Source: Mytilisepta virgata
Taxonomy: Eukaryota; Mollusca; Bivalvia; Mytilida; Mytilidae
Assembly (NCBI GenBank): GCA_028015205.1
Contig: CM051517.1
Coordinates: 45,023,135 to 45,087,134, forward strand
Length of the DNA: 64,000 bases
Reading direction: 5' to 3'
Within the stretch, counting starts at the first letter, position 1, and each line of letters begins with the position of its first letter. A program made the translations under genes and the position numbers. This document shows positions 1 to 64,000 of this stretch, in pieces. Below the pieces are notes generated by a model that worked only from the letters and a program-made list of their open reading frames with translations, was not told where the DNA came from and made no database searches.

Positions 1-824
1 GTCTATGCCATAATCTATGTATAATCTGCAACATTGTGGCGTCCAATTGTTTTGGGTCTTTTTTCTTGGGAGGGGGCAGAAGTTTAAGTTATCACAAGGT
101 ATTTTACTATGATCACTATGATATATAAATTATCATTTATAAATTATTTTGCATAGTTCCGTGTCACTAGTCTCTATTATCGTAAATTTATTGTGCACAT
201 AATGCATTAAAAATTTTTCCGTGGGCTTGAGGGCGAAGGTTTGAAAGCCACTTTAGCACAATATACTGAGCAATTAAATCTGAATGTAGAATACATGTAA
301 CCAAAATTCAGTGAGGGTAAATAGTTGACACCTTAAATTTAACAAAACTGGCATAATTTATCATTAATTGCCTATAAAAGTCAGCCATCACTAACTGATG
401 TTTTTGTAGTAACAGCTGTAGGTCAGATGTTGGAAACAGAAGATGTTATAACAACAGTAGGTTAAACAGAGGACAATGTGAGAAATCATACATTTAGCAT
501 TCATGTCAGCAAAGTATTCTTTTATGAACGAAAATTTCGTGGTTACATTGCAAGGAAGAAATACTCTACATTATTAATGTTCATGAACAGTGAACTATGT
601 TTCAACAAAGATTATCCTATCAGCCAAAAAACTGGGAAACCGTATTGTAAAAATGAAAATCGAAAGTATTGTTAAGCATGTGAATTTTTCATGTGTTGTC
701 GAATCTTCCATTAATGTTCTTTTGAACTGACAGTGTCTTCTTACATAATTATATATACCATGTATACGTCTGAACACTAACCCGGCACTGTCAAAAATCA
801 GATTTTAATACTGTCAAAATTTCT
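1..824. other. intergenic, nothing recognised
   Basis: AT-rich sequence without a convincing reading frame, splice-bounded exon or repeat I can name. The short open frames at 478-675 and 595-777 have no coding signature. Confidence 0.5.
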
Positions 825-915
825 CCGCCGTGGCGGGTCTGGAACTCACACCGCTGAGACACTACGGAACCTATTCGCCTGGCAGTAAGTCCAGAGCCCT
901 AATCCACTCTGATGT
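825..915 (-). repeat. tRNA-like remnant, probably a SINE head
   Basis: Read on the minus strand, the segment has a D-arm-like stretch (GTGGATTAGGGCTCTGGACT) followed about 40 nt later by a B-box-like GAGTTCCAGACCC. That is the order and spacing of an internal tRNA promoter. The cloverleaf is not intact and there is no clean acceptor stem, so it is better read as a decayed tRNA-derived SINE head than a working tRNA gene. No body or target duplication was identified. Confidence 0.35.
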
Positions 916-1470
916 ATTTGCATACGTCATTGACGTACAAAGTAGATATTCTAAAAAAAATATTTGACCTTACAGACCATGTAAAGTAAGGTAATTGTTA
1001 CATATGCATGAATACCTAGTAAACTGTTATTTTTATACTGTGAAAAATACTGTTTGTCCTGCACACAAGAGGATTCCAATCCAATTGATTTAAGATATAC
1101 ACGTATTGAAAAGATAATCAAACCTTTAAACAGACTAATCAAGTGATATAGTTACGATACTGTTGTCAAATCATCAAAGAGGCATTTTTTGGTATTAATA
1201 TTTATTCTAAAACCAGTTGTTGGCATGATACTGTTTATGTTCTTCTCGTATAATTTATGAAGGCATGATACTAAACCCCTAACGGTAGGGATTGTGGCTG
1301 ATTTTCTATATGATATAGACATAATCTTTCAATCAGTTTAATTGAGGTCTGGAGCTGACAGGTCAGTAACTGCTAGTAGTCCTTTGTTAATATATTAATT
1401 TCATCTGTTACCTTTTTTAACATCGGACTCTGAAATCTTTTGAACTGAGTTTTGCTGTGTGTATCACTGT
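916..1470. other. intergenic, nothing recognised
   Basis: AT-rich sequence with no supported gene, RNA or structured repeat. Confidence 0.45.
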
Positions 1471-1474
1471 GTGT

Positions 1475-1830
1475 TTGTTTGTTCCACATTGGCTAGAGGT
1501 AAAAGGGGGGGGAGTTGAGTCTCACAACACATGTTTAACCCCACCGCATTTTTGCGCCTGTCCCAAGTCAGGAACATCTAGCCTTTGTTAGTCTTGTGTG
1601 TTTTTGGAATTTTGGTTCATTTGTATGTTTCGGAGTTTAGTGTGCCGTCCATTTTGCTGAACTAGTATACATTATTGTTTAGGGGCCAGCTAAAGCCCGC
1701 ATCCAGCTGTGGGATTTTCCCGCTGCGTTGAAGACCCATTGGTAGCCTTGAGCTGTTTTCTGCTCTTTGGTCGGGTTGTTTCTATTTGACACATTCCACG
1801 TTTCCATTCTTTATTTTATTCCTCAAACCG
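1475..1830 (+). repeat. mussel retroelement-type 3' tail, sense copy
   Basis: This segment runs from CCACATTGGCTAGAGG to TTTGACACATTCC. I recognise it as a repeat very common in mussel DNA, probably the 3' untranslated tail of a retroelement. It matches the minus strand of 54168-54300 within this window; shared words include GGGCCAGCT, TTGAAGACC and GCTCTTTGGTC. A G9 run sits near 1504-1513. No coding part is attached, so this is a solo tail. Which class of element it belongs to cannot be settled here. Confidence 0.55.
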
Positions 1831-1985
1831 GCTTCAATAATCAAATCTTACAGTATTGATGAATTTTATAAATCTTTTTTTTTCATATTCAATAACCTGT
1901 TTTAATAACGCAATTGTATAGTTCCTCCACAGCAAAAGTAATTGGTTCATAATGCTTGAGATATCAGAATAATTTATTTTTGTAG

Positions 1986-2167
1986 GCGAGATCAAAGAAA
2001 CAATTACATACGAAAATACTATAAATCCTGTATCTGACGAAAGATCTGTCTCGGGATCTATCTGGCTTTTTTTTTTTTATAATAATCATGATTCTATGCA
2101 GTCGTCTATATGGGACAACAATGAAATTGATTCTTCTCTGTTTAATGATCCAATTTTGTTCAACATT
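1986..2167 (+). CDS. candidate internal exon
   Basis: An open frame runs from 1973 to a stop at 2190-2192. Inside it, 1986-2167 is bounded by a T-rich acceptor (TTTATTTTTGTAG ending at 1985) and a strong donor (GTAAGTAAG from 2168). The 60-residue translation is acidic and polar, containing EIKETITYENTINPVSDE and SIWDNNEIDSSLFNDP, which looks more like protein than the surrounding AT-rich noise. Entry is in phase 1 and exit in phase 0. A second acceptor (ATTCTATGCAG at 2101) after an 11-T run would give a 66-nt alternative exon in the same frame. I do not recognise the protein and see no flanking exons, so this is a prediction from splice sites and composition. Confidence 0.3.
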
Positions 2168-2192
2168 GTAAGTAAGTATAGTCTCTGTTTCT

Positions 2193-4885
2193 AATTAGCG
2201 ATGGGTGTTATTTTATATTATATTGTTTTAGTTAAAAAGAAAATGTCAGTCCATGCTTTTCATCTAAGAATCAATATTTTCATTTATTTATGTTTCAGAA
2301 ATACAATATTCATAAAAATTAAAAAATAATAAAAGAAAATATGATGACTTCAAAGTTATGATACCATAACATAAGTGCTACCTGCCTGTTATGTAAAATG
2401 CCAGAATTTGTACATTTAGTTATTACCTTGTCTATTATGTCATCAAGTGAACAAAATTGTCATTAAAATGAAATTATCACGATAGCAATAAACAATTAAC
2501 AACACTTCAATCTTTAAAGACGTCCCTAACGAATAATGATTGTCTCAATCTATAGATACATTACTATGAACATTTCTTTTTACACCATATGTTACAATAA
2601 AACATGTAAATGAAAAAAAATAACCACAATTTCAATTTCTGCAAAAAGGAAAATACAATAATTATGTTACAAAATGCTACTAAATAGAAAACACGATGTA
2701 TTCGTATATATACTTTTGAAAACCATTTGATGTATTGCCATAATGATTATACATGTTTTATGTCTGTGAACCACATTTTGAAATTTAATAAAATAGAATG
2801 AATGTTATAATTAGAATCGAAAATAATGCCCGTAACAACTTGGGAGTATTCATTTCTTCTATTCTGGTTCAATCCAGAGCACCTCCAGAAGTGATGTACA
2901 ATCGAACGGAAACGGATTACTACTGGAGATCCCGTGTCTTCTGGAGTGCGTCGGAAGACCTCCAGAATTGTGAAAAAATCTTTTTCAAAGGCTTTCCATG
3001 AACTTTTATTTTATTATTAGAGTTTAGGATTTTCTTTGCAAAAATGGAGGTATCTCTAATAGAAATGCTTATGGAAGAGGGTGATGAGGGTGACAACGAC
3101 TGTTGAAGTTCCTGCCACTCTGAAAGTCACTTGATCTATCAATGGAAAATCAAGGAAATGGTGAGCTATCAAAAAGGGCATAAAGCGACCTAAATGTCCA
3201 AAATACACAAGCCGAAAATAACCCAAATACAAATGGTAACAAAAAAAAAAATCAAAGTAAAAAGTGAAGATTACCCAACGTTTCGGCCAATATCGCCTTG
3301 ATCACGAGCATAAAAAATGAAAATTTAAAAAGGAATTGACTCTTGGAAACCCAGAGCAAGACTGTAAATAACGTTACGCTTGATTGGTCAAAAGGTATGT
3401 ACATTTGTCGACGGCGCGATTTGATTGGTTTAAAAGCATTGGAAGTTGAGACCTTCAACAGGTTATCTCACACTGAAAATGGCCTTTTACAAAGAAGAAA
3501 AGCGTAAAGTCATAGTTGACTCAGTGTATGTCGTCTGCTACGAAAGGTATTACTTTTTCTGTTTTGATTCTAAGCGAGCATTGGTTGATTGTTTCGGCCT
3601 TCACATTTTCGGCATTGGGACCTGCTACTGAGACATAAATCGTTGTAATGTACACATATATAGTGAATCAAAATTAGTATCAGAGTTAGATATATATAAA
3701 AGTTTGCCTCAGCAGTACTGTTCGATGCCAAAATTTTAAGTGCCCTCAATCCAGTCTTTGATTTCATACGCTGATTGCAAAACAAAAATATTGATCTTTT
3801 ATCGAGTGGTTTAGTCAACAAATATGCCAAATTTCTCTCAGGCATTTTTTAATTTAAACTTTTTGGCTTTTCCCACTACAAGTTAGAAATAAATTTTAGA
3901 AATGCACATCAATTTTCCTTTTCAGATACAACTCTATGGATTCATCCCAAATCAGTCTTTGTCGATCAACAACAGGACAAAATGTTATGGAATTATGTTC
4001 AATTCTCATGTTATTTTGAAATTTGGGTCATTGTCAAAAGCAATTAGTATTCTAATGACCACTCTGTTAATATCAACTCGAGCTAATGACCCTCGTAGAT
4101 TTCATAAGAAATACGTAGTATTGAGTATTAGATATTTCCTTGTAGGATTGCTGATGTCATAGCCAAACAAGTGCATAATTAATCAATTAAATTGACACTT
4201 TAGGGAAAGAACCGATGGAAGTATGGGTTATACTAGATAACATAGGACGTACATTTTGTAAGTGGGAGTTTATATGTTCTCCTATATTTCATAACAAGCT
4301 TAACAAGAACCATTATGGAATTAGTTGTTAACGGAACAACCATTTGATTTTTTTCGGACGGAAGGAAGAAAATTTTAAAAAAATAAGACGACTGAATATC
4401 ACCTACAAGTAGAATTAAATGATATAATTTTCTGAGAAAAAAATTGGGCGCGCCTAAGCTCTGAAATAAAAAAAAATCGGCTGCGATTTCATTTGGTATT
4501 TTAACTATTTCAAAAATGAAATTACCCGACAAATACATGTATTTAAAGGTCATCTATACCAATTGTTTGTGCACATACATGTATATAACTAAACACCATT
4601 TTTTGACAGAAGGAAAATTTTAAAACAAAATAATGTTCATGTAATTACATTGTAGTACCAGTATTTCGATGTTATGTGCTATCAATGAAAAGAAAAGAGC
4701 TTAACTTATATAGTTAATAATCTTAAGCCAAATCACGTTCAATTACTAACACATCAATGAAAAAGTATTGTTATTTCATGCAATATACATGTATGTGTAT
4801 CAAGTTTCCAAAATTGAGTATGCATTTGGTTTTGTCTACAAAGGTTTCCACTGCAACAGTTTTCGTTATAAATATATTCGAACTT
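2193..4885. other. intergenic with minor repeat traces
   Basis: No supported gene. An A11 run at about 3241-3251 precedes CCAACGTTTCGGCCAATATCGCC, a word reminiscent of sequence near Penelope-type retroelement ends. AACAACCATTTGATTT near 4333 resembles one terminus of the TTA-duplicating MITE at 36090, but no partner end was found. An ATG in good context at 3479, with a possible donor at 3547, is listed among the rejected items. Confidence 0.4.
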
Positions 4886-4894
4886 AATATACAT

Positions 4895-5163
4895 TAGACT
4901 TGCTACAATTCCCTTTCTTTCCCTTTCTTTTATTTCTTTCTTACTAATTTATATGTTTACTGATAACTGCCAGTATACTGATTGCCCTTGGAATGTTAAT
5001 ATCCAAGTTATAGCAGTAAAATTGTTAAAGGGGCAAAATTGAAAAAAAATAATAAGGAAGGGACATGTGTCAGTATAATGTTAATCTCCTAGTTATAGCA
5101 GTAAAATTGTTAAAGGGGCAAAATTGAAAAAAAATAATAAGGAAGGGACATGTAGCAAGTCTA
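4895..5163. mobile_element. 269-bp TIR element (MITE) with 9-bp target duplication
   Basis: The ends are the perfect 12-bp inverted repeat TAGACTTGCTAC / GTAGCAAGTCTA, with imperfect matching for about 10 bp further inward (CCCTT / AAGGG). Flanking both ends is the identical 9-mer AATATACAT (4886-4894 and 5164-5172), a perfect target-site duplication. There is no coding capacity. The 9-bp duplication is typical of Mutator-like elements, and 8 bp would suggest hAT, so the superfamily is left open. Confidence 0.8.
4990..5152 (+). repeat. 85-bp tandem duplication inside the MITE
   Basis: AGTTATAGCAGTAAAATTG recurs at 5006 and 5091. From there the two copies are nearly identical through GGGGCAAAATTG, A-rich sequence and GGAAGGGACATGT. 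The duplication makes up most of the interior of the surrounding TIR element. Confidence 0.8.
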
Positions 5164-5172
5164 AATATACAT

Positions 5173-7242
5173 GAATATCATTAAATGGAAAACAATCCTT
5201 TGACTTATTTATGAATCACATGATAAAGATGTTTTACATGTATCATTTTATTTAATAAAAATAAAATTTAATCTAAAATATTTTTAATACAGTTAATACA
5301 AAATAAATCTAAACAGTTGGTAGAAAATTCTTTAAATCAATATGCAGATTGTATTATATATGAAATTACAGAAATGTAGGGCTAAAATCGGAAAGCAAAG
5401 AACTCGTACCAATACGTACTCAATTAATATAATGTTACGTTTACTCTATGAAGTATCGTTTTGAATTTTTCAATATAGGGTACCTTTTCTCAATTGCAAA
5501 GCCCGTGGATATTAGGAGTTACACGTATATCCTTATGCATGGATTTTTGTTTTTGCACTTGTTGAAAAGTAACGCGTTAAATGAATTTCTATTTAGTGAA
5601 TGGAATGGCACCTTAGTTGCACACAATTTCAATCTTTGTTATTTTATTGATTGTGTTATCAGTTTTGGGTTTTTGACAAAGTATACCTATTTAGGTTACA
5701 TGTATGTACGACCCTCCAGATGTAATGTATCAATAATTGCTTAATTGTCTATTGTAAATTAACGCCTACAAAGTCACTAATATTCTGTTTTGAAAATTGA
5801 TTTATTTCAATTTGCAGAATCTATAAAACCCCAGTTTTGCAAAAGCAATAAACGTCCTTGTAATGTTTAAAACATATCACCGTACGTGTTTTTTTACAAC
5901 ATTTTCATCAATAAAGTCGAAGTACAAATGCTGTTCAGAGAGATCTCTCTGAATCTTTATAGTCTTAATTATTGGAGAACAAAGTTTCTTGTCTTGTTTA
6001 ATGTAGATCCATCATTATTTTTCAGTAATGAAGCTGGTATTTCTAAATTGCAACATGCTTTTTATGTTTATGGTGCAAAGTAAGTTTGCCGAAATATTAA
6101 ATTTGTTACTTTTGTTGTTGTTTTTCATTGTCTTTTCTATCTGAATTTTAAAGCAGATTTTTAAGTACCTAAGTAGGTTGTAACATTCTATAATGCCAAT
6201 ATTAATAGACTACGCATTCATATATCGTCAAACTGAAATTCTTATGTTAACAAAAGCCATAAAAGGGCAGTGGCATGAACTAGAGAGATACTTTTAAAAC
6301 AGCTAATTGCTATATGATTAGGTTATTCATCTAAATACCGGGAGACAGTGATTTTTTCGGGGCTTACGTCAGTAACTGAGTATGCATCTTCATCAATCAG
6401 TTCACTTAAATATTCCTTCCTGAACGGAAAGTTCCCCTCGCTTTTAAAGACGCACATCCCATTATTTTCACTTAACCAACTGTGGTTTTTCTAGATATGT
6501 TATTCTGTTATGGGAAACGGAAACAAACCTACATGTATACGATCGTTTCTTCCTGGTTTGGGTACATAGCATTTGATATTGTTTTCTCAATTGTCAACTA
6601 ACGTCATATTTCTTTGTTTATACGAAGTCGAATTTACATGTAAATTGATTTTATTGATAATGCATTTAAATCCGTCAGCAGTAATAGTACCAGGATTCTT
6701 CCATTTTTTGAAAAAACATTATTTTCCGAAAACAATTAAACATAAATACTAATTATTGCTTTTTTCACAAATTTAAAATTACAACATCAAAGGGTTTAAA
6801 TTATCCCCCAGACTAGCATCTAAGAAGACAACGGTTCATGGACAATTAATACGGGAAATTACGCCCGATGCCTCGTACCTTTACCTATTTCACGACAAAA
6901 TAATTTGATGTTGGAGTAATGATGCAGAAAATTACTAGAACGGTACAAAATTATGGAGGAATGATTACGTAACTTCCTGCTTTTATATAAGTTACATGTG
7001 TACATGTACCTGTGTTTCAGATTGACATGCAAAGTAAATATTTTACCTTGTTCATCTTTAAAAAAAATTTTTTATCAATAGGAAATACGCATTAACTTGC
7101 GTATCGAAAAGTTTCGTTATATGTGAAGTAAGAATCGTGTTCAAATCTGAAAAACACGCCTTTATGTAGTTTTTTGTTTCAAAGATACAGACTGAGATTA
7201 AACGTGAAAATGAGAACGTTTAAGAAAGCATTAGACAATATT
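5173..7242. other. intergenic, nothing firmly supported
   Basis: Open frames at 5448-5744 and 5886-6083 are hydrophobic and AT-biased without a recognisable domain. A good-looking acceptor (ATTTATTTCAATTTGCAG ending at 5817) is followed by stops in all three frames within about 50 nt and no strong donor, so I do not call an exon. Confidence 0.4.
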
Positions 7243-7254
7243 TTTGAATTAGGA

Positions 7255-7537
7255 CCGCCTCGGTGGTCTCGCGGTAGCGTGCTCGCCCCGATTGCGGAAG
7301 GTCGATGGTTCAATCCCCGGCCGGGTCAAATCAAAGACATTAAAATTGGTATTTGGCTGGTGAGGTGATATGTCTTCCTGCGGATTTTTACCTCGCACGT
7401 TAAAATCCGGATTAGCGTGTCCGCGTCTAGTACAAAGCAGGGTTCATATTCATGCATGTATCGTATTAACATGTTCTCGTCCTGATGTGCATTAAATGGT
7501 TGCCACTGGACGTTAAACAATAATTCATCCATGCATC
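7255..7537 (+). repeat. tRNA-derived SINE, shorter copy
   Basis: The head carries RNA polymerase III A-box-like (GGTAGCGTGCTCGCC) and B-box-like (GGTTCAATCCCC) elements in a tRNA-like arrangement. The body contains ATCAAAGACATTAAAATTGG, and the 3' end contains TGCCACTGGACGTTAAACAA. It is the same family as the copy at 9307-9665 but lacks about 76 nt of the body after the head. Flanks TTTGAATTAGGA (7243-7254) and TTTCAATTAGGA (7538-7549) form a 12-bp target duplication with one mismatch. Such elements have no protein and depend on a LINE. The type is one I associate with bivalves; family name not assigned. Confidence 0.8.
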
Positions 7538-7549
7538 TTTCAATTAGGA

Positions 7550-9293
7550 TTGTCATTAGTTCTAAGATATAATTTCTGAGTAGACATCGAATATGCATTT
7601 CATTGATACAAGAATATATTATAATACAAATTGTTAGCTTTATACACATTAACATCGAAATGTAGTTCAAATGAATCAAACGTTTGCCCGAAGCCGACAT
7701 TATTGAAAACCAATACAATATCAAAAAGTTTAAAGAACAGCAGAAATGACATCACTAAAAAAACATGTTTAGGACAGTATTAATTAATTTAATACACTTG
7801 GGAGATACTCTTCCAATAAACAGTCAGCGGTTGTTTTCAAGCATGAATTTAGTGAGAATATTGAAATATTAAAACCAAAGAAGGTGAAATTTGTAAAACG
7901 TTTTCAGTAAATAAATAAAAGGTTAATCTGGTGTTCCTATTATTGTAGGTGTGATAAGGTATCAATATATTTTTGCTGTAATCGTTAAAACAGTAAACTC
8001 ACACAAAGTGATAGCTCTGTTGTCTTCTCAAATTTGTTACCGCACATTAACACGATTAAGACCAATTAGTTTTCCACAAACAGAAGATGGTGAAAGCATG
8101 GTCAAATAACAAAATATCTCGATGAATACTTTTACATACAGTGATATTTCTGTTTTTTTTTTGTGTTGATTTTTGTAGGTTCTGTTCATGATTGACAAGG
8201 TTATTCTTTCAGCGTGGCATGTACATGTATGACGGAAATCATCTAGGAGCTTTAAGAAAAAGAAGAGCAACTACAAAATCCTTAAATATACACGTGGCAA
8301 ATGTTCAACTACTGGAACAGCACCTTTTCTGAATACACATATTCATGTGTGTAGTACATGAAGAAAGCTGTTGTACCCATTGATGGTTCAAGACAGTTCC
8401 CGTACGAGTACTAGTTTTTAAAATGTACTTTTATACTAAATTTCAATTGGAGCTATTACAAATGTGTAATTGAAGGTGACAGAACCAATTACACAAAATA
8501 TATAATTTTAAAAAACAATCAACAAATGCTGTCTTTTTTAATTTGTAAGTTTTCTTAAAACCCATGGAAATTGTAATTTCATAAGAAAAGTATATTAAGG
8601 TTTAATTACCCTCATGACATATTTCTGCAAACTGGGCATATTTTCTAAAATAACAAAAAACAAAAACAAAAAACAAAAAAACAATTCATATAAATTTAAA
8701 TTAAAAACGACTGGTTTCCAACATTACGGAATGGCGATCAAATATAATCATAACATGATACAGAAACATTATCAATATTCGTAACTGATTACAAACAATG
8801 TTTTTTTTTCTCTGTGTAATCTACTATTTTTACTGTTGTCTCGAAGCGACAATCGTCCAAAAACGTTGATATCACAAGAACGTAGAGGCGTAGCAATGTT
8901 ATTTATGATCGGTTACGAATATTATCACTACCATGTTCTGATTCTAAGGAATTTTGAATTCATACATTGTACGTGTAGAAACTTTTTACAAGGCAAATAC
9001 ATGTATGAGCTGAAATATACAAATATTATCAGGTATTTTGCTATTATAAAATAATAGATACAATGATTGAATATACGAAAACCACTGCTTAACAAATCTG
9101 TGTGTCAATTTGCACACAAAACCGGTATGTATAAAAGAAAAGAAAGAAACCCCAAAGAACAAAATATTATAGATAAAAGATTTAATTACCATTATTTTTT
9201 CTTGAACATTGCAATGAAAGAAATACAATAGTATAGTAAGAAAGAAATACTGGAAAGAATTATCAATTAAAGGTCAAATTTAAGTTAGAACAG
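7550..9293. other. intergenic, nothing recognised
   Basis: AT-rich sequence without a supported gene. Open frames at 8037-8270 and 8836-9228 are short, overlap on opposite strands and look random. Homopolymer-rich stretch (A/C tracts) near 8650-8690. Confidence 0.45.
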
Positions 9294-9306
9294 TCAAATG
9301 CATTGA

Positions 9307-9665
9307 ACCGTCTCGGTGGTCTTGTGGTAGCGTGCTCGCCTCAAGTGCGGAACGTCGCGGATTCGATACCCGGCCGGGTCAAACCAAAGACATTAAAATT
9401 GGTATTTACTGGTTGTCCGCCTGGCACGCTTTATCTGGGAGTAAGAGCAAAGATCTGTTGGTCGGCTAGGAGTCAGTAAATGTGTCCGAGTGGGGTGATA
9501 TGTTTTCCTGCGAACAGTTACCTCGTGAGCTAGCACATTAATAATCCAGCTAGCGTGTCGGTCTAGTATAAAGCAGGGATCATATTCATTAACATACATG
9601 TTCTCGTCCTGATATGCACCTGGCTGCCACTGGGCGTTAAACAACAATTCATCCACCATCCATCA
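9307..9665 (+). repeat. tRNA-derived SINE, full-length copy
   Basis: Same head, body and tail as the 7255-7537 SINE, with the complete body (359 bp). A-box GGTAGCGTGCTCGCC, B-box GGATTCGATACCC, tail GGGCGTTAAACAACAATTC followed by a short (CCATC)n-like end. It is flanked by a perfect 13-bp direct repeat TCAAATGCATTGA (9294-9306 and 9666-9678). The perfect duplication shows insertion by target-primed reverse transcription and suggests a younger insertion than the neighbouring copy. Confidence 0.9.
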
Positions 9666-11194
9666 TCAAATGCATTGATAGTTTTCCACTCCATTCAATT
9701 GTAAAGTATTTTGTACATATTCTAATTCTATACTATGTCATGTATGTTTCAAGTATTTCTCGTTAACAATCTTAAAAATGGATATAATATATACATGCTA
9801 ATATCATCGTAAAATATGTTAAACAATTAAATTCTAATTTACAGAATGCGATATCGGCGATGAAAACAGCTTATAGCTCTATTCACTTGAAATGATTAAA
9901 TGCAATATGCAAAGAAACGTTTATATGTGAACAAAACATCAAAAGTTCGTAAGAAACGAGCCATTACCATCGATTGTTAAATTGTTTAAATCGCCCAGTC
10001 TTGATTTTGCCTGACATTTCAGAATTGTGAATATTAATACAGCCAAGATTACACAAAACAAATGGTCTTTTAAGATCAAAAGTGTAATAATACACATGTA
10101 GAAAATCTCGTATTTGCATATACTGGCTTTTAAGGGTTGATTGTATTCACCAATGGGTCAGGGTAAATAAAGTTAATTGTTTTTATATCAAGAATAGTTT
10201 AGGATATTCAATAGTCGACGTCATATTTTATGACCCATTTTGTAACATGTATGTTCATGGATAATTCTCATGTCCAACACTAACGTAATAATCAGTTCAT
10301 CATAATTACAAGATTAGAATTTTTATATCAAAACTTATTATAAAAATTACGATAACTCCGTGGTATTACATACTATAATGAACCAACCTTTACAATAAGC
10401 TACAGTGTATACCCTAGAGCTTTCAAGCCATGAATTCTACAGTTCTGCGTTATAATTTTGTATAAAGCGATCCGATTTTTTTCCAGAACACTAAAATGCA
10501 CTAAATAAACCAAATGCAAAATTACGTACCCTGTTTCTTGGGCCAAGGGAAAACTAATATAAGTAGAAAAAGTTGAACGATACTCTCTAATTTTTTGACC
10601 ACATAGCCACTGAAAATCTTATCCTTAAGTAACAGAGTATCAGATGAGTGAGAAGGAAAATTGCATAGCCTGAAGGCAGAGGCAAATAACAAAGAAGTTT
10701 AATTCCAAAGAAGAGAATTAAAAGTTAACTAAATTAATCTTTTGAAATAAAGGACAACAATATAAAAGCAAGATGAATGTTTGTTCTATTTCTAATCCCT
10801 AGATGTTTTCTTGTAAACTAAGCATTCTCCCATTTGTTATGTATGAATATATATGTTCTTGTACATGTATAAGAACTAAAATATCATGACAAATGAATGG
10901 ATACTGTACAGATGAAACAAGGAGTATACAACAGAATTAGAACAGAGCACGTAGCTTTATTCGTAAATGTGACAAAAATATTTATTGTTAAAAGTCTACT
11001 ATAAGGTAACGTAACTATTGTTTTTATTGACGTTAACACTTGTGTAGAACCATCATCCCGAGACAACAACAGTTCAACGTTATAGGAGGTTATGCACAAT
11101 ACAAATCTTGTTTGTCACCATTTACTAATACTGGTACTGTTTCTCCTTTGATTGTATTTTACCTGCTTCAAAGCCTTAGTCTACTGTGAAGCAG

Positions 11195-11264
11195 TTGAAT
11201 GTCCAACGTACATCAAAAACTGGTTTCTTGGTGAAAAACCATTTTGCTAAAATGTTGGACATTC
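11195..11264. repeat. nested hairpin
   Basis: GAATGTCCAAC (about 11197-11207) is matched by its reverse complement GTTGGACATTC (about 11253-11263). The loop contains a second inverted pair, TGGTTT ... AAACCA. It may be a small foldback element or RNA hairpin; no function is implied. Confidence 0.6.
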
Positions 11265-11293
11265 CAAACAATGATCAGGCATATCCTGAAAGT

Positions 11294-11475
11294 CAACAGG
11301 ATTCAAACATTTGAAGCAATTGTTGCAATCGTTCAACCAAGTCTCATTTGTATATCTATGATTGGTGTCATTTGTTAGGCAACATCAACAGGATTCAAAC
11401 TTTTGGAAGCAAAATTAGCACGCGTTTAACTAAGTCTCGTTTGTACGTGTTGATGTTATATGTAAGGCAAACTTC
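11294..11475 (+). repeat. diverged 92-bp tandem duplication
   Basis: CAACAGGATTCAAAC begins copies at 11294 and 11386. The copies also share AAGTCTC.TTTGTA and a TAAGGCAA-like end, with substitutions and small indels between them. Confidence 0.6.
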
Positions 11476-13054
11476 AATGAAATCTACACAGAAAACTTTT
11501 TTTTCTTCAAAATTTAGGGCATCCTATAATTGGAATAAGCAATATTTAGTTTCGTCATAAGAAAACGAAAGATAAATTTAACCTTTGTCTTTCTTGTTCA
11601 TAGACATTATTAAGATTTTCTAGAAAAAACGACTCTCCAGTTTACATGGGACACACAGTTGGTACACGGTTTCAATGTCTAACAGGGTCAGAGTCAACAG
11701 GTGATACTGTTTAATAAGAAACTTACCTTAGTGAAGTACTTGTAACATGAAATCCCTACGTGAAAATGACTATTATTCAGAGATAGCAAATTGATTGTTA
11801 CCAGAAAACGATAAAAAACATTTTAAATTTACAACATTGCTGATTAACCTTACAGCGATTTTTCATCGATTTTGTCTGCTTTTTCTATTCTTTGTGATTA
11901 AAAGTTTGACTCCAGGAATATATTCTACTTAGTGATTGATAAAACGTCCTAATTTTTACATGTATAATTAAGCCATTTTGAATGAATATGTCCGAAAAGA
12001 AAACGAATTAAAACATTTCTGAATAAATGGTTTGGACATGAAGAACAAAGCTGAGCTGTCTAATGCAGCTGTTAACATGACTCCAATTCACGTTAAACTG
12101 TCAGTAAAATTACTTTTCTGATACTGGCTGTGACTCTTGAATATCTAACGTTTCAAGGCACCGTGTGTGCTGATCTTTGACCTTAGGATCCAATAAATAC
12201 ATAATAAGAACATAGTTTTGTAAGCAGGTTTATCTCCAAGGATGGGCTCTTACCCAGCATTACGACTGTAATTATATGATATTGACTGTTGACATAATTT
12301 TCAAATAAATGCTGAATTTATGGTCCGGATACATGTATAACTTTATCCTTTGGCCTAGGCATATATCCTTTAGAAACAGTTGTGTCACTATGAAGCGGAG
12401 TTTATAATTTGGTTGATACGTTTACATGTAGCAAAATGTTGCCTTTGATGATGAACAACGACCATAGTAGTCTAAATACACAAAATGTGGAGCTCCACAC
12501 ACTGTTATAAACGTTTAACGAATTAGACGTTTATTTTCCACAAAGAAGATCTATAATGCTTTTCGATTCTGTAACCATAATTGCTAATTTAAACAGGGCA
12601 GATCTAGGACCACCCATTACGTATGACATTGTTGACTGACTTTCCAAATTACAACACGACAGCCCTCTGATTAGAGATCTGCTCTATCCCTCATCAGGGG
12701 ACACGCTAAGAAACTTGGGATTGGGAACGCTCCATGTGGTTAAAGACAATTCGAAATACTTATAAGTGGCGGTTTGTTCCAAATCAAACTTCAAATTTTC
12801 AAGTTACGTGTAGTCTAAAATTTCAGTTTGAGTCTTTCTATCTGCCATTTATACCGAAATCTTTCGTATTGATATTATTGTTTATTGTTTCTGACTGAAA
12901 TTTGTCGCACTCGATGTTCAAATTAGTAACGTTCCATGTTCGTATGAATAAATTAAATTGCTGCATATACATTTAATTGTATGCATTTCATTTAAGTTTG
13001 GCGAAAACCACAAAAACTAGAGGCTCGAGTGATGAGACTTTATCGCTTATCTGA

Positions 13055-13654
13055 TACCCTTTTCAACGTGTCATATTTGTTCATTTGACTATTGTTTCGG
13101 ATTTTTTTTTCATTTGACCAATTAACAATAAGTAATTGTTCACGGCGGCCATTAGTTGTCCGACCGAGGAGAAATAGCCAAAAAATAAGGTCATATGTTG
13201 AAAACAAGGTTTTATTTTCACATTGGGTCCTACATTGAACTAACTTTAGTGTTTGTGGGCATCTTGTTCCCCGGTAGTTGTCAGACAAAACTAAAAGTTG
13301 ATTATTATTCCCTTTTATAAACGATATAACTCCAAATATTAAGAATTGTTCACGGTGGCCATGTTATTCGTCTGACTGGGATGCATTATCAAACTCTATA
13401 AAGGTCCTTCCATATATGCTTAAAACCAGGTTCAAGTTCAATTGGCTTTTCAGTGTCAGAGGTATAGCTTTTTCTTATTGGACCAATCAGGAATAAGAAT
13501 TGTTCATGGCTGTCATATTAGTTATCTTACCAGTACCAATTATGCGAAATAAATAGAAATTCTTTCCATAGATGCTTTATAGCAAGTTTCAGTTCATTTG
13601 GCCACACAGTTTCAGACAAGATTTTTTTTAAAAATTTGACCAGTGAGAAGTAAA
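13055..13654 (+). repeat. degenerate tandem repeat, left segment
   Basis: Repeated blocks with the core GTTCACGGCGGCCAT.TTAGTTGTC appear near 13138, 13348 and 13500. Each is followed by a CTTCCATA.ATGCTT block, an AGTTCAATTGGC-type block and a TTTGACCA.TGAGAA block. Spacing is roughly 150-210 bp. I recognise this as a repeat type common in bivalve intergenic DNA. It continues at 14154 after a retroelement insertion. Confidence 0.65.
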
Positions 13655-14147
13655 GTCAAGAAATACCAAAGGGATATTCGAAGGAGAGAAAAATCGTAAC
13701 AACTGACAAACTCCGGAGAGCAACGAAGACAAGACCAAAACAATACATGCACTACAGTTAAAAACTAAAAACATATGAACAACATGGACCCCACCAAAAA
13801 ACCGGGGGTAGACTCAGGTGCTCCAGAAGAGTAAGCAGTCTCTGCTTCCTTCAGGACGTCCGCCATGCTGCCCATGTCAAATCCGATATGAGGAAGGGAT
13901 AATATCAATGGAACAGGTCCATTTTAATTTAGGAAACGGTTTTTTCTTATCTGTCAACCAACTCATGATGGCGCCCATAAAACTTTAATAAGGATGACTT
14001 CAGCTTAGGAGCAACGTACCCCTGTCTGAGCAACTTTTCTGTCAAGGAAGTTAATGTTTATGTCACAAGGTCTGGAATAACGTATGAGTTGTGAAATATA
14101 TACTCCATACGCTGGCGCTTCTGGAAAGGATTAATTCACAAATGCAA
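13655..14147 (-). mobile_element. retroelement fragment R1, inserted in the tandem repeat
   Basis: Read on the minus strand, 14125-14060 encodes PAYGVYISQLIRYSRPCD, the hallmark of a reverse-transcriptase-type retroelement C-terminal region abundant in bivalves. The frame then decays (stops and frameshifts). A 3' tail follows with GCTTACTCTTCTGGAGCACC and ends at CCAAAGGGATATTC on the plus strand. The hexamer AGTAAA flanks both sides (13649-13654 and 14148-14153). The surrounding tandem repeat resumes directly after it, so this is a nested insertion of a 5'-truncated copy. Confidence 0.75.
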
Positions 14148-14153
14148 AGTAAA

Positions 14154-14345
14154 GGCTATCCCATAGAAGATTCACACCAAATTTCAGTTAATTTGGTTAT
14201 ATGTTTCAAAGGAGAAGATTTTAGAAATTTGACCAATGAGAAATTGGATTCGTTCATGGCGGCCATGTTAGTTGTCTGACCAGGAAACAATGTGCAAGCT
14301 TGATAGTAGTCCTTCCATAGATGCTTCCTATTAATACTACTAAAA
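14154..14345 (+). repeat. degenerate tandem repeat, right segment
   Basis: This continues the 13055-13654 repeat: TTTGACCAATGAGAAATTGG, GTTCATGGCGGCCATGTTAG, TGTCTGACCAGGAAACAATG, then CCTTCCATAGATGCTTCCTA. The open frames on both strands here are shadows of the repeat. Confidence 0.65.
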
Positions 14346-14503
14346 GAATGAGACAAATTTTTGTTAGCCGGGTTGCCATTTCAACAACAAATGCGACGTG
14401 CGATCTTTATATATCAGAAGTATGAGACCATTGTGCAGTTTAAAACTTTTATCAGTACATACGCAATTGTTTCCGCGTTTTGCTAATTACCCCTAATTAA
14501 TTA

Positions 14504-14692
14504 ATGCGGATCACGAAAACCGATACCGTTCCGGAAGTATACATCACAAGAAGTTTCCGGTATCGACCGAGGAAAAGTTTGTCTAAAGACAGCTCGACAG
14601 AAAACGGTTTAGGATTTCGTTGCGTAAGTGTAAAGAAAAATGCACAAAGGAAAATGAACAATCGTCTTTCTATTCAATCATCTGCACTGTGA
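14504..14692 (+). pseudogene. FGE/SUMF1-like C-terminal remnant
   Basis: The 62-residue frame starts RITK at residue 2 and contains FRYRPRKSLSKDSSTENGLG followed by FRCV at about residues 18-42. This resembles the C-terminal end of the formylglycine-generating-enzyme (sulfatase-modifying factor) fold, where an R-[VI]-x-[KR] stretch is followed by a YR/RYR segment, a (T)x-DSS element and a terminal GFRC(V/A). The glycine-serine pair usual after the first motif is missing, replaced by TDTVPEV. A stop lies two codons upstream of the ATG and no acceptor was found. I therefore read it as a broken remnant or a retained last exon of an FGE-like gene; the similarity is from memory of the motif, not a search. 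Confidence 0.35.
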
Positions 14693-15369
14693 ATTTAAAA
14701 AGCGACCACATGCCCAAAATGAATGAAAATAAAAAAGGCAAATATGCTTGCTTCCCCGTCTTATAAAGAACACTTCACCCAAGGCTCAAGGTTCAAAACA
14801 GTAGTTATCAATTTCAAGTCTGAGGGAATTAAAGTATTTACAGTTTACTTTTGAATACTGTTTCAATATATTACAATAAATTGGTACCAATAAATGATTA
14901 TTATTATAGGGAATAGACTAGTTAATTTAAGTTTATTTAACCGAGAGATTTCAAAGCAGAAGATAAAAATGTGAAAAGTTAATGGACGACGATTAACAAA
15001 CGAACGACGCAAAGTGATGACAAACGACAACATGAAATTAAGCTGGAAAACAAACACATTGAAATTATTGTATTTTAACTTTCTCTGCATGTACAAATTT
15101 ATATTGTGCGTAAAAAGTGACAAATTATGGTCATGATTTGCATGCATTGACAACATAGGATTGTTTTAACAAAATAGGAAAATTATATTGCTTTCTGAAG
15201 ATTGATAGTGATCACATAGTCACTATATAGGTTCAGACATCAGCATTGTGTTAATATAGAATTGCAATAAAATTGATGTCTTTAAACGATTAAATGAATT
15301 GTTTTTCGGTGCATTTATCATATGACATACAAGGACAGACAACTCGTATATTTTGTTCCAATATAATTT
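14693..15369. other. intergenic, nothing recognised
   Basis: AT-rich, with no supported gene or repeat. Open frames on the minus strand (14863-15156) are hydrophobic and AT-driven. Confidence 0.4.
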
Positions 15370-15740
15370 TGACGAAGCGACAAGGCGGTGGAAAAATTCA
15401 GTAAATTCTAAATCCAAGAAAAAGACGACGTCATGAGAATAGAGCACAACAAACAAATGTGACAATGATACATGTGTAACTAAAGGAACAAAACATGTAA
15501 AAAACTAAAAAAAAGCCGTTTAAATCACATGCACGGCAGTAACGAATCAACTGTTAAATGTACACCCAACAGGCTAGAGACTTTGTTACTGTTAAGAAAG
15601 AGGACGTTCACAATCGGAAAATTAAAATCGTCATGTTTGTCATAAAGTTCTGATTTCAATCGCCCATTATTATCTATGTACAAGTACAATTCTAGATACA
15701 AAGAAGTCGGTGTGTCTGTGAATTTCAAGTTCACTGAGAC
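15370..15740 (-). mobile_element. retroelement fragment R2
   Basis: On the minus strand, 15734-15580 encodes YLELYLYIDNNGRLKSELYD and then KHDDFNFPIVNVLFLNSN, a segment that lies just N-terminal to the YGVYISQLIRY motif in this family. The motif follows in another frame as VYI-stop-QLIRYCRACD, so one frameshift and one stop have accumulated. After a deletion, 15500-15400 matches the 3' tail of the copy at 55445 (TTAGTTACACATGTATC, TTGTTTGTTGTGCTCTATTC). The copy is dead and internally deleted. Confidence 0.7.
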
Positions 15741-16222
15741 GTTAATTAGTTTGCACAGCTCTGATTGTCATGCAATGACACAATGGAGTGGTGACGGTTT
15801 CATTCTTAAAATGTAGTAGATCCAAAGTAATCACCTTGGGCAACGTCACAAATGTTAGAAAATGTAAATAGTTTGTTTTTTTATAGATTTTTTTACAGAC
15901 ATATTGTATCTTTTCTCTCGACAATGATTTACTAATAACTACTCATTTAGCTTTTTAACATACAACTACAATGTAATAACATTTCCAAAAATACTCAAAG
16001 ACTTGAAATCGAAAAAGAAGTTGAAGGAATATTTATGACAGCTTTTCGGCAGTCCCGCAAATATTTGAGATAACAAAACAGATATCGATTACAATGTTTA
16101 ATGTTTGAGCCGGAAGTATAATGTTTTATATTAAATAGAAAATGTATCCTATGTATTAAAAAGTTGAGGTTTTAATATCATTTGAAATGTCAGCATATAA
16201 CTTTAAAGCTGATGAACAGTAC
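15741..16222. other. intergenic, nothing recognised
   Basis: AT-rich flank of the minisatellite without recognisable features. Confidence 0.4.
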
Positions 16223-17112
16223 TTCGTCCCGTGGAAGAACAAAGATCGTGATATTAATTGAGAATGTACAATGGAACAACGTGCCGTGGAAGAACAAATA
16301 TTGTGATATTAATGAAGACCAAAGATTACATGTATTAAATTAATTGAGGGTGTTCAATGGTCCATCGTCCCGTGGAACAATATAGATTGTAATATTAATT
16401 GAGAATGTGCAATCGTACAAAGTGCCGTGGAAGAACAAAGATCGTGATATTAATTGAGGATGAACAATGATACATTGTCTATAACGTTCTGTGGAGGAAC
16501 AAAGATTGTGATATTAATTGAGATGAACAATGATACATTGTCTATAACGTTCCGTGGAAGAACAAAGATTGTGATATTAATTGAGGATGAACAATGATAC
16601 ATTGTCTATAACGTTCTGTGGAAGAACAAAGATTGTGATATTAATGAGGATGTACAATGGTACAACGTTCCGTTGAGGAACAAAGACTGTGATATTCATT
16701 GAGGATGTACAATGGCTCAACGTCCCGTGAAAGAACAAAGATTGGGATATTATTTGACAATGTACAATCGTACAACGTGCCGTGGAAGAACAAAGATTGT
16801 GATATATTAATTGAGGATGTACAATGGTACAATGTCCCGTGGAAGAACAGAGATTGAGATATTAATTGAGGATGAACAACGGTACAACGTTCCGTGGAAG
16901 AACAATGATCGTGATAATAATTGAGGATGTACAATGCTACAACGTCCCGTGAAAATACAAAGATTGTGATATTAACAGAGGATGTACAATGGTACGTGTA
17001 CAACATAGCGTGGAAGAACAAAGATTGTGAAATTAATTGAGGATGTACAATGGTACAACGTTCCGTGGAAAAACTAAAAGTGTGAGAACAAAAGATCGTG
17101 ATATTAATTAAG
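16223..17112 (+). repeat. 55-bp minisatellite, about 15 units
   Basis: Units start with GTGGAAGAACAAAGAT (or close variants) at 16231, 16286, 16372, 16427, 16491, 16553, 16618, 16672, 16727, 16782, 16839, 16893, 16949, 17010 and 17064. The common unit is 54-57 bp and includes GTGATATTAATTGAGGATGT followed by ACAATGGTACAACGT.CC. Three consecutive units from 16427 to 16618 are 62-65 bp because of extra CATTGTCTATAACG sequence. The minus-strand 126-residue frame here is just a translation of the repeat (FHGTLYHCTSSINIS periodicity) and is not a gene. Confidence 0.95.
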
Positions 17113-18584
17113 GTTTCTGGAAAATAATTTTGTTAACTAAGATCAATTTTTGATCGAAAGGATATGTTGTGTATTTGTATCCAGACTGTTTTGAAATATG
17201 ACCATACCTTTTAGGAGAACGGATTATACATGTAATTTACATGATATACATGTAAGAAAAAAAACATGACAAGCATGTTTCTTTAACAGGTCTAATGTAC
17301 AAGTTATCTTTAAGGGAAGTACTTCTGTCACTGTTTTATGTTTTATAACTGTAAACTTGCACTTGTATGAAACATTGTACGTGAAAATTGTGGTTAAAAC
17401 TTTTGTTTTTTTACAGGCTTTCATTTATAGATTCCTCTCAGACGTAATGGAAAGAGAAGACTTTGATAGAGATGTTAAAACGTTATCATAGAATATTTAC
17501 ACTCTGACAAGTCATCATCACCTGTTGGATCAAAGACACTCTGATTGAAATATGGTTCGATAATATATCATTCAATGGTTACGATGAGTATCAATTATCT
17601 TAACTCCAAAAATAACATTAAGGATGTATTTGAAATGAATAGTATATTCTTCAGATTTCTTTCTTGTCTGGACAGCACAAGTATTCTGTACATGATCAAT
17701 TATATAATATTAAAGGGTGAATGAATAATTAACATTTCAGACATACAATTCAATACTGCTGCAGCCTCATAACGAGAGTCATAATTAAGATTAGATTATA
17801 TATGCTGCAAAACTTTAAAATATCATGCTTTCATGATGAGAAAATTTCGTCCTAACTGTCATCGTTTTCAAATAGATAGAGAAACAGTGCCTTAACCTGG
17901 TTCAAATATCCATTGTAACACACTAGTATGTGAATCCAAACTGACCAATTGAAGGGAAAAAGCATAAGTTGCAAAACGTTTGCAAGACGAAAACATATAC
18001 GGCAACATAACAAATCTAAAGACAACATATAAAAATTCGCTCTTTCAATACATTCTCTTAGGAAAAACATTTTGAAGATGACAATATGAACATTAGTATT
18101 TATGTTAGACAATCTTGTAATTGGTGAATTTATCGGTCAAGTGTTTGACCAGACAGTATTAATAATTACTCGGGATGACCCAACGACTACAATGGGAGCA
18201 AACTGTGCAACACATGGCATTTATCTGTTTTATATTACATTCAGTAAATACAAACTCTCAAATTCCCTTTCTATTTAAAGAAAAAGATTCGAGGATTTTT
18301 TCCAACTCACCTACAGAGTATACTACAGAGATGTGCTTTCAAACTTTGTTTATTTTCTTCTAAATTGACAAAGTTTGAAGAAAATCGGAATGAGTAACGC
18401 ACATTGTACATGCAGTTAATTATAAGTTGGCATAACTTGTTTCCCAATCCACTATAAATAAATAAGTTTAAACTAAACTAAACTAGTTAATTCCTATAGT
18501 TACAGTTTTAATTTCCCTCTTCTGAAGTTGCAACAATTCGTAACCACCTTCGTACCAAGTCTCTACTTTTCATCCTATTCAAAA
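17113..18584. other. intergenic, nothing firmly supported
   Basis: No recognised repeat. The open frames at 17224-17424, 17852-18112 and 18175-18363 have no recognisable motif and no splice support. Confidence 0.35.
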
Positions 18585-18687
18585 ATGAGTCAAATATGTT
18601 TTCGTCTACCGGTATTTAAAAAAAAATTATGGTTATATCTTTGTAGATCTCTTCTAAATGTGTTGCTTTGTTGTCTTTGTTTTCCAG
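18585..18687 (+). CDS. candidate first exon with signal peptide
   Basis: An ATG in an A-rich context (CAAAAATGA) opens a 34-codon frame: a basic start, then the hydrophobic core LWLYLCRSLLNVLLCCLCFP. That is a plausible ER signal peptide or signal anchor. The frame runs into a consensus donor, CCAG|GTGAGC, at 18688 and leaves one nucleotide over (phase 1), which is common for secreted proteins whose signal peptide sits on its own exon. The exon at 19059 starts in the complementary phase, supporting a two-exon model. Caution: the T-rich end could produce a hydrophobic frame by chance. Confidence 0.35.
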
Positions 18688-19058
18688 GTGAGCAAGTACA
18701 TCTTTTTATCCACCTGATTTACTTTTAAACTATGCACGTTATGCATAGCCTTTCTTACGACCTTTTCGTTCTTTTTTTATCTTTATACTTTTTAATGACC
18801 ATGTGTACATGTATGTTTTGTCTTAAATCATTCTATTGTATTAGTGTGAATCTAAAACAAAGAACAAACTACAGGTAATCGTAATTGTTTGATAAGAAAA
18901 ATTAGTTCACAACTGAATAGTTTTCATTTCAAAGTGGTATGAGATAATTTTACATTATATAATAACTTAACAGTAAAGCTCATTTTTTTAAAACCTATTT
19001 TAATCAGATTAACATTGATATGAAAGCCCTGGTCTTTGGTTGCAATATTTTTCATAAG

Positions 19059-19351
19059 TGAACGTGTCGTCAAACCTCTTTAGAGGTATCAACTACTATC
19101 CGTCTCAACGACAAAATCTACAAGTATCACTTGTAGAATCAAAAGTGACTGATATATGTCGTATACACGTATTTACATGTAAATGTAAAGGTAGTCTTAG
19201 AATTGAAATGCTATGCAAGGCAACACTTCGGGTCAAATTTGAAGATAAAGCTACATACGACTTTGAAAACATAAGACGAACGTTCCACTTAAGATGTGCT
19301 GACGAATACGAACAGAATCAATCAGCCTTCCCTAAAGAAAAGGTAAAAATA
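19059..19351 (+). CDS. candidate second exon, cysteine-containing protein
   Basis: The open frame is bounded upstream by an acceptor (GCAATATTTTTCATAAG ending at 19058) and has an in-frame stop just outside it. It needs two nucleotides to finish a codon, matching the phase-1 donor at 18688. The product includes RGINYYPSQRQNLQVSLVES, then CRIHVFTCKCKGSLRIEMLC and FENIRRTFHLRCADEYEQNQ. Six cysteines and balanced charge look like a folded extracellular or small soluble domain. It ends KEKVKI-stop at 19352-19354, or splices at AAAAG|GTAAAA (19344). I do not recognise the family. Confidence 0.4.
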
Positions 19352-19354
19352 TGA

Positions 19355-20123
19355 AGGGAACACCTACAAAGAGAGAGGATTGTCTTTAATATTTTTTTGA
19401 TTAAAAAATTTATAAACATTCTATGAAACAATGTTTATGTCAAAATGAAAAGATATACGATATGTCAAAGAGACAGAATCCAGTATAAATGCACGTTAGA
19501 AAAGATTTATTACATCTAGTATTCGTTGTGTCATTGTTAAAAGGACCACCATACCATCCCACAAAACTAATATTAATAAGACATCGGAAACAATGATATA
19601 AAAATTTCAAGAAAAGTAACCACAAAAATTCGAGGCAACCACTGAAAATACTGGATCTTAGCTTTGGATAGAAACATATACATGTATATAGGTTGTGTCT
19701 GTATAAGAAGTGCGAAGAAGATAAAATAGTCGATGGACGAGTTCGTTTTGGGCGTTATGTACATGTAATAAGGGACAATTTTGTTTGCTCCGTTTTATTA
19801 AGAAGTATAAAGTTGTCACATATACGTAAAGTTCTAGAATTCCGAATATGCACCCTCGGTTTCAAATACGTCATGGATGTGATAAACACATTCACATATT
19901 GATTGAATGTTGAAATTAGATAGGCTTTTGAAAAAACTACAATTTAGTACGTACAATGTATACATCTGTAAGTTCATTAGTAATGATAAAAAATACACTA
20001 AGTTTTTTAAATCATGTTTACGCGATTCACGGAGACATATTCATTTAGACATACATGTAAATGGTACATCTATACAAAAAATTTACTGAACACATTTGAA
20101 CAAGTCAATAAAATTTCATCTGT
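19355..20123. other. 3' flank shared by two convergent candidate genes
   Basis: This stretch lies between the plus-strand candidate ending near 19354 and the minus-strand gene ending at 20130. A frame at 19693-19902 (CLYKKCEEDKIVDGRVRFGR...) looks mildly protein-like, and an acceptor-like AG precedes it at 19690-19691, but its phase does not fit the upstream donor. TTTATT at about 19505 would be a minus-strand AATAAA, some 620 nt past the stop of the minus-strand gene. Confidence 0.3.
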
Positions 20124-20129
20124 TTGGAA

Positions 20130-20753
20130 TCATGTTGTATTTCTAGTCTGCATTCTGCTTTCTCTCATATCAACTGTTATATGTTTCCCGTATCTATCCA
20201 CTCGAATTTTAGGATTCATCTTTTCTTTTATCGAGTTGAAAAAGTCTGTATCTTCAAGGTTCCCATCAGCAACAAAGTTCGATTTTTCTTGGCATTTTTC
20301 TGTCAATACTTTATGTAGAATTCTATGAACCCTGGCAGGATCTACTTGTCTTATTTTACGTTCAATTTCCTTTTCAAAGTTTCTTCTGTCATATCCTCCG
20401 TGATATATTCTAATTTCTTGTGCAAATCGCCTTGCAGATTTCGGCGACTGAACCCATGGTCGTTTATATCCTCTTTTTTGCAGAGTATCAAACTTTTTTG
20501 CTCTGTAATCTTCGGCTAGAACTTGTTCATATCCTCTTAGTCTCTTTTGAGAATTTTCGGACTTTGTAAACATACGATTAAGCATGTTATTTTTAAATTT
20601 TTCCTCTTTTTCAATGATTTTTTGTACTTTCTGAAGTCTAGCTTCCTCTTCTAAATTTACACGGTTAGCTCTTGCACGGGTCTTTGCAGTGATATCATCC
20701 AATCTTGAAAATGTCACTTTCATATCATAGAAAGGCTTCTTTAGATCTTTCAT
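20130..20753 (-). CDS. basic coiled-coil protein of unknown function, 207 aa
   Basis: This is the longest and most protein-like frame in the window. The sequence is rich in Lys, Arg and Glu. Residues about 20-75 (TAKTRARANRVNLEEEARLQ, then KVQKIIEKEEKFKNNMLNRM) are predicted-looking coiled coil. Residues about 75-150 are strongly basic with aromatic residues (YEQVLAEDYRAKKFDTLQKR, GYKRPW, RIYHGGYDRRNFEKEI), and the C-terminus is polar (KMNPKIRVDRYGKHITVDMR). There is no signal peptide or membrane segment, so a cytoplasmic, nuclear or axonemal protein is likely. The ATG is fixed by an in-frame TAA 6 nt upstream. I recognise no family; a lineage-restricted gene is possible. The ORF is free of stops although the neighbouring repeats are decayed, which argues for selection. 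Confidence 0.7.
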   Translation of the reverse strand: MKDLKKPFYDMKVTFSRLDDITAKTRARANRVNLEEEARLQKVQKIIEKEEKFKNNMLNRMFTKSENSQKRLRGYEQVLAEDYRAKKFDTLQKRGYKRPWVQSPKSARRFAQEIRIYHGGYDRRNFEKEIERKIRQVDPARVHRILHKVLTEKCQEKSNFVADGNLEDTDFFNSIKEKMNPKIRVDRYGKHITVDMRESRMQTRNTT

Positions 20754-20823
20754 ATTTTATTTGTCATAAATGAATTCCCATAAAATTGTGCGTCGCGAAC
20801 ATATTGCGTACTTCTGTGTGTGT
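20754..20823 (-). other. 5' untranslated part of the start-codon exon, with splice acceptor
   Basis: Read on the minus strand, TTCTTGCTTTTTGTTTTAG ends at 20824 and is a textbook polypyrimidine tract plus AG acceptor. About 70 nt later the ATG of the 207-residue protein begins. This implies an upstream non-coding exon beyond 20840 and an intron in the leader, into which the LINE remnant at 20880-21752 would fall. The upstream exon was not located. Confidence 0.5.
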
Positions 20824-20879
20824 CTAAAACAAAAAGCAAGAAAAATATATAAAGTCAAATTCAAATTTAAATTACTTTA

Positions 20880-21752
20880 TTGTCTTTAAACACAGTTTGT
20901 GAAACAACAAAAAACAGATTAACAAATACACAATATTGAACATTATAAACACAAAGAGCATCCTCAGTTTCAAAGACTATTTTAAAAAGGAACTGGTGAT
21001 TTTTACTTGCTGGGAGGACGCAGCGTTCAAAATAAAGACAAGTCTTTCTTCATCGGTTAAATTTGTGAAATTTGAATCTTCGGCAATTTCGAAAACTTAT
21101 TGTGGTAATGCTTCATTAAACTTACAATTTAATATGAAATGTTTTTCGTCTTCTATCGTTTCATATGTTTTACACAAACGTTGCTCTCTGGGAATTTTAT
21201 AAAATCTGCCCTTTTCAATTTCTAAATTATGATCACTAATTCTAGACTTCGTGATAAGAATCAAAATTATCCGAAGATAAATAGTATTCTTTGTTTATAG
21301 ATCTTTTTAGTTGTTTATATAAAAACAATTTGTTATTTCCATCTTTTTTCAATTTTGGCTTTATATAAAGTATTGTAACTATCAGAAAAAGCGGTCTTGA
21401 CTTCTAATTTAATTTTTTGAACATCTTTTGTATTATTAACGTTTTCTATTTTGGATTTAGTACCTTCTGGGACAATTTCTTCAGCATATGTATATCATGC
21501 ATAAATATTTTGGGAATGTAATTCCTTAGTTAAATTAAAAGCTTCTTTCAAGAGAGGATTTATGTTTTCAGTATATAGTCTTGCTTGATAGCAAATGGTC
21601 TGTGTAAATATAAATTGTTCCAAAGGTGGTTGTCCTAATTCTGCCCTTACTGCAATATTTGAGGAGCTTTCCTTTGTACACAGAATATATTTACAAAAAT
21701 TTAAATGGACTTTTTCAGTATATGATTTGTAAGATAGCAGCGAAAATCGCAT
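20880..21752 (-). mobile_element. LINE ORF2 C-terminal remnant
   Basis: The minus strand from 21752 encodes KVHLNFCKYILCTKESSSNI followed by AVRAELGQPPL, typical of the region after the reverse transcriptase domain in invertebrate LINE ORF2 proteins. After stops and frameshifts it continues ITKSRISDHNLEIEKGRFYK, IPREQRLC, and IEDEKHFILNC near 21130-21260, the conserved C-terminal cysteine/histidine-containing block. It ends with an A/T-rich 3' end near 20880. The copy is 5'-truncated and inactive. Clade assignment would need an alignment. Confidence 0.75.
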
Positions 21753-21759
21753 ATTAGGG

Positions 21760-22834
21760 AGGATTCAAATAATACAATGTATTTTCAGGTAAATGCGTGC
21801 GGTTTTCAATTAAGATTTTTTTGTATCAAATCAAGAGGGCATGTGTCTTAAATAAAATTTAGAACATATATTGAAAAAATATTGGAAGTGGAAATACTTG
21901 TGGAGGTGATTATTGTAATTTGTACATTTTCATGCACATTTATCAGACCTTTCAAATCACTTCGAACCGCGTGAAAAATGTCGCGTAACTCAATTTTCAC
22001 TCAAATAACATAAAAACAAGAAAATTAACTACATGTATGTATACTCACCCGTAAAGCGAGGAAATTCTATCCACTTCTTACTTAATGTAATTCTTTAAGT
22101 GTCACAAAAATTTAATCTGTTATAGTAAATATGTTGCATGTAAGAACGTATCAAGAACATATACTAAATTGAAAAAGAGTCATCAAGTTTACCATATTTA
22201 TCCTTTTAACGTATGCAAAACCACCTTTGATAAGTTCAATGAAATATATACCTACGCAGAAATTTAAATATCTTCCGTCTTTGACAGTTGATTTAAGTAA
22301 AACCTATAATATTTTGCCTACAAATATTGTAACTGTTTAAATATTGACAATTGATAAGCATTTCTCTTTTTTAAATAATAGCTTTGACATATTTACCAGT
22401 TCAATACACATTTGTTTAATGACATATTTTAATAATGGCTTAGAGGTAATGTACAAATTTTCGAATCGTTAAATTTCTATAGCATTTGACTTTTATGATA
22501 TCGGATTCAAGGCATTAATTTCAAACTGTGAAGATTTAAAAATGTTTGATATACATTGTGTAGCTCGCTTCAACCATTAGAAAAAATTAAACCGAAATTG
22601 TAATTTATATACACGCATGTAATTAACACGCAAATAAACAATCATCAACATAAAACTGTGTCTTTCAACTTATTCGGTATCAAAATAAGATGAAAGACTG
22701 ATGTTGGGTTACTGACCACGAAAAACTAACCTATTTACATGATACAGAAAATAAAACACAAAAAAGGAAGTCAAACGCGCTATTACATGTAATATAGGTT
22801 TTTGTCTTAAAATGCTTGTAAAAATTTTTCTAAA
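21760..22834. other. intergenic, nothing recognised
   Basis: AT-rich, with no supported gene, RNA or repeat. Confidence 0.4.
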
Positions 22835-23796
22835 AGGACATGTGAGCTTTTGCTATCACGTTTGTCGTCTGTCGTCCGTCCGTCGTAAACCTTTTCAAAG
22901 ACCTTCTCCTCTGAAACTACTGAACCATTTTCAGCCAAACTAAATTGGAATGATCTTTAAGGTATCTAGTATGAAGGTGTGTTTTATTTTCTTAACCGTC
23001 AAGCAACATGGCCGCCATGGCTAAAATTAGAACATGGGGGGGGTGGGGTGGGGTGGGGTAAACTGCAGTTTGTGGCTTATATCTCAAAAACTAATGATTT
23101 CAGAGCAAAACTGGCGAAATAAAAATGTTTATCAGGTCAAGGTCTACCTGCCATGAAATTTTCTGACGAATCGGTCAACCCATTTTCGGATTATTTCCCT
23201 AAAATGTCATTTTTAGGAAATTTGGCAGTTTTAGGTTTTTAACATGAATATTATTATACATGTAGATAAAGACAAACTAAACAGCAAATATGTTCAGCAA
23301 AGTCAGATGTACAAATAACCCAACATGACCAAATCGTTAATTGATTCCTTATAGGAGTTTTTCCCTTGAAAGATTATTTACATGTAAACAGTAATTAGAA
23401 ATAAAAATTATGATTTGACATATTGTCACAGATGTTTAGAGAATTACTTGAAATAAACTAATTGGTAGATGTACAAGTTAAATGGATGGTCAAGTGTCAA
23501 TGTCATTGAAAAAGTCCATAGCAATCGATGAAAAAGTCTCTGGCAACCATATATATTTGGGTTAAGGACCCTATAATTTACTTGTACAAGTCAAAAATAA
23601 AGGTCAGGAGTCAAGGTAATTGAAAAAGTCCATAGCAATCATATAAATTTGGGTTTAGGACCCTATAATTACCTGCACAAGTAAAAAAGAAAGGTCAGAT
23701 ATGGTATAGATTAAATAGCAAAAATAATCAGTGATGCAAGACCTACACAAAAAATAAGAGGTGGGCCATTCAGGCACTTGGGTGCCTCTTGTTTTG
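22835..23796 (+). repeat. bivalve interspersed repeat, family A, copy 1
   Basis: Starts GGACATGTGAGCTTTTGCTA, then CGTCTGTCGTCCGTCCGTCG, CTCCTCTGAAACTACTGA and ATGGCCGCCATGGCTAAAA. Ends at GGCCATTCAGGCACTTGGGTGCC. I recognise this as one of the most common interspersed repeats in mussel DNA. The 3' end forms a hairpin (AGGCAC/GTGCCT, loop TTGG, 23772-23787). Related copies lie at 29745-30793 (minus), 36489-36801 (plus) and 38395-38925 (minus). It is non-coding. A 3' terminal hairpin recalls Helitrons, but no CTRR terminus is seen. A 115-bp imperfect tandem duplication (AAAAAGTCCATAGCAATC near 23509 and 23623) lies inside. Confidence 0.75.
23036..23058 (+). other. G-quadruplex-capable motif
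   Basis: G8-T-G4-T-G4-T-G4: five or more G4 tracts separated by single thymines, inside repeat family A. The single-nucleotide loops favour a very stable parallel quadruplex. It could also be read as an expanded GGGGT microsatellite. Confidence 0.85.
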
Positions 23797-24430
23797 TATT
23801 TCATTCGTGTGAAATTGGTGAAAAATGAGATCACAGATGTCGGCGCCTTCCCATTCTTTTTTTAAACAGTAGATGATTATTACATAAAATTAAATAGGGG
23901 TTACAGTGTAACTTATTAACAAATTAAGTAACAAAGTTTGGTTGATACGAACTCGGCGAGGCAATCCCATTCTGTTTTACAATTGTCAAGGAAAGAGCAG
24001 TACAAAAAGTAAATTTCCAAGATAAAAATAATGACAGTAATACATATAATCAAAGGAAGTGCATTACTTATAAGTTAGTTGTATTCTCCGATTATTATTT
24101 ATAAGTAGAAGATATTTGACCAATGTATACATTTTCAGTGATTAACAAAACAACTATACATAACCTAATACAGAATATTATGAAGTTCGTTGAAGTAAGT
24201 TGTTTTGTTATGATAAGTTGCAAGATTTTGAATTGACGTCTGCTGTTTAGTATTGTATTGCATACGATAGTTTGGGCTGTACGTTGGCGTTTAAGTCTGT
24301 ATTAATTCACAATGAAAATTAAAACAGTTTCGCCACATTATATAGGATAGGATAGCTACATGTAGTAAATGTACATTCCCATATCCTCCTTCCATAAAAA
24401 AAAACAGATTAATTTGAGTTTATGTGTAGC
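23797..24430. other. intergenic, nothing recognised
   Basis: AT-rich sequence without supported features. Confidence 0.4.
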
Positions 24431-24439
24431 CTTCTGACA

Positions 24440-25560
24440 AGATTCTTCACACGAATTGAATAAGAGTAAAATAAGAGTGATGCAACATTTACATCACGTA
24501 TTAACTAGAAATCGGTGCCATCAGAAACGATGTCAATCCCCGCACTGCAAAAGTAAAAAAACAATTAACAGTGAAAAATTAGCAATTTCACAATTTGAGT
24601 CTGAAAATTGGAACCCTGAATCAAATTTAAATAAATCCTTATTACACACCTACACTTAGTGCAGAACAATATTATACACAAATGAAACCACTGAAACAAA
24701 AAATGAATGAGTATTTCCAGAGACAAAGCAAAATTAGCAATTTCACCATTTTCGGTCCCAAAATTTGATTCCTTAATAGATTTTCAAAGTTAAAAACATT
24801 TTTTGCATATCTCCAGAAAATAAAGAACAATATTATACAAATATTTTTTTAAAATCTAAATGAAAAATGAAAGAGGAGTTTAAGGCACAAACTTAAATTC
24901 ACTATTTCCGAAATACAACTCCTGTGGGCCTCAAGTTGTCAAAATTAAAAATCTAAAACCTTATTGCGCATCTACATATAGTATGTGGCAACATGGTATA
25001 GAAATTAAATGGATGACGTGAAAAATAAATGAGGAGTTTAGGTCACAAGCTTAAATTCCAATTTTTGAAATTCGACCCCTGTGGATCCCAATTTTTAAAA
25101 GTAAAAATTTCAAACCGTTATTGCGCATCTACATACAGTATGTGACACTACTGTATAGAAATTAAGGCATAAAACGAAAAATGTATGAGGAGTTTAGGTC
25201 ACAAGCATAAACTTTTCAATTTTGACCCATGTGGACCCAATTTTTAAAAATCAAAATTAGAAAACCTTATTGCGCATCTACATATACAGTAGTTGATAAT
25301 ACCGTATAGAAATTAAAAGCATAAAAAGAGAAATGAATGAGGAGTTTAGGTCACAAGCTTAAATTTCCAATTTTCGATATTCGACCCCTGTGGGCCCCTA
25401 TTTTTGAAAATCAAAATTCTAAAACCTTATTACGCATCTACATACAGTGTGTGACAATACTGTGTAGAAATAAAATGCATGAAGTTAAAAGTAAACGAGG
25501 AGTTCTGGAGACAAGATTATCTAACGGACGGACAGACGGACCGATTACAAATATCCCCGA
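24440..25560 (+). repeat. repeat family B: 156-bp tandem units with ACGGACGGACAGACGG tail
   Basis: About six units are marked by GAGGAGTTTAGGTCACAAGC or variants at 24713 (weak), 24873, 25031, 25187, 25339 and 25497, so the period is 152-160 bp. Each unit also has a GACCC.TGTGG.CCC block, CAAAATT.TAAAACCTTATT and GCGCATCTACATA. The last unit runs into a tail CTAACGGACGGACAGACGGA near 25520. The open frames inside are shadows. Confidence 0.85.
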
Positions 25561-26453
25561 ACTTCATTCGAAATGCGAGGATAACAATACTTGGAATCTC
25601 CTATCTTATGTCTTATGTACTTTTTAGATCTTCTACTAGGTATTGGGGAAATGAAATCATTTTCGTCATTGTGCGAAAAATTTAATCCGTGATACATTTG
25701 ATAAAGTCTCCAAAGAACTGTAGTCACGAACAGCGAAATGTTCTCGTTGGAATCAGTAGCGATCCGTTGTTCAGAACCGGATGAGAATAGCAACTAAATA
25801 AATAAAATTAATTTTGCTACGCAAAAATATTGGAAGCAAAAACAGTTTAAAAAAAAAACAATAGAAAAGCAGTACTTAATGCTAAAACGACAGAAGAGAT
25901 AAATAAAAATATAATTTTATTACCATTGTTAAATTATTCATTTCATTATATCGTTTAAAAAAAATAGCAACTGTCGACATCTTGACTTATACCTACAAGT
26001 ACATGTACCGAGAGATACATCCATCCAGAGAATCAATAAGTATCTTCATGCATTAGATAGGCATTTTGACAAATTATATATTGTCAAGGATGCTCCAAAA
26101 TAACGACAATAGCGTTAGAAAAGCAGAGTGGAAGTAATGCCAGTCTGACCTTTGATCAATAAACTGGTGAAGCAATTTTCTTTTCTTCTTTCGTAAAGTA
26201 CTTTCTTGGACAAAAGGTTTCGTATTGGTAGAGACACATAAATTCACTTGTAGGATGAACAGTTTGATTTATGATGTCTGAAAGGCTTTACCGTTTATAA
26301 GGCAATGTCACAGAAGACAGTGGGAATTTCGAACATACATTGTAGATATTACTGCGTTGTTGAAAAAATCGAACGATAATTACACAAAAGATACATTTTG
26401 GTTAGGGTGTAATTTCTTTTGCGAGAAATTCAAACACGATCCCTATATCACAA
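25561..26453. other. intergenic, nothing recognised
   Basis: AT-rich spacer between inverted copies of repeat family B; no supported gene. Confidence 0.4.
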
Positions 26454-26468
26454 TGTAACCATTGCTTG

Positions 26469-26679
26469 TTTGTTTAGTTGGGGTTTTACGCCGTTTTCAG
26501 CACACTTGGCTACTTCGCGGGGGCCATTTTTTATTGGTGGAGAAAACCGGAGTACCCAGAGAGAACCACCCACCTTCGGTAGGAAAATTTGGAATCCTTG
26601 CCTATTAAGATCGGAGTCGCAGGCACCCTGCAATAGATGAGATTCAAACTCACAACCTCAGTGTTGACAGGCTAGTGAT
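26469..26679 (-). repeat. tRNA-derived SINE of the conserved mollusc body type, antisense
   Basis: Plus-strand words GGGGTTTTACGCCG, ATTTTTTATTGGTGGAGAAA, CCGGAGTACCCAGAGAGAAC and CACCTTCGGTAGGAAAA form a SINE body I recognise as widespread in molluscs. GAGATTCAAACTCACAACC is the reverse-complement B-box of a tRNA-like head. The head is truncated. Near-direct repeats TGTAACCATTGCTTG (26454-26468) and TGTAATCATTGCATG (26680-26694) may be a diverged target duplication. The overlapping frames on both strands are not genes. Confidence 0.85.
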
Positions 26680-26814
26680 TGTAATCATTGCATGTTGCAA
26701 GTAAACGTAATAAATTTTCACATGTACAACATGTAATCCTTGATAAGATAAAGTAAAATTTTACAGGGACTGTACTTGTGTCTTTTCCTTGAAAGATCTA
26801 TAAAGTCCGATTAT

Positions 26815-27110
26815 AACGTTATCCGTCTGTCTTTTTCCGTCCGACTGTCGCACTTTTCTTGTGACATAAGCTCATTCAAATTTTAAAATTATCCATTTGA
26901 TTTCTACATAATGCTGTTTTACACTATAGGCTTAGATGAGCAATAAGGTTTTAGAATTTTGATTTTCAAAACTTGTGGCCACCAACAGAATATTTTTGAC
27001 ATTTTTATTGCCGAATTCTCTAGTTTGATATTGCATTTCATTAAACAATTCTGGTTTGATACTATATGCATTTTCGCACATTTTTTCCATTTGTCTTCTG
27101 TAACCTTTTA
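26815..27110 (-). repeat. repeat family B, inverted partial copy
   Basis: Read on the minus strand, CAAAATTCTAAAACCTTATT followed by GCTCATCTAAG, TAGAAATCAAATGGAT and then a GTCGGACGG...AGACAGACGG tail match the last unit and tail of 24440-25560. About one and a half units remain. Confidence 0.7.
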
Positions 27111-29744
27111 CACAAAAGGCGAGGTCCGAGCGTAATTAGCTCGCGGGTTGATTTGGAGTGTGTATTTACATAAAAGCCCAATTTTAGAAAAATATTTGGG
27201 TTAATAATGATATTTTCTCTATTCCGTTTCAAGAATTGGATGTCAAACTACAATTCGGAAATTATTATGAAATGAAATCCGAAATTTATGAAAGCAACGT
27301 TTTACTTTAACTGTGCATACAACGTCTTTACTTTCATTTATCAATCAAATGAGGATAGTTGGGGAGTTAGTGGTCATGAGAAGTTACACCACAATACTTG
27401 AATAGAGGTTGTATTGCTGTGCATCATCATGAAAAAGGCCTTTAAGGATTAACCAAAGCATGTAGCTCACATTTTACAACAGGATCAGGACAACCCCTAG
27501 CCTCGACTTCAGTTTCCGATAAATGTTAGATACATGTGTATGATGTTGATAAAATCTACGTGTATAAATGGATTGGACTTCTCAGTTTCCGATAATTGTA
27601 AGATGCATGTGTCGGTCAGATACACAAACGTGAAATATTCATGCTTTTTCCCCAGAATTATTAGTTTTTCTGTAATATGGAAAGTAAGGAAAGCTAAACG
27701 TTCAAAGGGAAATAACTATGATTCAAAAACATGTCCATACCCTGAATAAAAAGTCAGTCGAAAGAGTACATGCAATTAAATAAACAAATATGTTTAGATA
27801 AATTAACCAAGGTAATGGTACAAAAAAATATGTATAGCTAAAATAACCACGGTAATGGTACGGCTACATGGTGTACAAACAAAAAAGTGACGTACATGTA
27901 ATAATCAAAATGAGCTATGACGATAAATAATCTGTTTGTGGTGTCCTCTGTAAGTGTAAAATCGAAATGAAATCGGATGTGAAAATTGTATGATATGACT
28001 GACCCTAGGAAATCTGCATCTGTCTCTGGAGAAACCTTATTAAATAAAGTCAATTTCACCTGAAAAAAAAATGTTTTGACTATAAAATTTGACACAAATT
28101 TAAGAAAAAAAAGAAACATTTGAAAAATGGAATCCCATTTGTTCGGTTGATTTATTTAACCTTTTTAGTAATATTAGTTTTATAATGTGAAAAGCATGAA
28201 TATAATGACTGACAGTTACACAATTACTTGGACATGAACAAGTCGACCTTCAATAGTTATGCCCTTGCATAAATAACGAAATAACAACAAATACGCTTCT
28301 TGTGGTGTAATTTCCCCTTTACATTTATTCATTTCATAGTTATACATATTCTAACATTATGAAATTGCACGCGGTGATTAGGAATGCAGTCTTTCCATTT
28401 TAGTTTTATTTCTTGTTTACTGTGTAGCATACATATATTAACGTAAATATCAGCTATATTGCAAATAAGCCTGTATATGCGGAAATATCTTAATGTTATA
28501 AGAGCCGAATAAGTGATTCGTACAAAATACATCTGATTACAGTTCGAGTTGTGGCTCCTTTCCTATGACTTTCCTCGTAAGAAAACCATTTGAAAATAAG
28601 AGGTTGAAAGTACGCATCAATAACATAATATCTTAATACACTTCGTCTAATTATATACAATAAACGACGGACTGTAGGTTAAGTTAAACCCTAACACGAA
28701 AGCATTTAAGTTTTGTAAAAATCCGCTCATTACATATTAAACCGGCAAAGTTGTAGCATTAACAGTTTGTAATTGTTTTAATTTGAAAAGATTTAAATTG
28801 ATCTAACATTTTTTATCGTGGCTTTTATTTGTAAATAATTTATTCAGTGTACAGAGAGCTCATTCCGTGTGGTCATGACGCTATATTTGTTTAGTTAAAA
28901 TTAATTTTGTTTAGAGAGGATAGGAACAAAGGTTATATTCAAAATATACCGAATCCTTCAGACTTTTAATGAAAGAGTGACTGTTTGAAAGTATTTAGGT
29001 AATTTATTGATGTAATATGTCTGTCGTACTTTGAATTTGATACATGTATGTTAAACTTCTGCATTCAACCATAATGTTGCATCTTATGCACATTATTATG
29101 AATTTTAGAAATCAAAATTGCAGTTATTTTTCACGGTAAGTAAGATACCGAAATGGCTTTTATATACAATATGTTCACAACAGAAATACAAGAAATGGTA
29201 TAAGTTCTTTGATTTTCATATTAAATTACATGCATAATATACATAAAAACTTGAAACTTGATTTCTTTTTAATAATTCAAAGATTAGTAGCAGTCTAGAA
29301 TATCCCAATAAAAACAACCGGGCATGGTTACGGAAGACAATCTTCATTGAAACCAAGTTGTCTTTCAAATATTGCACAGAGTATTGCGCTGTTGCTGTGT
29401 TATAACTTTGTTTACCAGGTTATACACTTTTTCTCGTTTGATCAAATATTCGCCAGATAACATTTATATTCTAATGTAGCTGCACGTCATATAATTGAAA
29501 ATTATTCAATGTTCGGGAAAAATTGTATACTCTATTTCTTGGCGTTCCACATTATTTTAAATACGTGTATTCTTATAAAGCTTGTTCAGGGTGAATTACG
29601 CGGGGTTTTATTATTTATTTACAAGTACTTAGTTCCTGATTATAGGAAAAAGTATAGAAGAAACGTACAGCATGTGACTTAAAGACGAAAACAAAAGTAA
29701 TATAAATAAAAAAAACTATACCGTTCAACTGGATTCAACTTGGA
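27111..29744. other. intergenic, nothing recognised
   Basis: AT-rich. A small duplication (AACCA.GGTAATGGTAC at about 27804 and 27846) is the only structure noticed. Open frames here have no recognisable product. Confidence 0.4.
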
Positions 29745-30793
29745 AATCAACTCTCGACCATAGCTCCCCTGTTAGGTTCCAACTTCCTCTGTGGTTTCAA
29801 ACAAGAAAGTTCACAAGTGAATTTCCTCATATGGTCCTAAGTTTAAATGAAAATCTGCTGTAGTGGCTATCTTGATTAATATTTCATGTTATCAGACACA
29901 CGTCACACACAGGACCGTCTAAGACCATTGCTGATAACTTGAGTACAATTGGTTAAGAACCTTTGTTAAACTAAGTTTGACTGTTTTGAACCGTCCGGAT
30001 TATTGGGCATAATTCTGAAGAGGGCCATCTAAGGAATACTGCTGATATGCCTGCTTTCAATTGGCCAAGTGCTTTCAGACAACAAGATCTTTAAATAAAT
30101 TTTTCAATACGGTGCTATATTAAACAAAGTTTTGCTGTGGCAGCCATCTTGAAGGACAATCCAAGTCATTGGACACAATTCTGAAAGAGGACCATCCAAT
30201 TACCATTGTTGCCAAGTCTTGTTTCAGTTGGCAAAGTGCTTTCAGACAAGAAGATTTTTAAATGAATTTTTCAATACGGTGCTACATTAAACTAAGATCG
30301 GCTGTGCCGGCCATCTTGTATGACAATCCAAGTCATCGGACACAATTCTGAAAGACGGTCATCTAAGCACCATTGCTGCCCAAACTGTCTCCAATTGGCG
30401 AAGTGCTTTCAGATGAGAAGATTTTTAAATGAATTTCCTTATAAGGTCCTGCATGTATGTTAAATAGAAATCGGCTGTGGCGGCCATCTTGGTCATCGGA
30501 TACAATTCTGAAAGAGGACCAAAGACGAACCATTTCTGCCAAGTTTGGTTACATCTGGCCATTAAAATCCACAGAAGTAGATTTTAAAAAGTGAACCCTT
30601 TTTTCATACTTTTAGTAACAGAAGCCACGTTGATTGGAGGTTTGGGATGCCGGACACAATTTTGAAAGGGGCATACCAATGCCCAACCCACCAAAGTTTC
30701 AGAGGAGCAGATCTTTAAAGGAAAATTTACGACGACGTACGGCGGACGAAAAGTAGTGACAATAGTTCACATGGACCTTTGGTTCAGGTCAGA
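29745..30793 (-). repeat. family A-type repeat, copy 2, with 160-170-bp internal tandem units
   Basis: Blocks GGACACAATTCTGAAAGA (30010, 30177, 30343, 30503), AAGTGCTTTCAGA, AGATTTTTAAATGAATTT and GGCTGTGGCGGCCATCTTG recur about every 166 bp. The right end, GACGACGTACGGCGGACGAA then CAATAGTTCACATGGACCTT, is the reverse complement of the 5' end of family A (hairpin CC..GG flanked by AGCTCAC/GTGAGCT-type sequence). It is therefore an antisense member with an internally amplified body. Confidence 0.7.
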
Positions 30794-33700
30794 TAATTAA
30801 CACATTATTCCATACAGAAAACGTTTGATAATTAATTGAAAAGACATTACATATGAAAAACAAGGTCTATTCCTTGAACAGGCATATTTAAATGTGTATG
30901 TCTTTCCCTGTTACAACATTAGGGTTATTCCCTTGTCAGCTGTTAACTACTTAGCCTGCCTCTCCCATCGCAGAAAGACAATAGAATCAGTTGCAATAAG
31001 TATAATTTATGCCAAATCCTACTGCTCTTTGAAGAGCTACAAATCGTGCAATTTTGGGTTATTGTTATTTAATGAAGTCGTTAGAAATAGATACCTAATC
31101 TTTAAAGTAATATGACGGTAAAATATAAAGATTTGTCTTTTGTACCAGTATCTAAACGCCAATGCAACACAATAACAGTAAAGATATTACGAAAGGTATT
31201 CAAACACGTACTTATGGTTACCAATATATTGAAACACGTGTTTATGTTCGCCAACACGTGTTGTTTACATTGTTTGGTTGGAAAATATGATTTGTCTCAA
31301 TGTGGAATATTTTACGCGGAAATTATTTTCCTTTTAAATTTAATGACGAGCTCTACACTTATGCAGTCAAGTTCGCATATATCGACCTCTCCATCCCTTC
31401 CCCGTCTTGTTTTATTCAACTTCTAATAATTTTATTTTACTTTGTAGACGGTTGTATTCCATCGACATAGTTATTCATGCGAATTAATTATGTACCTGTT
31501 TGGACATTTTGTTAATTTGAGATGCTCCCGTCACACTTAGAAGAAGTTCACGAGGAGTGCGCTACATTAAAAAAAAAATAAATAAACATAGCGAAGGCTT
31601 GCTGAACATTCGAAATAAATACAATATGTAGTACGTTCCTGCTAGGTGTTTAATGCGTTTTGCAGGTTCCGGTGTAAGAAGGTGCGACGTCCTTGATTTG
31701 GGATCTAGCTACGTCATTTGCGTTTTCCATAAGACCATTCAGATGACACTAGGAGTTTACTAGTGCTTACAACGTTCTTATATTGCCGATGTGCCGTTTT
31801 CATTCATGCCAATGTTTAGGTTCAATCCGGTATATCGTTCTTGAGAAAAAGTTTTTCAAAGTTCAACCAATCAGAAATGAGAAAAGGCTCTCTTCTTTTA
31901 CAAATTTCCTGTGTTTTAGAACCTTGTGTTAACTATAATTGTTCTTAGTTACCGTATATGTATGTATCTGTTTAAAGCACCATACTTCTGTGGCCCCTGT
32001 AATTCGGAAGAGTGTTTATTATAATTTTCCAATTTTAGTTTAATCTAGTGTAGGTATTACGCCACTCAATACAGACCATCTGTACAGATCCTTGATTGAG
32101 TCCATAAAATATTCATTTTCATTCACATTATTACTGCGTTAGATTCGATTTTATGATTTCTAGAGGTTTATGATCATATGTTGTTACGCCACAGAATGTA
32201 AGGTTTTGACAGCACTATATTACTCTGTAGCAAAGCCATAAAACATCTTTAATGGAATTACTATTAACGTATAATAAAAGTTATTTTCTGTCTAGAAGAA
32301 AATTATAATTGATTGAAAATTTTATATTTACGGAAAAAGGATGAACAACTGGCTTCCAGAGTGCCCAAGAAAGTGACAAAATTATATTAGTACTATAAAA
32401 CAATGAAACATGACATTCCAACAATTGAGTTAATGGATTGGGAACACGTTTGGATAATAGATTGCGTGCAAAAGTAGATAGGATAAAATGATATAAGCAG
32501 TGACTCTATGTTTATATTTTAAGAAAAGAAAGCTTTATTGTATTTTTACTATTTTGTACAAAGTAAACAAGTAAATAGGATGTTCGGTAATATTTTAGAC
32601 TAAGGCAATGTGAGAAAGCAATTAACAATCCGATTAAATGAGCTTGAGGTCATTGTTCTTAATGACCTAAAAATAGGAAGGCTAATGTTTATAAATTAAG
32701 ACTGGACTCCCCCCGAAATTTGCTCTTTGCTTTACTCCAATAGGCCTAAAAGGCAAAATAAAAGAAAACAGTGCATGTAAAATTTATAATGAAATAATAC
32801 AGTAACACATGGGAAAGCATTGAGCATTACTGGTGAACTATTCATTATTCTACCAAATATATACATCTTGTTTTGAATTACATAAACTCTAAATATGCAT
32901 GACATTTACATGTAATCTCATAGGAATCATATACCGGTATGTACATGTAGTAACATATAGTCTACCCACAACTTCTATATACAATATATATTGATATCTA
33001 TCAAAACAGAATAACATGTCCCTGACAATTTTGCACCGGGATTTCACTGTAGACAACACAGAAACAAATTTTCAAGAGTTTTTTCAGTAATTTGATGTCT
33101 ATTTTGAATTTTCTGAGTTCGAACTATTTCTCCTTATTAGTTAGCTTAACACTGAAACTAGACGTGACTTTCAGTGATTTAAAATAAAAATATTGACTGT
33201 AGGATATAAAAACTAATATAAAATAATAGTTTGTTTTGACATGCTTCCTTTTATACAGACTCATGGTTATTTTGGGATAAATATGAAAGCGAATAGACAT
33301 GAAAACATGCTTTAAGGTATTCTTTGGTGTTTATTTTTTCTTAACTAAGGGTTCGTGACGACTTGATTTCTAAATATGTCTGCCTGAATCAGTCTTTCTA
33401 ACTAATAATATATTTCTATAGAACTTCGTGGAAACGGATATATTTTTTCGTGATGGCAAGGGTCAGATATACAGATGTCAGCTTTTCATTAGCATGTCCG
33501 TCATAATATCGTTTCACCCACTCGTCATGCTTATGGCAGAAACAGTAGATTTCATTATATCCGCTTTGTACCAAAACTGACACCTTATAGTGTTTCAATT
33601 ATATTTATACAAGCTAAAGAAATTACTATTGATCGCGAAAGATATCAGCAATAAGATATAAAAATCTGCCCTTTTATGGTTTATAATCATACCTTTTAAG

Positions 33701-34027
33701 GGTAACGTGTGAATAGCTGTGTGAACTTTTCTTTCTGATATCTTTTCTTATAAAAGGGTTGGGAGGTTAAATCTGAACAGGAGTGGTTTGGGTTCCTATT
33801 TAAGTGTTTAACCCTGATTTTTTTCAACTTCCCTTCTGTTCATACATTGTATGTTTTGTTTAATTGGTTAGAATACATGTATGTGTTGGAATCTTTTTCT
33901 GTGCGAGATTATTTAATCGGTATTTGCATTATAAATAATTAAACTGTTTATATTCTTGAAAATAATTATTCTTTTGTTCTTTCAGAATCGTATCCGATCT
34001 TCTTTTTGGTAAAAAAAATCCGTTGCC
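30794..34027. other. intergenic, nothing recognised
   Basis: AT-rich, no supported gene. The frames at 30894-31115 and 31112-31426 abut but show no domain or splice support. The segment 31520-31700 (GAGATGCTCCCGTCACACTT...) is somewhat richer in GC and may be an unrecognised repeat. Confidence 0.35.
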
Positions 34028-34047
34028 AAAAAAAAAAAAAAAAAAAA
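34028..34047 (+). repeat. A20 homopolymer
   Basis: Uninterrupted run of 20 adenines. Confidence 0.98.
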
Positions 34048-34146
34048 TACGTCTCAACATTGCACAGTGCATTGAAGTTGAATGAAATATTGTGAAAAAC
34101 AAAGAAAACTGTGTGTTCTATTTAAGAATTGACTGTAATTTAATTT

Positions 34147-34262
34147 TTTTCAGTCTATGAAGAAATAACCTCATTCACGTTGTGCACACTAAATAACCTG
34201 TGTAGCGGTTATTTGAAAGTATGCACCATGTACATTGAGGTTATTTCGAATAGACTGAAAAC
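34147..34262. mobile_element. foldback MITE, 116 bp
   Basis: The left arm (TTTTCAGTCTATGAAGAAAT, AACCTCA...) is the reverse complement of the right arm (...TGAGGTT, ATTTCGAATAGACTGAAAA). The inner AAATAACC/GGTTATTT pair closes on a loop of about 8 nt (TGTGTAGC). The whole element is an almost continuous hairpin with arms of about 52 bp and no coding capacity. Confidence 0.85.
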
Positions 34263-34947
34263 AAAACTACAATCAATCCTTATAATTTAATTCTAGCGGT
34301 TGTTTTGACGTCTAAAGGTGCGTTTACACGGTACGATTTTCCATTCGATTTTCATTCGATTTTTACCTGTGCACCTGCTTTCGACTAAAATCGTACCGTG
34401 TGAACACTAAAATCGGAAGTCGAATGTCAAGTCGAAACGTCGTTTTGAAATCGAAACGTACGCTATTTCCATTCGACTTTTTGACTGGAATCGGATCGTG
34501 TGAACGCCAAATCGACTAAATTAATTAGTCGATTGAAAAAATCAAGCAAATAATTTTAATCGACAATATTCCGACTTTCACATCATTTAAAAGTTTTTAA
34601 TTCGTAAAAGGAACAGTGTTATCTTTTGTTCATAAAAATTATTCTTTCAGATAGTGAAGTGGCCATAATACAATGTTTGTACATTTTCCCTGTAAATTAA
34701 GTCTTTTTTCAAGAAATTCTCACTAATTCATTTTTGGTTAGATTTTGATGAAATTTTTACCATTGATCGCAGACTTTATTGTAGTTTTTAAATAATTTTT
34801 ACTGAATTTTACGAAAGACCGTTTTAGGAGTTGTCATTATTCTTAATTTAGAAATGGACAATTCAATATACCTGTTTGCATCTGAACTTCAATATTTAAA
34901 ATTTATTTTTTATTCATTAGCATTTCAAAACTACAAATCACAATTGT

Positions 34948-35154
34948 TTGAGAAAATTGTCAAAAGAAACAGCAATAAATTCTGCAAATAATTTTATTAA
35001 AATATGTAGAACCAAACAGGAATTATTGAGAATTTTTCAAGTAAGATGGAAGAGTTTGTGCTTATCGGTTTTATTATTGGTTAATTGTAAGATCAGTAAA
35101 AAAATTAATAATTTGAGAACGTATTATAAGAGGGAGATGAATAAGGATGAATAA
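34948..35154 (+). pseudogene. possible MADF/Myb-like DNA-binding fragment of the Harbinger element
   Basis: The C-terminal part of this 68-residue frame, ISKKINNLRTYYKREMNK, resembles the end of MADF domains (KKI.NLR..Y.RE...K), which PIF/Harbinger elements encode as a second, DNA-binding protein. The rest of the domain is not aligned (possible frameshift near residue 40) and the frame stops soon after. It lies inside the TIR element, which fits. It is not functional as it stands. Confidence 0.35.
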
Positions 35155-35281
35155 GGTGGAAGATTAAATGGTAAATGGCCTATGTACCAGAGTATGGATA
35201 AATTTCTCATGACTCAAGTTAGAAAATGAGTATCCAAATCAAATATTGTAAGTACGGAGGCCGAATAGGACACCTCCCCCT

Positions 35282-35314
35282 CCCCCCCCCCCCCCCAAAA
35301 AAAAAAAAAAAAAA
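35282..35314 (+). repeat. C15-A18 homopolymer pair
   Basis: Fifteen cytosines followed directly by eighteen adenines. A perfect 18-bp palindrome AAGTCGAAATTTCGACTT follows at 35328-35345. Confidence 0.97.
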
Positions 35315-36089
35315 CAGTAAAAAATACAAGTCGAAATTTCGACTTCGAACTCGAATATAAAATGACTTCTACGAGTCGATATAACGACTTAGAAACTCGA
35401 AATCATGGAGAAGTTGCGAATTGCAGGATGTAATCCTATACTAATGTTATGGAGGTACGACCCCTATATTTATTTCCTATTTGGAACCCCCAATGAACAC
35501 CTATTTGAAAAATAAATAAAGCCATGTTGCACAACTACAGTGTATACCAAGTATGTTGTATATCAAATAGGGAAAAAATGCAATATAAGGTTCAACACTT
35601 TCACTCCTTATTCTGAAGAATCTCTGCAAGTTTGGTTTGTTTCTGTCGGGTCCAATATGTAAATCATTTAAGTTAATCATGATTATGGCCTTTGGTCAAG
35701 TTGGCTAAAAACCCTTTTTTAAAAATAAATATCTTCTTCATTAGATCATATATATATATCATAGAAGATATACAAAATGTATCGACTATACCAAATAAAT
35801 TGCACAGAATAGTTTCTTATTTATAGGAAACTATTAGTATACCGAATATAGTTTACGTACTGCATGCTTTCTGGTACTTTAAATAGCTCTTTGAAACTAA
35901 GCTTTTCCCCCATCATGTAGCTGAATAATTGCATAATTAGCGTTTTACAATGATGTGTCAAAATCATCCTATCGACACATATAGAAAACAGTTATCCTTC
36001 GCATATCTACAATTGTGAACAATAAAATTGTTTTCATTTAATTCACTTTTGATTGAGATATTACAAAAACTATATTATTCTGAAGCTTA

Positions 36090-36346
36090 GGGGACGACCA
36101 CCCATTTGATTTCCTGGTGGCAGAAGGATTTTGAAAATAAATAACCTGACCTGGGAAGAAATGAAAATAAATAACTTTGCACAAGACAGGCTGAAAATTA
36201 ATATTCTGCATCACAAAATTCAGGATAAATCAGGATAAAATGTATACAAAAGTTCCGCGCGGAAGAAAAATACGGATGCATAGCAATTGGTGAAAATAAA
36301 TATAGAAACAAATCCCCCCCCCCTAGAATATCAAATGGTCGTCCCC
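36090..36346. mobile_element. 257-bp MITE with TTA duplication
   Basis: Inverted ends GGGGACGACC... (36090) and ...GGTCGTCCCC (36346), extended by (C)ATTTGATTTCCT / AGAATATCAAATG. TTA flanks both sides (36087-36089, 36347-36349), the Harbinger-type 3-bp duplication. The interior has repeated GAAAATAAATAA blocks and a C12 run. I recognise the GGGGACGACCATTTGAT terminus as a common bivalve MITE. It is nested in the 34316-37057 element. Confidence 0.85.
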
Positions 36347-36488
36347 TTAGGTATGTAATCCGTTGGTGAGATGGTGAAAGATGACGCGTTCGGATAAATG
36401 ACGTAATGGTCATTAATTCATGACGTCATAATGATTATGTCATAAATTGTGTGAATAGGCAATCACGGAGAATCGTTGAGTTCCATTT

Positions 36489-36801
36489 TAGCTCATCTGT
36501 CCCAAAGGGTCATATAACCTATTGCCATTAGTTTGCGCCCCTCGTTAGCCTTCGTCATCATCGTCCGACTGTCCACATTTCATATTTTAATCTTCTTGTT
36601 TGAAATAACCGGGCCAGTTGGAACCATAATTTGGTAGAATGGTCCTTGGAAACGGGTTTTGAAATATCATTAGGATTCATATGACAAATATTATCGAGGC
36701 ATTTTGTCATTTGTTAAATTTTTCAGTTGGGAAGTTGTCTCCTTTTCTTGGCTACTGTGAATCAGATGAGCAATTACCGGCTCCTGGGAGTCTCTGGTTA
36801 A
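36489..36801 (+). repeat. family A-type repeat, copy 3 (short)
   Basis: Begins TTTAGCTCATCTGTCCCAAA with a GACCC/GGGTC-type hairpin and ends GATGAGCAATTACCGGCTCC with a terminal hairpin GGCTCC/GGAGTC near 36779-36792. These are the two diagnostic ends of family A, with most of the body deleted or replaced. Confidence 0.6.
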
Positions 36802-37208
36802 AAGTTATTAACACATCGCTAATCATTAATTCAATTATATCATATTTTTTTTAAATTTTGATAAGGTAATTGCCGATTACACGCAGTACAGATAATATTT
36901 CGGACGTTTCTAAACATATCAAAAGCACCTGTTCAAATCTGTTCAAAATCGAATGGAAAATCGTATCGTGTGAACAGAACGCTGTACGATTTACCTGGGC
37001 GACGGTATTAAATCGGATGGAAAATCGAAAGAAAAATCGTATCGTGTAAACGCACCTTAAAACGTTGGGATTCCCTGTCATGACGTCATAGTAGAAAAGA
37101 AAATAACAGACGAAAAAATTTTGAACAATCAAATGACGATATTCAATTATATATTATAGGATTAAATACGATTTTGTATGAGTTTATCGATGTGCAAACT
37201 CGGACGAC

Positions 37209-37262
37209 TCACTCACAAACTAAATAAAGTCCGAAAGACTTTATGTTGAGTTTGTGAGTGAA
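37209..37262. repeat. hairpin, arms about 24 bp
   Basis: TCACTCACAAACT...ATAAAGTC is followed by CGAA and the reverse complement GACTTTAT...AGTTTGTGAGTGA. It is a compact stem with a tetraloop and no coding content. Confidence 0.8.
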
Positions 37263-37391
37263 AAGTAATATATGATGAATTAATAAGTACGTCCATAAAA
37301 AAATCAAAACAATTAAAATAAACAGGTATCCAAACTCTGCTAAGGGCTACCTCTGCATCAAAAGGAAGAGCCTTACAAATGTCTGGTAATT

Positions 37392-37526
37392 TTTGTCAAA
37401 TTTTGAACGGAAAATATAAAGCCATTTGAGTAATGAATCATGCCAGGACAAAAGTTCTGGCTACGGGCTGATAATGCCCTCGAATGTAAGTAATGAAACA
37501 AGTTTTTCCGTCCAAAATTTGTCAAA
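37392..37526. mobile_element. foldback MITE
   Basis: The outer arms TTTGTCAAATTTTGAACGGA (37393) and TTCCGTCCAAAATTTGTCAA (37505) are inverted matches over about 23 bp. The interior holds GGCTACGGGCTGATAATGCC, similar to the interior of the foldback at 61937-62067, so the two may be related. Confidence 0.65.
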
Positions 37527-37995
37527 CCCTGTAAAATTTTAATTTCGTTCGTTCGCAGGTAATTTTATTTTCCATTCATCTATTGGGGGTTAGAACTTTT
37601 ATTCACCGTTATTTTGACCAAATATTGCTTTGTTCCCTACCTATTCGTCCTTTTTTCACAGCAGACTTCCTTTGTGTTTTTAAAATTTACCACTGCGGTG
37701 TCCACTTCCGGTTACACACAATAAAGTTGACAATAAAATATTTCCGTAAAAGGAATCAAAAGATTTTCGTCCGGTAGCATGGAGCTTACACAAAAACAGC
37801 ATGTATCGCAGTTGGCGAAAAATGATGATAATTTTATTACGGGCCAGTGTGGCACAGTTGAATCCTATTTAATGGTCTCTCAACAAAAGTTTGTAATGTG
37901 AAATTATTCAGTTAATGCATATTTTTAGTTATTGAACAAAAACAAATTTCTGGATGAGGGACAAATGCATGGACGAAAGCGAGTCAAATCGTCAG

Positions 37996-38395
37996 TTAAC
38001 ATAATGACGTGAAGTCTAAGATAGAGGAGTTTATGTTCTCTCCTGTGTTAGAGGGTCCATATTGGTTTAATGTGGGCTTAGAATTAAGTCCATTTCTTAC
38101 CCCACTCTGCTGATTAGAATTAATAAATACTGGATTGATACTGTTGTCCTTTCCTATCGTCAGTTGACATAATGACGTGATTTGTACTCCCGGTCTGAAA
38201 CTGTCTTTCACTCGCAGCGCACGAACTTTGTTTTTCCGTGTTGCCCGCATATTTTTTGCAAAATTGAACACTATTATATTTTGTACAAATTCTGGCTCAA
38301 ATTGTTTTTTACAACCCTTCTTGGCCGTATTATTTTGGTCTTTGGTCTTTTCAGTGTCCAGTGATCTTTCATGTACTGGTTGTGGTTCATAAGGC
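37996..38395 (-). CDS. unrecognised open frame, possible exon or element remnant
   Basis: The minus-strand frame runs through 147 codons, but its first 15 codons lie in the family A repeat, so the supported part is about 38395-37996. It contains EFVQNIIVFNFAKNMRATRK, NKVRALRVKDSFRPGVQITS and NQYGPSNTGENINSSILDFT. Composition is protein-like and not driven by AT content. The word for TSLCQLT occurs twice (at about 38157-38177, and near the stop), a direct repeat about 170 bp apart. No domain recognised and no confirmed start. It could be part of a mobile element whose flank was colonised by the repeat. Confidence 0.25.
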
Positions 38396-38925
38396 TGTAA
38401 AATTATAACTCTGACTTGAAAATAATCTTTGAAGGGCAAAAACTCCTATAAGGTGTCAATTGACGATTTTGATCATGGTGACTTATTTGTAGATCTTGCT
38501 TTGCTGAACATGTTTGCTGTTTACAGTTTGTCTTTATCTTAAATATAATATTAAAGATAACAACCTTAAATTGCAAAATTTTCTTAAAATTAATAATTCA
38601 GTGGAAATAACTCAACAAAGGGTTCACCGATTCATCTGAAAATTTCATAGCAGGTACATCTTGACCTGATGAACATTTTTACCCTCATATCAGCCAAAAA
38701 CTGCTGTTTACCTCCTTTGTTCTATTTCTAGCCATGGTGGCCACGTTTCTTTACGGACAAGAAAGTAAAACGCAAAATTTATTCTTGATACCCTAAGGAT
38801 CATTCAGACTAATTATGGCTGTAATTAGTTCAGTGGTTTCAGAGAGAAAAGTTTACAACGGACGACGGACGCCAAGTGATTGCAAAAGCTAACATGCCCT
38901 TTCAGGACAGGTGAGCTAAAAAGTG
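38395..38925 (-). repeat. family A repeat, copy 4
   Basis: The minus strand begins AGCTCACCTGTCCTGAAAGG with GCATGTTAGCTTTTGCAATC, then GGCGTCCGTCGTCCGTTGTA and ATGGTGGCCACGTTTC in reverse order, and GTTCAGCAAAGCAAGATCTA. These are the same blocks in the same order as copy 1 at 22835. It is truncated inside the body near 38395. Confidence 0.75.
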
Positions 38926-39754
38926 ATCGATCGTTATGTTGTTATTGTCTCATTATTTGAAAAAATGTCAACGAGCTTATACGTGCGAAAAACATCTATA
39001 CTGGTGAATGCTGTGTATAGAATCCTTCGCCCTTCCCCATAAAATCAAATGGTTGCTTCCTAAACATGCAATATATCTGAACACGCCTTTGGTATCTATT
39101 TGTAAATTTGTTCCCAAATGTAATCTTTATTACAGTTGATTAAGACACAATTCAGCTTTGCTTATTTTTTTTATCGGTTTATTAATAATATCATTGTATA
39201 CCTTACATTTAAATTTGCAGCTTAATTAACCACACGTCAAAAGCAGCCAAATGCTGAAAAGGATTAATTAGGTATTAATTTCAACATGGATATTCGATTA
39301 AACTGCAGCCAATACCAGAGATAAAATATGATTTATTTATTCCAATTTCATAATACTGTCTGTTTTATGTAATAAATTGCTTAAAAGATTAAAGATATAA
39401 ACATAAATTTTACACTTAGATAGTCATCGGTTCTCCGTGTTAAGGCTGTTTTTAGAAATAAAGTTTTAGATTGAATTACATCTAATATATAATTTTAGGA
39501 TACATTCATCCTCCCGACTAAAATAAATGAGAGAATAAAAAATAAAAACGCATTTCTATTTTGTAACATAGTCACAGTGATTCCAGATGGAATGCAACAT
39601 CCCCTTGAGGAGTATATAAATCATACTCAAAATTATTCTTTTATCATTTTTTATAGTTGATAAAATTGGATCTATTACACATGTACTGTACATAAATGTT
39701 TTTAGATTTCTTGGCTGATTCTGGAATTTAAAAACACTTCTTTTAATAACTGTC
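38926..39754. other. intergenic with one MITE end
   Basis: ATAAAATCAAATGGTTGCTT followed by CCTAA near 39042-39065 resembles a solo terminus of the GGGGACGACC MITE family. Otherwise AT-rich and featureless. Confidence 0.35.
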
Positions 39755-40310
39755 CCTTCTTGACTAGCAATATACTAGCATCGACTGTATATGGCGTATA
39801 CGTTTCTCAGCTTATCCGACATAAAACGACATGCGTGAGTTACCATGACTTTCGACAAAGAGGATTACTGCTGTCGCAAAAGCTGCTTAACGAGGGTTTT
39901 ATCAGGGATAAGTTGATGTCATCACTTAGGAAATTTTACAGTCGTCATCACAAATTGATTGATAGTTACATTGTTCCAATATCGTAGTTGATGTTGGAAC
40001 TGTTCCCACTGTCATAAAATTTCACGTACCTCCACCGGATTGACTTTGTTGAACTTCACGACGGGTGCCGTATACGGAGAAGGAACAGCTTACCTTTTCG
40101 GAATACCTGACTTCACCCCTTGTTTTTATGGGAGTTCGTGTTGTTCATTGTGTTTTATTTTTCAGTGTTTATTTGTTGTGCTTTTGGTTGTTTTGTCTCC
40201 CCTAGTGGATTGCGTTTTTTTATTTGCTTCTTAGGTATATTTGTCGTCGTTCTACAGTTCAGAGTTCCCTTCATTAACACTGTTTCACTTTTTTGGTATA
40301 TGCATTTTAG
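39755..40310 (+). mobile_element. retroelement fragment R3
   Basis: From 39762 the plus strand encodes SNILASTVYGVYVSQLIRHK, then LLLSQKLLNEGFIRDKLMSS and LRKFYSRHHKLIDSYIVPIS, ending in a stop at 39985-39987. This is the C-terminal end of the reverse-transcriptase-type family seen at five other places here, and this copy has the best preserved coding end. The 3' tail follows: GGAACAGCTTACCTTTTCGG, GGGAGTTCGTGTTGTTCATT, CTTAGGTATATTTGTCG. No upstream RT domain is attached. The frames at 40040-40317 belong to the tail, not to genes. Confidence 0.8.
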
Positions 40311-40444
40311 TATTTAATTTCGGTTAGAAGGGTATAATTTCATGTAGAGAACACGCTGTCCTTAGATTAACTCCTCAATTTGACCTTTGAAAAATTTGAA
40401 TACGAATGATTTATTTTTTGTAGCTTTCGATGGCAAACACTTAA

Positions 40445-40832
40445 GGATGCTCGCTGCTCATGGTTTGGTCTTTTTGTCAGATTTTCGGAATCCTCGGGTT
40501 TTATCCATGTATTAAACATGAAATATTTTGCCCATGAACCCCCACTTTTTTTTATAATTCAATCATATATACCTTAAAATGGTATTTGACAAAATGTTTT
40601 GAAATCCTTTTTATTTTTTCATACATTTTTGAGAGACTGAAGTTGTCAATGCAAAGACAAGAAAAATACAGAGAAAACTCATTTCCTGCAAATGTTCAAG
40701 GCCTTACAGCTCTAAAATGAGCACATGAACCTATATTTTTTTCTTGCTTATTTGTTTACTATTCATATGTTCTCTCAAACAAAAACCCCTATTTCAAATC
40801 CTATTTATTTCCTATTAGACCAGCAACCATCC
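40445..40832. mobile_element. 388-bp MITE with TTAA duplication
   Basis: Inverted ends GGATGCTCGCTGCTC (left) and, in reverse complement, GGATGGTTGCTGGTC (right) match at 12 of 15 positions. Both ends are flanked by TTAA (40441-40444, 40833-40836). TTAA duplications are typical of piggyBac and Kolobok-type elements. The interior, including TTTGCCCATGAACCCCCACT, is a sequence I recognise as repeated in mussel DNA. It has no coding capacity. Confidence 0.8.
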
Positions 40833-40836
40833 TTAA

Positions 40837-42460
40837 AATCCCCAAAATAGTAGAAAATGAGGAGCAAATTCCTCCAAATATTCCCAAGATGAGCTTAAAT
40901 AGTTTCCAAAAACCTGATAATTTGATAAGGGTACAGTGTTTCCCACACAGAATAAACATTTTGAGCACATTTCATAGTTACTGTTCACTTTGTAAATTTT
41001 GTCGAATGCTAAGAAGCCTTTTATTTGAAACAGAAACGGATTTTCAGTTTTCTATATTGAGATTTGAGTAACGAATGACGCAACAGCAGAAGTAATCAAG
41101 AAGTAAACAAATTTCAAATTTGAATATAGATTGAAATTTCAGCAAAAATGGTACTTATGACTATTTTACTATAGCTAATGTCGTCAATTACGAAAAAAAA
41201 AAAGATTGAAGAATCCTACTCTAAGTTGAAATTTAAATTCAGACTCTCAGACTGGTTTTTAGGCTTTGATACACTGGAAATACAAATTAATTTCATAACT
41301 CAAACATGATATGCCAAAGAAGAAATGTACAGTAACCAATTACTAAGTCTTTAGAAGTTAAAGAAAGTATCATGACATAAATACTCCTGGAATAGTATCT
41401 TTAAATCAATTAATGCCTTTTACTTATTAGACAAATGGACTGAACCTTAGTTTACAGAGAAAAACTATCATAGATATGGATTTTCGTCATTAGATTCCAT
41501 TATCTGTGCATACATTTTATGAAAATCTCATTAACAGATATCAATATGCATTGAAAATAATTGGACCCTTTTTATCTCGATCATCGAAATTTATGCATCA
41601 ATAAACAGTATCAAAATATCATTTTTGATAAATTATTGGAAATCATGAAGTAGAAAATTATTAAGTGTGTGTCTCCTATGAATCAATATCGTCAAATTAA
41701 TACATGACCTACGGTCAGACATGACCATAACTCATTCATCATGTTCTGGAATGCACAGACTCTAGACACAGATAAAGGGGATGGTTTTAACTGTAGGAAT
41801 ATGCAAGGAATTTCAGGAAGTATTAAGGTAGTTACATAGACCTATATGTATAGATATGTACACAAGATACTAACAAAGTGCAAAACTCAAATTAAAATCA
41901 AATATACGTAGTTCACAAAGGAAGGAAACATATCGATTGACCTGAAATAAAAGAGACCGTTTAGAGGAAGCCTAATGCATTGGTAGACGTATATTCCTAA
42001 GCACTGTGAATCACTGTATTTACAGGTATTTTGAATGAATTAATTCAAAACCTTAATGTAAAAAAGGGACAAAAGCTTGCAAAAAGTGGGAGTGTCTTTA
42101 TATGTGGTTGCTTGAGTATTGTTCTATTAGATAGCTCTTATATTAAAAGTATTTATCAAAATGTCAGTTTTCGACTCAACATCTTCACAATGGTTGTTTA
42201 CGTTTCATTTTCTATTTACATCAAAGCTAGAAAAGCTATTTACTTTGATTGTCTCTTTACATTTATTCCATGATGTATTGAAAACCTGTCACATTTAACG
42301 CTTTTAACGTCCAATATTTTCAATCTGGGAGCTGTTCAGACTGATTAACTTAAATACTATGTTTCAGCAATTTCACTTTATAGTATTCTGGTCTGTTTAC
42401 CTTACTAGTTCCCTCATATCATATTTATGTAGAAATTCATTTGACGCCTTTCTGTCTAGT

Positions 42461-42464
<4 letters not shown>
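40837..42464. other. intergenic, nothing recognised
   Basis: AT-rich, with no supported gene or named repeat. Confidence 0.4.

Positions 42465-42512
<48 letters not shown>
42465..42512. repeat. (TA)24 microsatellite
   Basis: Uninterrupted TA dinucleotide run. The IYIYIY string in the overlapping frame is a translation artefact. Confidence 0.98.
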
Positions 42513-42514
<2 letters not shown>

Positions 42515-45500
42515 CTAACTTATAAGCCCAGCATATCCAGTGGTTGTTTATTTGTTACGAGTTTCCAATTTTTTTTTGTTTTATTACATGTGAGACATGA
42601 TTTGTTGAATTATCAACATACATTTTAAGGATTCCGACTTTTATACCATGAATCTCTTGTACAAATACACTTTATTTCTACATGTACATGTATAACCATT
42701 TTTCTCTTCAAAAAGGTTTAGCGTTTTCAATAATGTCTACTTATTATTAAGAATCTAATCAAAAACAACTGCTTGAATTACATGACGAATTGTCAAAAAC
42801 GACAATCTCAAGTAAAAAATAATTTTTGGAGATAATTCTAATTGCGGAAGTGGACATGAAGATTTACTATAATTGTTTACCGTTGTGTATTTTTAGAACG
42901 AGTATAAGTACCTACATATATTTCTTCCGTAAATACTCGAATTTTTGGGTTACCTGTCCCTAGTTAATTCAATGAACAATGTCAACGAAGTTAAATCACG
43001 CCTGATTGGAAAAAAGGTATGACAAAATAATCCTGAATGGACGTCATAACAGTGGGAGATGGATGCAAGTGCAACGATGTTCAATGGGTCATCTCCCAGT
43101 GAAAATAGCCATTTACGGAAGAATTATAGGTCTTCTGACGTCAGATTTTATTATATAATTTGTATTAGATAATATTTAGTACACGTACAGTAAGACAATG
43201 GATGAAAGGGAAGTCCGGATCAACTATTTGAAAGTGCCAAAATTAAAGAAGAGTAAAAAATAATTTAGATAAAACTTTGGCCACCAACGGCTTAGAAAAT
43301 ACGCATTTGAAAGGATATTCTTTTAGTAAAAGTCAAAATTAATATATGATTTACGGTCTAAAGATATTGATGGTGGAAAAGGTAGAGAATATAAATGGAG
43401 AGATGAAACTAGGTTCCTTGCTATCCTACCTTCTAGGATGGAATTGAAAGTTAATGACTCTAATACGTTACAGACAGTTCCAAATAATATAAAACAAGAC
43501 AAGGAAGTGTTTGTCAGTGTGTAATACTTATCAAACATTGTATCAATCAGTTTACTATAACAAGCTTTACTGTCATTCCTATTAACATTCAAAAAAGATG
43601 TTGTTCACTAATATCGGGATTTTATGGTAGGAGTCAGTAATCCGACTTGAAGGTTAAAATACAAGAATAAATGAAGGCTTGTATCAAGAATAAAACTCTA
43701 TGAAGTACAAATAACGCTGAACATTTATAGGCCAGAAAAAGTGATCGGAACTCAATGTTTAACATGTATTTACCCATGTAATTATAATACAACCTACAGG
43801 GAAGTACAAATGTACAAGAGTATATTGTGTTTACAGTAACATATTGTATGTTCATCTCTTACACACTTCTGAAAATTTGCAAATATAACAAGAAACTTTG
43901 TTTACAAATGCACGAGCTGAATCGAAGGCAGAACCCTGAAATCAAAATGGCTCATTTCAGGGATAGGTGCATTTGTGTACACAGGTAGATGTACAAGTGT
44001 ATATGTGTTGTATAGTTATGATCCAGACGTGTATGAGACTTGCTCTGTTTAAAGTATCACTAAAAAGCTTAAACTCAATTGTTATGTTATCGAGGTTTTC
44101 AGGTGAAAAGCCGTGGCTGCAATGGTTTACATTATATGTTGTTTTTCCATAGATGACCTGATCTGCCTTAATGCTAAAAGTGCTAATATGGAATCAGAAG
44201 ATGGATATTTCAATGAATATAACAACTACATTCATTGCTGCCAGAAATGTAATTGGTATTCAGATACCATCTTATGTATTTGATGGAAATACTTGATACA
44301 TATACACGAACAACTGGAGAGAAGATGGTCCAATACTGAGACATTCAAATTTTACCTATAAACTTATATATTCAAGGTTTATCTGAAGAACAACCATTTT
44401 TGTGTTACATATTGTGAATATACATTTTTGTTAGTCCCATTTTTTTTTTCAAATGTTTTTGAAAAGCATTATTCTCGGACTCATGACCACTTACACACGT
44501 CACTTGTTTCAACCTCGTGCTGATGTTTTGGTCCATTGCAACATTCAATGACACCTACGACTAGTCATGCCATGAATTAATGAGAGAAAATTATTGTGTA
44601 ACTACAAAACAAATATGCCAATGCAACATTGTTGAATTGATATGACGTGGGTTCTTGTTGTCCTACCAGTAACGTGTCCTTATCACCTTCGTGATACGTT
44701 ACTGATACAGGCTTGTTTCATAACATATATCATTTTCTTGATGATCCAGGTTTAATTGACACTGACATACAAAATTGATGGACTACGTTCTTGTAAGACT
44801 GACGACGATTGAACCTATGACATTGACTGACGTGCTCATGGCCAGAACTGTGAAAGTTTTCTTTTTTCTGCCACTTTCGTAAATTTTATCTTGCAACAAA
44901 ATACTAGTAAATGGAAATGACTATAAGATCAAATCGAAAGAACTGACATATTCTTTAGAACTGCAACAAAGAGAACAAATTCTACCATCAAAATATTTAA
45001 AAACCCTCCAAAACTCACACTGTTCTAGGGGGATGTCTGGATGGGTTCATGATTTTTTATCCTCCTCGCAAGACAAAGAACAAATAATAAAGCAATGTTC
45101 GTTTTTTCTTAATCCACCATGTCATTTCTTTATCTAAATAGCAAACAAGAAAAAAATAGAACATAATAGCACAAAAACAATTAACTAGAGTATCTGAAAT
45201 AAGAACACTTACTGTTGATGTCCACACCAGACTTCTGGAAATAAGTATACCTAGATAATGAAAACTTACATATTTTGCAGATTGGCAAACAGTTATTTAC
45301 TGTACAGATATTTGTGCTTGGCCAATGACAATTTTAATTACAGGTATTAAAGTAATGATCATTTGACAGAGTCTCACACTATATAGTTTTAAACTATTCC
45401 AATGATATTTAAATATAGATGTTACATATGCAAGTGCAATTGTTGCATCCTTGTGCAAAACTGACTGGGCGTTTGTTTAAACATACATATCAAAATCAGT

Positions 45501-46166
45501 CTGTAATCTGTCCGATATCAGGTCCAAATACCACCTGTAACGTTATCCTTGAATCCGGTCAAGACTTCTGGAAGTAAACAAGAAAGACATTGTTATCATT
45601 AAAACTGTAAAAAATAATTAAGCAATGTACATGTATTAATTTATACTTAATGTACTTTATTGTGGTTTTTTCTCTGAAATCAATTAAACTTTCAGTTTCA
45701 AGTGTGAAGAATACGACAATTATCAAAAGGACATTTTCACTGAAGAGCAATTTGAAATTAAATTAAAAGCGAAAGTATAAAGACGATGGAAATGAATTTC
45801 AGATAACATCTATGACTTCAGATATAAAGGCGTCAGACAGCAATATGCATCACAATAAATCCTAATTTAATTTTCTTCTAAAATTACGGGAACAATCTTC
45901 TCATCTTAGAGAAGTAAAGTGTATCTTAAATAATCAACAAAAACACCAAAATCAATAGTAAAAATGAGATTAAAGTAGAAGCGAAATCCTTGTAAACAGG
46001 AACTGTGCATGATAGTGTTTATATATACCTTAATAAAACGTCTTCAATTGGTAGCTTTATGTTACCTAATAAAATAATTTAGTAGAAACTAAAACTATAA
46101 ACAGAATATGTACTTAAATGATCTGTTGAAAAGCTGCAAGTAGTACAGTATAAGGCATTGGGCAAA
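42513..46166. other. intergenic, nothing recognised
   Basis: About 3.6 kb of AT-rich sequence without a convincing exon, RNA or repeat. Open frames on both strands (43323-43592, 43634-43855, 45559-45750) are short and unremarkable. Confidence 0.35.
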
Positions 46167-46168
46167 TA

Positions 46169-47043
46169 CTGTGGATTCATTTATTTTCGTGGATACCAAT
46201 TTTCGTGGATAGAGAAAAAAAGGCATTTCGTGGGATACGTAAATTCGTGGATTGCTGGCTTAGAAAAAAATATAAAATGTTGTTGAAATACTGAAATTCG
46301 TGGCTTGGCACATCAGATATCATGAAAATACTGAGACAAAACGTGCCGATCACACTTTGATATTGTACAGTAAAGTACTGATTTTAAGCGCTTATAAAAC
46401 AAAAGTCTAACAAACAGATTCTTCAAATTTGTCATAAATTTAACAAGATTAACAAAATCCGTAATTATTTACTTGTTTGGTTAATCAGGTGTGAAATATG
46501 TATTGACATAATTGCAATCACGTGTCACCAAATACCTCGGGACATATACATACATATCTTTAATCCGATTACGACCGATAATGTCTGCTTTATTATCTTT
46601 TTACAAGATGTTTTTACTGTAATTTATGAGAAAGTCTGTATTGTTTAGGCATACATGTACTTAGGATTAATATTTTTCTTGAATGTTTGAATAAAAAAAC
46701 GGAAATGGATTCCGTGACAATTTACACAGTCAAGATATTTTTAAAGAAAATTGTTTGAGCATGTTGAGCGTTTATTTGTTACAAAAGACAAAATTACACG
46801 AAACACTATATCCTCTATGGATATTGCTGACTCATCATATGTCAGTATCCAAGTACATGCTGTAAAAACGCAATTGTTGAATGTTGTCTCGGATATGTAC
46901 ATCGAAACTCCGTGGTTTCAAACTTCAGTACATTTAATCTGAAGTAAAAATATTATTTTTTGTTGGATATTTAAATTCGTGGTTAACTGGAACCCACGAA
47001 AACCACGAAAATTGGTATACAACGAATATTAATGAATCCACAG
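46169..47043. mobile_element. 875-bp TIR element with TA duplication (Tc1/mariner-type MITE)
   Basis: The left end CTGTGGATTCATTTATTTTC and the right end in reverse complement, CTGTGGATTCATTAATATTC, continue imperfectly for about 80 bp (both contain ATACCAATTTTCGTGG and ATTCGTGG). TA flanks each end (46167-46168, 47044-47045). I recognise this terminus as a very common bivalve element. No transposase is present; the frame at 46751-46942 is not recognisable as coding. Confidence 0.85.
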
Positions 47044-47696
47044 TAAGTGTTTTTAGTGATTGCTTCTGATATGACGTAATCTGAAGTAAGGTGGTCGGTT
47101 TTAAAAGCCAAGTGACCAATTGGTGTTCAAACACTACCGGAATTGATATACATGTATATCAATCCTGTTTTTTCACCTTTTTGATCAATTGTGACAGGAA
47201 ATATATCGAGCGTGACCGTCATTGTTAGCAAATGGGAGTTCATTTTTCAAAGGGTAGCTGGATAGTGTAATCCTATCCGCACATTTAATTTTGTCCCTGT
47301 TTGTCTTTAATCCTTTCCAAATGCGTGAAAGAGTAATTTATCTATCAAATTAGTTATATATAAGTTTTGTTTTTCCCTCGAAAAACCAACAAAGTACATT
47401 ATTGCCAAAAATGAGTGTTTATTAAAAACCCAAACTGGGCTTAATACAGACAATCGGGCGTTGATACAAAGCCATTACAGAGAAACAGGCCCAATATCAA
47501 ACACGGAGATCGCGAAAGACTGCTGAGTAGTGTAGCATTGTTGTTTATTGGCTAACAATAGAATACAAGCCTAAATATGATAAAACCTGTCAATACAATA
47601 CAAACTGTCAAAGTACGCCAATACGGCACATCCCCGTCTAATATGCCGTATTAACTAGTCAATATGACATAGTGGACTGGTTAGTCAATAAAGGTA

Positions 47697-47829
47697 TAAT
47701 TGCGCGAAGTTTTCCATATTGACTTAGTTGTTGGTCCTTGGCAAGCCATATTGGACTTCGGCTTTGTCTCAGTCCAATATGGCTTGCCTCAATAACTAAG
47801 CCAATATGGAAAACCTTACGCAATAATAC
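47697..47829. mobile_element. foldback MITE, 133 bp
   Basis: The left arm (GTTTTCCATATTGACTTAGT ... GCAAGCCATATTGGAC) and right arm (GTCCAATATGGCTTGC ... ACTAAGCCAATATGGAAAAC) are inverted matches over about 58 bp. The central loop is about 15 nt (TTCGGCTTTGTCTCA). Confidence 0.85.
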
Positions 47830-48132
47830 TGTAATATAACATTCAGTTCTAGCATGCTGAACTACAATTTGACTAATTTCTATTGCATTTCAAACCTATC
47901 ACCATGATGATTATTTAATACCGCTCAACAAAATCATTACCTACCGATACAAAATCAAATAAACTGTACATTGCTTGTTTTATCCACAGACGACATGTTA
48001 TAAGACCGGTCAAATACAGTTTTTTTTCTGTATTGGCCTAGGGTCAAAAAGCTGTATTAATATCAGCGAACTGCGTCATCAGTATGATATATCCCGATTT
48101 TATAATATTTTATTATGACCCTTGATTAATGT

Positions 48133-48217
48133 ATATGCCACGATCTGTAATAATGGCACTCGGTGTTGCCTCGGGCCATTACAACCTCCTCTGGCCATTA
48201 ATACAGATCTCGGGCAT
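48133..48217. repeat. foldback hairpin
   Basis: TATATGCCACGATCTGTAAT with AATGGC pairs with GGCCATTAATACAGATCTCG and GGCATA. A third inverted word (GGGCCATT) lies in the loop. Arms are about 25 bp. Confidence 0.65.
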
Positions 48218-48230
48218 AACAGGGCCATTA

Positions 48231-51200
48231 TAAAAACACCGATTCTTTAATACTATAGTCTAATACAATATACTGTTCGTTCACTTATATAACATTAGTC
48301 ATCATCAAATTTCAAAATTTTTGGGATTGTCGAAATTGGCTCATTTGTTTTTGTTTTTATTTTTGTTATTTTAAACAGAAACCCGTTTTTAAACTGAATT
48401 CGCTTGAAGCATTTTTATGTGAGGAAAATTATTTACATGTGTAATATGTGGTTAATGTACCAAACAAACTTGATACGCAGTATGTGTTAGTGGTCTGATG
48501 ATTTGTGTGCCAATCGGAAATCTAATCTTCGTGGAATCTCGAGGGTTTTAATAGGACGTAAAGAGAAAAAGTTTATTGAGTTGAATTATATATATGGTAT
48601 ATTCCAAAAGGACGCTTCGAAAAATATGGTTAAGAGTGTTGATATGAAAAAAGACACAAATTTGCTTGACTGAAAGTGATTTGGTATCAACAACTCTATA
48701 CAAATACTTCTCTATATAGAATTTTACTATATAAATGTATATGGATTGCAGACAGGTATTTAAAGAATTCTCTTGAATTATATATATGTTCGTATTGCAC
48801 CATATATGAGAAATAAGGATCCCGATTTTTTGATAGTCAAGCTATTTTCACAAATCAGCTAAGGTTACCTTCATTTATTACAAGCTATGTATTTTTCATG
48901 CGAATTTGTGCTTTTTCATCGCGTCCAAATTGGTAAATGTATTGCGAAATCTTTTCCAGCGGGACGGTTGTAAGGTTTTTATCATCGCTGCATTTTAACA
49001 TAGGATATTCGTTCTGACTGTTTGTAACATGAGGGTACATTGTATCCTGCATTAGATTGTTATATTTTCGTTAGAAATAAAGGATTAGTGTTTACCAATT
49101 CCTAAAATGTACTTTGACAATATATCGGTTAATAAATATGACTTTATTTTGTTTATCTCACTTGATATGGTGCTAATGTATAAGTTATATAGTGATGTCA
49201 AAGGTCATAATCATAGCTGTCAGTATGTTATGATTGTGTCTGAAATATGACTTTTAGTCTCTCATACTGGACGTTTGGATTTCATTTGATTATCGTTTTC
49301 TCCAGTCCACTCCTTATGGTGTTTCAATTAATAATACATGTGTACTTCTGCAGATTTACAGTCTTAATGTAATTGAATATCGATCTGTTTGATTTTTCAC
49401 CGCAAAGAAAGTGTTCTTCTAATGTCTAATGCTCTTTTTCATAAGTTATTCTTTATTTTGAGGGAGTTAGAACTACATTTATTCGTTTTGTCTTGGCTTC
49501 ATCGTGCTCAGAATATACATGAACTAGCTTATCGACACTTTTTACTTTTAATTCAGTGTTGAAATTCTATTCGTCGATTTTGACACAAAATATACAATTT
49601 GTTACATGTAAAGGAAACAGTGTGATCTGTTATGATATTTACAATGGGAATGGACAAAAAAGGAATAAATTAACTGTAGAAATGCAGAAAAAAAGCAAAA
49701 GCGAATGAATTCTGCGGCAATTTGATTACCAAATTTGCACCTCAAAATAATTTTTTTAATGCACCATTTATACGAGTGGCCAGGTAGATATTTCTACAAT
49801 CTAATAAATAAATACATCTATTCATAATATACATGTAAATTATTTGTTCTTTTCTAAGTTTAAAATATTTTTGAACTGAATGCTGAAGAATATAATATCT
49901 GAAAAATAAATCAGGCACCTAACAATTCATTTATCATATTTTCATTCGAAATAACATGCCACAATAAAATGCATGTCTTTTCTAACTGAAATAAATCTAA
50001 TTAAAACATCTATAATTATATATGGACATTCATTAAGAAAATCTAATGTAACAGTTCTAAACATTTTCTGTTGTAACAGCAAGTATTGCAAGCCAGAATA
50101 ACTACTCAAAGTGATGCACAGACTTTTGTAAAATCTCTGAGCGACCATTACCACGCCCCGGATGAAAGAAAGTCAGAGGCAAATAACTGTAAGCTATATC
50201 TTGGAACCACCCAGGAAATATATCAAGTATATCGTGTATTTCGTAGAGCAGCTTGTGCATAACCCTCCTATTTACATGTAATTAACCACATGGCCTAAAT
50301 GATAGAATTGTTTTGACGCAAATTAAAGAAACAATTGGCGCAAATGCAAAACAGTGATACATATAAAGGGCACAAATTTCAAGTTGCATAACCTTTGTTT
50401 ATCAACCTGACGAGGGGGACAGAGAAGAGAAAGAGGGAGAAACTTATGTATCTCATCCTTCTAAACATGTGCTATTAACTTAAGGCATCTCGTTTGTTGT
50501 ACAGTTTTGTCCAAATTTCATTAACAATTCAGAAAATTAATCGAATATTCTAAAAACCTGAAGAGCATGTAACTACTCAAAGATGGAAAAGCAATTTAAA
50601 AAAACCCAGTTTAATCCCAAAATGAAATCTGTACTACAAAAGGAGGGTTTAAAATTTCTAAAATAATAATGAGTGTTTAAAATTTGATTCATCAAGGCTC
50701 AGACAAATTTCTTAGTTTATTTTTGTAAAACTTGTTAAATGTTTAATATTAACATAACTATCTTATCAAATGACATGCAACTGAATGAACCATATTTACT
50801 CCCAAGATAACAATCATTTTATTATGTGCTATTAACTGTGGTCTCCAAGGAAAAATGTAATCATATGCTTTCATAGAATAACATGAGAAAGCGATTGTAT
50901 CACCATATTATCTTCTTAAAACATGAAATTAGTGCATTACTAATCTAGCATTTTTCGGCAAAGTAATTTAATCTTTTACGACAGACAGTTGTAGCGCCAT
51001 TGTGATCTCCCATAATATCATAAGCCCACTAACAATCAATGGCGACAAAAGATTAATTCTCAATGTTTTTTATTCACGTTTGAATCGAAATGCTCTATGA
51101 AGGCACAATTAATTATAATCAAATAATTTCATCCTTGAATGGTAAAATTCAGAGTTCATGGAACTGATGCCCAATCTTTTCAGTCGATTGCTGTTTAACA

Positions 51201-51640
51201 GATTCGTTAATGTTTGGCGTAGTGCTGATTGTGTGCATTGTGAATAAACAGGAAGAAACTTGATTACCGATTCTAATTTATATATATACATATGTATATT
51301 AGGCTTTAGTGCTTCCTTTCTTTTTGAAATATGTCTACAAACCTTTACAAAATTATGATATTTTAAAATAAAAATTTTATTTTTGAAATGCTTATGTGTA
51401 TACCGCGTTTTCATTTAGTGAATGAACACATATATGTGAAAACAGGAAGTCGATACCGCGATATATTTTCATGACAAAAAATTTTAAGAACTGGATTTTT
51501 ATTTACCAAATGCATCCCTAATGGAGTTGTCGGAGATTCTTCATATTTAGTATCCAACATACCAGTACAAACATTTCTGTTGTCCCAACCGTTTGTAGAA
51601 ATTGTCACTCCAGATGAACTTGTAGATTCAAAATCATGGT
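48231..51640. other. intergenic, nothing recognised
   Basis: About 3.4 kb of AT-rich sequence. Minus-strand frames at 49942-50154 and 51109-51414 show no recognisable motif or splice support. Confidence 0.35.
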
Positions 51641-51649
51641 TTGATACGT

Positions 51650-51725
51650 TTTGCGTTGATTTAAATTCGTGGTTTCCTTGGACCCACGAAAAGTAGTATA
51701 CCAATAATAAAAAAAAAATTTACAG
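51650..51725 (-). mobile_element. solo right end of the CTGTGGATTCATT-type TIR element
   Basis: GTTGATTTAAATTCGTGG, then CCTTGGACCCACGAAAAGTA, GTATACCAATAATA and ATTTACAGTA match the right terminus of 46169-47043 with divergence. A left terminus was not found upstream, so this is a fragment. The frame 51411-51704 owes its start to this terminus. Confidence 0.6.
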
Positions 51726-52243
51726 TATAAATAGGTCTCTTTCTTTTTCTAACAACTTAGTTGCATGAATTGATGAGACATTGTCGTTCAAAAGAACAGA
51801 TATAGTTCGTGCACAGCAACAATCGTTATATTTTTCGTATACTAGGTTCTACAATACCAGTGTTGATTCGCAATATATGCACATGTCGCACATTTATGGC
51901 TAATTATTTGTGTTCAAGACCTAAAATGTTGAAAACCAAAATAATAATCCAAACGTTTGAATCGCAAATTCAAAAAATGAGAAATGACTAGAAACGGTAA
52001 AACCAAAACCATCTAAGGACGGAGCTACATCGTAAATGTATGCACAATGTATAATTCTAAAATGAATTCGTAAGAACAAATACATTTTGTTAAAAAAAAA
52101 CTGAAATCATGAGTTGTTTTCAAAACATTTTATTTCAACATAGATAATACCAATATTTTCTGCGTTGTACATCTGAAAATATACATTGTACAATGTATAT
52201 ATTGTGTCTCGGCGGAGGTAATCAAGGCTCAAAGCATAAAGAG
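51726..52243. other. intergenic, nothing recognised
   Basis: AT-rich flank. It may contain more of the antisense retroelement tail R4, but similarity is too weak to place a boundary. Confidence 0.3.
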
Positions 52244-52473
52244 GACAAATATAGTCGTCAGACTTGTCTGACATGATTATTCATTGATTTGTTACAGAAA
52301 TTAACAGTATTTAGCAAAATTCAAAAATAATAGAAATACTAAGGGTTCATTCCTTGTATTGCACATGGTAGATCTCCTTAGCTGAAATTTGGCTCCCTAT
52401 TTCGGTATTTTTGGTTGAGTACTTCTTGTTTAATATAAGTTTGGTTTTTGGTCTTCCAAATGTTCCGGTTTTA

Positions 52474-52520
52474 ATGCTGCTGATGAGAGGTAACTCCTTG
52501 AAATGCGTCGTATACAGCAT
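52474..52520 (+). ncRNA. type I hammerhead ribozyme, copy 1
   Basis: All core parts are present in order. Stem I 5' strand ATGCTG (52474-52479). Conserved CTGATGA (52480-52486). Stem II 52487-52499, GAGG/CCUU with loop UAACU and a G-U closing pair. Conserved GAA (52500-52502). Stem III AUGC/GUAU (52503-52513) with loop GUC. Residue A52514 at the cleavage position. Stem I 3' strand CAGCAT (52515-52520), which pairs perfectly with ATGCTG. Predicted cleavage is between 52514 and 52515 (AUA). UUUA/UAAA can extend stem I beyond a small internal loop. Confidence 0.85.
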
Positions 52521-52850
52521 AGTATAAATTTACTATATCTAATATTAGTATCTTTGGATTGTTATTTTGAAACTCCTGGGGTGATGCCTCTGCTGGTGGA
52601 CCCTAGGTCCCCGAGGGTTTTCGCCAACCCAGTCGTCAGACTTTTCTGACATGATTATTCATTGATTTGTTACAGAAATTACCAGTATTTAGCAAAATTC
52701 AAAAATAATAGAAATACTAAGGGTTCTTTCCTTGTATTGCACATGGTAGATCTCCTTAGCTGAAATTTGGCTTCCTATTTCGGTATTTTGGTTGAGTACT
52801 TCTTGTTTAATATAAGTTTGGTTTTTGGTCTTCCAAATGTTTCGGTTTAA

Positions 52851-52897
52851 ATGCTGCTGATGAGAGGTAACTCCTTGAAATGCGTCGTATACAGCAT
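52851..52897 (+). ncRNA. type I hammerhead ribozyme, copy 2
   Basis: Same 47 nt as copy 1 without change: stem I ATGCTG 52851-52856, core CTGATGA 52857-52863, stem II 52864-52876, GAA 52877-52879, stem III 52880-52890, cleavage predicted after 52891, stem I CAGCAT 52892-52897. The distance to the copy 1 cleavage site is 377 nt, the predicted RNA monomer. Confidence 0.85.
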
Positions 52898-53228
52898 AGT
52901 ATAAATTTACTATATCTAATATTAGTATCGTTGGATTGTTATTTTGAAACTCCTGGGATGATGCCTCTGCTGGTGGACCCTAGGTCCCCGAGGGTTTTCG
53001 CCAACCCAGTCGTCAGACTTTTCTGACATGATTATTCATTGATTTGTTACAGAAATTACCAGTATTTAGCAAAATTAAAAAATAATAGAAATACTAAGGG
53101 TTCATTCCTTAAATTGCACATGGTAGATGTCCTTACCTGAAATTTGGCTTCCTATTTCGGTATTTTTGGTTTAGTACTTCTTGTTTAATATAAGTTTGGT
53201 TTTTGGTCTTCCAAATGTTTCGGTTTAA

Positions 53229-53275
53229 ATGCTGCTGATGAGAGGTAACTCCGTGAAATGCCTCGTATACAGCAT
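53229..53275 (+). ncRNA. type I hammerhead ribozyme, copy 3 (mutated)
   Basis: Stem I, the CTGATGA and GAA cores, stem III pairing and the cleavage residue are intact. Two changes are present. One stem II base (53253) is G instead of T, turning an A-U pair into A-G. The stem III loop reads CUC instead of GUC (53262), which leaves the stem untouched. This copy is probably weaker. Predicted cleavage after 53269, 378 nt from copy 2. Confidence 0.75.
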
Positions 53276-53705
53276 AGTATAAATTTACTATATCTAATAT
53301 TAGTATCTTTGGATTGTTATTTTTATATACCTAAGGAGCAACAAAAAACGTAATTAAGTAGACAGACAAACCCTGGTAGACAAATGAACAACCACAAGCT
53401 CAACAAATAAACACTAAAAAATAAAAAAAACAATGAATAACACGAACTTCTATAAAAACCAGGAGTGCTGAATCCAAAAGCTGAATCAGTTATGCAAAAT
53501 GTTGTAGAGTGCAAAGTAAAAAACGCTGAATGAGCAATCCTAAATGTCGTGGCTAAATCAGTAAGTCGTGAAATAAAGAAAAAGACTTAGAATCATCTAT
53601 GGGCATAGTAAAAGATGAGGTAAATAATACATATCCTGGAAACATTTTAACTGGACGAATCAGTCCCGATGCATATCCCCGCGCTACTTTTGAGTTTTTT
53701 TTAAT

Positions 53706-54170
53706 CCATACAACCAAAACTAATGCTGTTGTTATAGTGATTCCAAATATATATGGTTGCTAAGTAGAAATCACAAATAAAGTCTTTCAGGAAATTTACT
53801 AAATTTGGAATCACATATTTTGAAATTTAAATAATCTAGATTACTTTTAAAGCTAATAGGTTCCCAATAAATCTATATTTGTTAAGTAAAATTCCCTAAA
53901 TAATAATCTTAGACACTTTCAGGAAATTTATCAAAATTGGAATCATATTTTTGAAAACCATACTATCCAAACTACTGCTGTTGCTATAGTGATTTCAAAT
54001 ATATATATGGTTACTAAGTAGAAATCACAAATAAAGTAGTCTTTGAGTCTTTCAGGAAATTTACGAAAATTGGAATCACATATTGTTGAAATCCAAATGA
54101 TCCAGATAAGCCTTAAAGCTAATATGATAAAAAAAAATCTATAATTGCTAATTAAAATTCCAAAAATAAT
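53706..54170 (+). repeat. 252-bp tandem duplication
   Basis: CCATAC...CCAAACTA.TGCTGTTG.TATAGTGATT begins copies at 53706 and 53958. Both contain AAGTAGAAATCACAAATAAAG and TTTCAGGAAATTTAC.AAA.TTGGAATCA, and the last block recurs a third time in the middle at about 53918. It is a diverged tandem repeat, non-coding. Confidence 0.75.
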
Positions 54171-54300
54171 AGTCTGTCAAAGAGACAACAACCTGACCAA
54201 AGAGCAGTAAACAGCCCAAGGCTATAAATCGGTCTTCAACTCTGCGAGAAAATCCTGCACCCGAAGGCGGGCTTCAGCTGGGCCCTTGCATCTATTAACT
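54168..54300 (-). repeat. mussel retroelement-type 3' tail, antisense copy
   Basis: GTCAAAGAGACAACAACCTG, ACCAAAGAGCAGTAAACAGC, GGTCTTCAACTCTGCGAG and CACCCGAAGGCGGGCTTCAG are the reverse complement of 1690-1800, with closer agreement to the mussel repeat as I know it. It is a partial solo tail. Confidence 0.7.
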
Positions 54301-55444
54301 TTCATCCTATTCTTTACTGGAAGCCAAAATCCGAAGTCATTTATAAATTAACACAGTAATTTATAAATTAATTCAAATATTTAGAATTCTCATCAGAAAC
54401 TGATTGAAAGCACAAGTTTGTAATTTAAAGTGTACCTTTTCAAAAAGTTTTAATAATTTGTCGATCGAAGATATCCAATGATTATAGCATCATGTTCATT
54501 AGAGGCATTTAGAAATCGATATACGTTACGCTTGATTCATATATTTATAATACTAAAAATAAACTCCAGATTGAAGAATGCCATCGGTCAGAAAAATAAA
54601 ATATTTGTTCTAATTAAACAAAGACACAAAATTAAAGTATTATGATTCAGATCCATATCAGACCACCAGTTGATAAGTTAATAACCAGTACAATACATTA
54701 GGGCAAAGATTAATCCTCTGTTTATATACTAAACTATATGTCTTTATTCTCGATCGGAAATACGATGCATTAAATAAATAAAATGACTTAAATGAAATAG
54801 TTACAAATAGATCAATTTGATTTCATTTGGATGGAATGGATATATACAATAGTAAGTACCAGTATATCTGTGTTTACATGTATACATGTGTAACTGTTCA
54901 GTAAAATTCGTTGTAAATAGTAATGATTTTTTTGTAAATCTGGAATCTGAATATACATACATGTATAAAAGAATTACAGAACATTTGTTTCGTATCATAA
55001 CTATATGTATTAGCTTTACATTTCGTTTTTTTTCACTTGATTAATACATTGTAGTTGAATTACATGTATGATAGACACAACAAAAATCGGAACAGGAAAG
55101 AATTTTTATTTTTTTGTCCAATTAACCTTGTTGCTAGATTTTTTGTAGGTGAAACTGGTGGTCAAACAATTACAAAACACTGAGTTTTCACTATTCGCTC
55201 TGAATTTGAAATTTTGAAATTGTCCCAAGGTCAAAATTTGCGATTTTTATTTTTGTGTTTTTTTTTAAATGCATACAAGCAAGTTCTTTGTAGCTTGGAT
55301 ACTACACGTGGAAGTAGTCAAACTCGAACAGGTAGATATGTTGTTAAATTTTATATCCAATATAACCATTAAGAATAACGATTGTACAAAAATATATTTC
55401 TGTTAAATATCTTTAAAGTGTTCAATTACAAAATGGTTCAATGG
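54301..55444. other. intergenic, nothing recognised
   Basis: AT-rich, with no supported features. Confidence 0.4.
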
Positions 55445-56000
55445 AAATATCCACATGTAGCCGATGGGGTGTACAATTCGCAGTTCATTCGTTACTGCCA
55501 TGCATTTTGTATATACGACGACTTTCTTGGCATGGGGAGATTGCTGTCAGATAAACTTCTGAGACAGGGTTATGTTCAGTCTTTCAAAATTTCATCAATC
55601 CAAATATTTTACGGTCGTCATCACGAGTTGATTGGCCGATACGAAATTTCTGTCTCACGTATCAGACTAGATATCTTCAGTTAGATTCGTTCTAGAATTG
55701 ACACCTCACCGGACTTGACAATTAACTGGAATTTACTGGTAATATGACGGTTACTGTTAACGGAACAGGACATGCTTACCCTTCCGAAACATCTGGTGTT
55801 TATTGTGGTTGTTCAAATTGCTAGTGCTTTAATTTCTGTGCTGTCTTGTTCTTTTTTATTTGTTTAGATTGTTATATATTTTTTTATTCTATTAGTTATA
55901 CATGTATCCTTGTGGCGTTTGTTTGTTGTGTTCTATTCTCATTACTTTGTCCTTTCCTTGGATTTTCGACTCTTTTGTCGTTTCGGTATTCTTTTACCGA
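55445..56000 (+). mobile_element. retroelement fragment R5
   Basis: From 55466 the frame reads DGVYNSQFIRYCHAFCIYDD, FLGMGRLLSDKLLRQGYVQS, then QIFYGRHHELIGRYEISVSR, ending at a stop at 55682-55684. It is uninterrupted but with substitutions at the hallmark YGVYISQLIRY. The tail has GACACCTCACCGGACTTGAC, GTTAACGGAACAGGACATGC and TTAGTTATACATGTATCC, shared with R2 and R6. The frame at 55846-56082 is tail sequence. Confidence 0.8.
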
Positions 56001-59000
56001 TATTAGAAATGTCACTACGGTAATCCGTGAAAATCTTATTATATTTTTATACGCTATAATGTCCATATACCTTGTCCGTTAATTTCCAACTTCCAGTAAA
56101 ACAAATTTGTGTAGTTTTTATAATCAAAATTTTATGTTACATGACATGAATGCAGCTTAAGTTTAGACAAACAGGGTTTTATGATGAATTATATAACATT
56201 ACGATTACATGTATATATTCTTGTCCAAAGATTAACTTCAGCATGATAATCAATAAATTGTAAACTCCTGTTTATCTAACGAATTAACAAACATAAACAT
56301 AGCTTATGATAAATCGCTAGGAATTAAAACGTTGTACATAATTTAAACTAAAATTTCGGAAATTCTCATTCTCAAATACTTATTATTTTAAATATTTATA
56401 CTTCAACATATTATAGACTTTTTCACTATCCCATCTATCTCATAAATTATGTAATACAAGGTTAGGAACGACAATACCAATCACCGTCTCTCAAATCCTT
56501 TTAACTCAAAACTTCCGATAACTCAAAGTAACCAGTTGGTCCCAAGATAATACTTTATATTATATTAACTCTTTATAACTCAAGTTTGCTGTTGTCAGAA
56601 ACTTTTTTTAATTTTTCAGATATTATGATAGTTAGCTGTACCATTACTTGTACATATTTACAGATACACATCATATGATTACATGTATATGCAAAAAGCT
56701 ACTTTTTATATATAAGGATAAAAGTTATGGTAATTTGGTGCGTAAACAGTAAATTCATTTCCGACTAGTTAATCATTACCTGTTTAAGCGGTTTTTCCAT
56801 CAGATTGCGTCATTCTTGCTGAAAAATAAATTCTAAGTTGAATAACCTCCTTAAACATTTTAAAAAACCTACCAGTTTTACGTTCCTATATAATTAAATT
56901 GTCAATTTGTTTCACATAACGAACAATTTTTTATTTGACATGGTAAAAACTTGAAATAGCATTTAAGACAAAGGCGTCCTCGCAATCTGTTGTTATTGAC
57001 GTTTGCATGTCGAGTAACTTAGTGCAACTTACTTGTGTAAATTGATTTTTAGTTCTTTTGGATTTTTTGGATGGCAAAAATAAGTGCGAGCGAGTGAAAT
57101 TTTAATTTTTAATTTTGTTTCTTGAGGACTAAATTTTTTCGCGCGAAGATCAAATTTACGTTCTGTGCTACATCTTTTTAACCAAAATATTGCAAAAATG
57201 GGAAAAACTCCCGATTTTGCAAAATTTTAGGAGGGGCGAACATTTTTTCTATTTTGAATTTCCTCAAAAATGGAGAATTTTGAATTGCCTCAAAAATGAA
57301 GAATTTGGGGCGATTGTTTAGCATTTTTGCAAAATGAAGCGGCAATAAACTTTTTTTCTTCAAATTTACATAGTCCATAAATCGGATCTGCGAAATCCAA
57401 AGACAAAAGATCATTTTTGTGTTTTAATAAATAATTATGTATGTTGATTTATATTACGTACTTTTGGCATATGAAATTTACTCCAGACCTGTCATCTACT
57501 TGGACAAGGTTCAAGATTTACCTTACAAACCTTAAGATAATAGAGGTATTTTTGAAGAAATATATGATTTGCATTACAAAGACCACTGCTCATGTAAATT
57601 TCGTAACTCGACATGGTAAATGAAATTTGATTTGTCTGTCGCTTGTCGTTTAGCGTTTACTAATAATTGAATTTAGACAACACCTTCCATATCACATTTA
57701 TTGACAAAATGTTAAACGTTTTGACAAGTTGACATAATTGTCGATATTTTTATTTAAAAAATGAAATACATTATGAATAAAACTATACATAAACAAGCTT
57801 AAGGGAATATAATAGTCGGACCACCAGGATGTCACCCAAGGGAATAATAGTAAATAAACTAGAACACCAAATTGTATGCTTCCGAAACACATTTTCGGAT
57901 GCATGCCTATAACCAAAACTTTGGAAATCTAGTTCTAGTAATTATCAAAAGACTTTGATCACTAATTTTTAAACTGGTTAAAATATGACAAACAATATCC
58001 CGACAACAATGCATTTCAACTTTTCCTGAGGGAGTGGAAATCTGACTACAAGTATAAATTTATCGTTGACAAGACTTAGTAATCCCCCCCCCCCTTTCGC
58101 ATGGCTGTCGATGTGTAACTTTCCATAAAGGTTTTAGAAATTTATGAATTTCTTTAGATATCGATCCATTAACAACATTTATAGAAAGTTTTAATGATAA
58201 GAAGTCACTAATCTAAATAAGCATTCATTAATAGACTGTGTTTTCTTTTGTTATGGCATTCCAGATAATTGAATGTTTTATTAGTTGGATAAATATTAAT
58301 GGAACTAAAGAGCTTTTTAACATCAAAAATCATATAAAGAAAAATATCAAGACAAGTGCTCTTCTTAGTGAACTTTGAGTTGTTTACTCCACTGAGTTAG
58401 TTAAGCTTTAGATTCCTCAATGTAAACATAGTTACTAAACTATCTAAAGATAATATTCAGAACACAGACTTAGATTATTTCTCTTTTTCACCAAAGCGTT
58501 TATAACAAAAACTGACACTAAAAACCTTTGGAGTCGTAAACTGTTAATGTATTTGTAATTTATATATGCGAGAACTCCAACTGTATATACAGTCACAGGC
58601 TAGACGAGAGGTTGAGAAATCTTCCGAGTTATATTATTTACGCGGTTTTGATACATAACCAAGAAAAATATCAAGAACCTGGTGTTATTGAAAAATCGGC
58701 AAAAGAATACCGAAGCCATCAAAATGTTGAAAAATACATATCGAGAATGTCAGATATATGATTATTAATTATATCTGGTACAATTTGATGGCATTGCAAT
58801 CATGGTAAACGAAATCGTGGTTCGCCAGAGAATATTCACAAAACGGTTGGACATAATGCTTCATGTAGAAAGGGCCTCTATGATATCTCGATTATAAGAC
58901 AGTTTCATATCCTGACTGTCTGTTGTTTCTTTGTTGTATTTTGTGCTCTTTTGTTTTTATTGTCCTAAATGTCAAACGCAAACGAAAATACGCACGCCCC

Positions 59001-59500
59001 AGTAGTTAACTTTTCTCAGTTTAAAAGGAAGTTTAGTTTATATTTTCGTACTTTATTAAACTAATTAAAACGTAATATTCTCGTTGATTCATTATTTCTT
59101 ATCTGTTGCTTGTATTAATATATTTATTACATGATTAAAGTGCTCTCAAATTCTAGCAAGTTTTGAAAACTAGTACTATACGAAACTAAACCAGTTACTC
59201 GAGTTAAATCTTAGAGTCCTCACCATCTTAGGCTAAAAATCATAATCGTGATAGTTAATCCGAAAAACAATCCTGGTCACGGTGGCCTTAAAAAAACAAC
59301 AACAATAAAAAAAACACGTGCTTTTTTCCGAGGAAAATCGGGGTTTCTACATATTTCGGCTTCGGAATTAATAGTTTATGGTATACGCTGTAAGTATATA
59401 CAATGTAGGAAATTACATAAATGTCGTTTAGTTGTCTATTTTTGTATTGGATTTTAAGTTTTGTATTATGCTTTTGGAGATGACGCATTGTGGTGAAATC
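56001..59500. other. intergenic, nothing recognised
   Basis: About 3.5 kb of AT-rich sequence. A short imperfect repeat (TTTTGAATT.CCTCAAAAATG) at 57250-57300 and a C12 run near 58084 are the only structures noticed. Confidence 0.35.
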
Positions 59501-59757
59501 TATCTTTTTCTTCCGGTTTTTCGAAATCTAAGGAAAGTGATGAGAGCTGAACACAACAAGCAAACGCCGGAAGGATACATGTATAACTAAAAGAATAAAA
59601 ACATATACTATACTAAACAAATATTGAACAAGACAACACAGAAACTAAAGCACTGACAAAGTGAACTCCCACTAAAAACCAGGAGTGACATCAGGTGCTC
59701 CGGAATGGTAGGCATGTCCTGCTCCGTTAACGGCACCAGTCACATTGGTTACACTCC

Positions 59758-60530
<773 letters not shown>

Positions 60531-60884
60531 AAAAGCCAGCGAAGTGTCAAGTTCGGTGAGGTGTCAATTCCAGGACATAAAATCAAACTGAAGATATCTA
60601 GTCTGATAATTAAGATAGAAATTTCGTATCGGCCAAGCAATTCGTGATGACGACCGTAAACTTTTTGGAGTGATGAAATTAAGACCGAACATAACCCTGT
60701 CTTAGAAGTTTATGTGACAGCAATCTCGAACTGCCGAGAAAATCGTCGTATATATCACAAGCACGACAGTAACGAATCATCTGTGAAATGTTTGTTCTAT
60801 ATCCATTCTTTTTCATATTTCAGGTGATTAGCTTAATACATATAATCGGTGCACTAAATAAAATAAATACAATACATTGTCATT

Positions 60885-61012
60885 GTCATTGTAGGAAAAT
60901 ATAAAATTTATTTGGGCGAGCTTTAGAAACATGAGAAAAGGCGAGCTTTAGCGAGCCTTTTTCCCATGTTTTGCAGAGAGTCCAAATAAATTTTATATTT
61001 TCCCACAATGAC
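60885..61012. mobile_element. foldback MITE, 128 bp
   Basis: The outer arms GTCATTGTAGGAAAATATAA (60885) and TTATATTTTCCCACAATGAC (to 61012) match in inverted orientation for about 33 bp. After a short mismatch, AACATGAGAAAAAGGC-type and GCCTTTTTCCCATGTT pair again. The centre is GAGCTTTAGC. I recognise the inner GAGCTTTAGCGAGCCTTTTT as common in mussel DNA. Confidence 0.85.
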
Positions 61013-61305
61013 TTTGTATTTTCTTTATCCTGCAACCCCTTTCAGTGCGTAAAATGGCTTAACATTACGTTTGAAGTATCCAACTGCCGTGAAAACGAGG
61101 GAATTAAACGCCACGACGTCATCTGGTACATTCGCTAAGTTCCTCGACCTCTTCATGTAAAAAAGTGCCAGTAGACTTTATTAAGTCATTGACCTAATAC
61201 GACTAAAGTTTATTCTACCCCTGTTATTAGACCGGAAATAGCTTGATTGCAGGATAAAATCTTATTCTGTGCATATGGGAAAAAAGTGGGTAAATCTTTA
61301 CACCA

Positions 61306-61383
61306 GTCTTCCAGAAGAAACACTGCTGTCAATAATAGTCCTAATGTCTTCCTGAAGAAACACTGATGCCAATAATAGTCGAA
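61306..61383 (+). repeat. two-copy 40-bp tandem repeat
   Basis: CTTCCAGAAGAAACACTGCT and CTTCCTGAAGAAACACTGAT each run into (G)CCAATAATAGTC-type sequence, about 40 bp apart. Confidence 0.85.
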
Positions 61384-61936
61384 TATATGTACAATAAATA
61401 TAAATGTCATATTTGATTTACCACTCTCAAATGTGATTTCATGATTATATGCATTATATGATGTGAAATTGAACCATCTTTCAGTCCTTTCAGTTTTATA
61501 TACGAATCAACAGACATAATTATATAATATATAATATCGTTATTTGCATGATTATACCTATTAGGGGGAAAGAAAAAACATAATACCAGACATAATAAAA
61601 CAACGCTATGCAAACAAAAAGAAAAAATAATGCACTTAATTAAGAACCTGTCTGACCAGGGTCCGATGCCTTCCTGCAGTTCTAAAGGCTGCTTGATAAA
61701 GATTTTCAAAATGACGAAAGGTCTTTCCTTATTTCATTCGATTCAATTAAGTATCCACTAGTTTCCACTAAGGATCTATCACGCAATGTTAAATTTACAT
61801 CTTAAAGAAACTTTACATCAGTTCAGAAACACGTACATGTAACAAGGGAAAACTAAATATTACTGTTATACATAATTCACCGATTTCGAGTGTTTTTCCC
61901 TGTAAGATGACTTGTAATAGTGATAATTGTAGATTA

Positions 61937-62067
61937 TAACATGGCATTTTTCATATCAGACCTATGATCAGCCCTAAGGCCCTGGTATCAGCCCGAGAGC
62001 AACAGGCTCGAGGGATGATTTTGACAATAGGCTGATAATGGGTCTGATATGAATAATGACATGTTAT
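61937..62067. mobile_element. foldback MITE, 131 bp
   Basis: The left arm ACATGGCATTTTTCATATCA with GACCTATGATCAGCCC pairs with the right arm GGCTGATAATGGGTCTGATA and TGAATAATGACATGT. The loop contains a smaller inverted pair CCCGAGAG / CTCGAGGG. Confidence 0.8.
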
Positions 62068-62715
62068 GGTATTTTTATGATACATGTATACTTATGTAAA
62101 ATTGGTGTTTTATAGGTCTCCGTGAAAATTCTTATTTCAATGATTTCACTTTCATTGCCGTATTGCCGAATATCCTCAAGGCGCCGCAAATCGTCATTGC
62201 CCCTCATCCATTTAGTCAAAATGTTTATGTCACTTAGCGTTTTCTGTTTTGTTTAACATTTTTTAGCGAATTAATATAAACCAAAGTTTCTTCCCGCTAT
62301 CACCCGACATGTTTGATGTTTGGTAACTATGTGCTATTAAGTTTAGAATCGATTACGGAAATGACTGATAACGAGATTACGGATTAGGGGTGTGATAATA
62401 AACGGAAACAGTTGATATAAACCGGAAACAGTTGATAACAAAGTCATATCTGCCCGCTTAGCCAATTCTTATAAGATTTGGATAGAAATATGTACAATCC
62501 AAATTTTATCATAGGGTAAACTTTTATCTTTATTTTCTATAAGTATATAATAATTTTAATTTAGGTATGAAAGAAAATGTATATGCAATTATTATGAATG
62601 ATTTCCCTTTAAATCGGTATATGGGAAAATAATGAAGGGAGATACTATCATAATAGTTTCTTTTTGAACGATAGTGCTAAACTTAAACTAACTACAGTTT
62701 CTGGAGATATTTTGA

Positions 62716-62988
62716 TACAACTTCCTATTGGTCTTCACTGACACCGGCCAGATACATCATTATATAGATAATCAAAGATTTCTAGTGTCAACATTACGTA
62801 AATATTCTTCAGTAGAATTAATATTGATTAGCCTTTATTTTTATTACTTTCCCGATATGATAGGTACTCTACCTCTTTACATTGATCAATGGTATGAACA
62901 GAGACTAGCTTTACAATCGTTTAATAACTCTTTCAGACAGTGTCAGAACTCTGAACAAGTTCCACTTAATGTAAAAGTGTCCAAATAA
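62716..62988 (+). CDS. candidate last exon of an unknown gene
   Basis: The open frame has no ATG near its start but is protein-like: TDTGQIHHYIDNQRFLVSTL, RKYSSVELILISLYFYYFPD, IGTLPLYIDQWYEQRLALQS and FNNSFRQCQNSEQVPLNVKV, then a stop at 62986-62988. AATAAA follows at 63020-63025, 32 nt after the stop. TTGGTCTTCACTGACACCGGCCAG ending at 62750 could serve as acceptor. The hydrophobic stretch LILISLYFYYF may be a membrane segment. Unrecognised; could also be a mobile-element remnant. Confidence 0.25.
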   Translation, partial: YNFLLVFTDTGQIHHYIDNQRFLVSTLRKYSSVELILISLYFYYFPDMIGTLPLYIDQWYEQRLALQSFNNSFRQCQNSEQVPLNVKVSK

Positions 62989-63602
62989 ATCGAAGTGAAT
63001 TGGGTGTTTTCCTCAATGCAATAAAAGGCAAAGCGTGAGTTATAAATTTACTGGATTAGAACTATTTCAGTCTTAGAGTAAAGGAACAAAGGAATGAAAA
63101 TACTTATGCTTCTAGAAACTGCTAAAATATAAATATTGTTGACTACTAAAGACTTCTGGACGAGAAAAAAAAAACGATAAGCATAATTGCAAAAGAAAAC
63201 ACTTTTCAACTTTTCACGTAAATTTACAATTATTTAAAATGACGGTGGTCTGTATTTCAGAACATACAATTATTTTTACCTGCAGTGAATTATTTGTGTC
63301 GGAAATTAATATACAAAATAAACAATAAATGGATGCAAAACATTTTTGAAGACAGAGATCAGAAAGAAACTATGTGTTCCTAATTATTTCGACGAAGAAG
63401 GTTCTAATTAGCACAGAAAATATGTGAAGATGTTACTTTCTGTGACATAATGATGGTTCTGTGAACAGCAACTGTGGTCAGAATGTGCTAGATTTATTGT
63501 ACAACAATCTTTCTACAATTTTATCTTTGCTACAAATTGTGATAAGTCATTTTACGTGTTGCAAAGAAACTCACAAACGAAGTACGAAGCTGGATTAGAA
63601 AA

Positions 63603-63699
63603 ATGGCAAAAAAGAATTTTCGATATACAGATGTTGGATTATGGATTATTTATAAATCTTTTCTTGATGCCTTATTGATTCAGCTTCTTCTATCTTGTG
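63603..63699 (+). CDS. first exon of a secreted or membrane protein gene, runs off window
   Basis: An ATG in a strong context (GAAAAATGG: A at -3, G at +4) opens MAKKNFRYTDVGLWIIYKSF followed by LDALLIQLLLSC. That is a basic N-region and a hydrophobic core ending in small/polar residues, so a signal peptide or signal anchor. It meets a consensus donor, TTGTG|GTAAGT, at 63700, leaving phase 1, the usual phase for signal-peptide exons of extracellular proteins. The remaining exons would lie beyond 64000. The upstream boundary of the 5' UTR is not visible. Confidence 0.5.
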
Positions 63700-64000
63700 G
63701 TAAGTAATTAGTAGTTTTATTTTAAATGAAAGTGTCGTATTAATCAATTCAACACTTTGCTTACTTTACATATATAGTTTTCTTAGAATTTATTAATTTT
63801 TTGGCGAAAATGTTGCATTGTGTTTTTTTTTCTAACTTTTTGTCACCAATTTGCGACATCATAAATCCGATGGTTTTAAATCTTTGCTAAATGTTAGAAT
63901 TAAATATATATTTTTTTACACTGTAAAGACCGATATCAAAGCCTTAAAATACAATTCTTTCAAAGAATATCCTCGGATAATATCTTTTCGTTTTCTTTTT

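What the first reader, a model, noticed from the sequence alone, without database searches (positions are those of the whole stretch)
52254..53324. Tandem array of self-cleaving type I hammerhead ribozymes (retrozyme-like element)
Seen: three 377-378-bp units each contain, in the correct order, stem I strands ATGCTG/CAGCAT, the invariant CTGATGA and GAA, a 4-bp stem II and a 4-bp stem III, with a valid NUH cleavage site (AUA). Established: animal and plant retrozymes are short non-coding tandem repeats with hammerheads that spread via small self-cleaved RNAs. Inference: transcripts of this array would self-process into 377-nt monomers that could circularise.
Basis: partly seen in the sequence, partly recalled or inferred. 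Interest (0 to 1): 0.92.

Follow-up and report, generated by a model that had tools for sequence, protein, structure and literature searches.

The report
Self-cutting RNA circle jumping gene
The repeat is a mussel-type mobile element that carries a hammerhead ribozyme, and its genome copies look as if small RNA circles had been reverse-copied round and round, with the ribozyme as the one part that stays unchanged from jump to jump.

Summary
The array is real (52253-53323: 378, 377 and a partial 316 bp). So, most likely, is the hammerhead, although Rfam's model misses it and it is not the predicted lowest-energy fold. Two other repeat families of the same mytilid-like genome share its backbone and carry canonical hammerheads at the same place. 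A profile of one family finds two window units nearly end to end (E about 1e-12; a unit with its ribozyme masked 3.9e-10). Stems are rewritten between families with pairing kept (10 of 13 pairs compensatory).

Genome copies suggest how it moves. All 38 arrays with a readable 3' end stop at unit position 313-322, while 5' ends scatter. Units of one array share variants (1.4% vs 4.2% divergence). Of 78 distinct variants fixed in an array, none lies in the 47-nt ribozyme; the longest variant-free run matches it. This fits reverse transcription of single self-cleaved RNA circles from one start point.

Unit 3's stem II is broken. Cleavage, circles and helper element are untested. The kind (animal retrozyme, known in Mytilus) is published; the insertion footprint was not in what I read.

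The parts
52253..53323 (+). Retrozyme array, 2.84 units (family A)
   Evidence: 41 array groups of the family in the same genome examined
52474..52520 (+). Type I hammerhead, unit 1; expected cut after 52514
52851..52897 (+). Type I hammerhead, unit 2; expected cut after 52891
53229..53275 (+). Hammerhead of unit 3 with a mismatch in stem II; probably weak or dead
   Evidence: 18.5 bits; changes private to this unit
52572..52637 (+). G+C-rich domain (64%) that opens each unit just after the fixed 3' end; shared with family B and, in part, family C
   Evidence: nhmmer alignments from 52576 and of L078; G+C
52950..53014 (+). Second copy of that domain
   Evidence: nhmmer alignment from 52953
52257..52272 (+). 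Hairpin at unit 5-20; array 5' ends cluster at unit 1-22 (likely reverse-transcriptase stalling); the window array starts there
53310..53323 (+). Fixed 3' end of the insertion (unit 315), inferred start point of reverse transcription, 54 nt after the ribozyme cut site
   Evidence: 38 of 38 arrays end at unit 313-322
51848..52049 (-). Decayed copy of family B with a degenerate hammerhead at 51868-51913; an older neighbour, not part of the array
   Evidence: nhmmer E 5.2e-38; model R2 18.3 bits

Best explanation
This is an animal (non-LTR) retrozyme: a non-coding, non-autonomous retroelement. Transcripts through an array are cut once per unit by the type I hammerhead (inferred), giving about 377-nt RNAs that are closed into circles (inferred; a host tRNA ligase is the published candidate). 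A reverse transcriptase of another element starts at one fixed point on the circle, about 54 nt downstream of the cut-and-ligation site, goes round a variable number of times, and the cDNA is inserted with a defined 3' end and a ragged 5' end. The insertion pattern is shown here; the enzymatic steps are inferred from it. Because only RNAs that cut themselves become circles, every transposing lineage must carry an intact ribozyme, while inserted copies decay freely; the window's unit 3 is such a decayed copy.
For: Hammerhead: nearly full-length collinear homology of two window units to a family with canonical hammerheads (E 1.3e-12 and 2.2e-12; HHR-masked unit 3.9e-10; best match in 20 Markov control windows E 0.44); 94.7% of cells paired, 10 of 13 pairs with compensatory change, 0/500 shuffles as high for four of five measures (26/500 for the fifth); RNAalifold finds the same fold unprompted; leave-A-out model hits 3 of 3 units with filters off. 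Movement by RNA: 3' ends 38 of 38 at unit 313-322, 5' starts spread over the unit. Circle: units of one array share variants, 1.38% divergence within vs 4.16% between arrays, lowest of 500 label shuffles 3.81%. Ribozyme needed: 0 of 78 distinct array-fixed variants in the 47 ribozyme sites (p 3.1e-5), non-fixed variants near neutral there (58 vs 494 elsewhere, p 0.09), Fisher 5.4e-4; longest variant-free run lies between sites 219 and 269, ribozyme 221-267; 22 of 20000 simulations give a run as long.
Against: Rfam RF00163 does not recognise it. The hammerhead fold is -7.1 against -12.6 kcal/mol for the MFE; one representative of each sister family also loses to another fold, by less (-7.5 vs -10.3; -5.7 vs -9.2). 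Stem II ends in G.U where 17 of 20 sister rows have G-C. No clear target-site duplications. The circular monomer is only mildly more stable than shuffles (z -1.65 and -1.54). Some arrays, the window's among them, show no variant shared by all units. No RNA data. The arrays are the best-scoring ones (40 of 777 candidates scored), not a random sample; an independent replicate could not be run.
Confidence: 0.86

Rival explanations
1. The template is a linear multimeric transcript, not a circle: a reverse transcriptase copies read-through RNA of an existing array from a fixed 3' end.
For: Would also give a fixed 3' end and truncated 5' ends. The lack of 5' ends within 3 nt of the cut site (0 of 38, about 0.7 expected by chance) does not decide.
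Against: An active ribozyme would cut such RNA, yet an array of 10.2 units exists (L043). The absence of array-fixed ribozyme changes is unexplained if cutting is not needed. Several arrays are copies of one monomer, though a homogeneous parent array could mimic that.
Confidence: 0.1
2. The motif descends from a hammerhead but has lost catalysis; the 47 nt are conserved for another role, such as recognition by the reverse transcriptase.
For: No Rfam hit, G.U at the base of stem II, unfavourable predicted fold.
Against: Core letters and an NUH site are kept, pairing is kept while stem letters change between families, and arrays made from one monomer need a way to make circles.
Confidence: 0.07
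3. Ordinary satellite-like DNA spread by unequal exchange or insertion of circular DNA, with the hammerhead as passenger.
For: Tandem arrangement; similarity within arrays could come from local DNA exchange.
Against: DNA circles or exchange give no reason for 38 of 38 like 3' ends with scattered 5' ends, nor for a constraint that matches the ribozyme borders.
Confidence: 0.03

Closest known systems
Metazoan non-LTR retrozymes, above all that of the mussel Mytilus galloprovincialis (PMC7229834)
   Same: Short tandem non-coding units (published mussel repeats about 350-390 bp; here 377), low G+C, type I hammerhead, dimers to multimers; host probably a mussel relative.
   Different: Hammerhead with rewritten stems, G.U at the base of stem II and no Rfam hit. 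No published mussel retrozyme sequence was at hand, so descent from it is not tested; the likeness of family C to Mytilus repeats is recalled.
Penelope-like elements and Terminons with minimal type I hammerheads (as described in PMC7229834 and passages of PMC7761336)
   Same: Type I hammerheads in tandem; proposed helper of animal retrozymes.
   Different: No reverse-transcriptase ORF here: longest open stretch in the array 96 aa.
Plant LTR retrozymes (PMC4918200, seen only in a search listing; described in passages of PMC7761336)
   Same: Non-coding element with hammerheads and an RNA circle as intermediate.
   Different: Type I not type III; no LTR arrangement or 4-bp TSD seen; smaller unit.
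Newt, schistosome and cave-cricket satellite hammerheads (passages of PMC6155905; PMC7229834)
   Different: Not compared by sequence here.

Membership tests
Metazoan non-LTR retrozyme | Short (about 150-450 bp) tandem repeats, dimers to multimers | tested here: met
   377-bp units; 42 array rows of 0.7 to 10.2 units
Metazoan non-LTR retrozyme | Type I hammerhead in the unit | tested here: met
   119 of 163 unit copies carry the identical 47-mer; unit 3 of the window is broken
Metazoan non-LTR retrozyme | Non-coding, low G+C | tested here: met
   Longest open stretch 96 aa, G+C 0.347
Metazoan non-LTR retrozyme | No LTR, PBS or PPT | not tested
   No terminal repeat was evident at the ends printed, but PBS and PPT were not searched for
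Metazoan non-LTR retrozyme | Dispersed by retrotransposition | tested here: met
   Arrays on contigs C1-C11, C13 and C14; fixed 3' ends in 38 of 38 and scattered 5' ends
Metazoan non-LTR retrozyme | Target-site duplications, when present, longer than 4 bp | tested here: inconclusive
   36 arrays: mean longest shared word in the flanks 3.39 vs 3.30 (sd 0.13) at 12 bases, 4.53 vs 4.12 (0.15) at 20, 5.14 vs 4.83 (0.16) at 30, 5.86 vs 5.63 (0.19) at 45 for re-paired flanks
Metazoan non-LTR retrozyme | Self-cleavage; abundant linear and circular monomer RNA | not testable with these tools
   No RNA data or bench work
Metazoan non-LTR retrozyme | Circular RNA predicted to be highly self-paired | tested here: inconclusive
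   Circular MFE z -1.65 (unit 1), -1.54 (unit 2), antisense -2.46
Rfam RF00163 Hammerhead_1 | Score at or above the gathering cut-off (34 bits) | tested here: not met
   No hit in the window nor at E<=10 over 52000-53600; six hits elsewhere in the genome
Penelope-like element | Own reverse-transcriptase ORF | tested here: not met
   No open stretch over 96 aa in the array. A genome search for GIY-YIG proteins did not complete

The most novel reading that the evidence does not exclude
The genome holds a direct record of rolling-circle reverse transcription of ribozyme-made RNA circles: each array is a many-fold copy of one circle, begun at one fixed point next to a domain shared between families, and mobilisation filters every lineage for an intact hammerhead, so that array-fixed variants outline the ribozyme almost to the nucleotide without any experiment.
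Probability: 0.68. Interest if true: 0.75.

Novelty: new member of a known kind. Interest (0 to 1): 0.62.

Why it matters
That animal retrozymes move by reverse transcription of RNA circles has been a model; a 2020 review says that their repeats show no conserved motif that would point to the helper element (PMC7761336, passage). Here the insertions themselves show a fixed start point, a domain beside it that is shared between families, ragged 5' ends that favour a hairpin, arrays made of one monomer, and constraint confined to the ribozyme. That gives handles on which RNA position is primed, which reverse transcriptase recognises it, and whether cleavage is needed for each jump. It also shows that a hammerhead with rewritten stems can escape the Rfam model, so surveys that rest on that model may undercount.

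Tried and rejected
Rfam search of the window and array: no hammerhead; the three weak hits there (CyaR, CRISPR-DR26, mir-460) are below cut-off and read as chance. Thermodynamic fold alone: does not give the hammerhead; judged uninformative because one representative of each sister family also fails it. Viral-contig scan for the core letters: 0. Target-site duplications: no clear signal. First idea that the Rfam-positive hammerhead beside the L002 array was part of the same element: dropped, since it is a copy of family B and the window's B copy lies at another distance and strand. A Pol III reading of the TTTT at the 3' end: not tested, not claimed. Helper element (GIY-YIG search) and an independent replicate of the array test with another query: not completed.

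Weak points of the counts: BLAST pieces under 60 bits were dropped and array rows under 150 bp (for instance the short pieces at L064 and L067); L039's separate monomer was pooled with its array. Refined ends put 36 of 38 3' ends at 311-322; the other two (L061, L067) have a small deletion just upstream of the same end. The 5'-end clustering on the hairpin is 9 of 38, 9 of 2000 simulations after scanning: moderate. The absence of 5' ends at the cut site is weak, as about 0.7 would be expected by chance. Array-fixed variants are not all independent: 15 of 78 occur in more than one array. Family B 3' ends are my reading of 12 copies that were picked by similarity to that very region.

Full report
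What is there. The window carries a tandem array at 52253-53323: units of 378 and 377 bp and a partial third of 316 bp, 97% alike. The window lies in a 1.03-Gb genome (G000, contig C10). The one named relative of a window protein is from Mytilus galloprovincialis, 77% identical, so the host is probably a mytilid mussel. The array is non-coding (longest open stretch 96 aa; G+C 0.347).

Is the hammerhead real? Units 1 and 2 match a strict type I descriptor; unit 3 has a mismatch in stem II. In 9.6 Mb of second-order Markov sequence the strict descriptor finds nothing and a relaxed one finds 1, so chance in this window is unlikely, though a gigabase would hold relaxed chance matches. Rfam's Hammerhead_1 does not hit, and the fold lies 5.5 kcal/mol above the predicted minimum.

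Sister families. RF00163 finds six hammerheads elsewhere in the genome. L001, L002, L003, L004 and L006 are of one family (B; 3508 first-look candidates, 40 scored, mostly 85-89% identical). L005 and L076-L080 represent another, old family (C; 17 candidate places including the query's own). Aligned copies of B show the order: G+C-rich domain, a middle with ACTAAGG and CCTTAG, hammerhead, short tail. A profile of 15 B copies finds the array at 52576-52884 (E 1.3e-12), 52953-53260 (2.2e-12) and, in part, 52311-52507 (2.5e-4), collinear and hammerhead on hammerhead, and finds a unit with the hammerhead masked at 3.9e-10; it also finds L078 (1.4e-16), L005 (8.6e-10), L079 (4.4e-8), L077 (1.5e-4) and L076 (2.7e-4), but not L080 (3.4). 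In 20 Markov windows the best match has E 0.44. So backbone homology does not rest on the motif.

Covariation. In 23 hammerheads (3 from the window, 16 B, 4 C; L002, which has an insertion, L077, nearly the same as L076, and the degenerate L080 were left out) 94.7% of cells pair, 10 of 13 pairs change on both sides with pairing kept, and the covariation score is 0.450 against 0.225 (sd 0.020) in shuffles. Four of five measures are reached by 0/500 shuffles, the fifth (further pair types) by 26/500; slid structures reach at most 0.101. RNAalifold, given no structure, returns the hammerhead with 14 pairs, 11 of them compensatory. A model made without A scores units 1-3 at 24.5, 24.5 and 18.5 bits with filters off; with default filters over the whole window it ranks units 1 and 2 second and third (14 bits, E 0.044), behind the decayed B copy, and does not list unit 3. 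One representative of B and one of C also lose to other folds in the energy model, so the fold energy is no argument against A alone.

How it spreads. A search with unit 2 gave 777 candidates, of which the best 40 were scored. I fetched 38 of these regions plus the L002 array and used the window itself: 40 loci. In 42 array rows, 38 have a readable 3' end and all 38 lie at unit 313-322; 38 have a readable 5' end and these run from 1 to 351 (refined, 36 of 38 3' ends at 311-322, the other two behind small deletions). Family B looks alike: of 12 fetched copies 10 end at the same short tail and 2 run on into a next unit (picked by similarity to that region). A fixed 3' end with ragged 5' ends is the mark of target-primed reverse transcription (established for LINEs; recalled). 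The end is not the ribozyme cut: it lies 54 nt after it, just before the conserved domain. None of 38 5' ends lies within 3 nt of the cut site (about 0.7 expected by chance). 5' ends favour the hairpin at unit 1-22 (9 of 38; 9 of 2000 simulations after scanning), as if the enzyme stalls there; the window array starts there too. Clear target-site duplications were not found.

One circle per array. Divergence between units is 1.38% within and 4.16% between arrays; 500 label shuffles give at least 3.81% (142 units, 40 loci). In 22 arrays with at least three units, 76 variants are shared by all units of their array, 68 by some and 168 are private; L038, L049 and L065 have shared ones only, while L063b and the window array have none shared by all. 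The window array has 13 private changes and is probably an older insertion. Local DNA exchange could add to this pattern.

Selection on the ribozyme. Variants fixed in an array were probably in the template; variants in single units mostly arose later. Of 78 distinct array-fixed variants none lies in the 47 ribozyme sites (binomial 3.1e-5), while non-fixed ones fall there almost as expected (58 against 494 elsewhere; p 0.09); Fisher 5.4e-4; with at least 3 or 4 units per array the Fisher values are 0.0034 and 0.0044. 63 of the 78 occur in one array only. The longest stretch free of array-fixed variants runs between sites 219 and 269, the ribozyme being 221-267; the next longest is 17; 22 of 20000 random placements give one as long. 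39 of 41 arrays hold at least one consensus ribozyme; of the other two, L050 differs in most units only by a base in an A run at the edge, and both units of L071 are changed. I read this as selection through the circle: RNAs that cannot cut do not become circles and do not transpose.

Place among known things. Animal retrozymes with these traits, including a mussel one of about 350-390 bp, are published, with cleavage and circles shown (PMC7229834, parts 1-4 of 6, the main text, read). A review gives the circle-copying model and says that no conserved motif points to the helper (PMC7761336, passages). In those texts I saw no analysis of fixed 3' ends, single-circle arrays or selection on the ribozyme; the listings of the searches showed none by title, and supplements could not be read. 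So the element is a new member of a known kind; the footprint of its life cycle is what may be new. The conserved domain resembles one that I recall from mollusc SINEs; one search did not confirm it.

Noticed in passing
window 51848-52049 (-), 3581-3685 (+), 7683-7739 (-): Decayed pieces of the family B retrozyme (E 5.2e-38, 9.4e-10, 4.8e-5); the first keeps a recognisable degenerate hammerhead at 51868-51913.
   Followed up: partly
genome G000, loci L006 and L081-L092: Family B: 3508 first-look candidates of a dispersed retrozyme family with canonical hammerheads, most fetched copies single or truncated, two running on in tandem.
   Followed up: partly
window 16339-17085, 24858-25504, 30055-30436, 53784-54175: Other tandem arrays with periods near 55, 158, 167 and 132 bp; no match to hammerhead model R1 at E<=10 in them.
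   Followed up: no
window 20130-20756 (-): Conserved 208-aa open frame, 73-79% identical to six database proteins, one named from Mytilus galloprovincialis, without a Pfam domain at E<=0.001.
   Followed up: partly
window 53325-53467 and 40114-40240: The 3' flank of the array matches another stretch of the window in reverse (75%, E 7e-23): the insertion sits beside or in an older repeat.
   Followed up: no
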